Shown: positions 1 to 44,334 of the stretch, piece after piece
Layout of the letters: the number at the start of each line of letters is the position of its first letter
How positions within the stretch are numbered: the stretch's first letter is position 1
Source of the DNA: Arachnia propionica
GTDB lineage: Bacteria; Actinomycetota; Actinomycetes; Propionibacteriales; Propionibacteriaceae
DNA: 44,334 nt
Direction: 5' to 3'
Assembly (NCBI RefSeq): GCF_003932785.1
Contig: NZ_RQYT01000024.1
Span: forward strand, 1 to 44,334
Notes under the pieces: generated by a model
What the model saw: only the letters and a program-made list of their open reading frames with translations
Databases searched by the model: none
What the model was told of the DNA's origin: nothing
Translations under genes and position numbers: made by a program

Positions 1-11
1 ACACCCACTCC

Positions 12-78
12 GTCACCGATGTCCTGACACAAGAAACGTCACCGATGTCCTGAGGCAGAACTGTCACCGATCTCCTGA
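12..78. repeat. Three direct repeats, probable insertion-sequence end
   Basis: The 16-mer GTCACCGATGTCCTGA occurs at 12-27 and 38-53, and once more with a single G-to-C change at 63-78, so the spacing is 26 and then 25 bases. The last copy runs on into GACATCACA and directly abuts the broken yoeB reading frame. From memory, motifs of this kind lie at the termini of actinobacterial IS481/IS3-like elements, but no transposase is inside the window, so the element type is inference. The window may begin at the end of such an element. Confidence 0.6.
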
Positions 79-86
79 GACATCAC

Positions 87-326
87 ACGGCCTGGGAGGA
101 CTACACGCACTGGCAGATCGCAGACCGGAGGGTCCTGAAGCGGATCAACACCTTGATCGAGGCCTGCCTGAGGGATCCGTACACCGGTATCGGCAAACCG
201 GAGCAGCTCAAGTTCGGAGCCCAAGGAGCATGGTCCCGTCGCATCACCGAGGAACACCGACTGGTGTACCTGGTGATGGGCGACGACCTGGTGATCCTGC
301 AGGCCAGATACCATTACGAACGGTGA
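87..326 (+). pseudogene. yoeB: 5'-truncated YoeB-family toxin (Txe/YoeB mRNA interferase)
   Basis: The reading frame from about 87 to the TGA at 324-326 encodes TAWEDYTHWQ, then LKRINTLI, DPYTGIGKPE, WSRRITEEHRLVY and a terminal RYHYER. This is the classic YoeB order, with the catalytic-site residues E, R and H of the family visible in the EEHR and RYHY segments. YoeB enzymes are ribosome-dependent mRNA endonucleases of about 84 residues; here some 78 remain. Upstream the frame meets a TGA at 51-53 with no ATG or GTG in between. The missing first 6-8 residues are replaced by the direct-repeat sequence, so the gene has lost its start. No YefM antitoxin gene is present in the window. It is probably a dead toxin relic created by an insertion or deletion at the repeat. 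Confidence 0.8.
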
Positions 327-413
327 CGCCCCGGGCTGTGGACCTTCCCGGTTGCCACGCTCCAGTGCACTCCTCGTACCGTGACGATCCTCATCACGAT
401 CCCCCGATCCGCG

Positions 414-435
414 CCCTCTCGGCGGACTGAGAGGG
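414..435. terminator. Hairpin between convergent yoeB remnant and glgX
   Basis: CCCTCTC at 414-420 pairs with GAGAGGG at 429-435 around an 8-base loop, and flanking C-rich and G-rich bases (about 399-405 and 437-445) could extend it. It sits between two convergent genes and is a plausible bidirectional terminator, although no U-run follows. Confidence 0.4.
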
Positions 436-440
436 GTCGG

Positions 441-531
441 GGATCACTCCTCGGGGGCGTGGATCAGGTCAGTCGGTCCAGGCTCGGGTCCGATCCTGCT
501 TGGATCACTCCTCGGGGGCGTGGATCAGGTC
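441..531. repeat. 30-bp direct repeat duplicating the 3' end of glgX
   Basis: Bases 441-470 and 502-531 are identical over 30 bp, offset by 61. The second copy contains the end of glgX (codons for HAPEE and the stop, read on the minus strand). The first copy lies just beyond the stop and would encode the same C-terminal residues. It looks like a short tandem duplication or a scar of recombination. Confidence 0.85.
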
Positions 532-2895
532 CGTCCAGACGGGGATCTCGCGGCTGCCATCGGGGGCCGGGGTGTCGTGGAGCACCACGATCGACCACGG
601 CTGCACGGTGATGGTCCCGTCGAGGATCATCCCGGTTCCCTCCTCCCAGTGGTTGCACGACGGCTCCGCCCACGAGGCCGTGTCGATGAGTCGACGCCAG
701 ACCCGACCCTCCCCCGCACCGACGGGCTGGAACTCCACCGGCACGTCGGCCATGTTGAACATGGCGAAGAAGTTGTCACACGGGGAGTTGATGTGGACGC
801 TGAGGGCCCGATCCCCCTCCTGCGGGTGGCCGCCCAGCATCGGGGTGTGGAAGAGATAGCTGACATCCGTGTCGTCGGGGATGAAATCGCCGTACTGCTT
901 CGAGCGGAGGGCCTCATGACGCTGCCTCAGGTTGGCCAGGAAGGTCGTGAAGCGGAACTGACCATTGACATGCGGCTCCGTCTCATAGGTGCCCAGATTG
1001 TCGTGGTAGTGGGCGTCATCCATGCCCGGGGCGACGGGCACCCGCTGCGGTGCATTCGTCGGGATCATCTCGTAGTTGTTCCACATCGCGAGTGAGTGGA
1101 GCTCCCACGGGTTGTTGTTGCCGTTCTGCGTGCGGGCGAACTCGTCCCCGGCCACGAACATCGGCAAACCCCGCGACAGGTACAACGTCGTCATGAAGTT
1201 CCGCAGCCGCTGGCGACGCAACGCCTGATCCCCACCGGAGTTCCAGGACAGGTTGTCGTCCGAGCCGCCGTCGGAGGGGCCGAACGGGTAGGGCTGATCG
1301 TTGACCTTCTCCTGATAGCTCACCAGGTCGGCGAGGTTGAAACCGTCGTGGGCGTCGATGAAGTTGATGGTCTTCTGCGGCCCGCCGTTGTCGGCGAAGT
1401 GGTGGTGATCGCCGTTGACCATGTCGAGGAAGACCGACGTGTTGCCGTCGCCCTTGCAGAACCGACGCACCGCGTCGCGGTAACGGCCGTTCCACTCACC
1501 CCAGCCGCGGGGAAAGTTGCCGACCTCGTAGCCCCACAGGTCCCAGGCCTCCGCGATGACCTCGATGTGCTCCCGCTCCGCGAACTCGGCGATGGCGACG
1601 AGCAGCGGATGGTCGTTGAAGAAACGTTTCTGGTTGGCCCAGTCGTCGCGATCGGCCTCGTTGGGCTTGCGTCCGAGCACCGTCGCGAGGTCGAACCGGA
1701 ACCCGTCCACCCCCATCTCCTGGGTCCAGTGCCGCAGCGAGTCGAGCACCATCTGCTGCGCCGCCGGGGAGGAGTAGTTGAGCTGGTTCGAGGTGCCCGT
1801 CGCCCCGTCGACCATGGCGTGTGAGGAGGTCATCACGTAGTAGTCGGCCGCCGCGAACCCACCCAGCGAGGTGAATCCGACGGTGTTCGGGTCGCCGTTC
1901 CAGTTGCCACCCTCGGCGGTGTGGTTGTAGACGACGTCGAGATAGACCTCCATGCCAGCGGCGTGGAAGGCGCTCACCATTTCCTGGAACTCGGCGGTGG
2001 GGCCGCCCGGGGACTTGTCATGGGAGTAGTTCCTGTTGGGGGCGAAGAACGACAGGGTCATGTAACCCCAGGAATTCGTGTGCCCCTCACGTGAGGACTC
2101 CGAGTTGTTGGTCTCGTGGATCGGCAGGAGTTCGAGTGTGGTCACCCCCAGCGCCTTGAGGTACGGCACCATGAGGCCGACTCCCTTGTAGGTGCCGATG
2201 TACTCCTCCGGGATGTCGACGACGTCCTCGAATCCCGGTTCCCGACGCAGCAGGCTGCCGAGGTGGACGATCGACGGGTGCCCGACGAGCTGCGAGACCG
2301 ACGCCTCATAGATCGCCGCTCCCTCCGGCGCGAGGCGGGGTTTGGCGAAGGTCGGGCTCGTCAGGGCGATGACAATGCCCTTCGGGGCGATCCGGGCCGT
2401 GTCCGCCTGGCGACGGGGCAGGCCACGGTAGTCGTCGCCCCCGGTACCGAAGGCGCCACCGTCCAGCCCCGTGGTCAGGATGGAGTCCGAGTACATGGAG
2501 TGGGTGACCTCGAGGGCGTAGGGGTCGAAGAGCACCTTGTTCGGGTTGAAGCGGTTGCCGCGCTCGTCGATGTCGGCGACGAACCCGGCGTCGCTTCCCG
2601 GCACCCAGTCCTCGGTGTGGGGCCAGTTGGAGCCCCAGACCCGGTAGCCGTACAGGGTGAGCGCCCCGGCGCCGTCAATGTTCGCCCGCCACACCCCGTC
2701 GCTCCCCTTGGCGGGCAGGAAGGTCGCGATGGCGTCGGCGCCCACCGCCTGGTCGAAGAACTCCAGTTGGAGCCTCGTGGCGTCGGGTGCGTAGACGGCG
2801 AAGGTCGCGCCGGAGCCCGTGACATGGGCGCCGAGCGGCCAGGTGGCCGTGGCCCATGTCTCGGGGGCGACCGGGGTCCAAGGAGTGACGTCCAT
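505..2895 (-). CDS. glgX: Glycogen debranching enzyme, GH13 (GlgX/isoamylase type)
   Basis: This cytoplasmic alpha-1,6-glucosidase would act on branches of phosphorylase-trimmed glycogen. An N-terminal beta-sandwich (CBM48-like, roughly residues 15-130) precedes the GH13 barrel. All four conserved GH13 regions are visible: DVVYNHTAEG, GFRFDLATV (nucleophile about D402), VIAEAWD (acid/base about E449) and FIDAHDGFN. The DEFARTQNGNNN motif is typical of debranching enzymes, but the PWELHSLAMWNN that follows differs from the usual GlgX AYCQDNEISW, so it belongs to a divergent subgroup. At 796 residues it is somewhat longer than the roughly 700 of E. coli GlgX. I chose the ATG at 2895 because GGGAGG lies 8 bases upstream; a GTG two codons earlier (2901) is too close to it. 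It is transcribed divergently from murT. Confidence 0.92.
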   Translation of the reverse strand: MDVTPWTPVAPETWATATWPLGAHVTGSGATFAVYAPDATRLQLEFFDQAVGADAIATFLPAKGSDGVWRANIDGAGALTLYGYRVWGSNWPHTEDWVPGSDAGFVADIDERGNRFNPNKVLFDPYALEVTHSMYSDSILTTGLDGGAFGTGGDDYRGLPRRQADTARIAPKGIVIALTSPTFAKPRLAPEGAAIYEASVSQLVGHPSIVHLGSLLRREPGFEDVVDIPEEYIGTYKGVGLMVPYLKALGVTTLELLPIHETNNSESSREGHTNSWGYMTLSFFAPNRNYSHDKSPGGPTAEFQEMVSAFHAAGMEVYLDVVYNHTAEGGNWNGDPNTVGFTSLGGFAAADYYVMTSSHAMVDGATGTSNQLNYSSPAAQQMVLDSLRHWTQEMGVDGFRFDLATVLGRKPNEADRDDWANQKRFFNDHPLLVAIAEFAEREHIEVIAEAWDLWGYEVGNFPRGWGEWNGRYRDAVRRFCKGDGNTSVFLDMVNGDHHHFADNGGPQKTINFIDAHDGFNLADLVSYQEKVNDQPYPFGPSDGGSDDNLSWNSGGDQALRRQRLRNFMTTLYLSRGLPMFVAGDEFARTQNGNNNPWELHSLAMWNNYEMIPTNAPQRVPVAPGMDDAHYHDNLGTYETEPHVNGQFRFTTFLANLRQRHEALRSKQYGDFIPDDTDVSYLFHTPMLGGHPQEGDRALSVHINSPCDNFFAMFNMADVPVEFQPVGAGEGRVWRRLIDTASWAEPSCNHWEEGTGMILDGTITVQPWSIVVLHDTPAPDGSREIPVWTDLIHAPEE

Positions 2896-3115
2896 GCCCA
2901 CATCCTCCCATGTCCCATCCCCGATGGTCGGTTGTGAAGCGGCCTGTCCATCATGTCGGGTAGGCCCCGGAGGATGAAAAGAATGTCAGCCGAAAAGACA
3001 ATGTTCGCCTTCCGGTGGCGACGCGTGACACGGGGGTCGGAACCGGGTCCCGGCAGGGATGTCACCTGCAGCCCGGCCCCGTCACACGCATCACTGCGCC
3101 CTGTTGGCCAGGGTG

Positions 3116-3128
3116 TATGGTTGGGGCC
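3116..3128 (+). promoter_or_regulatory. -10 element for leaderless murT transcript
   Basis: TATGGT (3116-3121) is followed by exactly 7 bases before the GTG start at 3129. No ribosome-binding site lies between, and no clear -35 is visible. This geometry places the transcription start on the first base of the start codon, as in actinobacterial leaderless mRNAs. The same 7-base spacing recurs at 20905 and 31720. Confidence 0.55.
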
Positions 3129-4391
3129 GTGCCACGACAGATCCTGACGACACTCATCGGCAAGGCAGTGCGCGCCGGGATGCGCCTGCGTGGGGGCGGT
3201 TCAGCGCTGCCCGGACTGGTGGTGGAGAAAATCGACCGCACATTCGTCGCCCGGACCCTGAAGGATCTGCCGTACGGCGTGGTGGTGATCTCCGGGACCA
3301 ATGGCAAAACCACGACGACGAAAATCGTTTCGGAAATCCTTGAGGCACGGGGCCTCAAGGTGTTCACGAATCGCACGGGAAGCAACTTCTCCCGCGGCGT
3401 TGCAGCGGCCCTCCTGGGCGAGATCAGTCTGCGCGGAAAGCTGGACGCCGACATCGCGGTACTGGAAATGGATGAGGCGTGGGCGGTCAAATTCGTCCAG
3501 ATGGTGCCGCCGCGTTATTCACTGCTGTTGAATGTGATGCGCGATCAGCTGGATCGTTTCGGGCAGATCGACACGACGGCCGGATTCCTGGGGAAGATCG
3601 CCGAGGCGACGACCGGGAAAGTGGTGCTCAACCGTGATGATGCCCGGGTGTACCGGCTTCGGGAGCAGACAAGGGCCGAGGTCCACTATTTCGGCCTGAC
3701 GACGGAACTGCTGCAGGTCATGCCCACCGACGATGCCCTGAAGGCCGGTGGCGCGGTGGCCAACGACGACGTGCCGACTGAGGTCCTGCTGACGCACATC
3801 GGCAATCAGGAGGCCGGTTTCCTCATCGATGGCGAGACCCACCACGTGTCGGTCTCCTTGAAGGGCGTGCACAACCTGCTCAACGCGGCGGCGGCGCTGA
3901 GCCTGGTCCGCGTCATCACTCCCGAGACCCCGATCGAGACCTTGCTCACAGCGCTCAGCCGCGTCCAACCGGCCTTCGGGCGCGGCGAGAGCATCATGTA
4001 CCGCGGCACGCCGATCGATCTGCTGTTGGCGAAGAACCCCAGCAGTTTCCGACTCAACCTTCTGTCAGCGGCCCAACGACAGCACGCGACGATGATCGCC
4101 ATCAATGACAACTACGCCGACGGACGGGACATGAGTTGGCTGTGGGACGTCGACTTCAGCGCCCTGTCGCGGGTGTCGCTGGTCACCGGTGCCCGTGCAC
4201 ACGACATGGCGCTGCGTCTGAAGTACGACGAGGTGCCGCTGGGGGGCGTCGAGGAGGACCTCGAAACGGCTCTGGACAGGTTCCTCAAGGAGCACCCCGC
4301 GGAGCCGAAGCAGATTCTCTGCAGCTACACCGCCATGCTGAATCTGCGAAAACTGCTGGCAGCACGGACAGAGGTGGAGCACATCTCATGA
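3129..4391 (+). CDS. murT: Lipid II isoglutaminyl synthase, Mur-ligase-like subunit MurT
   Basis: MurT with GatD amidates the alpha-carboxyl of D-glutamate in lipid II, an essential cell-wall modification in many Gram-positives. MurT activates the glutamate with ATP. The P-loop GTNGKTTT is at about residues 56-63, followed by a Mur-ligase middle domain (LEMDEAW, NVMRDQLDRFG). The C-terminal DUF1727 domain has INDNYADGRDMSWLWD, which carries the proposed catalytic aspartate. The protein has 420 residues, close to the family norm. Its only cysteine is near the C-terminus, so the Cys4 zinc ribbon known from Staphylococcus and Streptococcus MurT is absent. The GTG at 3129 is favoured by the -10 spacing; an ATG at 3117 (MVGAV...) is the alternative. 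The gene overlaps gatD by 4 bases (ATGA), implying translational coupling. Confidence 0.93.
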   Translation: MPRQILTTLIGKAVRAGMRLRGGGSALPGLVVEKIDRTFVARTLKDLPYGVVVISGTNGKTTTTKIVSEILEARGLKVFTNRTGSNFSRGVAAALLGEISLRGKLDADIAVLEMDEAWAVKFVQMVPPRYSLLLNVMRDQLDRFGQIDTTAGFLGKIAEATTGKVVLNRDDARVYRLREQTRAEVHYFGLTTELLQVMPTDDALKAGGAVANDDVPTEVLLTHIGNQEAGFLIDGETHHVSVSLKGVHNLLNAAAALSLVRVITPETPIETLLTALSRVQPAFGRGESIMYRGTPIDLLLAKNPSSFRLNLLSAAQRQHATMIAINDNYADGRDMSWLWDVDFSALSRVSLVTGARAHDMALRLKYDEVPLGGVEEDLETALDRFLKEHPAEPKQILCSYTAMLNLRKLLAARTEVEHIS

Positions 4392-5110
4392 CACACATCC
4401 GGATCATTCAGCTCTATCCCCGTCACATGAATCTGTACGGCGATCAGGGCAATGTGCTGGTACTCAGGAAGCGGCTTGAGTGGCGCGGATTCGACGTCGA
4501 GGTCATCGATCACGACCCGGGGGATGAAACGGATTTCGCCACGGGCGAGATCTTCGTCGGCGGCGGCGGACAGGATTCAGGCCAAGAGATCATCCAGGAC
4601 GATTTGCAGGCACACGGCGAGCAGCTCCGTGAGTTGGTGAACGGCGGCACGCCGATGCTGCTGGTGTGCGGGATGTACCAGCTCTTCGGTCGGCGCTTCG
4701 TGACGACGGAGGGCACCGAGCTCCGCGGCATCAACGCCCTGGGGGTTGAAACCCGCGCGGGTGAGGAACGTCTGATCGGGAACATCACGCTGGAGAACGA
4801 GCAGTTCGGCCGCATCGTCGGCTACGAGAATCACAGCGGCCAGACCTTCCTGGACGAGGGAGTGACCCCACTCGGAAAAGTGGTGCGAGGTGTGGGGAAC
4901 AACTCGATCGACGGCCACGAGGGCGTGCTGCAGAACAATGTCATCGCGACGTATCTGCACGGCCCCGTCCTGCCGAAGAATCCCCGGCTGGCCGACTTCC
5001 TGATCGAGGCGGCTCTGAAGCGTCGAGGCATGGATTCCGAGCTGGCACCGCTGGACATCGACACCTTGGCCGGCGAGGCACAACGGGTGGCGATGGGCCG
5101 GACTCGCTGA
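4388..5110 (+). CDS. gatD: Lipid II isoglutaminyl synthase, glutamine amidotransferase subunit GatD
   Basis: This class I glutamine amidotransferase (240 residues) supplies ammonia to MurT for lipid II amidation. The nucleophile is in LLVCGMYQLFG (C94), and the histidine of the dyad is in ATYLHGPVLPKNP (H191). The FVGGGGQDSGQ and GYENHSGQT segments are characteristic of GatD/CobB-CobQ-like amidotransferases. The start ATG sits inside the murT stop (ATGA), which fixes the start and the stoichiometric coupling. The gene ends before a 260-base non-coding stretch with two hairpins. Confidence 0.95.
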   Translation: MTHIRIIQLYPRHMNLYGDQGNVLVLRKRLEWRGFDVEVIDHDPGDETDFATGEIFVGGGGQDSGQEIIQDDLQAHGEQLRELVNGGTPMLLVCGMYQLFGRRFVTTEGTELRGINALGVETRAGEERLIGNITLENEQFGRIVGYENHSGQTFLDEGVTPLGKVVRGVGNNSIDGHEGVLQNNVIATYLHGPVLPKNPRLADFLIEAALKRRGMDSELAPLDIDTLAGEAQRVAMGRTR

Positions 5111-5151
5111 GCCCCGGAAGCACCCCCACCCCACAAACCCGGGCCAGCATC

Positions 5152-5269
5152 CCCAGAAATATCCCGCGCGTTATGTCATTTTAGGCGTTTTCTGGGCTTG
5201 GGACCCCAATAATCCATAACTACGGGGCCCGGAGGCGACGCCCCCGGCCCGACCTCCGGCAGGTCGGGC
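5152..5269 (+). terminator. Two hairpins downstream of gatD
   Basis: CCCAGAAA (5152-5159) pairs with TTTCTGGG (5189-5196) across a 29-base loop. Further on, GCCCGACCT (5247-5255) pairs perfectly with AGGTCGGGC (5261-5269) around a 5-base loop, and a short TTTT follows at about 5281. The second is the better rho-independent terminator for murT-gatD. The stretch between is locally AT-rich (TTATGTCATTTTAGG), unlike the surroundings. Confidence 0.5.
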
Positions 5270-5300
5270 TGCACGCGAGCTTTTGGAGACTGGCTGTCCC

Positions 5301-5347
5301 TAAGATACGATGGGTGACACCGGGTGCACGGTTCAGGTGTCGCACCC
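5301..5347 (+). promoter_or_regulatory. Probable promoter and 5'-UTR hairpin of the small membrane protein gene
   Basis: Overlapping -10 candidates TAAGAT (5301-5306) and TACGAT (5306-5311) precede a strong hairpin. In it, GGGTGACACC (5312-5321) pairs with GGTGTCGCACCC (5336-5347), with a one-base bulge. The hairpin would be the very 5' end of the transcript and ends 13 bases before the AAGGA ribosome site. It may stabilise the mRNA. No -35 is evident. Confidence 0.4.
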
Positions 5348-5371
5348 CTGACCAGAACAAGGAACCCGACC

Positions 5372-5722
5372 ATGGAGATCCTCCGCGGCATCGTCATCAT
5401 CGCCCACTTCGTCGGCTTCGCCCTGCTCTTCGGCGCCTGGGCGGTGGAGGCGTTCAATCGTCGCCTCCGCATCTCGACGATGATGCAGTGGGGCATGGCC
5501 CTCGCCCTCCTCACCGGCCTGATCCTGGCCGCCCCGTGGGCGCTCTCCGGGCCCCTCAACTACACCAAGATCGGCATCAAGCTCGTCGTGCTCATCACCA
5601 TCGGGGCTGCCCTCGGGATCGCAGCCGCCAAGCAGAAGCGCAACCAGGACGTCCCCGCCGCCCTGTTCTGGGCCATCGGCGGCCTCACCCTCGTCAACGC
5701 CGCCATCGCGGTGTTGGTCTGA
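5372..5722 (+). CDS. Small integral membrane protein, unknown function
   Basis: The 116-residue product is almost entirely hydrophobic. Four segments look membrane-spanning, at about residues 5-27, 41-58, 66-86 and 95-115, with short basic links (NRRLR, KQKRNQ). No motif identifies a function. It resembles the many small four-helix proteins of actinobacteria loosely similar to CopD-like domains, but I would not assign one. The ATG is preceded by AAGGA at about 5359-5363. The 3' end overlaps the convergent WD40 gene by 29 bases. Confidence 0.75.
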   Translation: MEILRGIVIIAHFVGFALLFGAWAVEAFNRRLRISTMMQWGMALALLTGLILAAPWALSGPLNYTKIGIKLVVLITIGAALGIAAAKQKRNQDVPAALFWAIGGLTLVNAAIAVLV

Positions 5723-7433
5723 CCACGACCAGCCCGTCGAGGAATCCCACCCCCAGGTGACCCTCCGGGAGGGTGGACAGGGCCTCCGGCATCCCGTCGA
5801 CAGCGATGCTGCCCGCAGGTTCACCCTCCCGGGTCCACAGCCTGACCACCGGCTCGCTCCCCGCCGTCGCGATGAGATCGCCGACGCTGGCCAACAGGGC
5901 GACGTCGCCGTCGGGCTCCGGGCGGAACTCGGCCGCGAGACGCCACGGCTGGACGTCCCACAGGCGCAGCCAGCCGTCGTCCCCGACGCTCGCGAGTTGG
6001 TCGCCCAGCCGGGCCAGGTCGAGAACCCCACCCTCGTGGGCGTCGAAGGGCTCCCCGGCCGCCCGACCCTGATCGAGGGACCACAGCCGGATACCACCCC
6101 ATCGTGAGGCCGTCGCGACGAGGTCGCCGGGAAGCGCCACGACGCCGTCGTCCCACTGCCCGACCTCGAACCGTGCGATCTCCTCCAGCCGGGCGTTCCA
6201 CACCACGGCCTCGCCGTCACCGACGGTGATGATCCCGTTGCCGGACAGGGGCGAACAGTCCTCGATCAGGCTCCCGGTCGGCTCGGAGAACTCATCCGAC
6301 GGCGCCCCGTCGGCGCCCAACACGACGAGCTGATCCGCCACCGGGACGACGTGACGTCCCGCCGCGACGACGAGTCCGGCATGCCCAAGCGTGGCGCCGA
6401 CCACCCGGGCGAGCGGCCTGCTCGGATCCCACACCCGCACCACCCCACCGCTGTCGATGGAGGCGAGCCGGGCGCGCGAGTCGGCACCGGTGAAGACCGT
6501 GAGCCCACGGACCTCCCGGTCGTTCCAGGAACGACGACGACCCCGCAGCACCTGCGGCGACTGCTCGGTGAGCGCTGGATCCCAGATGCGGATGTCGGCG
6601 GCATCGCTGCCGGTGGCCAGCCGCAACGCCCCGTCGTCGGCGTGGAAGAAGGCCGCCGAGCACAGCCCGTCGGGGACGTCGAGGAGACCGAGCCCCGCGT
6701 CCTCCAGCTCCCGGGAGACCCCCGATGCGAGGTCGTGGACGGCGACGGTGCCGTTGCGGCTCACCGACGCCACCTGGACCCGACCCTCGGCGTCGGTGTG
6801 GACGGCGGTGGCGGTGATGAGGTCCTCGTGGTCGAAGTCGGGGAGCGGGAGTTCCTCACCGGTGAGCGGGTCCCACAGCCGAAGGGTCGAGAAGTCGCGG
6901 GTGAGGATCCGAGGTCGGTCCCCGTCGAGGAACACCGACGGCTCCCCCAACCAGTGTCCCGGCGTCTCGATGACCCGGAGCTGTTCCCCGGTCCCTGGGT
7001 CCCAGATCCTCATCGTGTGGTCGTCGCTGACGGAGGCCAGCCGCGGCCCGTCGGGGCTGGGGAAGGCAACGACGTCCGAGACGTAGTACCCGTGCCCCGC
7101 GAGCGGTGCGCTGACCGGTTGGCCGGTCATGGGGTCCCAGAGCCACACCCCATTGCCGCCATCGTCGCCGACGGTGGCGATCCGCGGCTCACCGTCCGCA
7201 GTCAGCCACGCGGTGATGCCCCGCATCGTCTCGCCGTACCCGGTGATCGGCTGGCCGACGGCACCACCCAGAGGGTTCCAGAGACGGATCACCTCGTCGT
7301 CGCCGCAGGTCGCCAGCAGCAGTCGGCCGTCGGGGGTGGTGAAGTGCGTGATGGCCCGCCCCGAGCCGTCGTGGGAGCCGACGACGGTGTGGGGCGAGAC
7401 GGGTAGGCGGTACCCGATGACCTCCTCAGGCAT
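5694..7433 (-). CDS. WD40-repeat beta-propeller protein
   Basis: This 579-residue protein consists almost wholly of WD40-type units. Recurrent pieces include LATCGDDEVIRLWNP, RIATVGDDGGNGVWLWDP, LASVSDDHTMRIWDP, RLATGSDAADIRIWDP, ASIDSGGVVRVWDP and ASVGDDGWLRLWDV. There are about ten to twelve repeats, enough for one 7-blade propeller plus a partial second. No signal peptide, membrane helix or catalytic domain is evident, so it is presumably a cytoplasmic scaffold or interaction protein. Its partner is unknown and the only close neighbour is the convergent small membrane protein. The ATG at 7433 lies 6 bases after a TAGACT -10, with no Shine-Dalgarno site, so the mRNA is probably leaderless. 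Confidence 0.88.
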   Translation of the reverse strand: MPEEVIGYRLPVSPHTVVGSHDGSGRAITHFTTPDGRLLLATCGDDEVIRLWNPLGGAVGQPITGYGETMRGITAWLTADGEPRIATVGDDGGNGVWLWDPMTGQPVSAPLAGHGYYVSDVVAFPSPDGPRLASVSDDHTMRIWDPGTGEQLRVIETPGHWLGEPSVFLDGDRPRILTRDFSTLRLWDPLTGEELPLPDFDHEDLITATAVHTDAEGRVQVASVSRNGTVAVHDLASGVSRELEDAGLGLLDVPDGLCSAAFFHADDGALRLATGSDAADIRIWDPALTEQSPQVLRGRRRSWNDREVRGLTVFTGADSRARLASIDSGGVVRVWDPSRPLARVVGATLGHAGLVVAAGRHVVPVADQLVVLGADGAPSDEFSEPTGSLIEDCSPLSGNGIITVGDGEAVVWNARLEEIARFEVGQWDDGVVALPGDLVATASRWGGIRLWSLDQGRAAGEPFDAHEGGVLDLARLGDQLASVGDDGWLRLWDVQPWRLAAEFRPEPDGDVALLASVGDLIATAGSEPVVRLWTREGEPAGSIAVDGMPEALSTLPEGHLGVGFLDGLVVVRPTPRWRR

Positions 7434-7445
7434 GCGGGGAGTCTA
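7434..7445 (-). promoter_or_regulatory. -10 element for leaderless WD40 gene
   Basis: On the minus strand TAGACT (7445-7440) is followed by 6 bases and then the ATG at 7433, leaving no room for a ribosome-binding site. The -35 region would fall at about 7463-7468, touching the first unit of the repeat array. Confidence 0.5.
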
Positions 7446-7465
7446 CCGCCCGGTCCACGGCAGGG

Positions 7466-7570
7466 TTCGCCTGCCCTGGGTGCGGTTCGCCTGCCTTTTC
7501 GGCGGCTCGCCTGTCAAACGAGACAGGCGAAGTGAAACAGGGCAGGCGTTCTCGACCCAAGGCAGGCGAA
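7466..7570. repeat. Palindromic six-unit repeat array A (3 forward + 3 inverted decamers, 20-bp period)
   Basis: The decamer TTCGCCTGCC occurs at 7466-7475 and 7486-7495, with a variant CTCGCCTGTC at 7506-7515. Then the reverse complement appears as GACAGGCGAA (7522-7531), GGCAGGCGTT (7541-7550) and GGCAGGCGAA (7561-7570). Units are about 20 bases apart and the two centre units are 16 apart, forming a perfect 9-bp hairpin TCGCCTGTC/GACAGGCGA around AAACGA. The ten-base gaps differ. The array lies between the divergent WD40 and nucleotide-sugar dehydrogenase genes. An array of the same design occurs at 35039-35143. Confidence 0.95.
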
Positions 7571-7661
7571 TCCGCGGTGAGGCGGGGCCTCGGGGCCGGA
7601 CGGGGGCGTCCACGACAGAGGGACCCGGCCACGTCAAGGAACGACGACGGGCGCGCATGGG

Positions 7662-7667
7662 TAGACT
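7662..7667 (+). promoter_or_regulatory. -10 element upstream of nucleotide-sugar dehydrogenase gene
   Basis: TAGACT lies 32 bases before the GTG start at 7700, and the ribosome site AGGGAAGGAA (about 7684-7693) lies between. The -35 is not recognisable. Confidence 0.4.
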
Positions 7668-7699
7668 CAGGCCAGCATCACGTAGGGAAGGAAACAGTC

Positions 7700-8998
7700 G
7701 TGAAGATCGCTGTCATCGCGATGGGGAAGATCGGCCTGCCGCTGGCCGTCCAGTTCGCCGACATGGGCCACGAGGTCGTCGGCGTCGACGTGCAGCAGAG
7801 CGTCGTTGACAAGGTCAACGCTGGTCAGGAGCCCTTCCCCGGCGAGGCCCATCTGCAGGAGAAGCTCTCCGAGCTGGTGCCCGCCGGCAGGCTTCGCGCC
7901 ACCACCGACTACTCGGAGGCCATTCCCGGCGTCGATGCGATCGTCATCGTCGTGCCGCTGTTCGTCAACGACGAGACCTGGCAGCCCGACTTCGGCTGGA
8001 TGGAAGCCGCCACCCGTTCCTTCTCCGAGCACCTCACCCCCGGCACCCTCGTCTCCTACGAGACGACGCTGCCCGTCGGCACCACCCGCAACCGCTGGAA
8101 GCCGATGATCGAGGAGATCTCGGGACTGACGGAGGGCAAGGACTTCCACCTCGTGTTCTCCCCCGAGCGGGTCCTCACCGGGCGCGTCTTCGAGGACCTC
8201 AAGAAGTACCCGAAGCTCGTCGGCGGCCTCAGCCCCGAGGGTACCCGCAAGGGCATCGAGTTCTACGAGCAGGTGCTGACCTTCATCGACCGCCCCGACC
8301 TCCCGCAGGGCAACGGGGTCTGGGACATGGGCACCGCGGAGGCCGCCGAGATGGCCAAGCTCGCCGAGACCACCTACCGGGACGTCAACATCGGGCTCGC
8401 CAACCAGTTCGGCAAGTTCGCCGCCGCCCACGGCATCGACGTGCACAAGGTCATCGACGCCTCCAACTCGCAGCCCTACAGCCACATCCACCGGCCCGGC
8501 ATCGCCGTCGGCGGCCACTGCATCCCCGTCTACCCGCGGCTCTACCTGTACACCGACCCCGAGGCCACCATCGTCCGCACCGCCCGCGAGGCCAACATGA
8601 CGATGCCCCAGTACTCCATCGGCCTCGCCGAGGGCGCCATCGGCGACCTCACCGGCAAGCGGGTCGTGGTGCTGGGCGCCTCCTACCGCGGCCGTGTCAA
8701 GGAGACCGCGTTCTCCGGGGTCTTCCCCACCGTCGAGGGCCTCAAGGCGCGCGGCGCCGAGGTGCTCGTCCACGACCCGATGTTCACCGACGAGGAACTC
8801 GCCGGGTACGGCTTCACCCCCCACCACCTGGGTGAGCCCGTCGACGTCGCCATCCTGCAGGCCGACCACCCCGAGTACCTGGAGCTCACCCCCGCCGACC
8901 TGCCGGGCGTGCAGGTCATCGTCGACGGCCGTGGCTGCCTCGACGCCGCCAAGTGGGAAGGCGTGACCTACCACGCCATCGGCAACGGCCAGCGTTGA
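7700..8998 (+). CDS. Nucleotide-sugar 6-dehydrogenase (UDP-GlcNAc/ManNAc or UDP-glucose type)
   Basis: The NAD-dependent four-electron oxidation of a UDP-sugar C6 to a uronic acid feeds acidic polysaccharides. The N-terminal Rossmann segment KIAVIAMGKIGLP is at residues 2-14, the middle domain contains EMAKLAETTYRDVNIGLANQ, and the catalytic cysteine lies in GIAVGGHCIPVYP (C274). The C-terminal UDP-binding domain begins near VVVLGASYRGRVKETAFSG. The 432 residues match the WecC/WbpA/TuaD superfamily. The GKIGLP variant and the YP after GGHCIPV make me prefer an N-acetylhexosamine substrate, but the substrate cannot be fixed by eye. The GTG at 7700 has GGAA 5-8 bases upstream. It overlaps the next glycosyltransferase gene by one base (TGATG). 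Confidence 0.85.
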   Translation: MKIAVIAMGKIGLPLAVQFADMGHEVVGVDVQQSVVDKVNAGQEPFPGEAHLQEKLSELVPAGRLRATTDYSEAIPGVDAIVIVVPLFVNDETWQPDFGWMEAATRSFSEHLTPGTLVSYETTLPVGTTRNRWKPMIEEISGLTEGKDFHLVFSPERVLTGRVFEDLKKYPKLVGGLSPEGTRKGIEFYEQVLTFIDRPDLPQGNGVWDMGTAEAAEMAKLAETTYRDVNIGLANQFGKFAAAHGIDVHKVIDASNSQPYSHIHRPGIAVGGHCIPVYPRLYLYTDPEATIVRTAREANMTMPQYSIGLAEGAIGDLTGKRVVVLGASYRGRVKETAFSGVFPTVEGLKARGAEVLVHDPMFTDEELAGYGFTPHHLGEPVDVAILQADHPEYLELTPADLPGVQVIVDGRGCLDAAKWEGVTYHAIGNGQR

Positions 8999-10092
8999 TG
9001 AGTCGACGGATCCGTCACCTCTCCAGCGTCCACGACATCACCGACACCCGCGTCTCCTACAAGGAGTGCGGGTGCCTTGGCGATGCCGGGTACGAGGTGG
9101 CGCTCATCAACACCCACGATGGCGACAGCACCGTCGCCGGGATCCCCGTGATAGGTGTGGGTGCGCCCCGAAACCGCATCCACCGGATCCTCATCAAGAC
9201 ATGGGTCATCTTCATCAGAGCTCTCAGGGAAAAGGCGGACATCTACCACTTCCACGACCCCGAGCTGATGGGGGTCGGCCTGGCGCTCAGGCTGCTCGGG
9301 AAGAAGGTCGTCTACGACGTCCACGAGGACGTGCCGTTGCAGATCATGAACAAGACGTGGATCCCCGGGTGGGCCAAGCGCCCGCTGGCCGGGATCGTGA
9401 AGGTGCTGGAGGGGGTCTCGGGTCGGCTGCTGAGCGGGGTCGTCGCGGCCACCCCGTCGATCGCGGAGAAGTTCCCGGACTCCCGCACCGTCGTGGTCCA
9501 GAACTTCCCGGAGAAGGGGCTTGCCGTCGAGCACAACGACCGCCCCTTCCACCAGCGACGCCACGCGTTCATCTACATCGGCGGGCTGTCGGAGCAGCAG
9601 GGCCTGTTCGAGATGCTCGACGCGTTCGCGCGGCTCGACGAGGCCACGCGGGGCTGGATCGCCGGACGGTTCAAGCATCATCGGGACCGCGCGGAGGCGC
9701 ATCCCGGCTGGAGCCGCGTCGACTACGCGGGCCTGGTGCGGCGCGAGGAGATCGTCGCGGGGCTGCGGGACGCGCAGGTCGGCATCGTGCTGGACCATCC
9801 GATCAGCAACTACGTGGAGGGCTACTCCACCAAGATGTTCGAGTACATGGCCTGCGGGCTGCCGGTGGTGTGCTCGGACTTCGAGCTGTGGCAGCGGATC
9901 GTCGGGGAGGCCGACTGCGGCATCACCGTCGACCCGTTCGACACCGACGCAGTGACGCAGGCCCTCACCCGGCTGCTGTCCGACCCGCAGGAGGCGGCGC
10001 GGATGGGCGAGAACGGCCGCCAGGCCATCCTGAGGCGCTACAACTGGGACGTCGAGTTCGAGAAGCTGCTGGGGCTGTACGAGCGGCTCTGA
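8998..10092 (+). CDS. Glycosyltransferase, GT4-like (GT-B fold)
   Basis: This 364-residue GT-B glycosyltransferase probably adds a sugar to the lipid-linked glycan repeat at the inner membrane face. The N-terminal acceptor half contains ADIYHFHDPELM and VVYDVHEDVP. The C-terminal donor half has IYIGGLSEQQG, and the EGYSTKMFEYMACGLPVVCSD segment resembles the EX7E nucleotide-binding region of retaining GT4 enzymes. The ATG overlaps the preceding dehydrogenase stop (TGATG), indicating one operon. The 3' end stops 4 bases short of a convergent ribbon-helix-helix gene. Confidence 0.88.
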   Translation: MSRRIRHLSSVHDITDTRVSYKECGCLGDAGYEVALINTHDGDSTVAGIPVIGVGAPRNRIHRILIKTWVIFIRALREKADIYHFHDPELMGVGLALRLLGKKVVYDVHEDVPLQIMNKTWIPGWAKRPLAGIVKVLEGVSGRLLSGVVAATPSIAEKFPDSRTVVVQNFPEKGLAVEHNDRPFHQRRHAFIYIGGLSEQQGLFEMLDAFARLDEATRGWIAGRFKHHRDRAEAHPGWSRVDYAGLVRREEIVAGLRDAQVGIVLDHPISNYVEGYSTKMFEYMACGLPVVCSDFELWQRIVGEADCGITVDPFDTDAVTQALTRLLSDPQEAARMGENGRQAILRRYNWDVEFEKLLGLYERL

Positions 10093-10096
10093 GCGA

Positions 10097-10366
10097 TCAA
10101 CCGTTCGAGGTCACCCCTTCGAGGGCCTGGTCCACCGCGCGACGGAGGAACTGCGACCGCGACTCCCCCAGCCTGTCGGCAGCATCGTCGACGGCACGGA
10201 TGCGGGAGGCACCGAGCCGGAATGAGATGGTCTCGAGTTCCTCGTCACAGAGCCGTGGCCGACCCGGGATGGGGGTTGACGTGTGTCCCGGCCACGTTCC
10301 GGCCTCGTGCTGAGCTGCGATCTCCTCCAGCTCGCCCTCGGTCAACTCGACGTTGTGACCAGTCAT
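10097..10366 (-). CDS. Ribbon-helix-helix (CopG/Arc-type) DNA-binding protein
   Basis: The product has 89 residues. The C-terminal half carries a recognisable RHH fold: strand ETISFRL, helix A in ASRIRAVDDAADRLGE, turn, and helix B in SRSQFLRRAVDQALEG. The N-terminal half (ELTEGELEEIAAQHEAGTWPG) is acidic and could be a partner-binding or toxin-neutralising segment, as in antitoxins, but no toxin-like gene is adjacent. It follows the methyltransferase gene by 34 bases on the same strand. The second ATG (10366) is chosen because AAAGGAG ends 6 bases before it. It may regulate the surrounding glycan genes or be an orphan antitoxin. Confidence 0.75.
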   Translation of the reverse strand: MTGHNVELTEGELEEIAAQHEAGTWPGHTSTPIPGRPRLCDEELETISFRLGASRIRAVDDAADRLGESRSQFLRRAVDQALEGVTSNG

Positions 10367-10400
10367 CCTCATCTCCTTTCGGCTCCGACCCGGGCGGGAA

Positions 10401-11036
10401 TCAGCCCGGGCGGGTCCACTCAATCGTGTGGCGGAAGGCAAGACGTCTTCGAAGTCTCGCTCCCGGCATCACACGGGCAAGGGCAGGACGCAGTTCCGCG
10501 ATCCCGAGGACGGGCTCACGCATCGGTACGGAGTCCGGCACCGCCTCACGCCGGGGACGGGGATGCCTGAGCAGACCGATCATGGGGTTGGTCACGGCGG
10601 AGGCGAGGTCCCAGACGCGGTCGACGGGGGTCTGAGTGGCGGCCAACCCAACGGCCAGGAACCGACCGCCGGGGACGAGGAGTTCCCTGACCCGCCAGAG
10701 CGCCTGCTCGACATCGAGATGGTGCAACACCGCCACCATGCAGACGAGGTCCAGCCCCGGAGGCAGATCAGCCAACTGCGCCGACGTGACCGTGACGTTC
10801 GGCAACACCTGGGTGCGCTGCGATGCCTCTGCCAGCATCGCCTTGTCGACATCGGTGCCTGTCACGTGCTCGAAATATGGAGCCAACGCCGCGAGCAGCT
10901 TCCCCTCCCCACAGCCGACGTCGACGGCACGCCTCCTCCCTGAAGGCAGGTTCCGCAGGATCCATGGGTGGAAGTGCTCGTTGTGGTTCCAGGGATGTCG
11001 GGCATTGAACTCCCGCAGCCTTCCCGTGACGACCAA
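10401..11036 (-). CDS. Class I SAM-dependent methyltransferase
   Basis: The SAM-binding motif I AVDVGCGEGKLLAAL is followed by the acidic ribose-binding loop GTDVDKAM, the motif IV region LDLVCMVAVLHHLD and RELLVPGGRFLAVG. The opening REFNARHPWNHNEHFHPW is typical of a family of small actinobacterial methyltransferases with unknown substrates. It could methylate a sugar of the surface glycan, but its position inside the locus is the only support. The start is uncertain. I prefer the TTG at 11036, because GGGAAGGAG lies about 6 bases upstream and the protein then begins at the usual family length (211 residues). A GTG at 11081 without a ribosome site would add 15 residues. Confidence 0.8.
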   Translation of the reverse strand: MVVTGRLREFNARHPWNHNEHFHPWILRNLPSGRRRAVDVGCGEGKLLAALAPYFEHVTGTDVDKAMLAEASQRTQVLPNVTVTSAQLADLPPGLDLVCMVAVLHHLDVEQALWRVRELLVPGGRFLAVGLAATQTPVDRVWDLASAVTNPMIGLLRHPRPRREAVPDSVPMREPVLGIAELRPALARVMPGARLRRRLAFRHTIEWTRPG

Positions 11037-11338
11037 GACCAACTCCTTCCCACCCACCAGCGATTCTGCATGACGATGCACCCATGATGCGTGTCGTAGC
11101 GCCTCCCGTCAGGGGACCACGGAGCGTCCCGCCACGGCGATGAGGGTGTGACGCGGGAGCAGCCACGTGACCAGCCTGGCGACAATCTCGACGTGGACGC
11201 GATGTCGTTCCTGAACTTCATCAGCCACGGCGGTCAGCCGTTCGACGTCGCGGGCGAGCAGGATCAGGTATCGCACCCACGCCAAAACCGACCATTCGGT
11301 ATGTCAACTCCGTCGCGCCGACGAGGCACTCCGCGGGG

Positions 11339-11344
11339 TAGAGT
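11339..11344 (+). promoter_or_regulatory. -10 candidate for the PIG-L/WbqC operon
   Basis: TAGAGT lies 29 bases before the ATG at 11374, with a GAGAGG ribosome site between. The remaining bases of this gap (11082-11338) show no credible gene or repeat. Confidence 0.35.
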
Positions 11345-11373
11345 TCGAACGACCCTGATACGAGAGGTTCCTC

Positions 11374-12012
11374 ATGCTGCTTCCGAACCGGATCCTGGTG
11401 CTCGCCCCGCACACCGACGACGCAGAGCTGGGCGCCGGCGGCTCCATCGCCAAATGGCTGGAGGCCGGGGTCCACGTGCACGTCGCGGTGTTCTCCACCG
11501 CAGAGGAGTCGCTCCCCGCGGGGTCACGACCGACCCAACTGGCCGACGAGTGTCACGAGTCCCTCGACGCGCTGGGGGTACCGCGGGAGAACCGGACGAT
11601 CCTCGGCTACCCCGTCCGAAAGCTCGGCTATCACCGCCAAGAGGTCCTCGAGCACATGGTTCAACTGGCCCGTGACATCGACCCGGATTGGGTGCTGGTC
11701 CCCTCCGGCGCCGATCTCCACCAGGACCATGCCACCATCCACGACGAGGCGATGCGCGCGTTCAAGCACAAGACCCTTCTCGGCTACGAGCTACCGTGGA
11801 ACCACATCACCTTCTCCGCATCGGCCTTCGTGACCTTGGAACGTCGCCACCTCGACGCCAAGTGGGCCGCCCTGACGAAGTACGCGTCGCAGTTGGAGTT
11901 GGGGCGTCCCTACTTCACCCCGGAGTTTCACGACTCACTGGCCCGCGTGCGTGGACTCCAGGTCAAGAGCGAATGGGCCGAGGCCTTCGAGTTGATTCGG
12001 ATCGTGCTGTGA
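11374..12012 (+). CDS. PIG-L family zinc-dependent N-deacetylase
   Basis: The LmbE/PIG-L fold is shown by the zinc-binding motif APHTDDAELGAGG (residues 11-23; the family AHPDDxE with threonine for proline) and by the second metal-ligand motif SGADLHQDHATIHDEAMRA. These enzymes remove acetyl groups from GlcNAc-type sugars or related compounds. The 212 residues match the family. The neighbour and genetic coupling (GTGA overlap with a WbqC-like gene) suggest that it acts on a sugar of the surface polysaccharide, perhaps freeing an amine that the partner protein recognises. GAGAGG precedes the ATG. Confidence 0.88.
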   Translation: MLLPNRILVLAPHTDDAELGAGGSIAKWLEAGVHVHVAVFSTAEESLPAGSRPTQLADECHESLDALGVPRENRTILGYPVRKLGYHRQEVLEHMVQLARDIDPDWVLVPSGADLHQDHATIHDEAMRAFKHKTLLGYELPWNHITFSASAFVTLERRHLDAKWAALTKYASQLELGRPYFTPEFHDSLARVRGLQVKSEWAEAFELIRIVL

Positions 12013-12683
12013 TCGTCACCATTCACCAACCCAACTTCGCCCCCTGGACCGGCTACTTCGACAAGATGACGAAGGCTGACGTCTTCGTCCTCCTTGACAC
12101 CGTCCCCTTCACCAAGGGCGGCTACCAGAACCGCGTCAGAATCAAGGGATCCGACGGCCCGCAGTGGCTCACCATCCCGATCCAGAAGAAGGGCAAGTTC
12201 GGCCAACTCACCAACGAGGTCGAGACCAACGAACTCCTGCCCTGGCGAGAGAACCACGTCAAGACCCTCCAGACCCTGTACGGGCGCTGCCCCGGCCACG
12301 AGGCCGCCTCGACGCTGCTCAGCGCGGTCTACGCCAACCCGTCGACGAACCTCGCCGACCTGTGCATCGACCTCATCACACGGCTGCGGGACCACTACGG
12401 CATCGACACCAAACTGGTGCGCTCCTCCGAACTCCGAGCGAACGGCTCGTCGTCCCAGCTGCTGGTCGACATCGTTGCGCAGCTGGGAGGAACCACCTAC
12501 CTGTCAGGTCCCTCAGGCCGAACCTACTTGGACGAGCAGCTGTTCCGGGACCGAGGCGTCGGGGTGAAGTACCACTCCTTCACCCCGGTGCCATATCCGC
12601 AACCCCACGGCGACTTCATCGGCGGGCTCAGCATGATCGACCACTTGGCCTGCGGCGCCAGCCCATGGTGGAACCGCAACTGA
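12009..12683 (+). CDS. WbqC-like family protein
   Basis: The 224-residue product opens with VIVTIHQPNFAPWTGYFDKM and continues with DVFVLLDTVPFTKGGYQNRVRIK, the hallmark of the WbqC-like family found in O-antigen and capsule clusters. A later LSGPSGRTYLDEQLF and the C-terminal LSMIDHLACGASPWW also fit. Its biochemical activity is not established, although the family tends to accompany amino-sugar modification genes. The start GTG lies within the stop of the PIG-L gene (GTGA). The two genes therefore form a coupled pair, which hints that both act on the same amino sugar. Confidence 0.85.
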   Translation: MIVTIHQPNFAPWTGYFDKMTKADVFVLLDTVPFTKGGYQNRVRIKGSDGPQWLTIPIQKKGKFGQLTNEVETNELLPWRENHVKTLQTLYGRCPGHEAASTLLSAVYANPSTNLADLCIDLITRLRDHYGIDTKLVRSSELRANGSSSQLLVDIVAQLGGTTYLSGPSGRTYLDEQLFRDRGVGVKYHSFTPVPYPQPHGDFIGGLSMIDHLACGASPWWNRN

Positions 12684-12718
12684 TCGATCCAAGGACCGAG
12701 CGCAGGGTCCCGCAACCG

Positions 12719-13921
12719 TCACTGCACGACGAGGGCGGCAATGTCAAGGTTGGACGCCTCGACCAGATTCAGGGCTTCACGAACCTGACTACGTTTCTCG
12801 CCGGTGGCGAGAACCAAGAGAGTCGTGGCCGCCAACCTGCTCGCCAGCACACCGTCGCTCGCCTCACACAGCGGCGTCGTGTTGAGCAGAACCCAATCGT
12901 GGGTGTGCCTCAGCTTCTCGAGCACGGCCGCGAAGGCGGTTCGAGTGAGGAAATCACCCGGGTTGGGAACCCGACCGCCTGCCAACAGCTGCGTAATGGG
13001 ACCTTCGTGCCCCACCGCATCCTCAAGGGGCACATCCCCGGCGACAACCTCCGCAACGCCCGTGCCTCCTGAGCCCATCGGACGATTCCTGAGGTCGAGA
13101 TCGACCACGGCCACACGCCTCCCCGACGCCCCCAGGGCACGAGCCACATCGTCAGCGACGGACACCGCAGAATGGGCGATGCCGCTGAACGCAACCACAC
13201 GGCCCGTCCCCTCCGGCACGAGGTACGGAAGCCCCGAAGCGATCTGCTGGGAGACGGGGCTGTCCCCGAGCGGCGCGAGAACTGCGTCGTCGGTCAGTTC
13301 GGCAAGGTCCTCAGGCGTGCGGATGGTGTCGTCCAGGAACACTCGCACCAGGACGTAGGTCAACGTCACCAGGACGCCTATACCCGCCACGACGAGCAGG
13401 AGGGACATCTTGCTGACCTCGGACTCCGGGTCCACTTCAACGGAGTAGCTCACCTCGCCGACGGTCAGCTTGAGCCCCTCGTACTCAGGTAGCGCCCCCT
13501 CCGCCACAGCCGCCTCAAACTCCGCGACGACGGCTTCCACGAGGTCCGTGGCCTGGTCCTGCTCTCCGGTCAGGGCGATCCAGAACACCAAGGACTGGCT
13601 GGGGTTGGCGACCTTGAGCTTGCGGAGCAGTGCTTGGGAATTGATCTTCGGCTCAACGCTCCGCCCGGCAGGAATGATGACGCGAGGAGAGGTGAGGAGA
13701 GTGCCGGCGGAGGCCACCAGGTTGTCCAATGCGGCTGGATCGTGAGCGACCTGAGCCTCTGAACCGATCACCTGTAGCGGGATGGTGGCGGAAACAGTGT
13801 GCTGCTCGGTGCTCGACGAGACCAACCCAAAGCCGCCGAGAGCTCCCGCCACAGCTCCCAGAAGCAAACCAATGGGCACATGTCGTATGGCCGCTCTCAG
13901 CAGCAAACGCAACGATCTCAC
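12719..13921 (-). CDS. Wzz-type chain-length protein fused to a degenerate BY-kinase domain
   Basis: The polysaccharide co-polymerase layout is clear. There is a first membrane helix (about residues 15-36), an external domain of some 120 residues, a second helix (SLLLVVAGIGVLVTLTYVLV) followed by VFLDDTIRTPEDLAELT, and then a cytoplasmic BY-kinase-like ATPase domain. Its ATPase signatures are broken. The Walker A position reads FSGIAHSAVSVAD with no GK(S/T), and Walker B reads WVLLNTTPL where active kinases have an aspartate (IDTPP). Walker A' (VAVVDLDLRNRP) is recognisable. The protein ends at LDIAALVVQ without the tyrosine-rich tail. It is therefore probably a pseudokinase regulator of chain length. 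The GTG at 13921 has AAAGG 8 bases upstream; a GTG at 13930 is an alternative. Confidence 0.82.
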   Translation of the reverse strand: MRSLRLLLRAAIRHVPIGLLLGAVAGALGGFGLVSSSTEQHTVSATIPLQVIGSEAQVAHDPAALDNLVASAGTLLTSPRVIIPAGRSVEPKINSQALLRKLKVANPSQSLVFWIALTGEQDQATDLVEAVVAEFEAAVAEGALPEYEGLKLTVGEVSYSVEVDPESEVSKMSLLLVVAGIGVLVTLTYVLVRVFLDDTIRTPEDLAELTDDAVLAPLGDSPVSQQIASGLPYLVPEGTGRVVAFSGIAHSAVSVADDVARALGASGRRVAVVDLDLRNRPMGSGGTGVAEVVAGDVPLEDAVGHEGPITQLLAGGRVPNPGDFLTRTAFAAVLEKLRHTHDWVLLNTTPLCEASDGVLASRLAATTLLVLATGEKRSQVREALNLVEASNLDIAALVVQ

Positions 13922-14034
13922 GTACAGCACCTTTCACTGAGCGTCGAAGCACAGCTTAGCGTGAGGATCCTGCGACACGACCCAGCCCACGACACCATCA
14001 CCGCGCCCCTCCGGACACGGGGGCCTTCAACTCA

Positions 14035-14109
14035 TAGACTACTGAACGTGTGATGTGGAAGTGTTCGTCCAAGCGAGGCCGACGAACGGGGCGGGACCGC
14101 CCCGTCGTC
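14035..14109 (+). promoter_or_regulatory. Promoter -10 and structured leader upstream of glycosyltransferase operon
   Basis: TAGACT at 14035-14040 is the best -10 in the 288-base divergent gap (13922-14209). About 40 bases downstream, GACGAACGGGGCG (14081-14093) pairs with CGCCCCGTCGTC (14098-14109) around GGAC, with one bulged A. This 12-bp G/C hairpin lies in the long untranslated leader (roughly 160 bases) and lacks a U-run. It could affect elongation or mRNA stability. Confidence 0.4.
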
Positions 14110-14209
14110 CACCTCTCGTGGCTCATGACGGCTGGAATCACTTGATTCAACCTCATGTCCTGAACAACCTTCACGGAGCCCAGTGGTACAGACAGGCAGG
14201 GAGGACCCC

Positions 14210-15463
14210 ATGGAGAAGCAACCAACGGTCGTCTGGGTCACCTCAGGATTCCCCTACGGCCGCGGAGAGCAGTTCATCGAGACCGAACTGCCGTACTGGA
14301 CCGCTTTCAGCGGACGCCTCACCCTCCTCCCCGAGAACAGCCAGGGTGCCCCGGCACGCCCCGTCCCGGACCCGGTGGAGGTGGACACCCGCCTGCTCAA
14401 CTCGTGGCATCGACGCGGTCCCCAAGCACTCGCACTGCTGAGGACGCTCGGTTCAAGGTGGTTCTGGCGCGAGATCGTCTCCATTTTCCGCAACCGCAAG
14501 GTCACGACGTACCGCCTGAAACACGCGCTCCTCACGGGGACGCGGATGACAATGGAACTTCGCACCCTCCGGGAGATGTCCCGTGATTTCGGCCACCCCA
14601 TTGACGTGGTCTACTCCTATTGGATGTCTGTGAGCGCGTGGGCAGCCTGTCTCGCGAAACGCCGAGGGTTGGTGCGCCGTGTGGTCTCCCGCGCCCACAG
14701 CGGGGAGTTCTACGAGGTCGCCCGGCCGGAGCAGTACAACGCCTACGTCAGACAGTTCGCCCCCGAACTCGACACGCTCGCCCTCATCTCGGAGGATGCC
14801 CTGGCCCAGGCCCGTCACTACGGATTCAGTGAGCAGCAACTGCAGATTTTCCGCCTCGGCGTTGAACCCGGCCCCCCGGCCTCTCCGACGCCGCCCGGGC
14901 AACTCTCCTTGATCTCAGTCAGCACCATGAGCGCTTTCAAGCAGCTCCATCTCATGATCTCGGCCATCCGGGCAGTCGCCGCCGCCCTACCGTCCGTCCA
15001 GATCACCTGGCACCATGCGGGCGACGGCCCCCTCCGGGATGAGCTGACCACTCAGGCAGAACGAGAACTCGGCTCCATCCCCAATCTTCGGTACCATTTC
15101 CTCGGCCATGTCCCCAACGAGGAGTTGATGAAGTTCTACGAGAGCCGTCCCGTGGACCTCTTCCTGAACTCCAGCAAGCAAGAAGGCGTTCCCGTCTCCA
15201 TCATGGAGGCCATGACACGATCAATTCCGACCATCGCTCCCGACGCCGGCGCCATACGGGAAGTGGTGGCGCCGGAACTCCTGATACCACGCGATGACAT
15301 TGTCAAGGACCTCACCGAGCGGATTCTCTCCTACCACACCAAGGCCAAGGAGGATTCCTTCAGAGCATACATCCGCGACTACGCCTCCTCCCGCTACTCC
15401 GCCGCATCGAACTACGGAGCTTTCGTGGAGTTCATTGATTTCCCAGGAAAACCACAAGCATGA
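14210..15463 (+). CDS. Glycosyltransferase, GT4-like
   Basis: This GT-B glycosyltransferase has 417 residues. The N-terminal domain starts VVWVTSGFPYGRGEQFIETE, typical of GT4 enzymes of surface-polysaccharide clusters, and contains VVYSYWMSVSAW and RAHSGEFYE. The donor domain has LISVSTMSAFKQLHLMI, WHHAGDGPLRDEL, HFLGHVPNEELMKFY and the EX7E-like NSSKQEGVPVSIMEAMTRSIPTIAPD. The ATG at 14210 has GGGAGG 5 bases upstream. It overlaps the following polymerase gene by 4 bases (ATGA), heading a three-gene operon. Confidence 0.9.
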   Translation: MEKQPTVVWVTSGFPYGRGEQFIETELPYWTAFSGRLTLLPENSQGAPARPVPDPVEVDTRLLNSWHRRGPQALALLRTLGSRWFWREIVSIFRNRKVTTYRLKHALLTGTRMTMELRTLREMSRDFGHPIDVVYSYWMSVSAWAACLAKRRGLVRRVVSRAHSGEFYEVARPEQYNAYVRQFAPELDTLALISEDALAQARHYGFSEQQLQIFRLGVEPGPPASPTPPGQLSLISVSTMSAFKQLHLMISAIRAVAAALPSVQITWHHAGDGPLRDELTTQAERELGSIPNLRYHFLGHVPNEELMKFYESRPVDLFLNSSKQEGVPVSIMEAMTRSIPTIAPDAGAIREVVAPELLIPRDDIVKDLTERILSYHTKAKEDSFRAYIRDYASSRYSAASNYGAFVEFIDFPGKPQA

Positions 15464-16797
15464 ACGTCGACGCATCATCGACCGGCATGACCCGCGGGCA
15501 GATGGTCGCAGCCGCCTTCTTCTTCGGGACGCCCTTCCTGGCCTCCTTGGGCTCAGTTGTGACCTTTGCCGGTCTGGCTGCCGCACGCCCCTGGACCCTG
15601 GCAACCCTCGCCGCCGTCCTCTTGGCAGCCCCGAAGATGAATCGGACCACCAGGTGGGTACTCTTCCTGGCGGTTCTCTGGACCTTCTCGGGACTCATGA
15701 ACATGCACACCCCGAAGGCCGTCCGTTCCTTCCTCGGACTCCCTCTCAGCCTCCTCGGAGTGCTGGCCACCACCCTGTTCCCCTGGAATCTGGACCGCCT
15801 GAGGTGGCTGTCCCGAGGATGGTTGGCCGCTTGGTTCACTGCTGTGCTACCCGCCCTGGTTGAGTTGGCGACAGGACGCCACCTTCCGAACTATCTTTCC
15901 GGATCACCCGCCTGGATCCGGGAGCGTTCCGACGACATCGCCTCCTACTTCGTCAACCCGAATCCCTTCGCATTCTTCCTGTGTTCAGCCATGATTGTGC
16001 TGATCGCGACCGCCCCTCTGGAAGGACCACGACTGCGAAGGATCATGTTGGCATGCGCAGGGATCACCCCCGCACTGATCTACTTCACCAACAGTCGCGC
16101 CATCCTGGCCATCTCCTTGGTTGCTCTCGTGTGGCTGGCCCTGACGACCACCCAGCTGAGGCGCCACGCCCGAAACGCCGTCGTCGCCCTGGCCCTCGTC
16201 ATTGCGTTCGCAATGATCTTCCTGATGACCAACTCGACCTTCACGACAAAACTGTTGGCAGGGTTCGAGCGCTCTGGCTCCTCCCGCCTCGCCCTGTATC
16301 TGAACGCGTTGTGGATGTATCTCCAATCGTGGGGTCGAGGCATCGGGCCGGGTATGTTCGAGGAGGTGATGAGATCCGGGGAGTTCCCCTACCCGACGGA
16401 TGGAGCCATCAATCCACACAGTGGCGTCTTCGAGATCCTGAGCCAGTACGGCTTCCTGATCTCCGCCCTGGTGGGGGCAGCCCTCGTCGCCTTGACAATC
16501 CGCTGCTTGCGTCTCCTGTCCAGCAGTTACGCTGACAACCGCGCCAAGCCCCTGCTGCAAGGCGTCCTCGTGGCGGCCGTCACTCTTCCCGCCCTGTCCT
16601 TCGGCGACAGCCGCTTCCTCGACTCCCCGATCGCCTGGGCAAACATCTGCACCATGTTGGCGATGTGGCTCACGTTCACGAACACGATGAAACCTCTGCC
16701 CTCGTGGGCACATCGTCCAGCATCCGAGCTGCCCCCTAGGTTCCGCGTCGCACGGCGCGCGCTGGGCAGAGAACTAGCTGCGGAGCCCTCCTCATGA
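15460..16797 (+). CDS. O-antigen polymerase/ligase-like membrane protein 1 (Wzy/WaaL type)
   Basis: This polytopic protein of 445 residues has about ten to twelve hydrophobic helices. It carries the features of the O-antigen ligase/polymerase superfamily: a long extracytoplasmic loop between late helices containing GRGIGPGMFEEVMRSG and NPHSGVFEILSQYG, and the short NSRAI motif (FTNSRAILAISLVALVWL). Such proteins polymerise undecaprenyl-linked repeat units or transfer them to an acceptor. Which of the three candidates in this locus does which cannot be told from sequence. Both its start and its end overlap neighbouring genes by 4 bases. Confidence 0.82.
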   Translation: MNVDASSTGMTRGQMVAAAFFFGTPFLASLGSVVTFAGLAAARPWTLATLAAVLLAAPKMNRTTRWVLFLAVLWTFSGLMNMHTPKAVRSFLGLPLSLLGVLATTLFPWNLDRLRWLSRGWLAAWFTAVLPALVELATGRHLPNYLSGSPAWIRERSDDIASYFVNPNPFAFFLCSAMIVLIATAPLEGPRLRRIMLACAGITPALIYFTNSRAILAISLVALVWLALTTTQLRRHARNAVVALALVIAFAMIFLMTNSTFTTKLLAGFERSGSSRLALYLNALWMYLQSWGRGIGPGMFEEVMRSGEFPYPTDGAINPHSGVFEILSQYGFLISALVGAALVALTIRCLRLLSSSYADNRAKPLLQGVLVAAVTLPALSFGDSRFLDSPIAWANICTMLAMWLTFTNTMKPLPSWAHRPASELPPRFRVARRALGRELAAEPSS

Positions 16798-18113
16798 CGG
16801 GGCCCCGACCGGGGTCGACCACGACTTGGGCGTCCGCGCTCATCGGCGTGGGGCTTGCCGGGATGGCCGCGCTCATGCAGATTTTTCGCACCCGGCAGTG
16901 GCGGATCGCGGCAGGCGTCCCATTCACCTTGGACGGGCTACTGTTCATCGGGCTGATCGTCGCGTGTGTCGTTCCCGCTGTTCGCCGACGTCACGATCTG
17001 CACCGCATGGGCTGGCTCGTCGTCGGCGCGGGAACCCTCTTCTTCGTCTGGGGCGCTCTGTCCGCCCTTCGCCACCCTCCCCCTACCATCGTCACCTCCA
17101 CCCCCTACGAGATCCCTCTCAGCTTCCTCGTCACCCCCCAGCTCCACGGAGCACTCTGCATGTTCGCCGCGCTGTTTCTCGCCCTCGCCCTGGGCAGGTA
17201 CCAGCGAACCGGTGTCGTGGTGGCAGCGGGGGCACTGGTGCTCGTCGGTTTCATCGCCTGGCCTCGTCTCGTAGGGGTCAATCGTTCCTGGCGCCTGGCA
17301 ACCGCGCTCGGGGGATCAGCAACCATTCATGTGGTTTTTCTCGTCGCGACGGCTGTTCTTCTGGGCTTCACCCTGACGCCCCCTCCCGCGACGTGGAGTC
17401 ACCGCGCGCGGTTCACACGCCTGCTCAGTTGGGGGTTGTCCTTCCTCGGATTCGTCGGGGTCATCGCGACAGGCTCGCGCGCGGGTCTGCTGTGCCTCAT
17501 CGTCTGGGTGATGATCCTTGGTCTTTCGCGGGCACGCCGCGCCGTGACGATCGGCGTCATCGCTCTCGCCTGCCTTTGGGGTGTGCTCCTGCTCCTGATC
17601 CCGGACCTTCGTCACTCCCTACTCACGGAGGATCCACTCCGTCAAGCAAACGCGGCGACCGCCTGGAGCTGGTGGACCCAGGAAATCGGCACCATCATTG
17701 CGGGTAATGGCGTCGGCCAGGTCTGGCCATGGGTCGGGTTCGACGCTGGTCTCGTACCGGTCCCGGGAGATGGGATGATCCCCACCCCCCATGGCCCAGT
17801 ACTCCTCAGCCCCCACTCCACGGTCCTCGCCGCCGCAGCTGAATCCGGACTGGTGGGACTTGTCCTCCTCCTCGTGGTCATGGGACTCATCGCGGCCCGG
17901 GGGTTCACCGCCCGACGTGATCTGTTCACCCTCGTTCTGTCTGCATCAACGCTGGCGACCTCGGTGGCCTTCCTCTTCGACACCTACCTCATCAAGGAGT
18001 TCGGTATCTCCTTCTGGTGGTGGTTGGCCGTGTTCATCGTCCTCACCCGAACCCCCGTCGAACGTGTGGAAGGCTGCAGCAACCCCCGCCAACAGCAGGA
18101 CCATGAAAGCTGA
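16794..18113 (+). CDS. O-antigen polymerase/ligase-like membrane protein 2
   Basis: The 439-residue multispanning protein shares the superfamily landmarks: GVIATGSRAGLLCLIVWVMIL (equivalent to the NSRAI region of protein 1), then a loop with IAGNGVGQVWPW, and LLSPHSTVLAAAAESGLVGLVLLLV. Overall similarity to its neighbours is low, so it is not a recent duplicate. The start ATG is in the stop of the preceding gene. The final 56 codons overlap, on the other strand, the end of a third polymerase-like gene (17946-18113). Confidence 0.8.
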   Translation: MTGPRPGSTTTWASALIGVGLAGMAALMQIFRTRQWRIAAGVPFTLDGLLFIGLIVACVVPAVRRRHDLHRMGWLVVGAGTLFFVWGALSALRHPPPTIVTSTPYEIPLSFLVTPQLHGALCMFAALFLALALGRYQRTGVVVAAGALVLVGFIAWPRLVGVNRSWRLATALGGSATIHVVFLVATAVLLGFTLTPPPATWSHRARFTRLLSWGLSFLGFVGVIATGSRAGLLCLIVWVMILGLSRARRAVTIGVIALACLWGVLLLLIPDLRHSLLTEDPLRQANAATAWSWWTQEIGTIIAGNGVGQVWPWVGFDAGLVPVPGDGMIPTPHGPVLLSPHSTVLAAAAESGLVGLVLLLVVMGLIAARGFTARRDLFTLVLSASTLATSVAFLFDTYLIKEFGISFWWWLAVFIVLTRTPVERVEGCSNPRQQQDHES

Positions 18114-19349
18114 GTGGAGCCCCATCATCGGTTGATTCAGCCATGTCGAGTGCGCACTGCTGCATGGGATGAAACACACCACCATGACGACGACGGTGTG
18201 CCCCACCATCCTCCCCTGCGCATCGCAGCGGCGGCTCCACCCCAGAGCCGCAACCCCGGAGATGAGAAGCGCAGCGAGGGTGATCACGAAGGTCACCACT
18301 CCATACTCGACGAGTATTTCAGCCATGCCCGCATGCGCGTTGTTCAATCCCTCGAACTGGTGCGGGTTGTCCGGATGGAGTGCCCAGTACTCGAACCCTC
18401 CGGGCCCAGCTCCCAGCAGGCCGGTGCGTTGCCACGACCAGACCGCCGAGCGGAGCAGCAGCATCCGCACCCATTCCGAACTGCCCACGAGATCGACGCG
18501 GGACCAGTCAACGAATCCCCACACGGGCTCCAGCCAGGAGACCTTGCAGCTGGCTCCGACGACGGCGAGCACGACCCCCAGCAGCGGCACCCAGCGAAGC
18601 ACCCGATGGAACAGCAGCCAGCACGACGCGCCGAGGATCACGGTCAGGAGGGACAGCCGACTCCCCGTATGCCAAAGAAGCCCGAGCTGCCACACGCCGA
18701 AGAGCACCAACAGCCAACGAATAAGGGTCCCGCTCCGCGGCCACAGCACCGGTAGGGCCAACACCCCGACCACGATGTGATAGGCGTAGAGGTTGGGGTT
18801 GTCGAAGGTCGCGGCGATGAGGTCGTAGTCCGGGTAACTGGGTTTGAAGTAGACCGCCGGAGTGTTCCCTGGGAGGTACCCCCCGGTGACGACCTCCCAG
18901 GTGCCCACCGCACCGGTGATCAGCAGGGACAGGACCCAACCGATCACGGCGAACCGGACCATACCTGCTCGCGCGCCGACCCTCACACTCGTGATGACCA
19001 GAAGTAGTGCAAAACCGACGACGGCTGCCTGGGCCGGGACAACGCCCTCCGGGAAACGGATCCAGCCCATGGCCCCGAACAACACGAAACACGACGTCAC
19101 CGTCCCGACCCCGACAAGGACATTGCGGATCTGCGGTGCGGCGGGGAGCCGCCTCCCGAGCCCTGTCCACATCACAACGGCCAGCGCCAGGGTCGCGATG
19201 CGGGAGGGCATCAGGAGTCCCCCGGGTAGATAGATCGCCAGGGAAACCAGCGAGGGCAGCACCAGGAGGAGCACCTGCATGCAGAGCGATGTCACCCGTT
19301 CCACCGGTTGCAGCCTCCTGCCAGCCTGCTCAAGGGTGGTCGCGCTCAC
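17946..19349 (-). CDS. O-antigen polymerase/ligase-like membrane protein 3
   Basis: This protein has 467 residues and about eleven hydrophobic segments. LLWHTGSRLSLLTVILGA corresponds to the S-R motif of the family, and the loop with GLLGAGPGGFEYWALHPDN and NNAHAGMAEILVEYGVVTF matches the conserved H-x-x-x-x-E region. The last 40 residues after LLAGVAAAF are hydrophilic and acidic (GEDDEHGQPPPEGDTELLDEVG) and are encoded antisense to the end of polymerase-like protein 2, so this tail may be a by-product of the overlap. The start is a GTG at 19349, 9 bases after the flippase gene, with GAGG 7 bases upstream. Confidence 0.8.
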   Translation of the reverse strand: MSATTLEQAGRRLQPVERVTSLCMQVLLLVLPSLVSLAIYLPGGLLMPSRIATLALAVVMWTGLGRRLPAAPQIRNVLVGVGTVTSCFVLFGAMGWIRFPEGVVPAQAAVVGFALLLVITSVRVGARAGMVRFAVIGWVLSLLITGAVGTWEVVTGGYLPGNTPAVYFKPSYPDYDLIAATFDNPNLYAYHIVVGVLALPVLWPRSGTLIRWLLVLFGVWQLGLLWHTGSRLSLLTVILGASCWLLFHRVLRWVPLLGVVLAVVGASCKVSWLEPVWGFVDWSRVDLVGSSEWVRMLLLRSAVWSWQRTGLLGAGPGGFEYWALHPDNPHQFEGLNNAHAGMAEILVEYGVVTFVITLAALLISGVAALGWSRRCDAQGRMVGHTVVVMVVCFIPCSSAHSTWLNQPMMGLHSAFMVLLLAGVAAAFHTFDGGSGEDDEHGQPPPEGDTELLDEVGVEEEGHRGRQR

Positions 19350-19358
19350 CGTGAATCC

Positions 19359-20813
19359 TCACGATCGGTTCTGGCGGATCAGCCGGAGCATGACGGGGGT
19401 TGACCACGCCAGCCACCCGAGCCCGAAAACCACGGCAACGGCGATGTCGATCCACAGGTTCGGGGAGAACCGTTGCACAGCCCACGAGGCAACGGCGATG
19501 AGGACACAGGCAACGACCATCTGCACGGACACGTCGACCCATTTCTGGCCGGTCAGTCGCCACGCGACCGCGTACAGGAAACAGGCGCAGACGATGGCCC
19601 CGAAGGCGTAGCCCGCAGCCACCGCAAAGACCCCGATGTGCGGCACCACCGTGAACCACACGATCACCGCGCACAGCAGCCCACCCTGCGATGCGAGCAT
19701 CGGGTACCACATGTATTTGTGCTCGCCGGCGGTGATGGCGCTCACCGAGGGCGTGGCCACATTGTTGACCAGGAGGGCAAGACAGAAAACAGGGATCAGG
19801 ATGGCAGCGGGAGCGTAGTCGTGCCTGCCGCTGACCGCCGAGTAGACCACGTGGATCACAGGACGGGCCGCGATCGCCACTCCGCCGAAGAAGGCCACGA
19901 GAACCGCCACGAAACCTCGAGTGGCCATGTCGGTGTGCCTGCGCAGGGTCTCGTGGTCTCCAGCCCCGTGCGCCTTGGCAAGTCCCGGATAGAAAACCAT
20001 GATGAGAGCCGTCGTGATGAGCGACATGGGGGTGACCAGTTGGAGCGCCACCCCGTAGATACCAGAGGTCGCCTCCCCGAACTGCTTCGTGACGAGCTGC
20101 GACATCTGCAGCATGCCAGCGCTGGCCACGGAACCGATCGCGGAGAAGGTGACGAACTTGTCGATCTCGCTGCGCAGGGCCCGTTCAGGACGTCCATGCG
20201 CGGTCCAGGGCCAGCACAGCAGCGAGTAAACGCCCAACGAAAGACTCAGGGGGAGGGTGAGCAGCATGTTCCGCACCCCCAACGCCAGCAGGACCCCTGT
20301 GGCCGCGATCCCGACGACACTTGCGATGATGTCAACCCGGGTACCACGCGCCACCTGATCGGCCCCGAAATGAATCCCTCGCGCGTACTGGGAGGTGCAC
20401 ACCGTGACGAGGATCGCTGCGACACACAGCCCCTCCCACCACTGCCCCTGGAACAGCACCACCCATGCGATGACGGAGACGACGGCGAGGAACGCCGTCA
20501 CCTGGACAACTCGCAGCGACAGCTGTCGCGCCACGGCATGGACCTCGACGTCGTCCTCCTTGCCACGAGCGCGAGCCACGAACTTGGATGCCGCGCTCTG
20601 CGTGCTCGAGGGCCAGAAGGTGTGGAGCAGAAACGCCAAAGACGTTGCAACAGCGACCGTCCCAAACACAACCTTGCCCGCGAACGAGGCGATGAGCCAG
20701 TTAGAAGCGAACCTCGTCCCCCCCTGCAGCCCAAGGGTAACCACCGACAACAGACCTCGCTTGGCCCCTGATGTGCCGGCCGGCGCATTGAGAGGAACTG
20801 GCTTGAATCCCAT
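19359..20813 (-). CDS. Wzx-like lipid-linked oligosaccharide flippase
   Basis: The MOP-superfamily polysaccharide exporter of 484 residues has twelve to fourteen hydrophobic helices in two halves. It opens with a short hydrophilic leader and GLQGGTRFASNWLIASF, and the second half contains QLVTKQFGEATSGIYGVALQ and RHTDMATRGFVAVLVAFFGGVA. Wzx proteins flip undecaprenyl-PP-linked repeat units to the outside of the membrane for polymerisation. A strong AAGGAGG lies 4 bases before the ATG. It is co-transcribed with polymerase-like gene 3 (9-base gap). Confidence 0.85.
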   Translation of the reverse strand: MGFKPVPLNAPAGTSGAKRGLLSVVTLGLQGGTRFASNWLIASFAGKVVFGTVAVATSLAFLLHTFWPSSTQSAASKFVARARGKEDDVEVHAVARQLSLRVVQVTAFLAVVSVIAWVVLFQGQWWEGLCVAAILVTVCTSQYARGIHFGADQVARGTRVDIIASVVGIAATGVLLALGVRNMLLTLPLSLSLGVYSLLCWPWTAHGRPERALRSEIDKFVTFSAIGSVASAGMLQMSQLVTKQFGEATSGIYGVALQLVTPMSLITTALIMVFYPGLAKAHGAGDHETLRRHTDMATRGFVAVLVAFFGGVAIAARPVIHVVYSAVSGRHDYAPAAILIPVFCLALLVNNVATPSVSAITAGEHKYMWYPMLASQGGLLCAVIVWFTVVPHIGVFAVAAGYAFGAIVCACFLYAVAWRLTGQKWVDVSVQMVVACVLIAVASWAVQRFSPNLWIDIAVAVVFGLGWLAWSTPVMLRLIRQNRS

Positions 20814-20891
20814 TCAGCCTCCTTGAGGTACCTGCTTCCAAGGCGAGACTACCCCTTCGTGCAGGACCAGCGGCAACGCTGGCAACGCATG

Positions 20892-20897
20892 TAGGCT
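20892..20897 (+). promoter_or_regulatory. -10 element for leaderless DegT aminotransferase transcript
   Basis: TAGGCT is followed by 7 bases (GGGCGCC) and then the ATG at 20905, with no Shine-Dalgarno sequence. The spacing matches the murT and PBP starts. Confidence 0.5.
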
Positions 20898-20904
20898 GGG
20901 CGCC

Positions 20905-22053
20905 ATGGCTTTCCTTCCCTTCGCCCGTCCAGACATCACCGAGGCCGAAATCGAGGCCGTGACCGAGACGATGCGCTCCGGCTGGTTGACGACTGGCCCG
21001 AACGCGGCTCAGTTCGAGAAGGAGTTTCTGGAGTTCCTGGGAGCGGAGGGACACGCCATCGCCACCAACTCCGCCACCGCTGGGCTCCATCTCGCCTTCG
21101 AGGCGATCGGAGTGGGTCCTGGGACCGAGGTTCTCGTCCCAACCTGGACCTTCACCGCGACGGCTGAGGCGGTGAGATACCTGGGGGGAGACCCGGTCTT
21201 CGTCGACGTCGACCCGGCGACCCTGTGCATCAACCTGGATGACGCCGCACGCAAGGTGACGCAGCGGACCGTCGCGATCGCCCCCGTGCACTTCGGCGGC
21301 CTGGCGGTCCCCAACGGCGCCCTCTCCGACTTTGCCCGAAGTCATGGCCTGAAGGTGGTCGAGGACGCAGCCCATTCCTTCCCCACCCTCAACGAGGGAA
21401 CCCTGGTTGGGGCGCATGGGCACGAGGCAACCGTCTACAGCTTCTATGCCACGAAGACCATGACCACCGGTGAAGGCGGAATGGTGGTGACGCCTGACGA
21501 GAAACTGGCTTCCCGGATGCAGACGATGCGCCTGCACGGCATCAATCGGGATGTCTTCGACCGTTATTCGTCGGAGAAGCCGAGTTGGAGCTACGAGGTC
21601 GTGGCTCCCGGATACAAGTACAACCTGCCCGACACGGCCGCGGCTCTGGGGCGGGTGCAGTTGCGTCGCACCCCCGAACTTGTCGAAAGACGGACCGAGA
21701 TCGCCAGCCGCTTCGATGAGGCCTTCCAGGACCTCCCCCTCGCTCTGCCCGCACAGGCCCCTGAAGGGTCGAGCCATGCCTGGCACCTCTACGTCATTCG
21801 CCTCACCGACAGCACCCCGGTGGGACGAGACCGCTTCATCGAGCTGATGGCCGAACATGGGGTGGGCACAAGCGTGCACTTCATCCCGCTCCATCTGCAG
21901 CCCTACTGGCGGGACCGCTATTCACTCACACCGCAGGACTTCCCGGTCGCCTCGGAGGAGTTCACCCGTGTGGTCAGCCTTCCGATCTTCTCGGCCATGA
22001 GCGATGCCGACGTGGATCAGGTCATCTCGGCGACCCGGATGATCCTGTCATGA
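20905..22053 (+). CDS. DegT/DnrJ/EryC1/StrS-family sugar aminotransferase
   Basis: This PLP-dependent aminotransferase adds an amino group to a UDP-keto-sugar, typically the 4-keto product of a 4,6-dehydratase. The PLP lysine is in FYATKTMTTGEGGM (K184). Other family motifs are NSATAGLHLAFEAIG, VEDAAHSFP, YKYNLPDTAAALG and GVGTSVHFIPLHLQPYW. The 382 residues fit the PglE/PseC/ArnB group. Together with the 4,6-dehydratase at 27967-29814 it would make UDP-4-amino-4,6-dideoxy-GlcNAc, the bacillosamine precursor. It overlaps the PglC-like gene by 4 bases (ATGA), so the modified sugar and its transfer to lipid are coupled. Confidence 0.92.
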   Translation: MAFLPFARPDITEAEIEAVTETMRSGWLTTGPNAAQFEKEFLEFLGAEGHAIATNSATAGLHLAFEAIGVGPGTEVLVPTWTFTATAEAVRYLGGDPVFVDVDPATLCINLDDAARKVTQRTVAIAPVHFGGLAVPNGALSDFARSHGLKVVEDAAHSFPTLNEGTLVGAHGHEATVYSFYATKTMTTGEGGMVVTPDEKLASRMQTMRLHGINRDVFDRYSSEKPSWSYEVVAPGYKYNLPDTAAALGRVQLRRTPELVERRTEIASRFDEAFQDLPLALPAQAPEGSSHAWHLYVIRLTDSTPVGRDRFIELMAEHGVGTSVHFIPLHLQPYWRDRYSLTPQDFPVASEEFTRVVSLPIFSAMSDADVDQVISATRMILS

Positions 22054-22646
22054 ACGCCCTGGCCAAGCGTCTTTTCGACATTCTCGCCTCCGCCTGTGGC
22101 CTCGTTCTCCTCGCTCCACTCTTCCTCGTCCTCGCCATCCTGATCTGGATCGGCGACCGGGGCCCGGTCTTCTTCAGGCAGGAGCGGGTGGGACGGCACG
22201 GGAGAACCTTCCGGATCCACAAGTTCCGCACGATGAGGGTGGCAAACACCGGATCGCTCGTGACCCAATCCAACGACAACCGCATCACCCCCGTCGGAGC
22301 CGTCCTCCGGAAGTGGAAGCTGGACGAACTGCCACAGCTGATCGACGTGCTCAAGGGGGACATGAGCATCGTCGGCCCCCGCCCCGAGGTGCCGAAGTAC
22401 GTGGCCCTGTGGGATCCGGTTGCTCGGGACGAGATCCTGCAGTTCCGGCCGGGGATCTCGGATCCAGCCGCCATCGCGTTCCGCAACGAGCAAGAGGAAC
22501 TGGCTGCTTTTGACGACCCTGAAGCCCACTACGTGAATGTCATCCTTCCCAAGAAGGTCGCCATGTACCGCGATTACGTCCGAAACCAGAGCTTCCCAGG
22601 CGACCTGAAACTGATCCTCGGCACCTTCGTAGCCATCGTTCGTTGA
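22050..22646 (+). CDS. PglC-type initiating phosphoglycosyl transferase
   Basis: This small monotopic phosphoglycosyl transferase (198 residues) transfers a phospho-sugar from a UDP-sugar to undecaprenyl phosphate, the first step of repeat-unit assembly. There is one N-terminal re-entrant or membrane helix (about residues 10-33), then VFFRQERVGRHGRTFRIHKFRTMR, the catalytic DE dyad in KLDELPQLIDVLKGDMSIVGPRPE, and FRPGISDPAAI. Its PglC-like size and its fusion-like coupling to the DegT aminotransferase suggest that the first sugar is a 4-amino-dideoxy sugar. A PglD-type acetyltransferase is not visible nearby. Confidence 0.92.
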   Translation: MNALAKRLFDILASACGLVLLAPLFLVLAILIWIGDRGPVFFRQERVGRHGRTFRIHKFRTMRVANTGSLVTQSNDNRITPVGAVLRKWKLDELPQLIDVLKGDMSIVGPRPEVPKYVALWDPVARDEILQFRPGISDPAAIAFRNEQEELAAFDDPEAHYVNVILPKKVAMYRDYVRNQSFPGDLKLILGTFVAIVR

Positions 22647-22662
22647 GACATGATCCCGGGGC

Positions 22663-22704
22663 GGGTGGCTGTCGGGTTTCGTCCCTCCACAGCGGGTGCC
22701 ACCC
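22663..22704. terminator. Weak inverted repeat between convergent genes
   Basis: GGGTGGC (22663-22669) can pair with GCCACCC (22698-22704) over a 28-base loop. It lies in the 70-base gap between the convergent PglC-like and glycosyltransferase genes. The long loop and missing U-run make it a weak candidate. Confidence 0.25.
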
Positions 22705-22716
22705 ACCTGTCCACAC

Positions 22717-23838
22717 CTACCGTACGAGAAGCGCTTGGTACTCCGTGACCAGCGGTTGAACTCCCTGCTCCCATGTCGGCAACGGCTTCAGGGAACGACG
22801 GATCTCCAGCGCAGTCGGCCGATCCAAGCTCTCCAGCAACGGGCCCAGTTGCGACCGCGGATCACGAAGGATCAGCTGCGGTGCTTCCTGCCCGACTCGT
22901 CGTCGCGCCTCCGGAAGGTCGGAGCACACGGGCGGAGTCCCGGCGGACAGCGCCTCGAACAACTTGTTGGGTGAGGACCAGGCATAGGACTGCGCAGTCG
23001 TCTCGATGAGCGACAAGGCGAGATCCGCTCCTTTGACGACTGAAACCACGTCGTCGGGGGGTACCGGAGGCATGTGGTGGATGAAACGCAACCGACTCGC
23101 CGCCTCCTGCACCGCGGGTTCAAGGTCACCGCCGCCGACGAACAGCAGATGATGTTTGGCAGCTCGCTCGAACTCCTCAAGGATCAGCGGAATGTTGCGT
23201 CCCGCAATGAGATGCCCCGTGTGAACGAAGAGAAGTTCGTCCTCGTCAAGTCCGAGTTCGTTGCGCAGCGGACGCGCGGGTCCCTGGGTGCGCTCCGAGG
23301 GGAAATTGCAAACCACGACGGGGCGATCAATGCGGTAGCGCTTCGCATACCAGTCCGCGATCTCATCATTGACCGCAGACACCAGGCGGCAGCGACGGAT
23401 GAAACGTGCCTCGATCCGTTCCGCCAGGAACCGTTTGACACCCACCATGGTCGGCGTTCGGGTCTCAAGCTCGTGCGGGTTGTACACCAGCGGAACCCCG
23501 GCACGTCGAGCCAACGCCCAGGCAACGGGAAGCGCCCAGACGGCATGGGCAGCCACCACAGCGAGATCCTCATCGCGGTAAGCCCGGTAGACCTCCCGAA
23601 ACCAGCCTCCCACCTTCTGGAAGCGGCTGGCCAAGGTGTCCTGTTTGGGTTTTGCATCACCCACCCGATCCACCACGATCCCCGGTTCCAGAGGCTGTAG
23701 CCCCGAGCGTTCATCCACCTGCATCCCGACCAGACGCACCTGGACCTTGGGGGTGATGGCTGAGATGCTCCGCGCCATACGGATCAGGCGGGACTCGTTG
23801 TCCATGGGGGATTGGTACAGGTGCAGCGCAAGTTTCAC
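22717..23838 (-). CDS. Glycosyltransferase, GT4-like
   Basis: The 373-residue GT-B glycosyltransferase contains VVAAHAVWALPVAWALARRAGVPLVYNPHELETRT in the acceptor half (in pieces typical of GT4). The donor half has LFVHTGHLIAGRNIPLIL, HLLFVGGGDLEPAV and SSPNKLFEALSAGTPPVCSDLPEARR. The start GTG lies in the stop of the upstream amidotransferase gene (GTGA), giving the protein start VKLALHLYQSP. It is the last gene of the minus-strand operon that begins with the 4,6-dehydratase. Confidence 0.87.
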   Translation of the reverse strand: MKLALHLYQSPMDNESRLIRMARSISAITPKVQVRLVGMQVDERSGLQPLEPGIVVDRVGDAKPKQDTLASRFQKVGGWFREVYRAYRDEDLAVVAAHAVWALPVAWALARRAGVPLVYNPHELETRTPTMVGVKRFLAERIEARFIRRCRLVSAVNDEIADWYAKRYRIDRPVVVCNFPSERTQGPARPLRNELGLDEDELLFVHTGHLIAGRNIPLILEEFERAAKHHLLFVGGGDLEPAVQEAASRLRFIHHMPPVPPDDVVSVVKGADLALSLIETTAQSYAWSSPNKLFEALSAGTPPVCSDLPEARRRVGQEAPQLILRDPRSQLGPLLESLDRPTALEIRRSLKPLPTWEQGVQPLVTEYQALLVR

Positions 23839-24956
23839 TTCGGGTACCACCCCTTCTTCCTGAGCCCGTTCACGGAGTTCCTGAGGAACTGGACGAAACC
23901 GTACGAGTTCTTGTAGTCCCGGAACGACTTGACAGGGGCTTCCATCATCTGACGGAACTCGTCGTCCGTGAAGTTGAGCTTCTTGCAGAAGAACTCTTGG
24001 TCACGCCGGATCAGATCCGGTGTGTAGTCGTTGCGTTCAATCTCCTCGCAGGCCTGCTCGCGAGTCATCTGTCCCGAATTGATGAGATCTGAGAGATGCC
24101 CTCGCCGCTTGTCGATGTTGAACTTGACCGGGAGGATGTAGCCTTGGAAGAACCGGGTGAAGATGGACTCGAAGTGCTTCCCCGGGTAGGGGCGCCACCC
24201 AAGCTCCTCCTGCATCTGCTTCACCGCTTCGGCCTTGTTGTAGTCGAAGTAATTGAGAATCGAGACGATCCTCACGCGAGCGATGGTGTTCGTGTATCCG
24301 AGCTCCGCGAAACCAAAATGGGGGTAGCTGGTCAACTTCTCGCGCCCAAAGATGGCATGAACATTCTTGATGTACCGCCAGTCCGAATGCCCATAGGACC
24401 ATGAGGGGACGCTGATGGCCTCGGTGCGGAAATTCATCCCCGAGATGATGTACTTGATGCCATACTTTCGAGCGAACTTCCACATGCACGCCTGGATCGC
24501 GTGATCCGTCGGCACATCAGCGTCAGGGGTCGACGCCAGCAGAAAGGATCGCTGCAGGTCGTAGAACTGGCGAAGGTCGAGAACCTCGGTGACCAGGTCA
24601 AGGTCGAGGGCCTTGACGGTCTTCTCCACGTTGCTGACCGCAAGCTCGGTGTTCCATCCGTTGTCGACATGGAAAGCAAGGGGTCGTAGACCGAGTTCGC
24701 GCACCTTCACGGCCACGGAGGTTGAGTCCACGCCGCCCGACAGACCGATGAGGCAGTCGTAACGGTGCTTCGCCCCCGCTTCCTTGATCTCTCGAACCAT
24801 GGCGGCCAGCTTCTCCTCGCCATCACGCCCGGTGAACACGCGGCTGGGCAGGAGTTCCTGGTATCGGCGGCAGTGATTGCAGACCCCTCCGACCAGCTCG
24901 AGTTGGGGGTCATCCGTGCTTCGCATGATGCAGCGGCTACACTCCAGAACGGTCAT
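23835..24956 (-). CDS. wbpG: N-acetyl-sugar amidotransferase, WbpG/PseA family
   Basis: This PP-loop ATPase (373 residues) activates an N-acetyl sugar and, with ammonia made by the HisH/HisF pair, converts an acetamido to an acetamidino group. The ATP pyrophosphatase loop SGGVDS is at 73-78. Two CxxC pairs (CSRC 6-9, CNHC 26-29) form a probable zinc ribbon. GMNFRTEAISVPSWSYGHSDW and the C-terminal region are typical of the family. In Pseudomonas aeruginosa WbpG acts on a diacetamido-mannuronate sugar, and in Campylobacter PseA acts on a nonulosonate. A 341-base gap separates the gene from hisF, and its start ATG at 24956 has GAGAGG some 12 bases upstream. Confidence 0.9.
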   Translation of the reverse strand: MTVLECSRCIMRSTDDPQLELVGGVCNHCRRYQELLPSRVFTGRDGEEKLAAMVREIKEAGAKHRYDCLIGLSGGVDSTSVAVKVRELGLRPLAFHVDNGWNTELAVSNVEKTVKALDLDLVTEVLDLRQFYDLQRSFLLASTPDADVPTDHAIQACMWKFARKYGIKYIISGMNFRTEAISVPSWSYGHSDWRYIKNVHAIFGREKLTSYPHFGFAELGYTNTIARVRIVSILNYFDYNKAEAVKQMQEELGWRPYPGKHFESIFTRFFQGYILPVKFNIDKRRGHLSDLINSGQMTREQACEEIERNDYTPDLIRRDQEFFCKKLNFTDDEFRQMMEAPVKSFRDYKNSYGFVQFLRNSVNGLRKKGWYPK

Positions 24957-25297
24957 GGTGCTCTCATTCCTCTCCCTGATGGCTGGTTCGCGACGTGGGT
25001 CGGCGGTTGATTCTGGCCTCGCTCGGCCCGATCAATGATGCGCAACGACTCCCGCCGCCACCAGAACGGCTGTTTCCTGTTTCACGATCCTCCGCGCCAC
25101 TGTCGACGTCACATCGTCGGATGCGGATCCATCCGTCACGGCTGAAGCCGATACTACGGCACGCCGCTGTCCCGACACCATGCTTCCGGTATGGGTACCC
25201 ACACCCTCTCGCTCCGCTCGTGGAGCGGGACACCGAGGCTGGAAACCCCACCGTCACGTAGTTCACAATCAACGGTCCCATGCCGTTCTGCGCCGCA
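24957..25297 (-). other. Untranslated gap between hisF-like and wbpG genes
   Basis: No convincing gene is visible in either strand. On the minus strand TAGTAT (25156-25151) is a good -10 and would give wbpG its own promoter with a leader near 190 bases. CCGCTC and GAGCGG around 25211-25226 form a short hairpin upstream of it. Codon bias is weak in all frames. An 88-codon plus-strand frame (24995-25261) is not supported by a ribosome site or recognisable sequence. Confidence 0.5.
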
Positions 25298-26056
25298 TCA
25301 GATGGAGGACAGGGCTTCTTCAAGCTCCTGCTCCGTGGGATACGTGATGAGGACAGCCCTGTAGGGACCGTGGAAGGTGAACATTGATCCGGCCGCAACG
25401 GCAGAAGCCCCGGCCTCCAGGGCTGCTCTGAAATGTCGCACGGAGCCTGCACCTGCGTTGGCGACAACGGGGACGGAGACCTCGGCGGACACCTGACGGA
25501 TGAGGTCGAGGTCATAACCGTTGCACTCTCCCTCACGCGCCATGTCGGTGACGATCAGCTCCCCCACTCCCAGCTCGCAGGCCTCCTTGGCCCACTCGAC
25601 GGCAGTCATGTCGAGCGGACGTCCACCGCCCCCCGGGTAGGGCCGGTGGATCCCGCCCTCACAACGGACGTCGATGGCCCCGACCACCGCCTGAACCCCG
25701 AACTGCTGGGCCGCTCTCCTCACTGTGTCCTGAGCATCCAGGAGGCCCGAACCGAAAATGACCTTCTCAACGCCAGCCGACAGGACCGACCGCACTTGGT
25801 CATAGGATTTGACCCCCCCACCGTATGCAACAGGCATGAATGCCTCGGTGGCGATGTCCTCGATCTGCGAAGGAGTGACCACCGGAGCACCGTGCCGCGC
25901 GGAGATGTCGACAATGACGAGTTCATCGACGCCTTTGTCGTTGAAGATCTTGACTGTGTTGATCGGGTCCCCGATGTAGGTCGTCCTGCCGTAGCCGCGG
26001 GATTTGACCACGAAACCATCAAGCAACTGCATCGTGGCGATGACACGACTCCTCAC
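25298..26056 (-). CDS. HisF-like cyclase/synthase subunit of the glycan amidination system
   Basis: This TIM-barrel protein of 252 residues belongs to the HisF superfamily. YIGDPINTVKIFNDKGVDELVIVDI is the signature of the glycan-cluster HisF clade rather than of histidine-biosynthetic HisF. The catalytic first aspartate of true HisF (CLDVKDG) is replaced (TMQLLDG), so imidazole-glycerol-phosphate synthesis is unlikely. It should pair with the HisH-like amidotransferase and channel ammonia to WbpG. The GTG start lies in the stop of hisH (GTGA overlap). Confidence 0.88.
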   Translation of the reverse strand: MRSRVIATMQLLDGFVVKSRGYGRTTYIGDPINTVKIFNDKGVDELVIVDISARHGAPVVTPSQIEDIATEAFMPVAYGGGVKSYDQVRSVLSAGVEKVIFGSGLLDAQDTVRRAAQQFGVQAVVGAIDVRCEGGIHRPYPGGGGRPLDMTAVEWAKEACELGVGELIVTDMAREGECNGYDLDLIRQVSAEVSVPVVANAGAGSVRHFRAALEAGASAVAAGSMFTFHGPYRAVLITYPTEQELEEALSSI

Positions 26057-26682
26057 GGCCTCCACCCCACAAATGCGGTGAGCGCCGCCATGCCAAAGCG
26101 GTGGGACTTCTCCGGATGGAACTGCATTCCGATCACGGATCCCTGCCCCACGACCGCGCTGAAGCGGATTCCGAACTCTGCCTCGGCATAGGTGCACTCC
26201 CCTCCACCGATCGGCAGGAAGTAGGAGTGAGCGAAATAAAAGCGGGCGGGGCTCGGAAGCTCCAGACGGACAGCCGATGCGCGCCCCGTCGGGAAAACCT
26301 CCTGCCACCCCATGTGGGGGATCCGGCGATCCACCACGTGATCGGCGAAGGCTTCACAGCGACCCGGGATGAGTCCAAGACCTGGCAGCTCTCCCTCGGC
26401 ACTCCCTTCCAGGAGCAACTGCATGCCCAGGCATATCCCGAGAAGTGGTTTTCCCTTGGCGCAGTGCGCCAGCACCGCATCCGCCAGACCTGCGTCGCGC
26501 AGTCCGGTGACACCGGCGTCATAGGCCCCCACCCCGGGAAGGATCAGGTGGTCCACGCGATCGGCCTGCTCCGCGCTGGTCACCATGACCGGCGCGAGTC
26601 CGAGGTAACGTAGCATGTTGACCACGGATCCGAGATTCCCCACTCCGTAGTCAACGACACCGATCTCAGTGGTGGACGTCAT
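26053..26682 (-). CDS. HisH-like glutamine amidotransferase subunit
   Basis: The class I glutamine amidotransferase domain (209 residues) opens with EIGVVDYGVGNLGSV. The nucleophile is in LLGICLGMQLL (C84) and the His-Glu pair is in GMQFHPEKSH. Paired with the downstream HisF-like protein it would generate ammonia from glutamine. Its place in a polysaccharide operon next to wbpG, with no other his genes in the window, indicates a role in sugar amidination. AAGGG precedes the ATG. Confidence 0.9.
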   Translation of the reverse strand: MTSTTEIGVVDYGVGNLGSVVNMLRYLGLAPVMVTSAEQADRVDHLILPGVGAYDAGVTGLRDAGLADAVLAHCAKGKPLLGICLGMQLLLEGSAEGELPGLGLIPGRCEAFADHVVDRRIPHMGWQEVFPTGRASAVRLELPSPARFYFAHSYFLPIGGGECTYAEAEFGIRFSAVVGQGSVIGMQFHPEKSHRFGMAALTAFVGWRP

Positions 26683-26747
26683 ATCACAACCCTTCTTGGC
26701 CGACGGGCACCGGAACGCATCCCCTCACGTTACCACCACGAATAGGA

Positions 26748-27965
26748 TCAGCCTGCTTGAAGCACATCAAGGAACTGTCTCGCAAGCACCGACATCGAGT
26801 GGTGCGAGCGTACCCACTCCTGGGCCAGCTCCCCGCGCTGACGTCGCTCCTCCAAGGGCAACGCTGCCGCCTCCCTGATGGCGCGCGCGATATCCGCGGG
26901 GTCCTCACCCTCGGCTCGGATGGCGCAGCCTGCGTAGACGAGCGGCGAGTGGTCCGAAGCGAACGCATTGATGATCGGAACGCCCGTGGCCATGTAGTCA
27001 AAGATCTTGTTGGCGGAGACCCCGAACTCGTAGAGCCTGCTACGCTTCGACCCGATGTAGAGCGCGTCGCAGAGCCGAAGACACTCATGCACCTCCGGCT
27101 TACGGACAGTGCCGGCGAACACGATCCTCGCACCGAGTTGCTGCGCCCGGGCCTCGAGTTGCTGGCGGTAGATCCCGTCCCCCAGCAGCACGGCGGTGAT
27201 GGGTTCCTCCCTGAGAAGGCCCATCGCTTCAACGAAGTCATCCATCGCGTTGGCGTTGGTGAAACCGCCCGCGTAGCCGATCACGCTCTGTCCTCCCGCC
27301 CTAGCCTCCTGCACAAGGGCAGCGAAGGATGGCGGCGCGGGCTCGTGGGGACCGTCGCTCTCGATCCCGTTCGGGATGGGGATGACCGGAGTTGAGATGC
27401 CCAGTGAACGCACGTGAGGCTCGGCATTGGGCAGGATGGAGACGATGGCATTGCTGCGCCGGTACGCCGACCGCTCAGCACGCGCCATGGCCCACATGAG
27501 CGGATGCCTCGGCGAATGCCCCCCCAACTCGATGGGGGTCAGCGGCCACAGGTCATGGATCTCGTGCACCAACCGGGCCCCCGCACATCGCGCAATCCGT
27601 TGGGCCATCCATGTGTCAAACGGATACGTGGAGGACGCAATCACAGCGTCCGGACGCAGTTCACGCGCAATGGTACGCGCAGCGACCCAGCCCTTGGAGA
27701 CGAAATCGATCATGCTCAGCACACGCCCAAGGCCGTTGCCGTCGTAGGCCCGGGTTCGGATGAAGCGAAACTCGACGCCGTCCACGTCCACGGGTGCGCC
27801 CGGACGGACATCAGGAAAGTTGACCTTCCTCAGGTGACTGAAGGTTCCCGCGAGCAGAACGGTCTCGACGCCGAGTCTCCGCCACTCCGTGGCCATGGCG
27901 TGGGGACGATATTCCATGCCTGCACTGGGCGAACCCGCGTAATGGTCGATGTAGAGGACTCGCAT
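26748..27965 (-). CDS. Glycosyltransferase, GT4-like
   Basis: This GT4-like enzyme has 405 residues. The start MRVLYIDHYAGSPSAGMEYRPHAMATEW and the LLAGTFSHLRK segment are characteristic of WbuB/Fuc4NAc-type transferases in O-antigen clusters. LVHEIHDLWPLTPIELGG, IPIPNGIE, VIGYAGGFTNANAMDDF and SANKIFDYMATGVPIINAF follow in order. The ATG is one base after the stop of the 4,6-dehydratase gene, whose last codons supply the ribosome site (GGAGGAG). Confidence 0.88.
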   Translation of the reverse strand: MRVLYIDHYAGSPSAGMEYRPHAMATEWRRLGVETVLLAGTFSHLRKVNFPDVRPGAPVDVDGVEFRFIRTRAYDGNGLGRVLSMIDFVSKGWVAARTIARELRPDAVIASSTYPFDTWMAQRIARCAGARLVHEIHDLWPLTPIELGGHSPRHPLMWAMARAERSAYRRSNAIVSILPNAEPHVRSLGISTPVIPIPNGIESDGPHEPAPPSFAALVQEARAGGQSVIGYAGGFTNANAMDDFVEAMGLLREEPITAVLLGDGIYRQQLEARAQQLGARIVFAGTVRKPEVHECLRLCDALYIGSKRSRLYEFGVSANKIFDYMATGVPIINAFASDHSPLVYAGCAIRAEGEDPADIARAIREAAALPLEERRQRGELAQEWVRSHHSMSVLARQFLDVLQAG

Positions 27966-27966
27966 C

Positions 27967-29814
27967 TCACTCCTCCGGGCGTTCCAAGGTGATCCCCTCC
28001 AGACCCTCCTGCGACTGTTCCACAGCACGACGCGCTGCCTCCGCAGCATCCCGTTGGTTTGTGAGGCGGGTAAGGGTCTCCGGATCAGAACCGTCCACGG
28101 TGGCAAGCAGGTCCGGGTCGAGGGCAGGCACGCTGACCCGGCTGATGAGTGCGTGGCTCGTCGGGGTGTACTTCTCATCCCCGCTGAAGAGCACCTCGTG
28201 CATCTTCTCGTTGGGCCGCAACCCCGTGAAGATGATCTTGATGTCCTTACCGGAACGTTTGATCAGATCGTTGGCGACATCCAAGATCCTCACCGGCTCC
28301 CCCATATCCAGTACCAGGACGTCAGCAGGCTCCCCGATCGCGCCGGCCTGGATCGTCAGCTCACAGGCCTCCGGAATAGTCATGAAGTACCGAGTGATGT
28401 CCGGGTGCGTGACGGTGATGGGACCCCCCTGCTCGATCTGCCGGGTAAAGGTGTGCAGCATCGACCCCCTCGACCCCAGGACGTTGCCGAACCGCACCGA
28501 CAACCAGGTCCGGCCGGTCCGGCGGGCGAAGTGTGCAGTCAGTTCCTCAGCGAGGCGTTTCGTCTTGCCGAGAACGCTGGTGGCATCGGCGGCCTTGTCC
28601 GTTGAGACGTTGACGAATCTCTCAACTCCATACTTTTCCGCGGCATGCAACACGTTGAGGGTACCGAGTGTATTGGTCTTCCATCCCTCCAGGGGGTACT
28701 GCTCCAACATCGGCAGGTGCTTCAGCGCGGCAGCGTGGAAGACGACATCCGGCCGGTGGTTTGCGAACACCTTGTCCAAGGCCTCGACGTCCCGGATGTC
28801 GCACAACACCATGTTCGGGGTGTCCAAGAGGCCTTGGTTGTAGATCGTAAGCTGGGTACTGTGCAGTCCTGACTCGTCGCGATCCAACATGACGAGTTCC
28901 TTGGGGCCGAACCGGTGCACCTGCCGGGCCAGTTCGGAACCAATGGACCCTCCAGCGCCGGTGACCAGAACGACGCGGCCGGACAGGTAGCTGGCGATCT
29001 CAGTGAGATTGGTCTCGATCTGCGCGCGCCCAAGGAGGTCCGTCACGTTGAGTTGGTGCAGATCCCCCAGCCCGACCCGCCCAGCCACGAGCTCCTTCGT
29101 GGGGGGCATCACGAGGGTCTCGAGCCCCACTTCGTCGGCGATCGCGGAGATGTCACGCATGAGTTGTCGATCAGCGGTTGGAATCGCCACGATGAGCTTG
29201 CGCACACCCTTCTCGGCAGCCACGGCCCTCACCCGGGTCCGATCCCCGAGCACCCTCGCTCCGGAAAGGTGCAGGTTTCTCTTGGAGGGGTCGTCGTCGA
29301 AGAAACCGACGATCTCGTACGGAGCGTCCGGATCGTAGGACAGCAGCCGCGCCAGCTGCTGCCCGGCGTTACCCGCCCCGTAAACCAGGATGGGTTCAGC
29401 CCCCTCCCGGTGCGTGGAACGGGTGACCGCACGGAACAAGAACCGACCCGCCGCCATGAGGATGAGAGCAGCCAACGGGACCGTGAAGGTCACCACCCGT
29501 GGATACCCAATCGGCGCCCAGAAGGCGGAGGAGACCCCGAGCACCAGGCCGATCCCGAGACTCACGAAGGCCAGCAGCGCGGACTCCTCGAACGAAGCGA
29601 TGCTGTGTCGACCGCGGTAGAGCTTCGTGACGACTCCCACCAGCAATTGAAGCCCAATCGCCGTGACCGCGTAGGTCACGACAAAGCGCGCCTCAGGCAG
29701 CGCCAGATTGAGGTTGTAACGCGCCAGCACCAGCGCCAGCGCCGCGAAGGCCCAACTGGCCCCATCCCACAGGGCGAGTCCGACTCGCAGCAGACCTGCT
29801 CGCTTCCTGGACAC
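27967..29814 (-). CDS. Membrane-anchored UDP-HexNAc 4,6-dehydratase (WbpM/PglF/CapD type)
   Basis: The 615-residue protein has four N-terminal membrane helices (about residues 10-115), then a first Rossmann domain (LVYGAGNAGQQLARLL), and then the catalytic extended SDR domain. The latter carries VTGAGGSIGSELARQ, the NVSTDKAADATSVLGKTKR catalytic region and RFGNVLGSRGSM. It dehydrates UDP-GlcNAc to the 4-keto-6-deoxy sugar, the substrate for the DegT aminotransferase encoded at 20905. The C-terminal about 50 residues are charged and variable. The GTG at 29814 has AAGGAG about 10 bases upstream. It is the first gene of a six-gene minus-strand operon. Confidence 0.93.
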   Translation of the reverse strand: MSRKRAGLLRVGLALWDGASWAFAALALVLARYNLNLALPEARFVVTYAVTAIGLQLLVGVVTKLYRGRHSIASFEESALLAFVSLGIGLVLGVSSAFWAPIGYPRVVTFTVPLAALILMAAGRFLFRAVTRSTHREGAEPILVYGAGNAGQQLARLLSYDPDAPYEIVGFFDDDPSKRNLHLSGARVLGDRTRVRAVAAEKGVRKLIVAIPTADRQLMRDISAIADEVGLETLVMPPTKELVAGRVGLGDLHQLNVTDLLGRAQIETNLTEIASYLSGRVVLVTGAGGSIGSELARQVHRFGPKELVMLDRDESGLHSTQLTIYNQGLLDTPNMVLCDIRDVEALDKVFANHRPDVVFHAAALKHLPMLEQYPLEGWKTNTLGTLNVLHAAEKYGVERFVNVSTDKAADATSVLGKTKRLAEELTAHFARRTGRTWLSVRFGNVLGSRGSMLHTFTRQIEQGGPITVTHPDITRYFMTIPEACELTIQAGAIGEPADVLVLDMGEPVRILDVANDLIKRSGKDIKIIFTGLRPNEKMHEVLFSGDEKYTPTSHALISRVSVPALDPDLLATVDGSDPETLTRLTNQRDAAEAARRAVEQSQEGLEGITLERPEE

Positions 29815-29867
29815 CAGCCACGCTCCTTAGGTGAATGCATCGTGGTTCGTGGAGCGGTTCAACTCCC

Positions 29868-29887
29868 CTCAGGATTGTAGCCCTGAG
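29868..29887 (-). promoter_or_regulatory. Promoter of the dehydratase operon with inverted repeat around the -10
   Basis: On the minus strand TACAAT (29879-29874) is a near-consensus -10. It is enclosed by an inverted repeat: CTCAGG at 29868-29873 and CCTGAG at 29882-29887, eight bases apart. A repressor binding here would block the promoter. No clear -35 is present. The rest of this 227-base divergent gap contains TAGCCT (30008-30013), a -10 candidate for the transporter gene. Confidence 0.45.
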
Positions 29888-30041
29888 CAGGAACCTCTCC
29901 CGAACACCCGGGGCGGTGACCATGCCGTAACGCTGACCCGTCAACCCGCGTTCACACAACACCTGTCTGCGTAGCGGGACGACGATCCACGCCACCAACC
30001 TCAGCGCTAGCCTGCCTTCAGACGCTCTGAGGGGAACAAAC

Positions 30042-31571
30042 ATGGCCAAACCGCACCAGGAGATCTTCTCGACCCGCAGCTTCTTCATCCTCGCCGCCAT
30101 CGGATCGGCGGTCGGGCTCGGCAACATCTGGCGTTTCCCCTACGTCGCGTTCAAGAACGGCGGCGGGGCGTTCATCATCCCCTACCTCGTCGCGCTGCTC
30201 GCGGCGGGCATCCCGCTGCTGTTCTTCGACTACGCCATCGGGCACCGCTACCGCGGCTCGGCACCACTCGCGCTGCGGCGCCTCGGTCGGTGGACGGAAA
30301 CCCTCGGCTGGTGGCAGGTGATGGTGTGCGTGATGATCGCCATCTACTACGCCGCCGTCGTCGCATGGGCCGGGATGTACACCCTGTTCAGCATCAACCG
30401 GGCGTGGGGCGACGACCCGAAAGGATTCCTCTTCGGCGAGTTCCTGCAGGTGGCCGAGGCCCCCGGCGTCGGCCTGGACTTCGTGCCCTCCCTGCTCATC
30501 CCAATGCTGCTCGTGTGGCTCGTCGTGCTGGCGACGATCGCGCTCGGCGTCAACAAGGGGCTGGCACTGGCGAACCTCGTGTTCATGCCGCTGCTCGTGG
30601 TGATGTTCCTCATCCTCGTCGGCCAGGCCCTGTTCCTGCCGGGCGCCGCCGAAGGCCTCAACGCCCTGTTCACCCCCGACTGGGGACAGCTCGGCAATCC
30701 CGGGGTCTGGGCCGCCGCTTTCGGGCAGATCTTCTTCTCCCTGTCGTTGGGCTTCGGGATCATGGTGACCTACGCCTCCTACCTGAAGCGCCGCACGGAC
30801 CTGACCGGCTCCGGCCTCGTCGTCGGGTTCTCCAACTGCGGGTTCGAGCTGCTTGCCGGGATCGGCGTCTTCGCCGCCCTCGGCTTCATGGCCTTCCAGG
30901 CGGGAAGCACCGTCGACGAGGTCGCGGGGCAGGGGCTCACCCTCGCCTTCGTCGCCTTCCCGACGATCATCTCCCAGGCCCCGCTCGGCTCCCTCATGGG
31001 GACGCTGTTCTTCGGCTCCCTCACCATCGCGGGCATCACGTCCATGCTGAGCATCGTCGAGGTGATCGTCGCCGCCGTCCGGGACAAGATGAACATCCCC
31101 AAGGCGAAGGCCACCCTCGTCGTCGGGATTCCGATGGCGACGGTCTCGATCGGGCTGCTGGCCACGACGACGGGGCTGTACTTCCTGGACATCACCGACG
31201 AGTTCGTCAACAAGTTCGGCATCCTCGCCGGGGCGTTCTCCTGCATCGTCGCGGTGGCGTGGATCGTGCGGAAGCTGCCGACCCTGCGTCGTCACCTGGA
31301 CCGGTTCTCCAGCTTCCCGACGGGCCGGTTCTGGCTCGTGATGGTGGGCGGTGTCGCGCCGCTGGTTCTCGGCTACATGCTGGTCAGCGACATCATCGCG
31401 AAGATCCAGTCGCCCTACGAGGGCTATCCCTTGGAGCTGCTCGGCGCCTACGGCTGGGGCATGTCGATCGGGCTGGTGGTCGTCGCCGTGATCCTCGCTG
31501 CGCTGCCGTGGCGACGGGGCGTGGCCACTGATTTCGACGAGACCGACAACGAACACGAGGTGACGGCATGA
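30042..31571 (+). CDS. Sodium-dependent amino-acid symporter, NSS family (MetP-like)
   Basis: The LeuT-fold neurotransmitter:sodium symporter of 509 residues has about twelve membrane helices. The conserved first helix reads AAIGSAVGLGNIWRFPYVAFKNGGGAF, covering the unwound substrate and sodium site. GIMVTYASYLKR and NCGFELLAG are also typical. The translationally coupled 51-residue small protein downstream identifies it as the MetP type, a methionine/alanine importer as described in Corynebacterium. AGGGG precedes the ATG. A TAGCCT -10 lies at 30008-30013. Confidence 0.9.
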   Translation: MAKPHQEIFSTRSFFILAAIGSAVGLGNIWRFPYVAFKNGGGAFIIPYLVALLAAGIPLLFFDYAIGHRYRGSAPLALRRLGRWTETLGWWQVMVCVMIAIYYAAVVAWAGMYTLFSINRAWGDDPKGFLFGEFLQVAEAPGVGLDFVPSLLIPMLLVWLVVLATIALGVNKGLALANLVFMPLLVVMFLILVGQALFLPGAAEGLNALFTPDWGQLGNPGVWAAAFGQIFFSLSLGFGIMVTYASYLKRRTDLTGSGLVVGFSNCGFELLAGIGVFAALGFMAFQAGSTVDEVAGQGLTLAFVAFPTIISQAPLGSLMGTLFFGSLTIAGITSMLSIVEVIVAAVRDKMNIPKAKATLVVGIPMATVSIGLLATTTGLYFLDITDEFVNKFGILAGAFSCIVAVAWIVRKLPTLRRHLDRFSSFPTGRFWLVMVGGVAPLVLGYMLVSDIIAKIQSPYEGYPLELLGAYGWGMSIGLVVVAVILAALPWRRGVATDFDETDNEHEVTA

Positions 31572-31723
31572 GCATGCCTGCCGTGGTGATGATGATCGTC
31601 GCGATGGCGACGCTGTGGGGCGGCTTGGTGGCTGCCCTTGTCAACCTGCTCCGCCGCCCCGATCTGTCCGCGATCGACGACCCGGGGACCCAGTCCGGGA
31701 GTCACGTAGAATCGGGGTCATGA
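31568..31723 (+). CDS. MetS-like small subunit of the NSS transporter
   Basis: This is a 51-residue reading frame, with ATG at 31568 overlapping the symporter stop (ATGA) and TGA at 31721-31723. It begins MSMPAVVMMIVAMATLWGG, a single hydrophobic helix (about residues 4-27), followed by LVNLLRRPDLSAIDD and a short polar tail. The pattern matches the MetS family required for transport by MetP in corynebacteria. Its stop overlaps the start of the penicillin-binding protein gene (ATGA), and it carries the -10 element of that gene inside its codons. Confidence 0.85.
   Translation: MSMPAVVMMIVAMATLWGGLVAALVNLLRRPDLSAIDDPGTQSGSHVESGS
31707..31712 (+). promoter_or_regulatory. Internal -10 element for leaderless PBP transcript
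   Basis: TAGAAT within the last codons of metS is followed by 7 bases (CGGGGTC) and the ATG at 31720. This allows the PBP gene to be expressed independently of the transporter, as a leaderless mRNA. Confidence 0.55.
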
Positions 31724-34119
31724 AACGACCCGCCCTCAGCCGCCAGCTGTACTCGTTCGGGATGTTCCTGGCAGTGAGTGTCCTCTGTGGACTGCTGCTG
31801 TCGGGTCTGGCCGTGCCGGGGGCAGCGCTGTTGGCAGCCAGCACGAAGCTCGCCTCGGACTCCATCCAGTACCTCCCGGCCGAGCTGGAGACCCCGCCGC
31901 AGGCGGAGCGTTCCCGCGTCCTCATGGCTGATGGGTCGGAGCTCGCGAAGTTCTACGACGACAACCGCGTCTACAAGCCACTGGCGGAGATCGCCGACAT
32001 CATGAAGAAGGCACAGATCGCCATCGAGGACCACCGCTTCTACGAGCACGGTGCCATCGACGTCCAGGGTCTGGGGCGCGCGGTGTTCAAGAACCTGTTC
32101 GGTGACAGCCAGGGCGCCTCGACCCTCACCCAGCAGTACGTGAAGCTGGTACAGGTCGACGCGGCGAAGGCCCGCGGCGACCAGGAAGGGGTGCAGGCCG
32201 CCCAGGCCCCCACCATCGAGCGGAAGATCCGCGAGATGCGTTACGCCATGGCCATCGAGAAGAAGAAGACCAAGGACGAGATCCTCGAGGGCTACCTCAA
32301 CATCGCCTACTACGGCGATCAGGCCTACGGGGTTGAGGCGGCAGCCCATCACTACTGGGGAACGACGGCAGCGGAGCTGACCCTGGACCAGGCGGCGATG
32401 CTGGCGGGGATCGTGCAGAACCCGAACGCCTACAACCCGGCGAAGTACCCGGAGAAGGCGATGGAGCGCCGCAACCACGTGCTGAACCGGATGGCGCAGC
32501 TCAACATCATCACCAAGGAGGAGGCCCAGGCCGCCTCGGAGGTGGTCTTCGACCCGAGCAAGATCCAGCGCACCCCCAACGGCTGTGTGGCCTCCCCGTT
32601 CCCGGTGCTGTGCGACTACGTCTACCGCACCCTCATCTCGGACAAGATGCCCACGTTGGGGTCGACCCCTGAGGATCGCAAGAACCTGTTGTTCCGTGGG
32701 GGCCTGACCATCCAGACCCTCATCGACCCGAAGGCGCAGGCCGACGCGGAGGCGGCGGTGGCGGCGGTTGTCGCCCCCACCGACCCGGTGTGGGGTGGCA
32801 CGGTGCTCATCCAGCCGTCGACGGGGCTCATCGTGGCGATGGCGCAGAGCCGCACGAAGCTGGGCAACGAGGCTGGCCAGACCTTCTACAACGTCAACGT
32901 GGAGACGGACATGGGCGGCATCGAGGGATTCCAGGCGGGGTCCACCTTCAAGCCCTTCGTCGTGGCGGCGGCACTGGACCAGGGCATGTCCCCCGGAAAA
33001 ACGATCTACGACTCCCCCGAACGGCTCGACGTGGCGGGGATGAGGATGCGCTTCAAGGACTGCAACGGCTCGTTCACGTGGACGGATGCCAACTGGAAGC
33101 CGAAGAACTACGACAAGGGCTGGGGCCCGATCGACATGGTCAAGGCCACCGCGAAGTCCGTCAACACCTATTTCATCCAGCTGGAGGCCGCGGTGGGGAT
33201 CTGCAACTCCATCGACATGGCTCAGCGGCTGGGGGTGAAGCTGGCCTCGGGTCAGGACATGCGCTCCGAGGCAAGTTTCCCGTCGTGGGTGCTCGGCACC
33301 TCGGACATCACCCCACTCTCGATGGCGGAGGCCTACGCGACCTTCGCCAACCGGGGGGTCCACTGTGACCCGATCATCCTGCAAAGCGTCACGGCGCGGG
33401 ACGGCTCCCCCATCGACGTGCCCTCCGCGAACTGCCAGGAGGTCCTCAGGCCCGAGGTCGCGGACGGCGTCAACCACGTGTTGCAGTCCGTCATGCAGGG
33501 TGGGGGCACGGGCTCCATCGCGCGGCTGCACGGCGTCGCCGACCAGGCGGGAAAGACCGGTACCACCGACAGCGCCAAGGCCGTGTTCTTCGCCGGGTAC
33601 ACCCCGAACATGGCCGGGGTGGCCTACGTCGCGGTGGACACCAGCGCCGAGTACTGGGAGGGACGCAACCAGAGCATCGACAAACTGGTCACCGGCGCTG
33701 GCGTCCAACTCCAGGGTTCCGGCGGTAAGGACGCAGGCACGATCTGGAAAAAGGCGATGACCACCGCCTTGGCAAACATCGAGTCCGGGTCCTTCACCCG
33801 GCCCACGGACAAAGTGCTCGAGGGCGAGAAGGTGCCGATCCCGAATGTGAGTGGCATGAGCTACGAGCAGGCGAAGATCGCCCTGGAGGATGCCGGCTTC
33901 ATCACGGCCAAGAGCTACACCTTCGATGCCGCGCCCAACGGCCACTACCTGGGCAGGACCTCCCCCAGCAAGGAGGCCGCGCGGGGCTCGACGGTGTTCC
34001 TGGTGTTCTCGAGGGGCGCGAAACCGCCGGAGCAGCCGACGGTCGTGGGCGAGGGGACCACTCCGCCACCGCAGCCCGAGCAGCCCGGCACCGACCCGCC
34101 GCCGCAGGAGGATGAGTGA
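31720..34119 (+). CDS. Class A penicillin-binding protein (GT51 + transpeptidase + PASTA)
   Basis: This bifunctional peptidoglycan synthase has 799 residues, anchored by one N-terminal helix (about residues 13-38). The GT51 glycosyltransferase domain has the catalytic glutamate in AIEDHRFYEHGAID (about E103), with STLTQQYVK. The transpeptidase domain has GSTFKP (S408, K411), SVN (S480) and KTGTTD (K612). A single PASTA domain (about residues 703-770; VPIPNVSGMSYEQAKIALEDAGF) and a proline-rich tail end the protein. I place the start at 31720 from the -10 spacing and the ATGA junction with metS. A GTGA overlap couples it to the metallophosphoesterase. Confidence 0.94.
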   Translation: MKRPALSRQLYSFGMFLAVSVLCGLLLSGLAVPGAALLAASTKLASDSIQYLPAELETPPQAERSRVLMADGSELAKFYDDNRVYKPLAEIADIMKKAQIAIEDHRFYEHGAIDVQGLGRAVFKNLFGDSQGASTLTQQYVKLVQVDAAKARGDQEGVQAAQAPTIERKIREMRYAMAIEKKKTKDEILEGYLNIAYYGDQAYGVEAAAHHYWGTTAAELTLDQAAMLAGIVQNPNAYNPAKYPEKAMERRNHVLNRMAQLNIITKEEAQAASEVVFDPSKIQRTPNGCVASPFPVLCDYVYRTLISDKMPTLGSTPEDRKNLLFRGGLTIQTLIDPKAQADAEAAVAAVVAPTDPVWGGTVLIQPSTGLIVAMAQSRTKLGNEAGQTFYNVNVETDMGGIEGFQAGSTFKPFVVAAALDQGMSPGKTIYDSPERLDVAGMRMRFKDCNGSFTWTDANWKPKNYDKGWGPIDMVKATAKSVNTYFIQLEAAVGICNSIDMAQRLGVKLASGQDMRSEASFPSWVLGTSDITPLSMAEAYATFANRGVHCDPIILQSVTARDGSPIDVPSANCQEVLRPEVADGVNHVLQSVMQGGGTGSIARLHGVADQAGKTGTTDSAKAVFFAGYTPNMAGVAYVAVDTSAEYWEGRNQSIDKLVTGAGVQLQGSGGKDAGTIWKKAMTTALANIESGSFTRPTDKVLEGEKVPIPNVSGMSYEQAKIALEDAGFITAKSYTFDAAPNGHYLGRTSPSKEAARGSTVFLVFSRGAKPPEQPTVVGEGTTPPPQPEQPGTDPPPQEDE

Positions 34120-35018
34120 GGCGGGTTGCCCGGCTGACCGCCGCTGTGGCCGCGGTCGGCGCCGCCTGCTTCGCGTGGGGGCTGGCGGAGGCGACGATGT
34201 TCCGGGTGCGGCGCGTCACCGCGCCGGTGCTGCCGACCGATGGTGAGCCGCTGCGGGTGCTGCACATCTCGGACCTGCACCTGCTGCCCTCCCAGGAGTT
34301 GAAGCTGAACTTCCTGCGCGCCCTGGCGGATCTGGAACCGGATCTGATCATCACGACGGGGGACAACATCTCCAGTGATGCCGCGATCCTGCCGCTGATG
34401 TCCGCACTGGGCAGGTTGCAGGACGTGCCGGGTGGTTTCGTCTTCGGCAGCAACGACTTCCACGTCCCGGAGTTCAAGTCGCCGCTGCGCTACGTCCTCA
34501 ACGGGCGTTCGACCCCGAGCGCGGAGCCTCCCGCACGGTTGGCCATCGACCAGCTGCGGGCGGCGTTCACCCGCAGCGGCAGCTGGCGCGACCTCAACGA
34601 GCGGCGGGCCGTCGTCGAGGTGAAGGGCCACCGGATCGAGCTTCGGGGCACGAGCGACGCCCACCACGACCTGGACGACTACTCCGAGGTGGCGGGTCCC
34701 GCAGCCGACGGCGTCGATCTCAGCCTGGGTGTCACGCACGCCCCGTACAGGAGGATCCTCGACGCGATGACCGACGACGGGGTGGACCTGATCCTCGCGG
34801 GCCACACCCACGGCGGCCAGGTCTGCGTCCCGGGTTACGGCGCCCTGACCACGAACTGCGACATCGACCGTCGCCGCGCGAAGGGCCTGTCGGAGCACCA
34901 CACGGCCACCGGAAGGTCATGGCTGCACGTCTCGGCGGGCCTGGGGACCTCCCCGTTCGCGCCGTACCGTTTCGCGTGCCCGCCGGAGGTCACCCTGCTG
35001 ACCCTGGTCCCGGCCTGA
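34116..35018 (+). CDS. Metallophosphoesterase (calcineurin-like)
   Basis: The 300-residue binuclear metallophosphatase has a hydrophobic N-terminus (about residues 8-27; uncleaved anchor or signal). Metal-ligand motifs are in order: HISDLHLLP (D-x-H), TTGDNIS (GD), FGSNDFH (the usual GNHD replaced by GSND), THAPYR and LAGHTHGGQVCVPGYG. The YkuE-like group is often encoded next to class A PBP genes in actinobacteria, but the substrate is not known. The start GTG lies in the PBP stop (GTGA overlap). Confidence 0.88.
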   Translation: MRRVARLTAAVAAVGAACFAWGLAEATMFRVRRVTAPVLPTDGEPLRVLHISDLHLLPSQELKLNFLRALADLEPDLIITTGDNISSDAAILPLMSALGRLQDVPGGFVFGSNDFHVPEFKSPLRYVLNGRSTPSAEPPARLAIDQLRAAFTRSGSWRDLNERRAVVEVKGHRIELRGTSDAHHDLDDYSEVAGPAADGVDLSLGVTHAPYRRILDAMTDDGVDLILAGHTHGGQVCVPGYGALTTNCDIDRRRAKGLSEHHTATGRSWLHVSAGLGTSPFAPYRFACPPEVTLLTLVPA

Positions 35019-35038
35019 CCTACCGCCCACTTGTCGGG

Positions 35039-35143
35039 TTCGCCTGCCTTGGGTCGGAAACGCCTGCCCAATGCCGGTTCGCCTGCCAAAAGAGACAGGC
35101 GAACCGCAGAAATGGCAGGCGAACCGACATCAAGACAGGCGAA
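35039..35143. repeat. Palindromic six-unit repeat array B (3 forward + 3 inverted decamers, 20-bp period)
   Basis: The units are TTCGCCTGCC at 35039-35048, AACGCCTGCC at 35059-35068 and TTCGCCTGCC at 35078-35087, followed by GACAGGCGAA at 35094-35103, GGCAGGCGAA at 35114-35123 and GACAGGCGAA at 35134-35143. The spacing is 20, 19, 16, 20 and 20 bases. The central pair forms a 10-bp hairpin with one mismatch around AAAAGA. The layout equals array A at 7466-7570, and outer gaps resemble each other (TTGGGTCGGA here, CTCGACCCAA inverted there). It lies between two convergent genes and may end transcription there. Confidence 0.95.
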
Positions 35144-35173
35144 CCCATCCAGCGACCAACGGGGGCAACGATC

Positions 35174-36892
35174 TCACCAGGTGAGGCCGGTGCTGATGGG
35201 GAGTTCCCCACCGTCAGCCGTCGGCACGACGACCGGCAGCTTGCCCTTCGGCGCGAAGGCCCCCGTGAGGACCTCGGCCAGCCCCTTGGCGACCACCGGG
35301 CGCGAGGTGTAGGTCGCGACCTTCGCGGCCGCATCGAGCAGCCCGACATCCTGCGGCAGGCCGACCGCCACCGCGACAACCTTCCGCCCCGCGCCCACCA
35401 GGGCCTCGACCAGCTGCTTCTGCGCCGGATGAGCGGTCACACCGTCGGTGAGCACGACGACGACCGCTGCCCGACCAGCGGCCTGGACCGCAGCGTCGAT
35501 CTGCTGCTGGCTCGGGTCCACACCGACCGGGACGAAGTCCGAACCACCGCCCAGCTGAGCGGTCAACTCCTTGCCGAGCCTCTCATGATGACCGACGACG
35601 ACGGCCCCCGCCTGGCTGAGGGGCAGGACCCCGTCGTTGTGCACGACGGTGACACCGCCGCGGGCCGCCGCCTCGGCGACGCGCCGCGAGGTGTCGTCGT
35701 TGATCCCTCGCAGGCCCCAGGCATCGGGCAGGAAGTCCGCCGTCGGCAGGTACCGCTTGGCCCGCAGGATCCGCTTGACCTTGACATGGATGTCATCGGC
35801 GCTGAGCCGACCGTCGCGGATCGCCGCATGGATCGCCTCGATCGCCGCGACCGGGTCCGCCGAGTCATGGAGCTGATCCGCCCCGGCCTCCAGCGCCCGC
35901 ACCGCCAGCTCGCCGTCGCCGTGGAGGGCGCGCAGTGCGGGATCCGCGAGGGAATCGGTGACGACGACTCCGGAGAACTGCAGCTGGCCCCGCAGGATGT
36001 CACCGATGATGGTCCGGCTGAGCGACGCGGGGGTGCCGGAGGGATCCAGCCCCACAGCGACGATGTGCCCGACCTGGATGATCTCCACGCCTGAGGCCAG
36101 CGCCTTGAACACCGCCCCCTCCCGGGCGTCCCATTCCTCACGGGTGCGCTCCGAGGTCGGCAGACCGTTGTCCCCGACGGTGACGTCCCCCGCTCCGGGG
36201 AACATGCGCACCGCGGCAAGTTGGACCGCGCCACGGCTTGCCCCACCCTCATCGACGCGGGCCCGGGCGGTGACGAGCTCCGGGGTACCGCCGTAGACCT
36301 GGGTGCCGAGCACCGGATTGTTCGGGTTGGAGGAGACGTCAGCCCTGACCCCGAACCAGGTGTTGATTCCCAGGTTGAGGGCCTCCTTGGGCTGGGTGTC
36401 GTTGAGCCCCCATCCCTGGAAGCGCAACCCCTCGTGGGCACCGAGGGCCATCGGTTCGGGGAACTCGGTGACGGGGATCCCCGCATCGACCAGACCGCTC
36501 AGATGTCCCTCCCAGACCACCTGGAGGGGGACGCCGCCTCGCGCCTGCGCCGCGCGCTGCAGATCATTGGTGAAGTTGAGGACGGCGCGGGTGCTGGTGA
36601 ACTGTCCCGCATCTGGCCTGAGGATGACACCACCGAAACGGTGTCGACGCAGCACCCCGGCAGGGGTGGCCTCCCCGTAGAGCTTCGTGTTCCGGGAATC
36701 GGCGGACCGGGCGCTGCGCCCGTGGACGGGCTGGAGGAAGAGCTGACGGATCTTCTGGTCCAGGCTGAGCGAGTTCACCAGCTGTTCATAGGGCTCGACG
36801 TAGGCGTTGGCGCGGCTGGGCCAGGCGATGGCGGCTGCGGCAAGTGCTCCAGCGCCGCTGCCGAGCAGCGCCCGTCGTGAGAGTCGGGACAT
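35174..36892 (-). CDS. Tat-exported GH3-family protein, probably catalytically impaired
   Basis: A twin-arginine signal (SRRALLGSGAGALAAAAIAW, ending in SRANA) directs export of this 572-residue protein. The GH3 barrel aligns with NagZ-type beta-N-acetylglucosaminidases and retains the nucleophile in GVVVTDS (D313). The KHFPGHGD signature, however, is VRMFPGAGD (F231-D236), and the following DSHxGLP is GDNGLP. The lysine, both signature histidines and the acid/base histidine are therefore gone. A GH3 C-terminal domain (about residues 390-565) follows. It may be a binding pseudoenzyme in the cell wall or act on an altered substrate. The ATG at 36892 has AAGGAG 6 bases upstream. Confidence 0.82.
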   Translation of the reverse strand: MSRLSRRALLGSGAGALAAAAIAWPSRANAYVEPYEQLVNSLSLDQKIRQLFLQPVHGRSARSADSRNTKLYGEATPAGVLRRHRFGGVILRPDAGQFTSTRAVLNFTNDLQRAAQARGGVPLQVVWEGHLSGLVDAGIPVTEFPEPMALGAHEGLRFQGWGLNDTQPKEALNLGINTWFGVRADVSSNPNNPVLGTQVYGGTPELVTARARVDEGGASRGAVQLAAVRMFPGAGDVTVGDNGLPTSERTREEWDAREGAVFKALASGVEIIQVGHIVAVGLDPSGTPASLSRTIIGDILRGQLQFSGVVVTDSLADPALRALHGDGELAVRALEAGADQLHDSADPVAAIEAIHAAIRDGRLSADDIHVKVKRILRAKRYLPTADFLPDAWGLRGINDDTSRRVAEAAARGGVTVVHNDGVLPLSQAGAVVVGHHERLGKELTAQLGGGSDFVPVGVDPSQQQIDAAVQAAGRAAVVVVLTDGVTAHPAQKQLVEALVGAGRKVVAVAVGLPQDVGLLDAAAKVATYTSRPVVAKGLAEVLTGAFAPKGKLPVVVPTADGGELPISTGLTW

Positions 36893-37308
36893 GATCCACT
36901 CCTTCGTTGGTCGTTGGGCCTGCATGGAACAGACCTCCGGATCCCCCCCAGAGATACTGACTCCTCGATCCTTCACGTCCCCAAGATATTTGAAAAGAAA
37001 ACTAACCTTTCGGTGGACACCTGCCGGACAAAACGCTCATTCAGCGTGTTCATCTCCTGATCGAGAAGGGCTTTCACACTCCCCCAACGGGGACCCCGCC
37101 ATCCCGGGACGGAATGGCCACCCCTCTTCCGCTTCACCAACCCCGACCACCAACCCTCCTTCGAGGACGCCACGCAGAGCATCGGCCTCCTGACCCAGCC
37201 GGGCGGGGCGATGGTACGGGTCGCCCGCCACAGCGAGGACACCGGTTCGTGGCTGACCGTGCCCGCTGACGGATAAGGTTGAGGCTGGAGAGAGGAGGGA
37301 GGATCTCG
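36893..37308. other. Intergenic region between GH3 gene and lacI-type gene, with AT-rich island
   Basis: This 416-base gap separates two divergently transcribed genes. It contains an unusually AT-rich stretch (about 36983-37010) that probably holds the GH3 promoter (TATCTT on the minus strand). The right half (37061-37276) holds an open frame without a start, listed separately. A TAAGGT -10-like box (37274-37279) precedes the lacI-type gene. Confidence 0.5.
37061..37276 (+). pseudogene. Possible gene remnant: 71-codon C-terminal frame without a start
   Basis: Between TGA at 37058 and TAA at 37274 a frame runs that ends in WPPLFRFTNPDHQPSFEDAT, IGLLTQPGGAMVRVARHSED and TGSWLTVPADG. From the codon for W at about 37115 onward nearly every third base is G or C, as in the real genes here. 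There is no ATG or GTG in frame upstream, so it looks like the 3' end of a deleted gene. I cannot name the family. Confidence 0.4.
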
Positions 37309-38340
37309 GTGAAGCGGCAGGCTCGTCTCAGCATGCGTGACGTCGCGCTCCACGCGCAGGTCTCGGTGGGGACCGTCTCCCACGTCGTCAACCACCCCGA
37401 CCGGGTGCAGCCCAAGACCCGGCAACGCGTCGAGGAGGCCATCGCCGAACTCGGGTGGGTGCCGAATCCGCAGGCCCGCGCCCTGAGGTCGGGACGCTCC
37501 CGCACCGTCGGCATCGCCGTCATGGACGTCGCCAACCCGTTCTTCGCCGATCTGCTGCGCGGGGCCCAGGCCCGATTCGAGGAGGCCGGGTACACCGCCA
37601 CCATCGGCGACGCCGACAACCGGCTGGCCCGGGAGGCCCATCTGCTGCGCTCCTTCCTCGGCCAGCGCCTCTCCGGGGTCATCCTCGGCCCCATCGGCGC
37701 CCTGCCCCCCGAGGTCGCCGCCCTCACCGACGCCGGGGTGCCGACGGTGCTCGTGGACCGGATCGGCGGGGAGGACTGCTGCACCATCGGGGTCGACGAC
37801 ATCGCGGGCGGCCACCTCGCGGGCGAGCACCTCGTCGAGACCGGTCACCGTCGGATCGCCTTCGTCGGGGGTCCCGCCGAGTTGCCCCAGGTGACCCAGC
37901 GACTCACGGGGCTGCAGCGGGCCTGCCGCAACGGCGGCGTCGAGGTCATCGAGGTGCCCACCCCCACCCTCGACTTCCCCTCCGGTCGTGAGGCCGCGGA
38001 TCGGATCGCGGCCATGGACCCGGCCTCCCGACCCACCGGCGTCCTCTGCGCCAACGACCTCGTGGCCATCGGGATGTTGCAGGGCTGCGTCGCCCACGGG
38101 CTGCGGGTTCCCGACGACATCGCGCTCGTCGGCTACGACGACATCGAGTTCGCCGCTGCAGCGGCGGTGCCACTGTCGTCGGTGGCGCAGCCGCGCCGCG
38201 ACCTCGGTATCCGGGCCGCCGACCTGCTGCTGCAGGAGATCGAGGATCGCAACGAGGGCCGGGAGCACACTCACCGTCAGGTCGTCCTCGACCCGCACCT
38301 GGTCGTGCGGGCCTCCTCCGGAATCCCCGCCACCGATTGA
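37309..38340 (+). CDS. LacI-family transcriptional regulator (probable rhamnose-unit repressor)
   Basis: The 343-residue regulator has an N-terminal LacI helix-turn-helix and hinge (SMRDVALHAQVSVGTVSHVVN, then RVEEAIAELGWVPNPQARAL). A periplasmic-binding-protein-like ligand domain follows (VGIAVMDVANPFFADLL, GVILGPIG, VDDIAGGHLAGEHL, VLCANDLVAIGMLQG, VGYDDIEFAAA). Its gene is directly upstream of the L-rhamnose isomerase gene, and a LacI-type operator lies between them (38380-38391), so it probably represses rhamnose catabolism and is released by a rhamnose-derived inducer. The GTG at 37309 has GGGAGG 6 bases upstream; an upstream TTG (37279) lacks a ribosome site. Confidence 0.88.
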   Translation: MKRQARLSMRDVALHAQVSVGTVSHVVNHPDRVQPKTRQRVEEAIAELGWVPNPQARALRSGRSRTVGIAVMDVANPFFADLLRGAQARFEEAGYTATIGDADNRLAREAHLLRSFLGQRLSGVILGPIGALPPEVAALTDAGVPTVLVDRIGGEDCCTIGVDDIAGGHLAGEHLVETGHRRIAFVGGPAELPQVTQRLTGLQRACRNGGVEVIEVPTPTLDFPSGREAADRIAAMDPASRPTGVLCANDLVAIGMLQGCVAHGLRVPDDIALVGYDDIEFAAAAAVPLSSVAQPRRDLGIRAADLLLQEIEDRNEGREHTHRQVVLDPHLVVRASSGIPATD

Positions 38341-38359
38341 CCCCCGTCGGCCCCGGGAG

Positions 38360-38391
38360 TAGGCTCTACCCACCAGGATTGAAACGATTCA
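38360..38391 (+). promoter_or_regulatory. Promoter -10 and LacI-type operator of the rhamnose genes
   Basis: TAGGCT (38360-38365) is a -10. Fourteen bases after it stands TGAAACGATTCA (38380-38391), a palindrome around the central CG with one mismatch, close to the LacI-family consensus TGAAACGTTTCA. A repressor bound there would sit at about +8 to +19 and block early transcription of rhaI. The ribosome site AAGGAGG is at 38434-38440. Confidence 0.65.
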
Positions 38392-38444
38392 TTCCGGATC
38401 TGGGGCACCTCTTCCCCAGCCCCACCCCGACGCAAGGAGGCGCC

Positions 38445-39608
38445 ATGTTCGACGACCCCACCCGCGCGATCCTCGCCGCCCAGGAGATCGAGGTCCCATC
38501 GTGGGCCTACGGCAACTCCGGCACCCGGTTCCGCGTCTTCACCACCCCCGGCACCCCTCGCAGCGTCGAGGAGAAGATCGCCGACGCCGCCCAGGTCCAC
38601 CGATACACCGGCCTGGCCCCCAAGGTGGCCCTCCACTACCCGTGGGACAAGGTCGACGACTGGGCAGGGCTGAGCGAGTACGCCGCCTCCCAGGGGGTCG
38701 GCATCGGCACCATCAACTCCAACACCTTCCAGGACGACGCCTACCGCTTCGGCAGCCTCGCCCACCACGACCCCGGCACCCGCCGCAAGGCCATCGAGCA
38801 CCACCTCGAGTGCATCGAGGTCATGAACGCCACCGGCAGCCGTGACCTCAAGGTGTGGCTCGCCGACGGCACCAACTACCCGGGCCAGGGCGACATCCGT
38901 CGTCGTCAGGACTGGCTGGCCGAGTCGCTGGCGGAGATCTACTCCCACCTCGGCCCCGAGCAGCGTCTCGTGCTGGAGTACAAGTTCTTCGAGCCGTCCT
39001 TCTACCACACCGACGTCCCCGACTGGGGCACCGCACTCACCCAGGTGCTGGCCCTCGGCGACCGCGGCGTCGTCTGCCTCGACACCGGTCACCACGCCCC
39101 CGGCACCAACATCGAGTTCATCGTCGCGCAGCTGCTGCGGCTCGGCCGACTCGGCTCCTTCGACTTCAACTCCCGCTTCTACGCCGACGACGACCTCATC
39201 GTCGGTGCCGCGGACCCGTTCCAGCTCTTCCGGATCCTCTGGGAGGTGCGTCGGGGCGGTGGCTTCGACCCCGCCTCGGGCGTGGTGTTCATGCTGGACC
39301 AGTGTCACAACATCGAGGACAAGATCCCCGGCCAGATCCGCTCCGTGCTCAACGTGCAGGAGATGACCGCCCGCGCCCTGCTCGTCGACGCCGCCGCCCT
39401 GGCGGACGCGCAGCAGGCGGGGGATGTCCTCGGCGCCCACGGCATCCTCATGGACGCCTTCTACACCGACGTGCGTCCGGCGCTGGCCGCCTGGCGCGAG
39501 GAACGCGGCCTCCCGGCCGACCCGATGCGCGCCTTCGCCGACAGCGGCTACCTGGCCCGCATCGCCGAGGAACGCCTCGGCGGCACCCAGGCCGGCTGGG
39601 GTGCGTGA
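38445..39608 (+). CDS. rhaI: L-rhamnose isomerase (RhaI type)
   Basis: This isomerase converts L-rhamnose to L-rhamnulose. The 387-residue TIM-barrel protein resembles the RhaI type of Pseudomonas stutzeri and actinobacteria rather than E. coli RhaA. VALHYPWDKVDDW, GTINSNTFQDDAYRFGSL, VLEYKFFEPSFYHTDVPDWG, CLDTGHHAPGTNIEFIV and SFDFNSRFYADDDLIVGA supply the expected metal-binding acidic and histidine residues. The ATG follows AAGGAGGCGCC. The kinase-aldolase gene starts 4 bases after its stop. Confidence 0.93.
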   Translation: MFDDPTRAILAAQEIEVPSWAYGNSGTRFRVFTTPGTPRSVEEKIADAAQVHRYTGLAPKVALHYPWDKVDDWAGLSEYAASQGVGIGTINSNTFQDDAYRFGSLAHHDPGTRRKAIEHHLECIEVMNATGSRDLKVWLADGTNYPGQGDIRRRQDWLAESLAEIYSHLGPEQRLVLEYKFFEPSFYHTDVPDWGTALTQVLALGDRGVVCLDTGHHAPGTNIEFIVAQLLRLGRLGSFDFNSRFYADDDLIVGAADPFQLFRILWEVRRGGGFDPASGVVFMLDQCHNIEDKIPGQIRSVLNVQEMTARALLVDAAALADAQQAGDVLGAHGILMDAFYTDVRPALAAWREERGLPADPMRAFADSGYLARIAEERLGGTQAGWGA

Positions 39609-39612
39609 CCCC

Positions 39613-42063
39613 ATGGCCTGCGTCATCGCCGTCGACCTCGGCGCGACGAGCGGCCGGGTGATCCTGGCCCGCGTCGGTGAGCGCATCGAGCTGGAGGAGG
39701 TGCACCGGTTCGACACCGCCGCCGAGCAGCGCCCCGACGGGCTGCGCCTCGACGTCGAGCGTCTCCTCGCCGAGGTGCAGGACGGGTTCGTCCGGGCGAT
39801 GGCGGCGGCCCCTGACGGCGTGGCGGCGGTCGGGATCGACTCATGGGCCGTCGACTACGGTCTGCTGCGGCAGGGCAGGCTCCTCGACGACCCCTTCAAC
39901 TACCGCGACGAGCGTTGCGTCCGCGCGCGGGAGCGGGTGCGCCACCTCATCGACCCGGCGGACCTGTACTCCCGCACCGGCATCCAGGACCTGCCGTTCA
40001 ACACCATCAACCAGCTGGTCGACGACCTGGACCGCGGTCGGCTGGAGGGGGCGGAGCAGCTGCTGCTGCTCCCAGACCTGCTGGCCTTCCTGCTGACGGG
40101 CCGGGCGGTGGCGGAGGTGACGAACGCGTCGACGACGGCGCTGCTCGACCCGCGCACCCGGCAGTGGGACTGGCCGCTCATCGACCATCTCCGGCTGCCC
40201 CGCCACATCTTCCCCGAGCTGGTGGAGCCGGGCACGGTCATCGGCACCATCACCCACGGCCCCGCGGCCGGGATCCCCCTCGTCGCGGTCGGCACCCACG
40301 ACACCGCGTCGGCCGTCGTCGGCGCGCCGCTGCAGCATGCCGACGACGTCTACCTGTCGTCGGGCACGTGGTCGCTGCTGGGGCAGGAGCTACCCGCCCC
40401 CGTCCTCACCCCGGAGGCGCGGGCCGCGAACTTCACCAACGAGGGCGGGGTCGACGGCACCACCCGGTTCCTCAAGAACATCAACGGCATGTGGATCCTC
40501 TCCGAGTCGATCCGCGCCTGGGGAACCGGGACGGTACCGGAGCTCGTGGAGCAGGCCAGGGCAGTCACGCAGGCCCCCGTCTTCGACGCCACCGACCCCG
40601 GCCTCATCGCGCCCGGGGACATGCCGGCCCGGGTGAGGGAACTGACCCGGAATGACCCCCGCATGACCGATCCCGCCGTATTCACCCGCTCGGTGTTGGA
40701 GTCGTTGGCCCTGGCCTACGCCCGCACCGTCGACGAGCTGGCGACCCTCACCGGCAGGCGTCCGCAACGCCTCGTCGTCGTGGGCGGCGGGTCCGCGAAC
40801 ACGCTGCTCAGCCAGCTCGCCGCCGACCGGACCGGCCTCGAGGTCACCGCCGGGCCCATGGAGGCCACGGCCATCGGCAATGCCCTCATCCAGGCGCGCG
40901 CCGTGGGACTCATCGAGGGAACCCTGGAGGATCTGAGGAGGATCGTGACGAACTCGACCGACATCCGCACCCATCGCCCCGGCCCCGCGGCGGAGCTCGC
41001 CGCCATCACCGCGCTGTCCAACGAGTTCGGCGCCGACCCGGCGTTCACCCGGGCGGGCGGCGGCAACTCGTCGGCCAAGCGCGACGGGGTGCTGTGGATC
41101 AAGCCGAGCGGGGTGTCGATGGCCACGATGACGGCCGACGACCTGGTCCCGCTCGACGTCAAGGTCCTCGTCGACGCCCTCGACGCGCCCGACCCCGACC
41201 CGTCGCTGGGCGACCCCGTCAACCACCTGGCCCAGCTGGCCCGCCTCGACGACGGCCCGCGTCGCCCGTCGGTGGAGATCCTCTTCCATGCCCTCATCGA
41301 GGACACCTACGTCCTGCACACCCATCCCCTGCTCGTCAACGCCGTGACCTGCAACATCCGTGGTGAGGAATTGACGCGTTCACTCTTCGGTGACGAGGTC
41401 CTGTGGGTCGACTACGTGGATCCGGGGCTGCCGCTGGCGCGTGAGATCGCTCGACGGCGTCGCGAGTACACGGAGGCCACCGGTCAGCAGCCACCCAGGG
41501 TGACCTTCCTCATGAACCACGGTCTCATCGTCTCCGGGGAGGACCCGGCTGAGATCCGAGCGGCCAGTCTGCGGGTGGTGGAGGTGATCCAGGCAGCGGT
41601 CACCAGCCGCTCCGGGATCACGGAGGTGGCGCGCCGTTTCGCCGCCGCCCTGAAGGCCCGGGCCGTGGCGATCGACGCCTCCTCCATCGCGGCGGACTTC
41701 CCCCTCACCCCGGCCGGACAGGCCTTCATCAGCCAGGGCCCCCTCATCCCGGACCAGATCGTCTACTCCGGCTCCTTCGCAATGGTGGTGCGTCCCGAGG
41801 ACGACATGGCCGCGGCGATCCGTCACCACGAGCAGACCCATGGCCACTCACCGAAGGTCGCGGTCATCCCGGGGGCGGGGGTCGCGGCCGTCGGGAACAG
41901 CAGCAAACAGGCAGGAACGACCCTTGAGGTTTTCCTGGATTCACTCACGGTCGCACGTTCCGCATCCATTCTGGGCGGAGTGAGAACCCTGGACGAAAGA
42001 GAACGAACTTTCATCGAGAACTGGGAGGCCGAGGCCTATCGACAGAAAATCGCCGAAGAATGA
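39613..42063 (+). CDS. Bifunctional rhamnulokinase / class II rhamnulose-1-phosphate aldolase fusion
   Basis: One uninterrupted 816-codon frame encodes two enzymes. Residues 1 to about 450 are an FGGY-type sugar kinase: VDLGATSGRVIL, VGTHDTASAVVGAPL, YLSSGTWSLLGQE and the ATP-site VVGGGSANTLLSQLAADRTGLEV. After a short linker (about 450-465), residues 465-816 are a class II aldolase domain with TRAGGGNSSAK, WIKPSGVSMATM, the metal-binding YVLHTHPLLVNAV (about H568 and H570) and MNHGLIVSG (third histidine near 635). The two would phosphorylate rhamnulose and cleave it to DHAP and lactaldehyde. The dehydrogenase half found in many bifunctional actinobacterial rhamnulose aldolases is absent. The ATG lies 4 bases after rhaI, so translation is coupled. 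Confidence 0.9.
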   Translation: MACVIAVDLGATSGRVILARVGERIELEEVHRFDTAAEQRPDGLRLDVERLLAEVQDGFVRAMAAAPDGVAAVGIDSWAVDYGLLRQGRLLDDPFNYRDERCVRARERVRHLIDPADLYSRTGIQDLPFNTINQLVDDLDRGRLEGAEQLLLLPDLLAFLLTGRAVAEVTNASTTALLDPRTRQWDWPLIDHLRLPRHIFPELVEPGTVIGTITHGPAAGIPLVAVGTHDTASAVVGAPLQHADDVYLSSGTWSLLGQELPAPVLTPEARAANFTNEGGVDGTTRFLKNINGMWILSESIRAWGTGTVPELVEQARAVTQAPVFDATDPGLIAPGDMPARVRELTRNDPRMTDPAVFTRSVLESLALAYARTVDELATLTGRRPQRLVVVGGGSANTLLSQLAADRTGLEVTAGPMEATAIGNALIQARAVGLIEGTLEDLRRIVTNSTDIRTHRPGPAAELAAITALSNEFGADPAFTRAGGGNSSAKRDGVLWIKPSGVSMATMTADDLVPLDVKVLVDALDAPDPDPSLGDPVNHLAQLARLDDGPRRPSVEILFHALIEDTYVLHTHPLLVNAVTCNIRGEELTRSLFGDEVLWVDYVDPGLPLAREIARRRREYTEATGQQPPRVTFLMNHGLIVSGEDPAEIRAASLRVVEVIQAAVTSRSGITEVARRFAAALKARAVAIDASSIAADFPLTPAGQAFISQGPLIPDQIVYSGSFAMVVRPEDDMAAAIRHHEQTHGHSPKVAVIPGAGVAAVGNSSKQAGTTLEVFLDSLTVARSASILGGVRTLDERERTFIENWEAEAYRQKIAEE

Positions 42064-42358
42064 TGCCGAACGCGTCGCCACGCTCCCAACGTTGAGGGCA
42101 GCCCCGGACGCGACGTCATGAAGTGTGCAACTCGCAGCGACCGGTTGCCGCGGGAGGAAACACGGGTACCCGAGCGACCGAAACGGATCAAAGATCCTTG
42201 TCAAAGCCGATTGGTTCCGCACACTTCCCGCTCCCGCCCTGGCCACGGAGAGCCGAAGGGACCACAGCTGCACGTTCGTCATCCATTCGGCTAGACGTTG
42301 GCGGGGTCGGAGAGATATCTTTCACTGAGATCCATGTCCCTTCGAACACGGGGGTAAA
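42064..42358 (+). other. Intergenic region upstream of adhesin gene
   Basis: The 295 bases hold no supported gene. CGCGTC and GACGCG, shortly after the aldolase stop, can pair as a weak terminator. TATCTT at 42316-42321 is a possible adhesin -10. GGGGG 4 bases before the ATG is the ribosome site. Confidence 0.35.
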
Positions 42359-44334
42359 ATGAAGAAACCCACAGTTCACACCGTCGGGAGGCGTGCGCTC
42401 TATGCACTCCTCGCCGCGGTGATTGGCGTGAGCGCCAATCTACAAGCCTCACCGGCCCATGCGGCTCAGGTGGAGGCCATCAACGCTGACAGCATCACCA
42501 TCAGCAATGAGACCCGACCCGGCCAGAACATCAACGTCAACGACACCGTGCGTGTCGAGGCCGCCTGGTCGATCCCCAACCAGACCGGCAGGGCCGGTGA
42601 CACCTTCACCCTGGGGCTGCCCGTCAACGCCCTCGAGGGCAAGGTCGGCTCCTTCAACCTGACCCCGGAGGGGCAGGACGCCCCGGTCTACGGCACCTGT
42701 CAGGTGACCAAGACCGACATCGAGTGCACCCTGAGCGCCGAGGCCGAGAACAAGGACAACGTGGGCGGCCGGCTGTGGTTCACCTCCCGGGCCCACCAGG
42801 AGTACAACGAGGCCAACCTGACCTTCACGGTCAACGGCAACACCCCGAAGGAGGTGCCGCTGCCCAACGGCGCCCAGGGCATCGGCTACGACCCCTTCAC
42901 CCCGCAGGAACTCATGAAGATGGGGTACTTCATCGACGACGACACGCTCACCTGGCGGGTCATCGTCCCGGGCAAGGCCCTGGCCGACAAGAGCCAGCTC
43001 AGCATCTCGGACCCCTACGCCACCCCGGGCACCAACTTCACCCTCGAGGGCGCATGGTTCTACAAGATTCCGAACACCCCGAAGTGTTGGAACAACCTCT
43101 ACAGCGATGAGTGCCGCACCGAGCTGTGGAGCAAGGAGGGAGCGGCCACCGAGGGTGTGAACGTCGCCTTCGATGACGCCAAGGACACGATCAACGTCAC
43201 GGTCGGGGCTCCCTTCCAGATCCAGGAGGACAAGATCTACACCCTGCACATCGACCTCAAGGTCGATGGCACCGTGGTCAACGGCAGCGAGTTCGAGAAC
43301 ACCGCCACCGTCAACGGCCAGGTCGTCACGCAGACCGCCACGAAGGAGGCCGCCGGAGGCGGCACCGGCAGCGGTGACGCAGCCGGCCACATCCGGCTGG
43401 TGAAGCGGCTCGACGGCGCCAACACCGTCCCCGCGGACACGATCTTCCCCGTCGAGTTCTCCTTCGAGCGCGCGGGCCAGCCGGTCACCGGCACCCTGTC
43501 GCTGAAGGCCGACGGCACCCCCGTGCTGCTGCGCAACATCAGCAACGGCGTCGTGGTCACCTTCAAGGAAGGGGTCCCCACGGTTCCCGGCAACACCTTC
43601 GGCGATCCGGTCTTCTCCGGCGAGGGTGTCAACGACGGTGGGGGCGCCTCCACCTCGGCCACCGTGACCGCCCAGGGCACCAAGACCGTGGAGGTGACCC
43701 TCACCAACCCGGTCCAGCCCGCCCCCGAGCCGCCGAAGGTCGTCCTGGCGGCGCCGGCCCTCAACCCGGGTACCTGCACCCCGGGATCGCTCACCCCGAG
43801 CAACCCGACCGTCGAGGTCGCCCCCACCGAGGGCATCACCTACTCGCAGCCGCAGCTGACCCCCCGCCCCGGGACCAACATCGTCGACGTGACCCTGACC
43901 GCGACCGCAGAGGCCGGCAAGGCGATCGACGCCGCTCAGCTGCCCGCCGGATGGGCGATGAACCCGGACGGCACCGCCACCTTCACCGGCCAGATCGAGC
44001 AGCCGGTGTGTGAGGCCACCAAGGTGATCCCCGTGGATCCGACCTTCCAGGTCGGCCAGTGCACCCCCGGCGAGGTCGAGCCGACCGACCCGACCATCAC
44101 CGCCGCCACCACCGAGGGCATCACCTACTCGGCCAGCTGGGCAGTTGACGGCGACGAGGTGGTCTTCACCGCCACCGCCACCGCCAAGGACGGCTACGTC
44201 ATCGACAAGGACAAGCTCACCGCTGGCTGGACCTGGAACGACGAGAAGAAGATCGCCCAGTTCGAGAAGCGCGAGCCCAAGCCCGTCTGCGCCCAGCTCG
44301 TCGTCCCGGTCTCCCCGACCGTGACCCCGGGCGT
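42359..44334 (+). CDS. Large secreted surface adhesin with repeated Ig-like modules (3' end beyond window)
   Basis: The first 658 codons are present and the frame stays open to the window edge. A signal peptide (GRRALYALLAAVIGVSANL, cleavage after AHA at about 35) leads into an adhesin-head region with two Ig-like domains (about 36-335) resembling Sdr/collagen-adhesin N-domains (ITISNETRPGQNINVNDTVRV). A TKEAAGGGTGSG linker is followed by a DUF5979-like domain (HIRLVKRLDG to VEVTLTNPV, about 345-455). Then come repeats with a 95-residue period (PGTCTPGSLTPSNPT..., then QCTPGEVEPTDPT...), each with EGITYS, TATA and LPAGW/LTAGW segments. An LPXTG anchor is expected at the unseen C-terminus. Third-position G/C is extreme, as in the other genes. 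Confidence 0.85.
   Translation, partial: MKKPTVHTVGRRALYALLAAVIGVSANLQASPAHAAQVEAINADSITISNETRPGQNINVNDTVRVEAAWSIPNQTGRAGDTFTLGLPVNALEGKVGSFNLTPEGQDAPVYGTCQVTKTDIECTLSAEAENKDNVGGRLWFTSRAHQEYNEANLTFTVNGNTPKEVPLPNGAQGIGYDPFTPQELMKMGYFIDDDTLTWRVIVPGKALADKSQLSISDPYATPGTNFTLEGAWFYKIPNTPKCWNNLYSDECRTELWSKEGAATEGVNVAFDDAKDTINVTVGAPFQIQEDKIYTLHIDLKVDGTVVNGSEFENTATVNGQVVTQTATKEAAGGGTGSGDAAGHIRLVKRLDGANTVPADTIFPVEFSFERAGQPVTGTLSLKADGTPVLLRNISNGVVVTFKEGVPTVPGNTFGDPVFSGEGVNDGGGASTSATVTAQGTKTVEVTLTNPVQPAPEPPKVVLAAPALNPGTCTPGSLTPSNPTVEVAPTEGITYSQPQLTPRPGTNIVDVTLTATAEAGKAIDAAQLPAGWAMNPDGTATFTGQIEQPVCEATKVIPVDPTFQVGQCTPGEVEPTDPTITAATTEGITYSASWAVDGDEVVFTATATAKDGYVIDKDKLTAGWTWNDEKKIAQFEKREPKPVCAQLVVPVSPTVTPG

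Follow-up and report, generated by a model that had tools for sequence, protein, structure and literature searches.

Array B of Arachnia propionica as a probable copy of a dispersed mirrored repeat, with an AbiEi/DUF559-type gene as its candidate partner in trans

What kind of element is the row of short mirrored repeats, here called array B, that lies between two convergent open reading frames in the window, i.e. the whole analysed stretch of 44,334 nucleotides from Arachnia propionica? Array B spans 35037-35146 and consists of three 12-bp units followed by three inverted ones at a period of about 20 bp, with start-to-start steps of 20, 19, 18 (over the centre), 20 and 20. A crude gene caller places it in a convergent gap and a second array of the window, array A, in a divergent one, in agreement with an earlier note on this DNA. 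The features are listed below, with the units named in the orientation of the repeat family to which they belong.

7460..7577, plus strand: array A, by consensus fit the same element as B, central loop inverted
34116..35018, plus strand: upstream convergent ORF of 300 aa, ending 18 bp before array B; by eye, we take it to be metallophosphoesterase-like
35032..35149, minus strand: array B, full 118-bp family footprint (ungapped consensus fit; R1 model match of 123.5 bits)
35037..35048, plus strand: unit R3, outer, GGTTCGCCTGCC (unit search)
35057..35068, plus strand: unit R2, the family's variant, GAAACGCCTGCC, which is CAGGCGTTTC in family orientation
35076..35087, plus strand: unit R1, inner, GGTTCGCCTGCC (unit search)
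35086..35095, minus strand: centre, 10 bp separating the 8-bp unit cores, TCTCTTTTGG in family orientation
35094..35105, minus strand: unit L1, inner, GGTTCGCCTGTC (unit search)
35114..35125, minus strand: unit L2, GGTTCGCCTGCC (unit search)
35134..35145, minus strand: unit L3, outer left in family orientation, GGTTCGCCTGTC (unit search)
35174..36976, minus strand: downstream convergent ORF of 600 aa, its stop 28 bp past array B; presumably glycoside-hydrolase-3-like, judged by eye

The three-plus-three mirrored layout that the earlier note had described is borne out by these unit coordinates, by a detector of mirrored 8-mer pairs and by folding. The detector, which is strict enough to miss some true arrays of relatives (L180, L193 at 8 bases), picked out just arrays A and B in the 44-kb window and nothing in five shuffled versions of it. 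As RNA, array B folds at -78.9 kcal/mol versus -41.3 ± 3.5 kcal/mol in shuffles (z -10.7); as DNA, its z against shuffles is -8.9. Such a strong fold between convergent stop codons would suit an ordinary bidirectional terminator or an mRNA 3′ structure, as would the matching gaps in the sister species (G034) and in genome G010, which by reading hold no array and instead carry other short inverted repeats. Yet there is no T-run terminator at the array, and no Rfam family matched anywhere in the window.

Genome-wide searches point to a repeat family. BLAST with array B gave 54 matches, equal to 40 places, in the 3.49-Mb genome that the window comes from (G000). A covariance model trained on 41 copies gave 91 matches there, often the two strands of one place, and the covariance model matches listed add nine places, so that the family occupies at least 49. 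When the copies were aligned, as the earlier note had proposed, 48 of them (40 own and eight from G034) fitted one asymmetric 118-bp consensus ungapped; 49 rows had been extracted by unit spacing, and L079 was left out for its poor fit. The arms hold from about two to six or more units, their length changing by 20-bp steps. The repeats are dispersed, palindromic and, by the crude gene caller, mostly intergenic. That caller assigned both neighbours for 35 of 47 own arrays, giving 10 convergent, 17 co-directional and 8 divergent gaps, and the latter two classes again speak against terminators. Of ten loci with an exact 12-mer match beyond the first BLAST list, nine are arrays that are short, broken or weaker, and the tenth is a lone unit; at L082 1919, a perfect unit stands without any surrounding array. 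Array B had no match in a plasmid collection, nor did its two-unit pattern in viral contigs.

The asymmetry of the consensus lies in the second right-hand unit, which is the variant CAGGCGTTTC, and in the gap preceding it, which is close to GTGAAAGAAGG. This variant was the anchor of the fit (up to two mismatches), making its constancy partly a product of construction; still, it is present in 36 of 41 own rows picked without that anchor, and two of the five remaining rows, L037 and array B, had been read in the wrong orientation. In the consensus fit, array A lies on the plus strand and array B on the minus strand. Since both share the ungapped consensus, they descend from one element; on their sequences, A and B are this element in opposite orientations, and the earlier view of B as an independent copy has to be given up. 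The outer-gap sequence TTGGGTCGG, which B shares with the inverted outer gap of A, is real, and it is explained by the reversal of the same element rather than by pairing between gaps.

Which part of the repeat is maintained? Among the 40 own copies, agreement with the majority is 95.9% in unit columns versus 79.7% in gap columns. Four orthologous pairs from G000 and G034, picked by similarity and thus by a choice that favours conserved units, differ at 4 of 192 unit sites versus 43 of 244 gap sites. Base pairing behaves differently from unit sequence. The outer gaps do pair in the fold of array B itself, as the earlier note had suggested, but family-wide an arm pairs with its own partner no better than with another copy's arm. 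Only one of 31 pairs had changed on both sides, a value reached by 485 of 500 shuffles. All 40 own copies have a T-T mismatch in the middle helix, a constancy to which the anchor may again contribute. Among relatives whose unit is YGCTGGCCTTG (13 sequences, of which one was left out because of a gap), pairing with the own partner is better than with others for one helix, a level reached by 33 of 5000 shuffles, and worse for the outer gaps, a weak signal. On balance, units that are more conserved than gaps, with pairing not kept, fit recognition of the units by a protein as sites in double-stranded DNA. An RNA or terminator function was ruled against by the lack of covariation, of a T-run and of an Rfam family, and we consider it very unlikely that array B is an ordinary terminator or mRNA 3′ structure; terminator use at single sites is possible.

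Several copies carry peculiarities of their own. Judged by a simple distance criterion, 5 of 40 own copies and 3 of 8 G034 copies carry their central 10 bp in the opposite orientation to the arms, as if the centre could flip; these are the array at 7460-7577 of the window, L058, L059, L083 and, narrowly, L037, plus L009, L017 and L018 in G034. A second subfamily in G034 (L112, L113, L118, L030) has the inner units AATTGCCTG/CAGGCAATT; by reading, L112, L113 and L118 show long perfect palindromic centres with matching changes in both gaps, where other copies are mismatched. A very long array in G034 (L122) has outer units that look decayed. In the own genome, a second palindromic repeat of about 78 bp (GGTCACGAATCGCCG ... 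CGGCGATTCGTGACC) often adjoins longer arrays (L043, L045, L053, L056); by reading, the gap matching that of array B holds in G010 a short hairpin resembling this repeat, and in G034 one that resembles it less.

The arrays come and go between sister species. The divergent gap of array A holds a different, 7+4 array in G034, and one G034 array is without counterpart at the matching G000 site. At a site that is 96% identical between the two genomes, 33 bp of the central hairpin are missing in G034. Compared with 48 G000 loci in alignments read by eye, 8 of 27 G034 loci match an occupied site. In the own genome, an open frame at L080 enters an array and stops inside it (...PERFRLS, stop at 1520), and the sequence at L114 of G034 that matches the end of this frame is identical there; the two together look as if an array had taken the place of an old gene end. 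Two own arrays, L081 1-92 and L080 near 1540, are interrupted at or near contig ends by other DNA, which from the look of its ends we take to be insertion sequences.

Short, mirrored and dispersed elements recall MITEs, and the arrays might be the MITE of a conventional DDE transposon. However, across 52 arrays the direct repeats at the borders are no better than shuffled ones, leaving no sign of a target-site duplication, and the ten loci of exact 12-mer matches, inspected by reading, revealed no insertion sequence with such ends. An origin of this kind is scarcely credible. Insertion into terminator stems was considered when some flanks looked complementary (L034) and then dropped, as the own flanks of the 52 arrays pair worse than shuffled ones.

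Beyond the sister species, the first covariance model matched 16 of 39 genomes of the genus. Other Arachnia species have the same array layout with unit sequences of their own: YGCTGGCCTTG in G002, G004, G005 and G062, GGCGCCTGCC in G029 and GACGCCTGCC in G022. A second covariance model gave 42, 39, 28 and 54 matches in G002, G004, G005 and G062, respectively; G000 and G034 matched more weakly, and 8 of the 14 genomes searched had no match. Among the matches listed for the four relatives, a hand tally of at least 74 distinct places on closed or near-closed chromosomes with rounded lengths puts 65 in the dnaA half (G062 25/25, G004 15/17, G002 15/18, G005 10/14), the sites being partly orthologous and the bias in G005 alone not significant. 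Array orientation is also biased by replication arm in 51 of 74 places among the same matches, with the same partial orthology.

This clustering, together with the conservation of units beyond gaps and a unit spacing near two helical turns, could mean that selection on the host keeps the arrays as platforms with multiple binding sites for a chromosome-organising or regulatory protein. A chromosome-organising role, raised in the earlier note, is possible. Against host selection as the origin of the arrays, the copies have an arbitrary asymmetric sequence in common and were therefore spread by copying, sites appear and disappear between sister species, the unit sequence varies from species to species, and the partly orthologous sites are not independent witnesses to the dnaA-half bias. 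Overall, binding platforms are an unlikely account, and one in which the gene described below would be just another bound locus.

If the arrays are spread by copying, is there an enzyme tied to them? The familiar example of dispersed bacterial palindromes with a dedicated enzyme gene is REP-RAYT, whose repeats carry a GTAG or CGTC tag at the base of the hairpin. In the array B region (35025-35158), neither strand has either tag. The suggestion of a REP/BIME-like family stands in that the repeats are short, dispersed, palindromic, mostly intergenic and present genome-wide and are, in relatives, linked to a repeat-flanked gene; it fails with respect to the Y1 transposase. The proposed REP-associated transposase (Pfam PF01797) is absent from G000, G034, G010 and G035, as judged by a search that was positive in 5 of 14 control genomes. 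As this defining enzyme was not found, the family is not classed as REP-RAYT.

A different gene emerged next to the arrays of relatives. It encodes about 300 aa with an AbiEi-type DNA-binding N-terminus and a DUF559-type, nuclease-like C-terminus. In G034, two arrays enclose such a gene of 305 aa (L030 1738-2655). A homologue in G002, 58% identical to the G034 protein, lies between two arrays together with other genes (L174), and G004 and G005 have theirs at the same locus; the frame reads through in G002 and G004 and is split over two frames in G005 (L175). G024 and G022 have homologues with arrays on both sides, made of GACGCCCGCCCTA-like and GACGCCTGCCTTG-like units at a 19-20-bp period, and in G024 the array adjoining the gene is the sole place matched by the first covariance model. 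Thus, in four Arachnia lineages the gene is flanked on both sides by the lineage's own arrays, at different chromosomal sites. In five regions that were read, array pairs also enclose other, ordinary and unrelated genes; an array pair alone therefore does not mark a mobile unit.

The domain assignment varies in strength along the protein. Pfam AbiEi_4 is above cut-off in G024 and G022 and below it in G034 and G002, and the PADLOC AbiEi model reached down to 4e-19 in the two proteins scanned. Pfam DUF559 (PF04480) is above cut-off in L212, L214 and L215 of 10 proteins scanned and in none of the four from Arachnia, so the nuclease reading of the latter rests on alignment: E193, D226 and D239-G240 in the C-terminal half are invariant in 14 aligned homologues. 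A structure predicted from the single sequence had a pLDDT of 36, and a sequence search against solved structures returned one chance-level match (E 0.15).

Neither the window nor the viral contigs contain a homologue. In the own genome, 100 sequences (322,756 bases, some places counted repeatedly) gave no match at E 0.01, and 40 contig stretches, 20 of them from the same set, gave a best E of 0.053 over 23 aa. At the site that holds the gene in G034, the own-genome array lies less than 160 bases from the start of contig C131 (L081), and an assembly break may therefore hide the partner gene.

The four Arachnia genes were reached through array searches and are biased accordingly, leaving 11 distant homologues as the cases free of that bias. 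These were obtained from a plasmid collection that includes large replicons, by protein searches seeded with the G002 protein and then with five homologues, and all were scored (six Tsukamurella, three Arthrobacter, one Collinsella and one Nonomuraea). For each gene, the 300 bp upstream were aligned with the 300 bp downstream in both directions. Nine of the 11 scored 24 to 72.5, versus a maximum of 17.5 and a median near 10 in 98 control genes; L209 (Tsukamurella) and L216 (Nonomuraea) are the exceptions without shared flanks. With the four Arachnia lineages added, 13 of 15 lie above all controls (p 8e-9). Of the controls, 74 were annotated genes hand-picked from the same records, 16 of them from the regions of the tested genes and with three ends shortened to stay within the stretch, and 24 were ORFs of the window. 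Local hairpins were also stronger in the flanks of the tested genes than in 64 control flanks (median 12.75 versus 8.5, p 4e-7), with 12 of 30 flanks above the controls' 95th percentile, so that some flanks lack a strong hairpin.

The flanking repeats of the 13 different genes are mutually dissimilar, with scores of at most 13, that value being within Arachnia. Five of the nine flanking repeats were searched against the plasmid collection (E 0.01), and all five are dispersed, at 18 places in 7 records, 21 in 1, 7 in 1, 12 in 6 and 40 in 2; these numbers may include both strands of a palindromic site, and a few of the places lie under annotated genes. Each was confined to records of the same organism name, Tsukamurella being represented by one accession series. 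The paralogues L211 and L212 of a Tsukamurella strain each have a dispersed repeat of their own.

These results bear on a simpler account, in which the gene is an autoregulated AbiEi-type regulator whose operator repeats became duplicated so as to surround it and were dispersed through host recombination or by some unrelated transposase, with the nuclease playing no part. AbiEi antitoxins bind inverted repeats in their own promoters and autoregulate through them (PMC7319586), and arrays do lie upstream of the gene. Yet the same repeat is also found downstream in those 13 of 15 genes, the five searched repeats are dispersed and differ from gene to gene, and a nuclease-like C-terminus is fused to the regulator. 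The same two features, the C-terminal domain and the dispersal of the repeats over the genome, set the proteins apart from AbiE type IV toxin-antitoxin systems, with which they have the AbiEi-type N-terminal domain in common; no AbiEii toxin is named in the annotation of the neighbours of eight plasmid-collection homologues. We therefore regard a mere autoregulator as rather improbable.

The explanation that we consider probable takes array B as a non-autonomous member of a dispersed repeat family whose partner in trans is an AbiEi/DUF559-type gene, the nuclease of which would spread the arrays. The repeat is a row of direct 12-14-bp units with a period of about 20 bp facing its own mirror image over a short loop. 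The N-terminal AbiEi-type domain may bind the units cooperatively, two helical turns apart and on one face of the helix, allowing the nuclease domain to cut at or near the mirrored centre. Repair or re-insertion would then copy arrays into new intergenic sites, and unit sequence and protein would be expected to change together.

A broader proposition, to which we give an even chance, is that the orphan AbiEi/DUF559 proteins found in Actinomycetota, whose present annotation is antitoxin or unknown, serve as the enzymes in a second REP-RAYT-like world that is independent of the first. Each would be a sequence-specific nuclease that spreads its own flanking mirrored arrays and co-evolves with them, and array B would be one of about fifty copies in a genus whose arrays are gathered around the replication origin. 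The likeness to REP/RAYT comprises dispersed intergenic palindromic repeats and a partner gene flanked by its own repeat, a different repeat class adjoining each RAYT gene (PMC3116915). The differences are a partner of AbiEi/DUF559 type instead of a Y1 HUH transposase and arrays with two to six or more units per arm at a 19-20-bp period. Searches of the openly licensed literature, preprints excluded, turned up no earlier report linking an AbiEi/DUF559 gene to dispersed palindromic repeats.

Other repeats share single traits with the arrays. ERIC and other intergenic palindromic repeats are imperfect palindromes of about 110-130 bp between genes, a description that also covers the present family, which differs in its tandem units and its linked nuclease-type gene. 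Eukaryotic Foldback transposons likewise have inverted arms made of short tandem repeats, whereas the arrays described here are bacterial, far smaller and associated with another partner protein.

Should the proposed partnership be correct, small DNA-binding nuclease genes that may spread their flanking repeats would form a possible new counterpart of REP/RAYT. This would be a second pairing of an enzyme with a palindrome, built on an unrelated nuclease, such that partnerships of this sort would have arisen more than once. It would also assign a function to proteins whose current annotation is orphan antitoxin or DUF559, and the co-evolution of unit and DNA-binding domain would be directly testable, as each gene comes with its presumed target sequence alongside. 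Tsukamurella tyrosinosolvens offers a natural test bed, with one repeat family per gene: a single strain carries six paralogues (L208, L209, L211, L212, L214, L215), five of which have a flanking repeat of their own.
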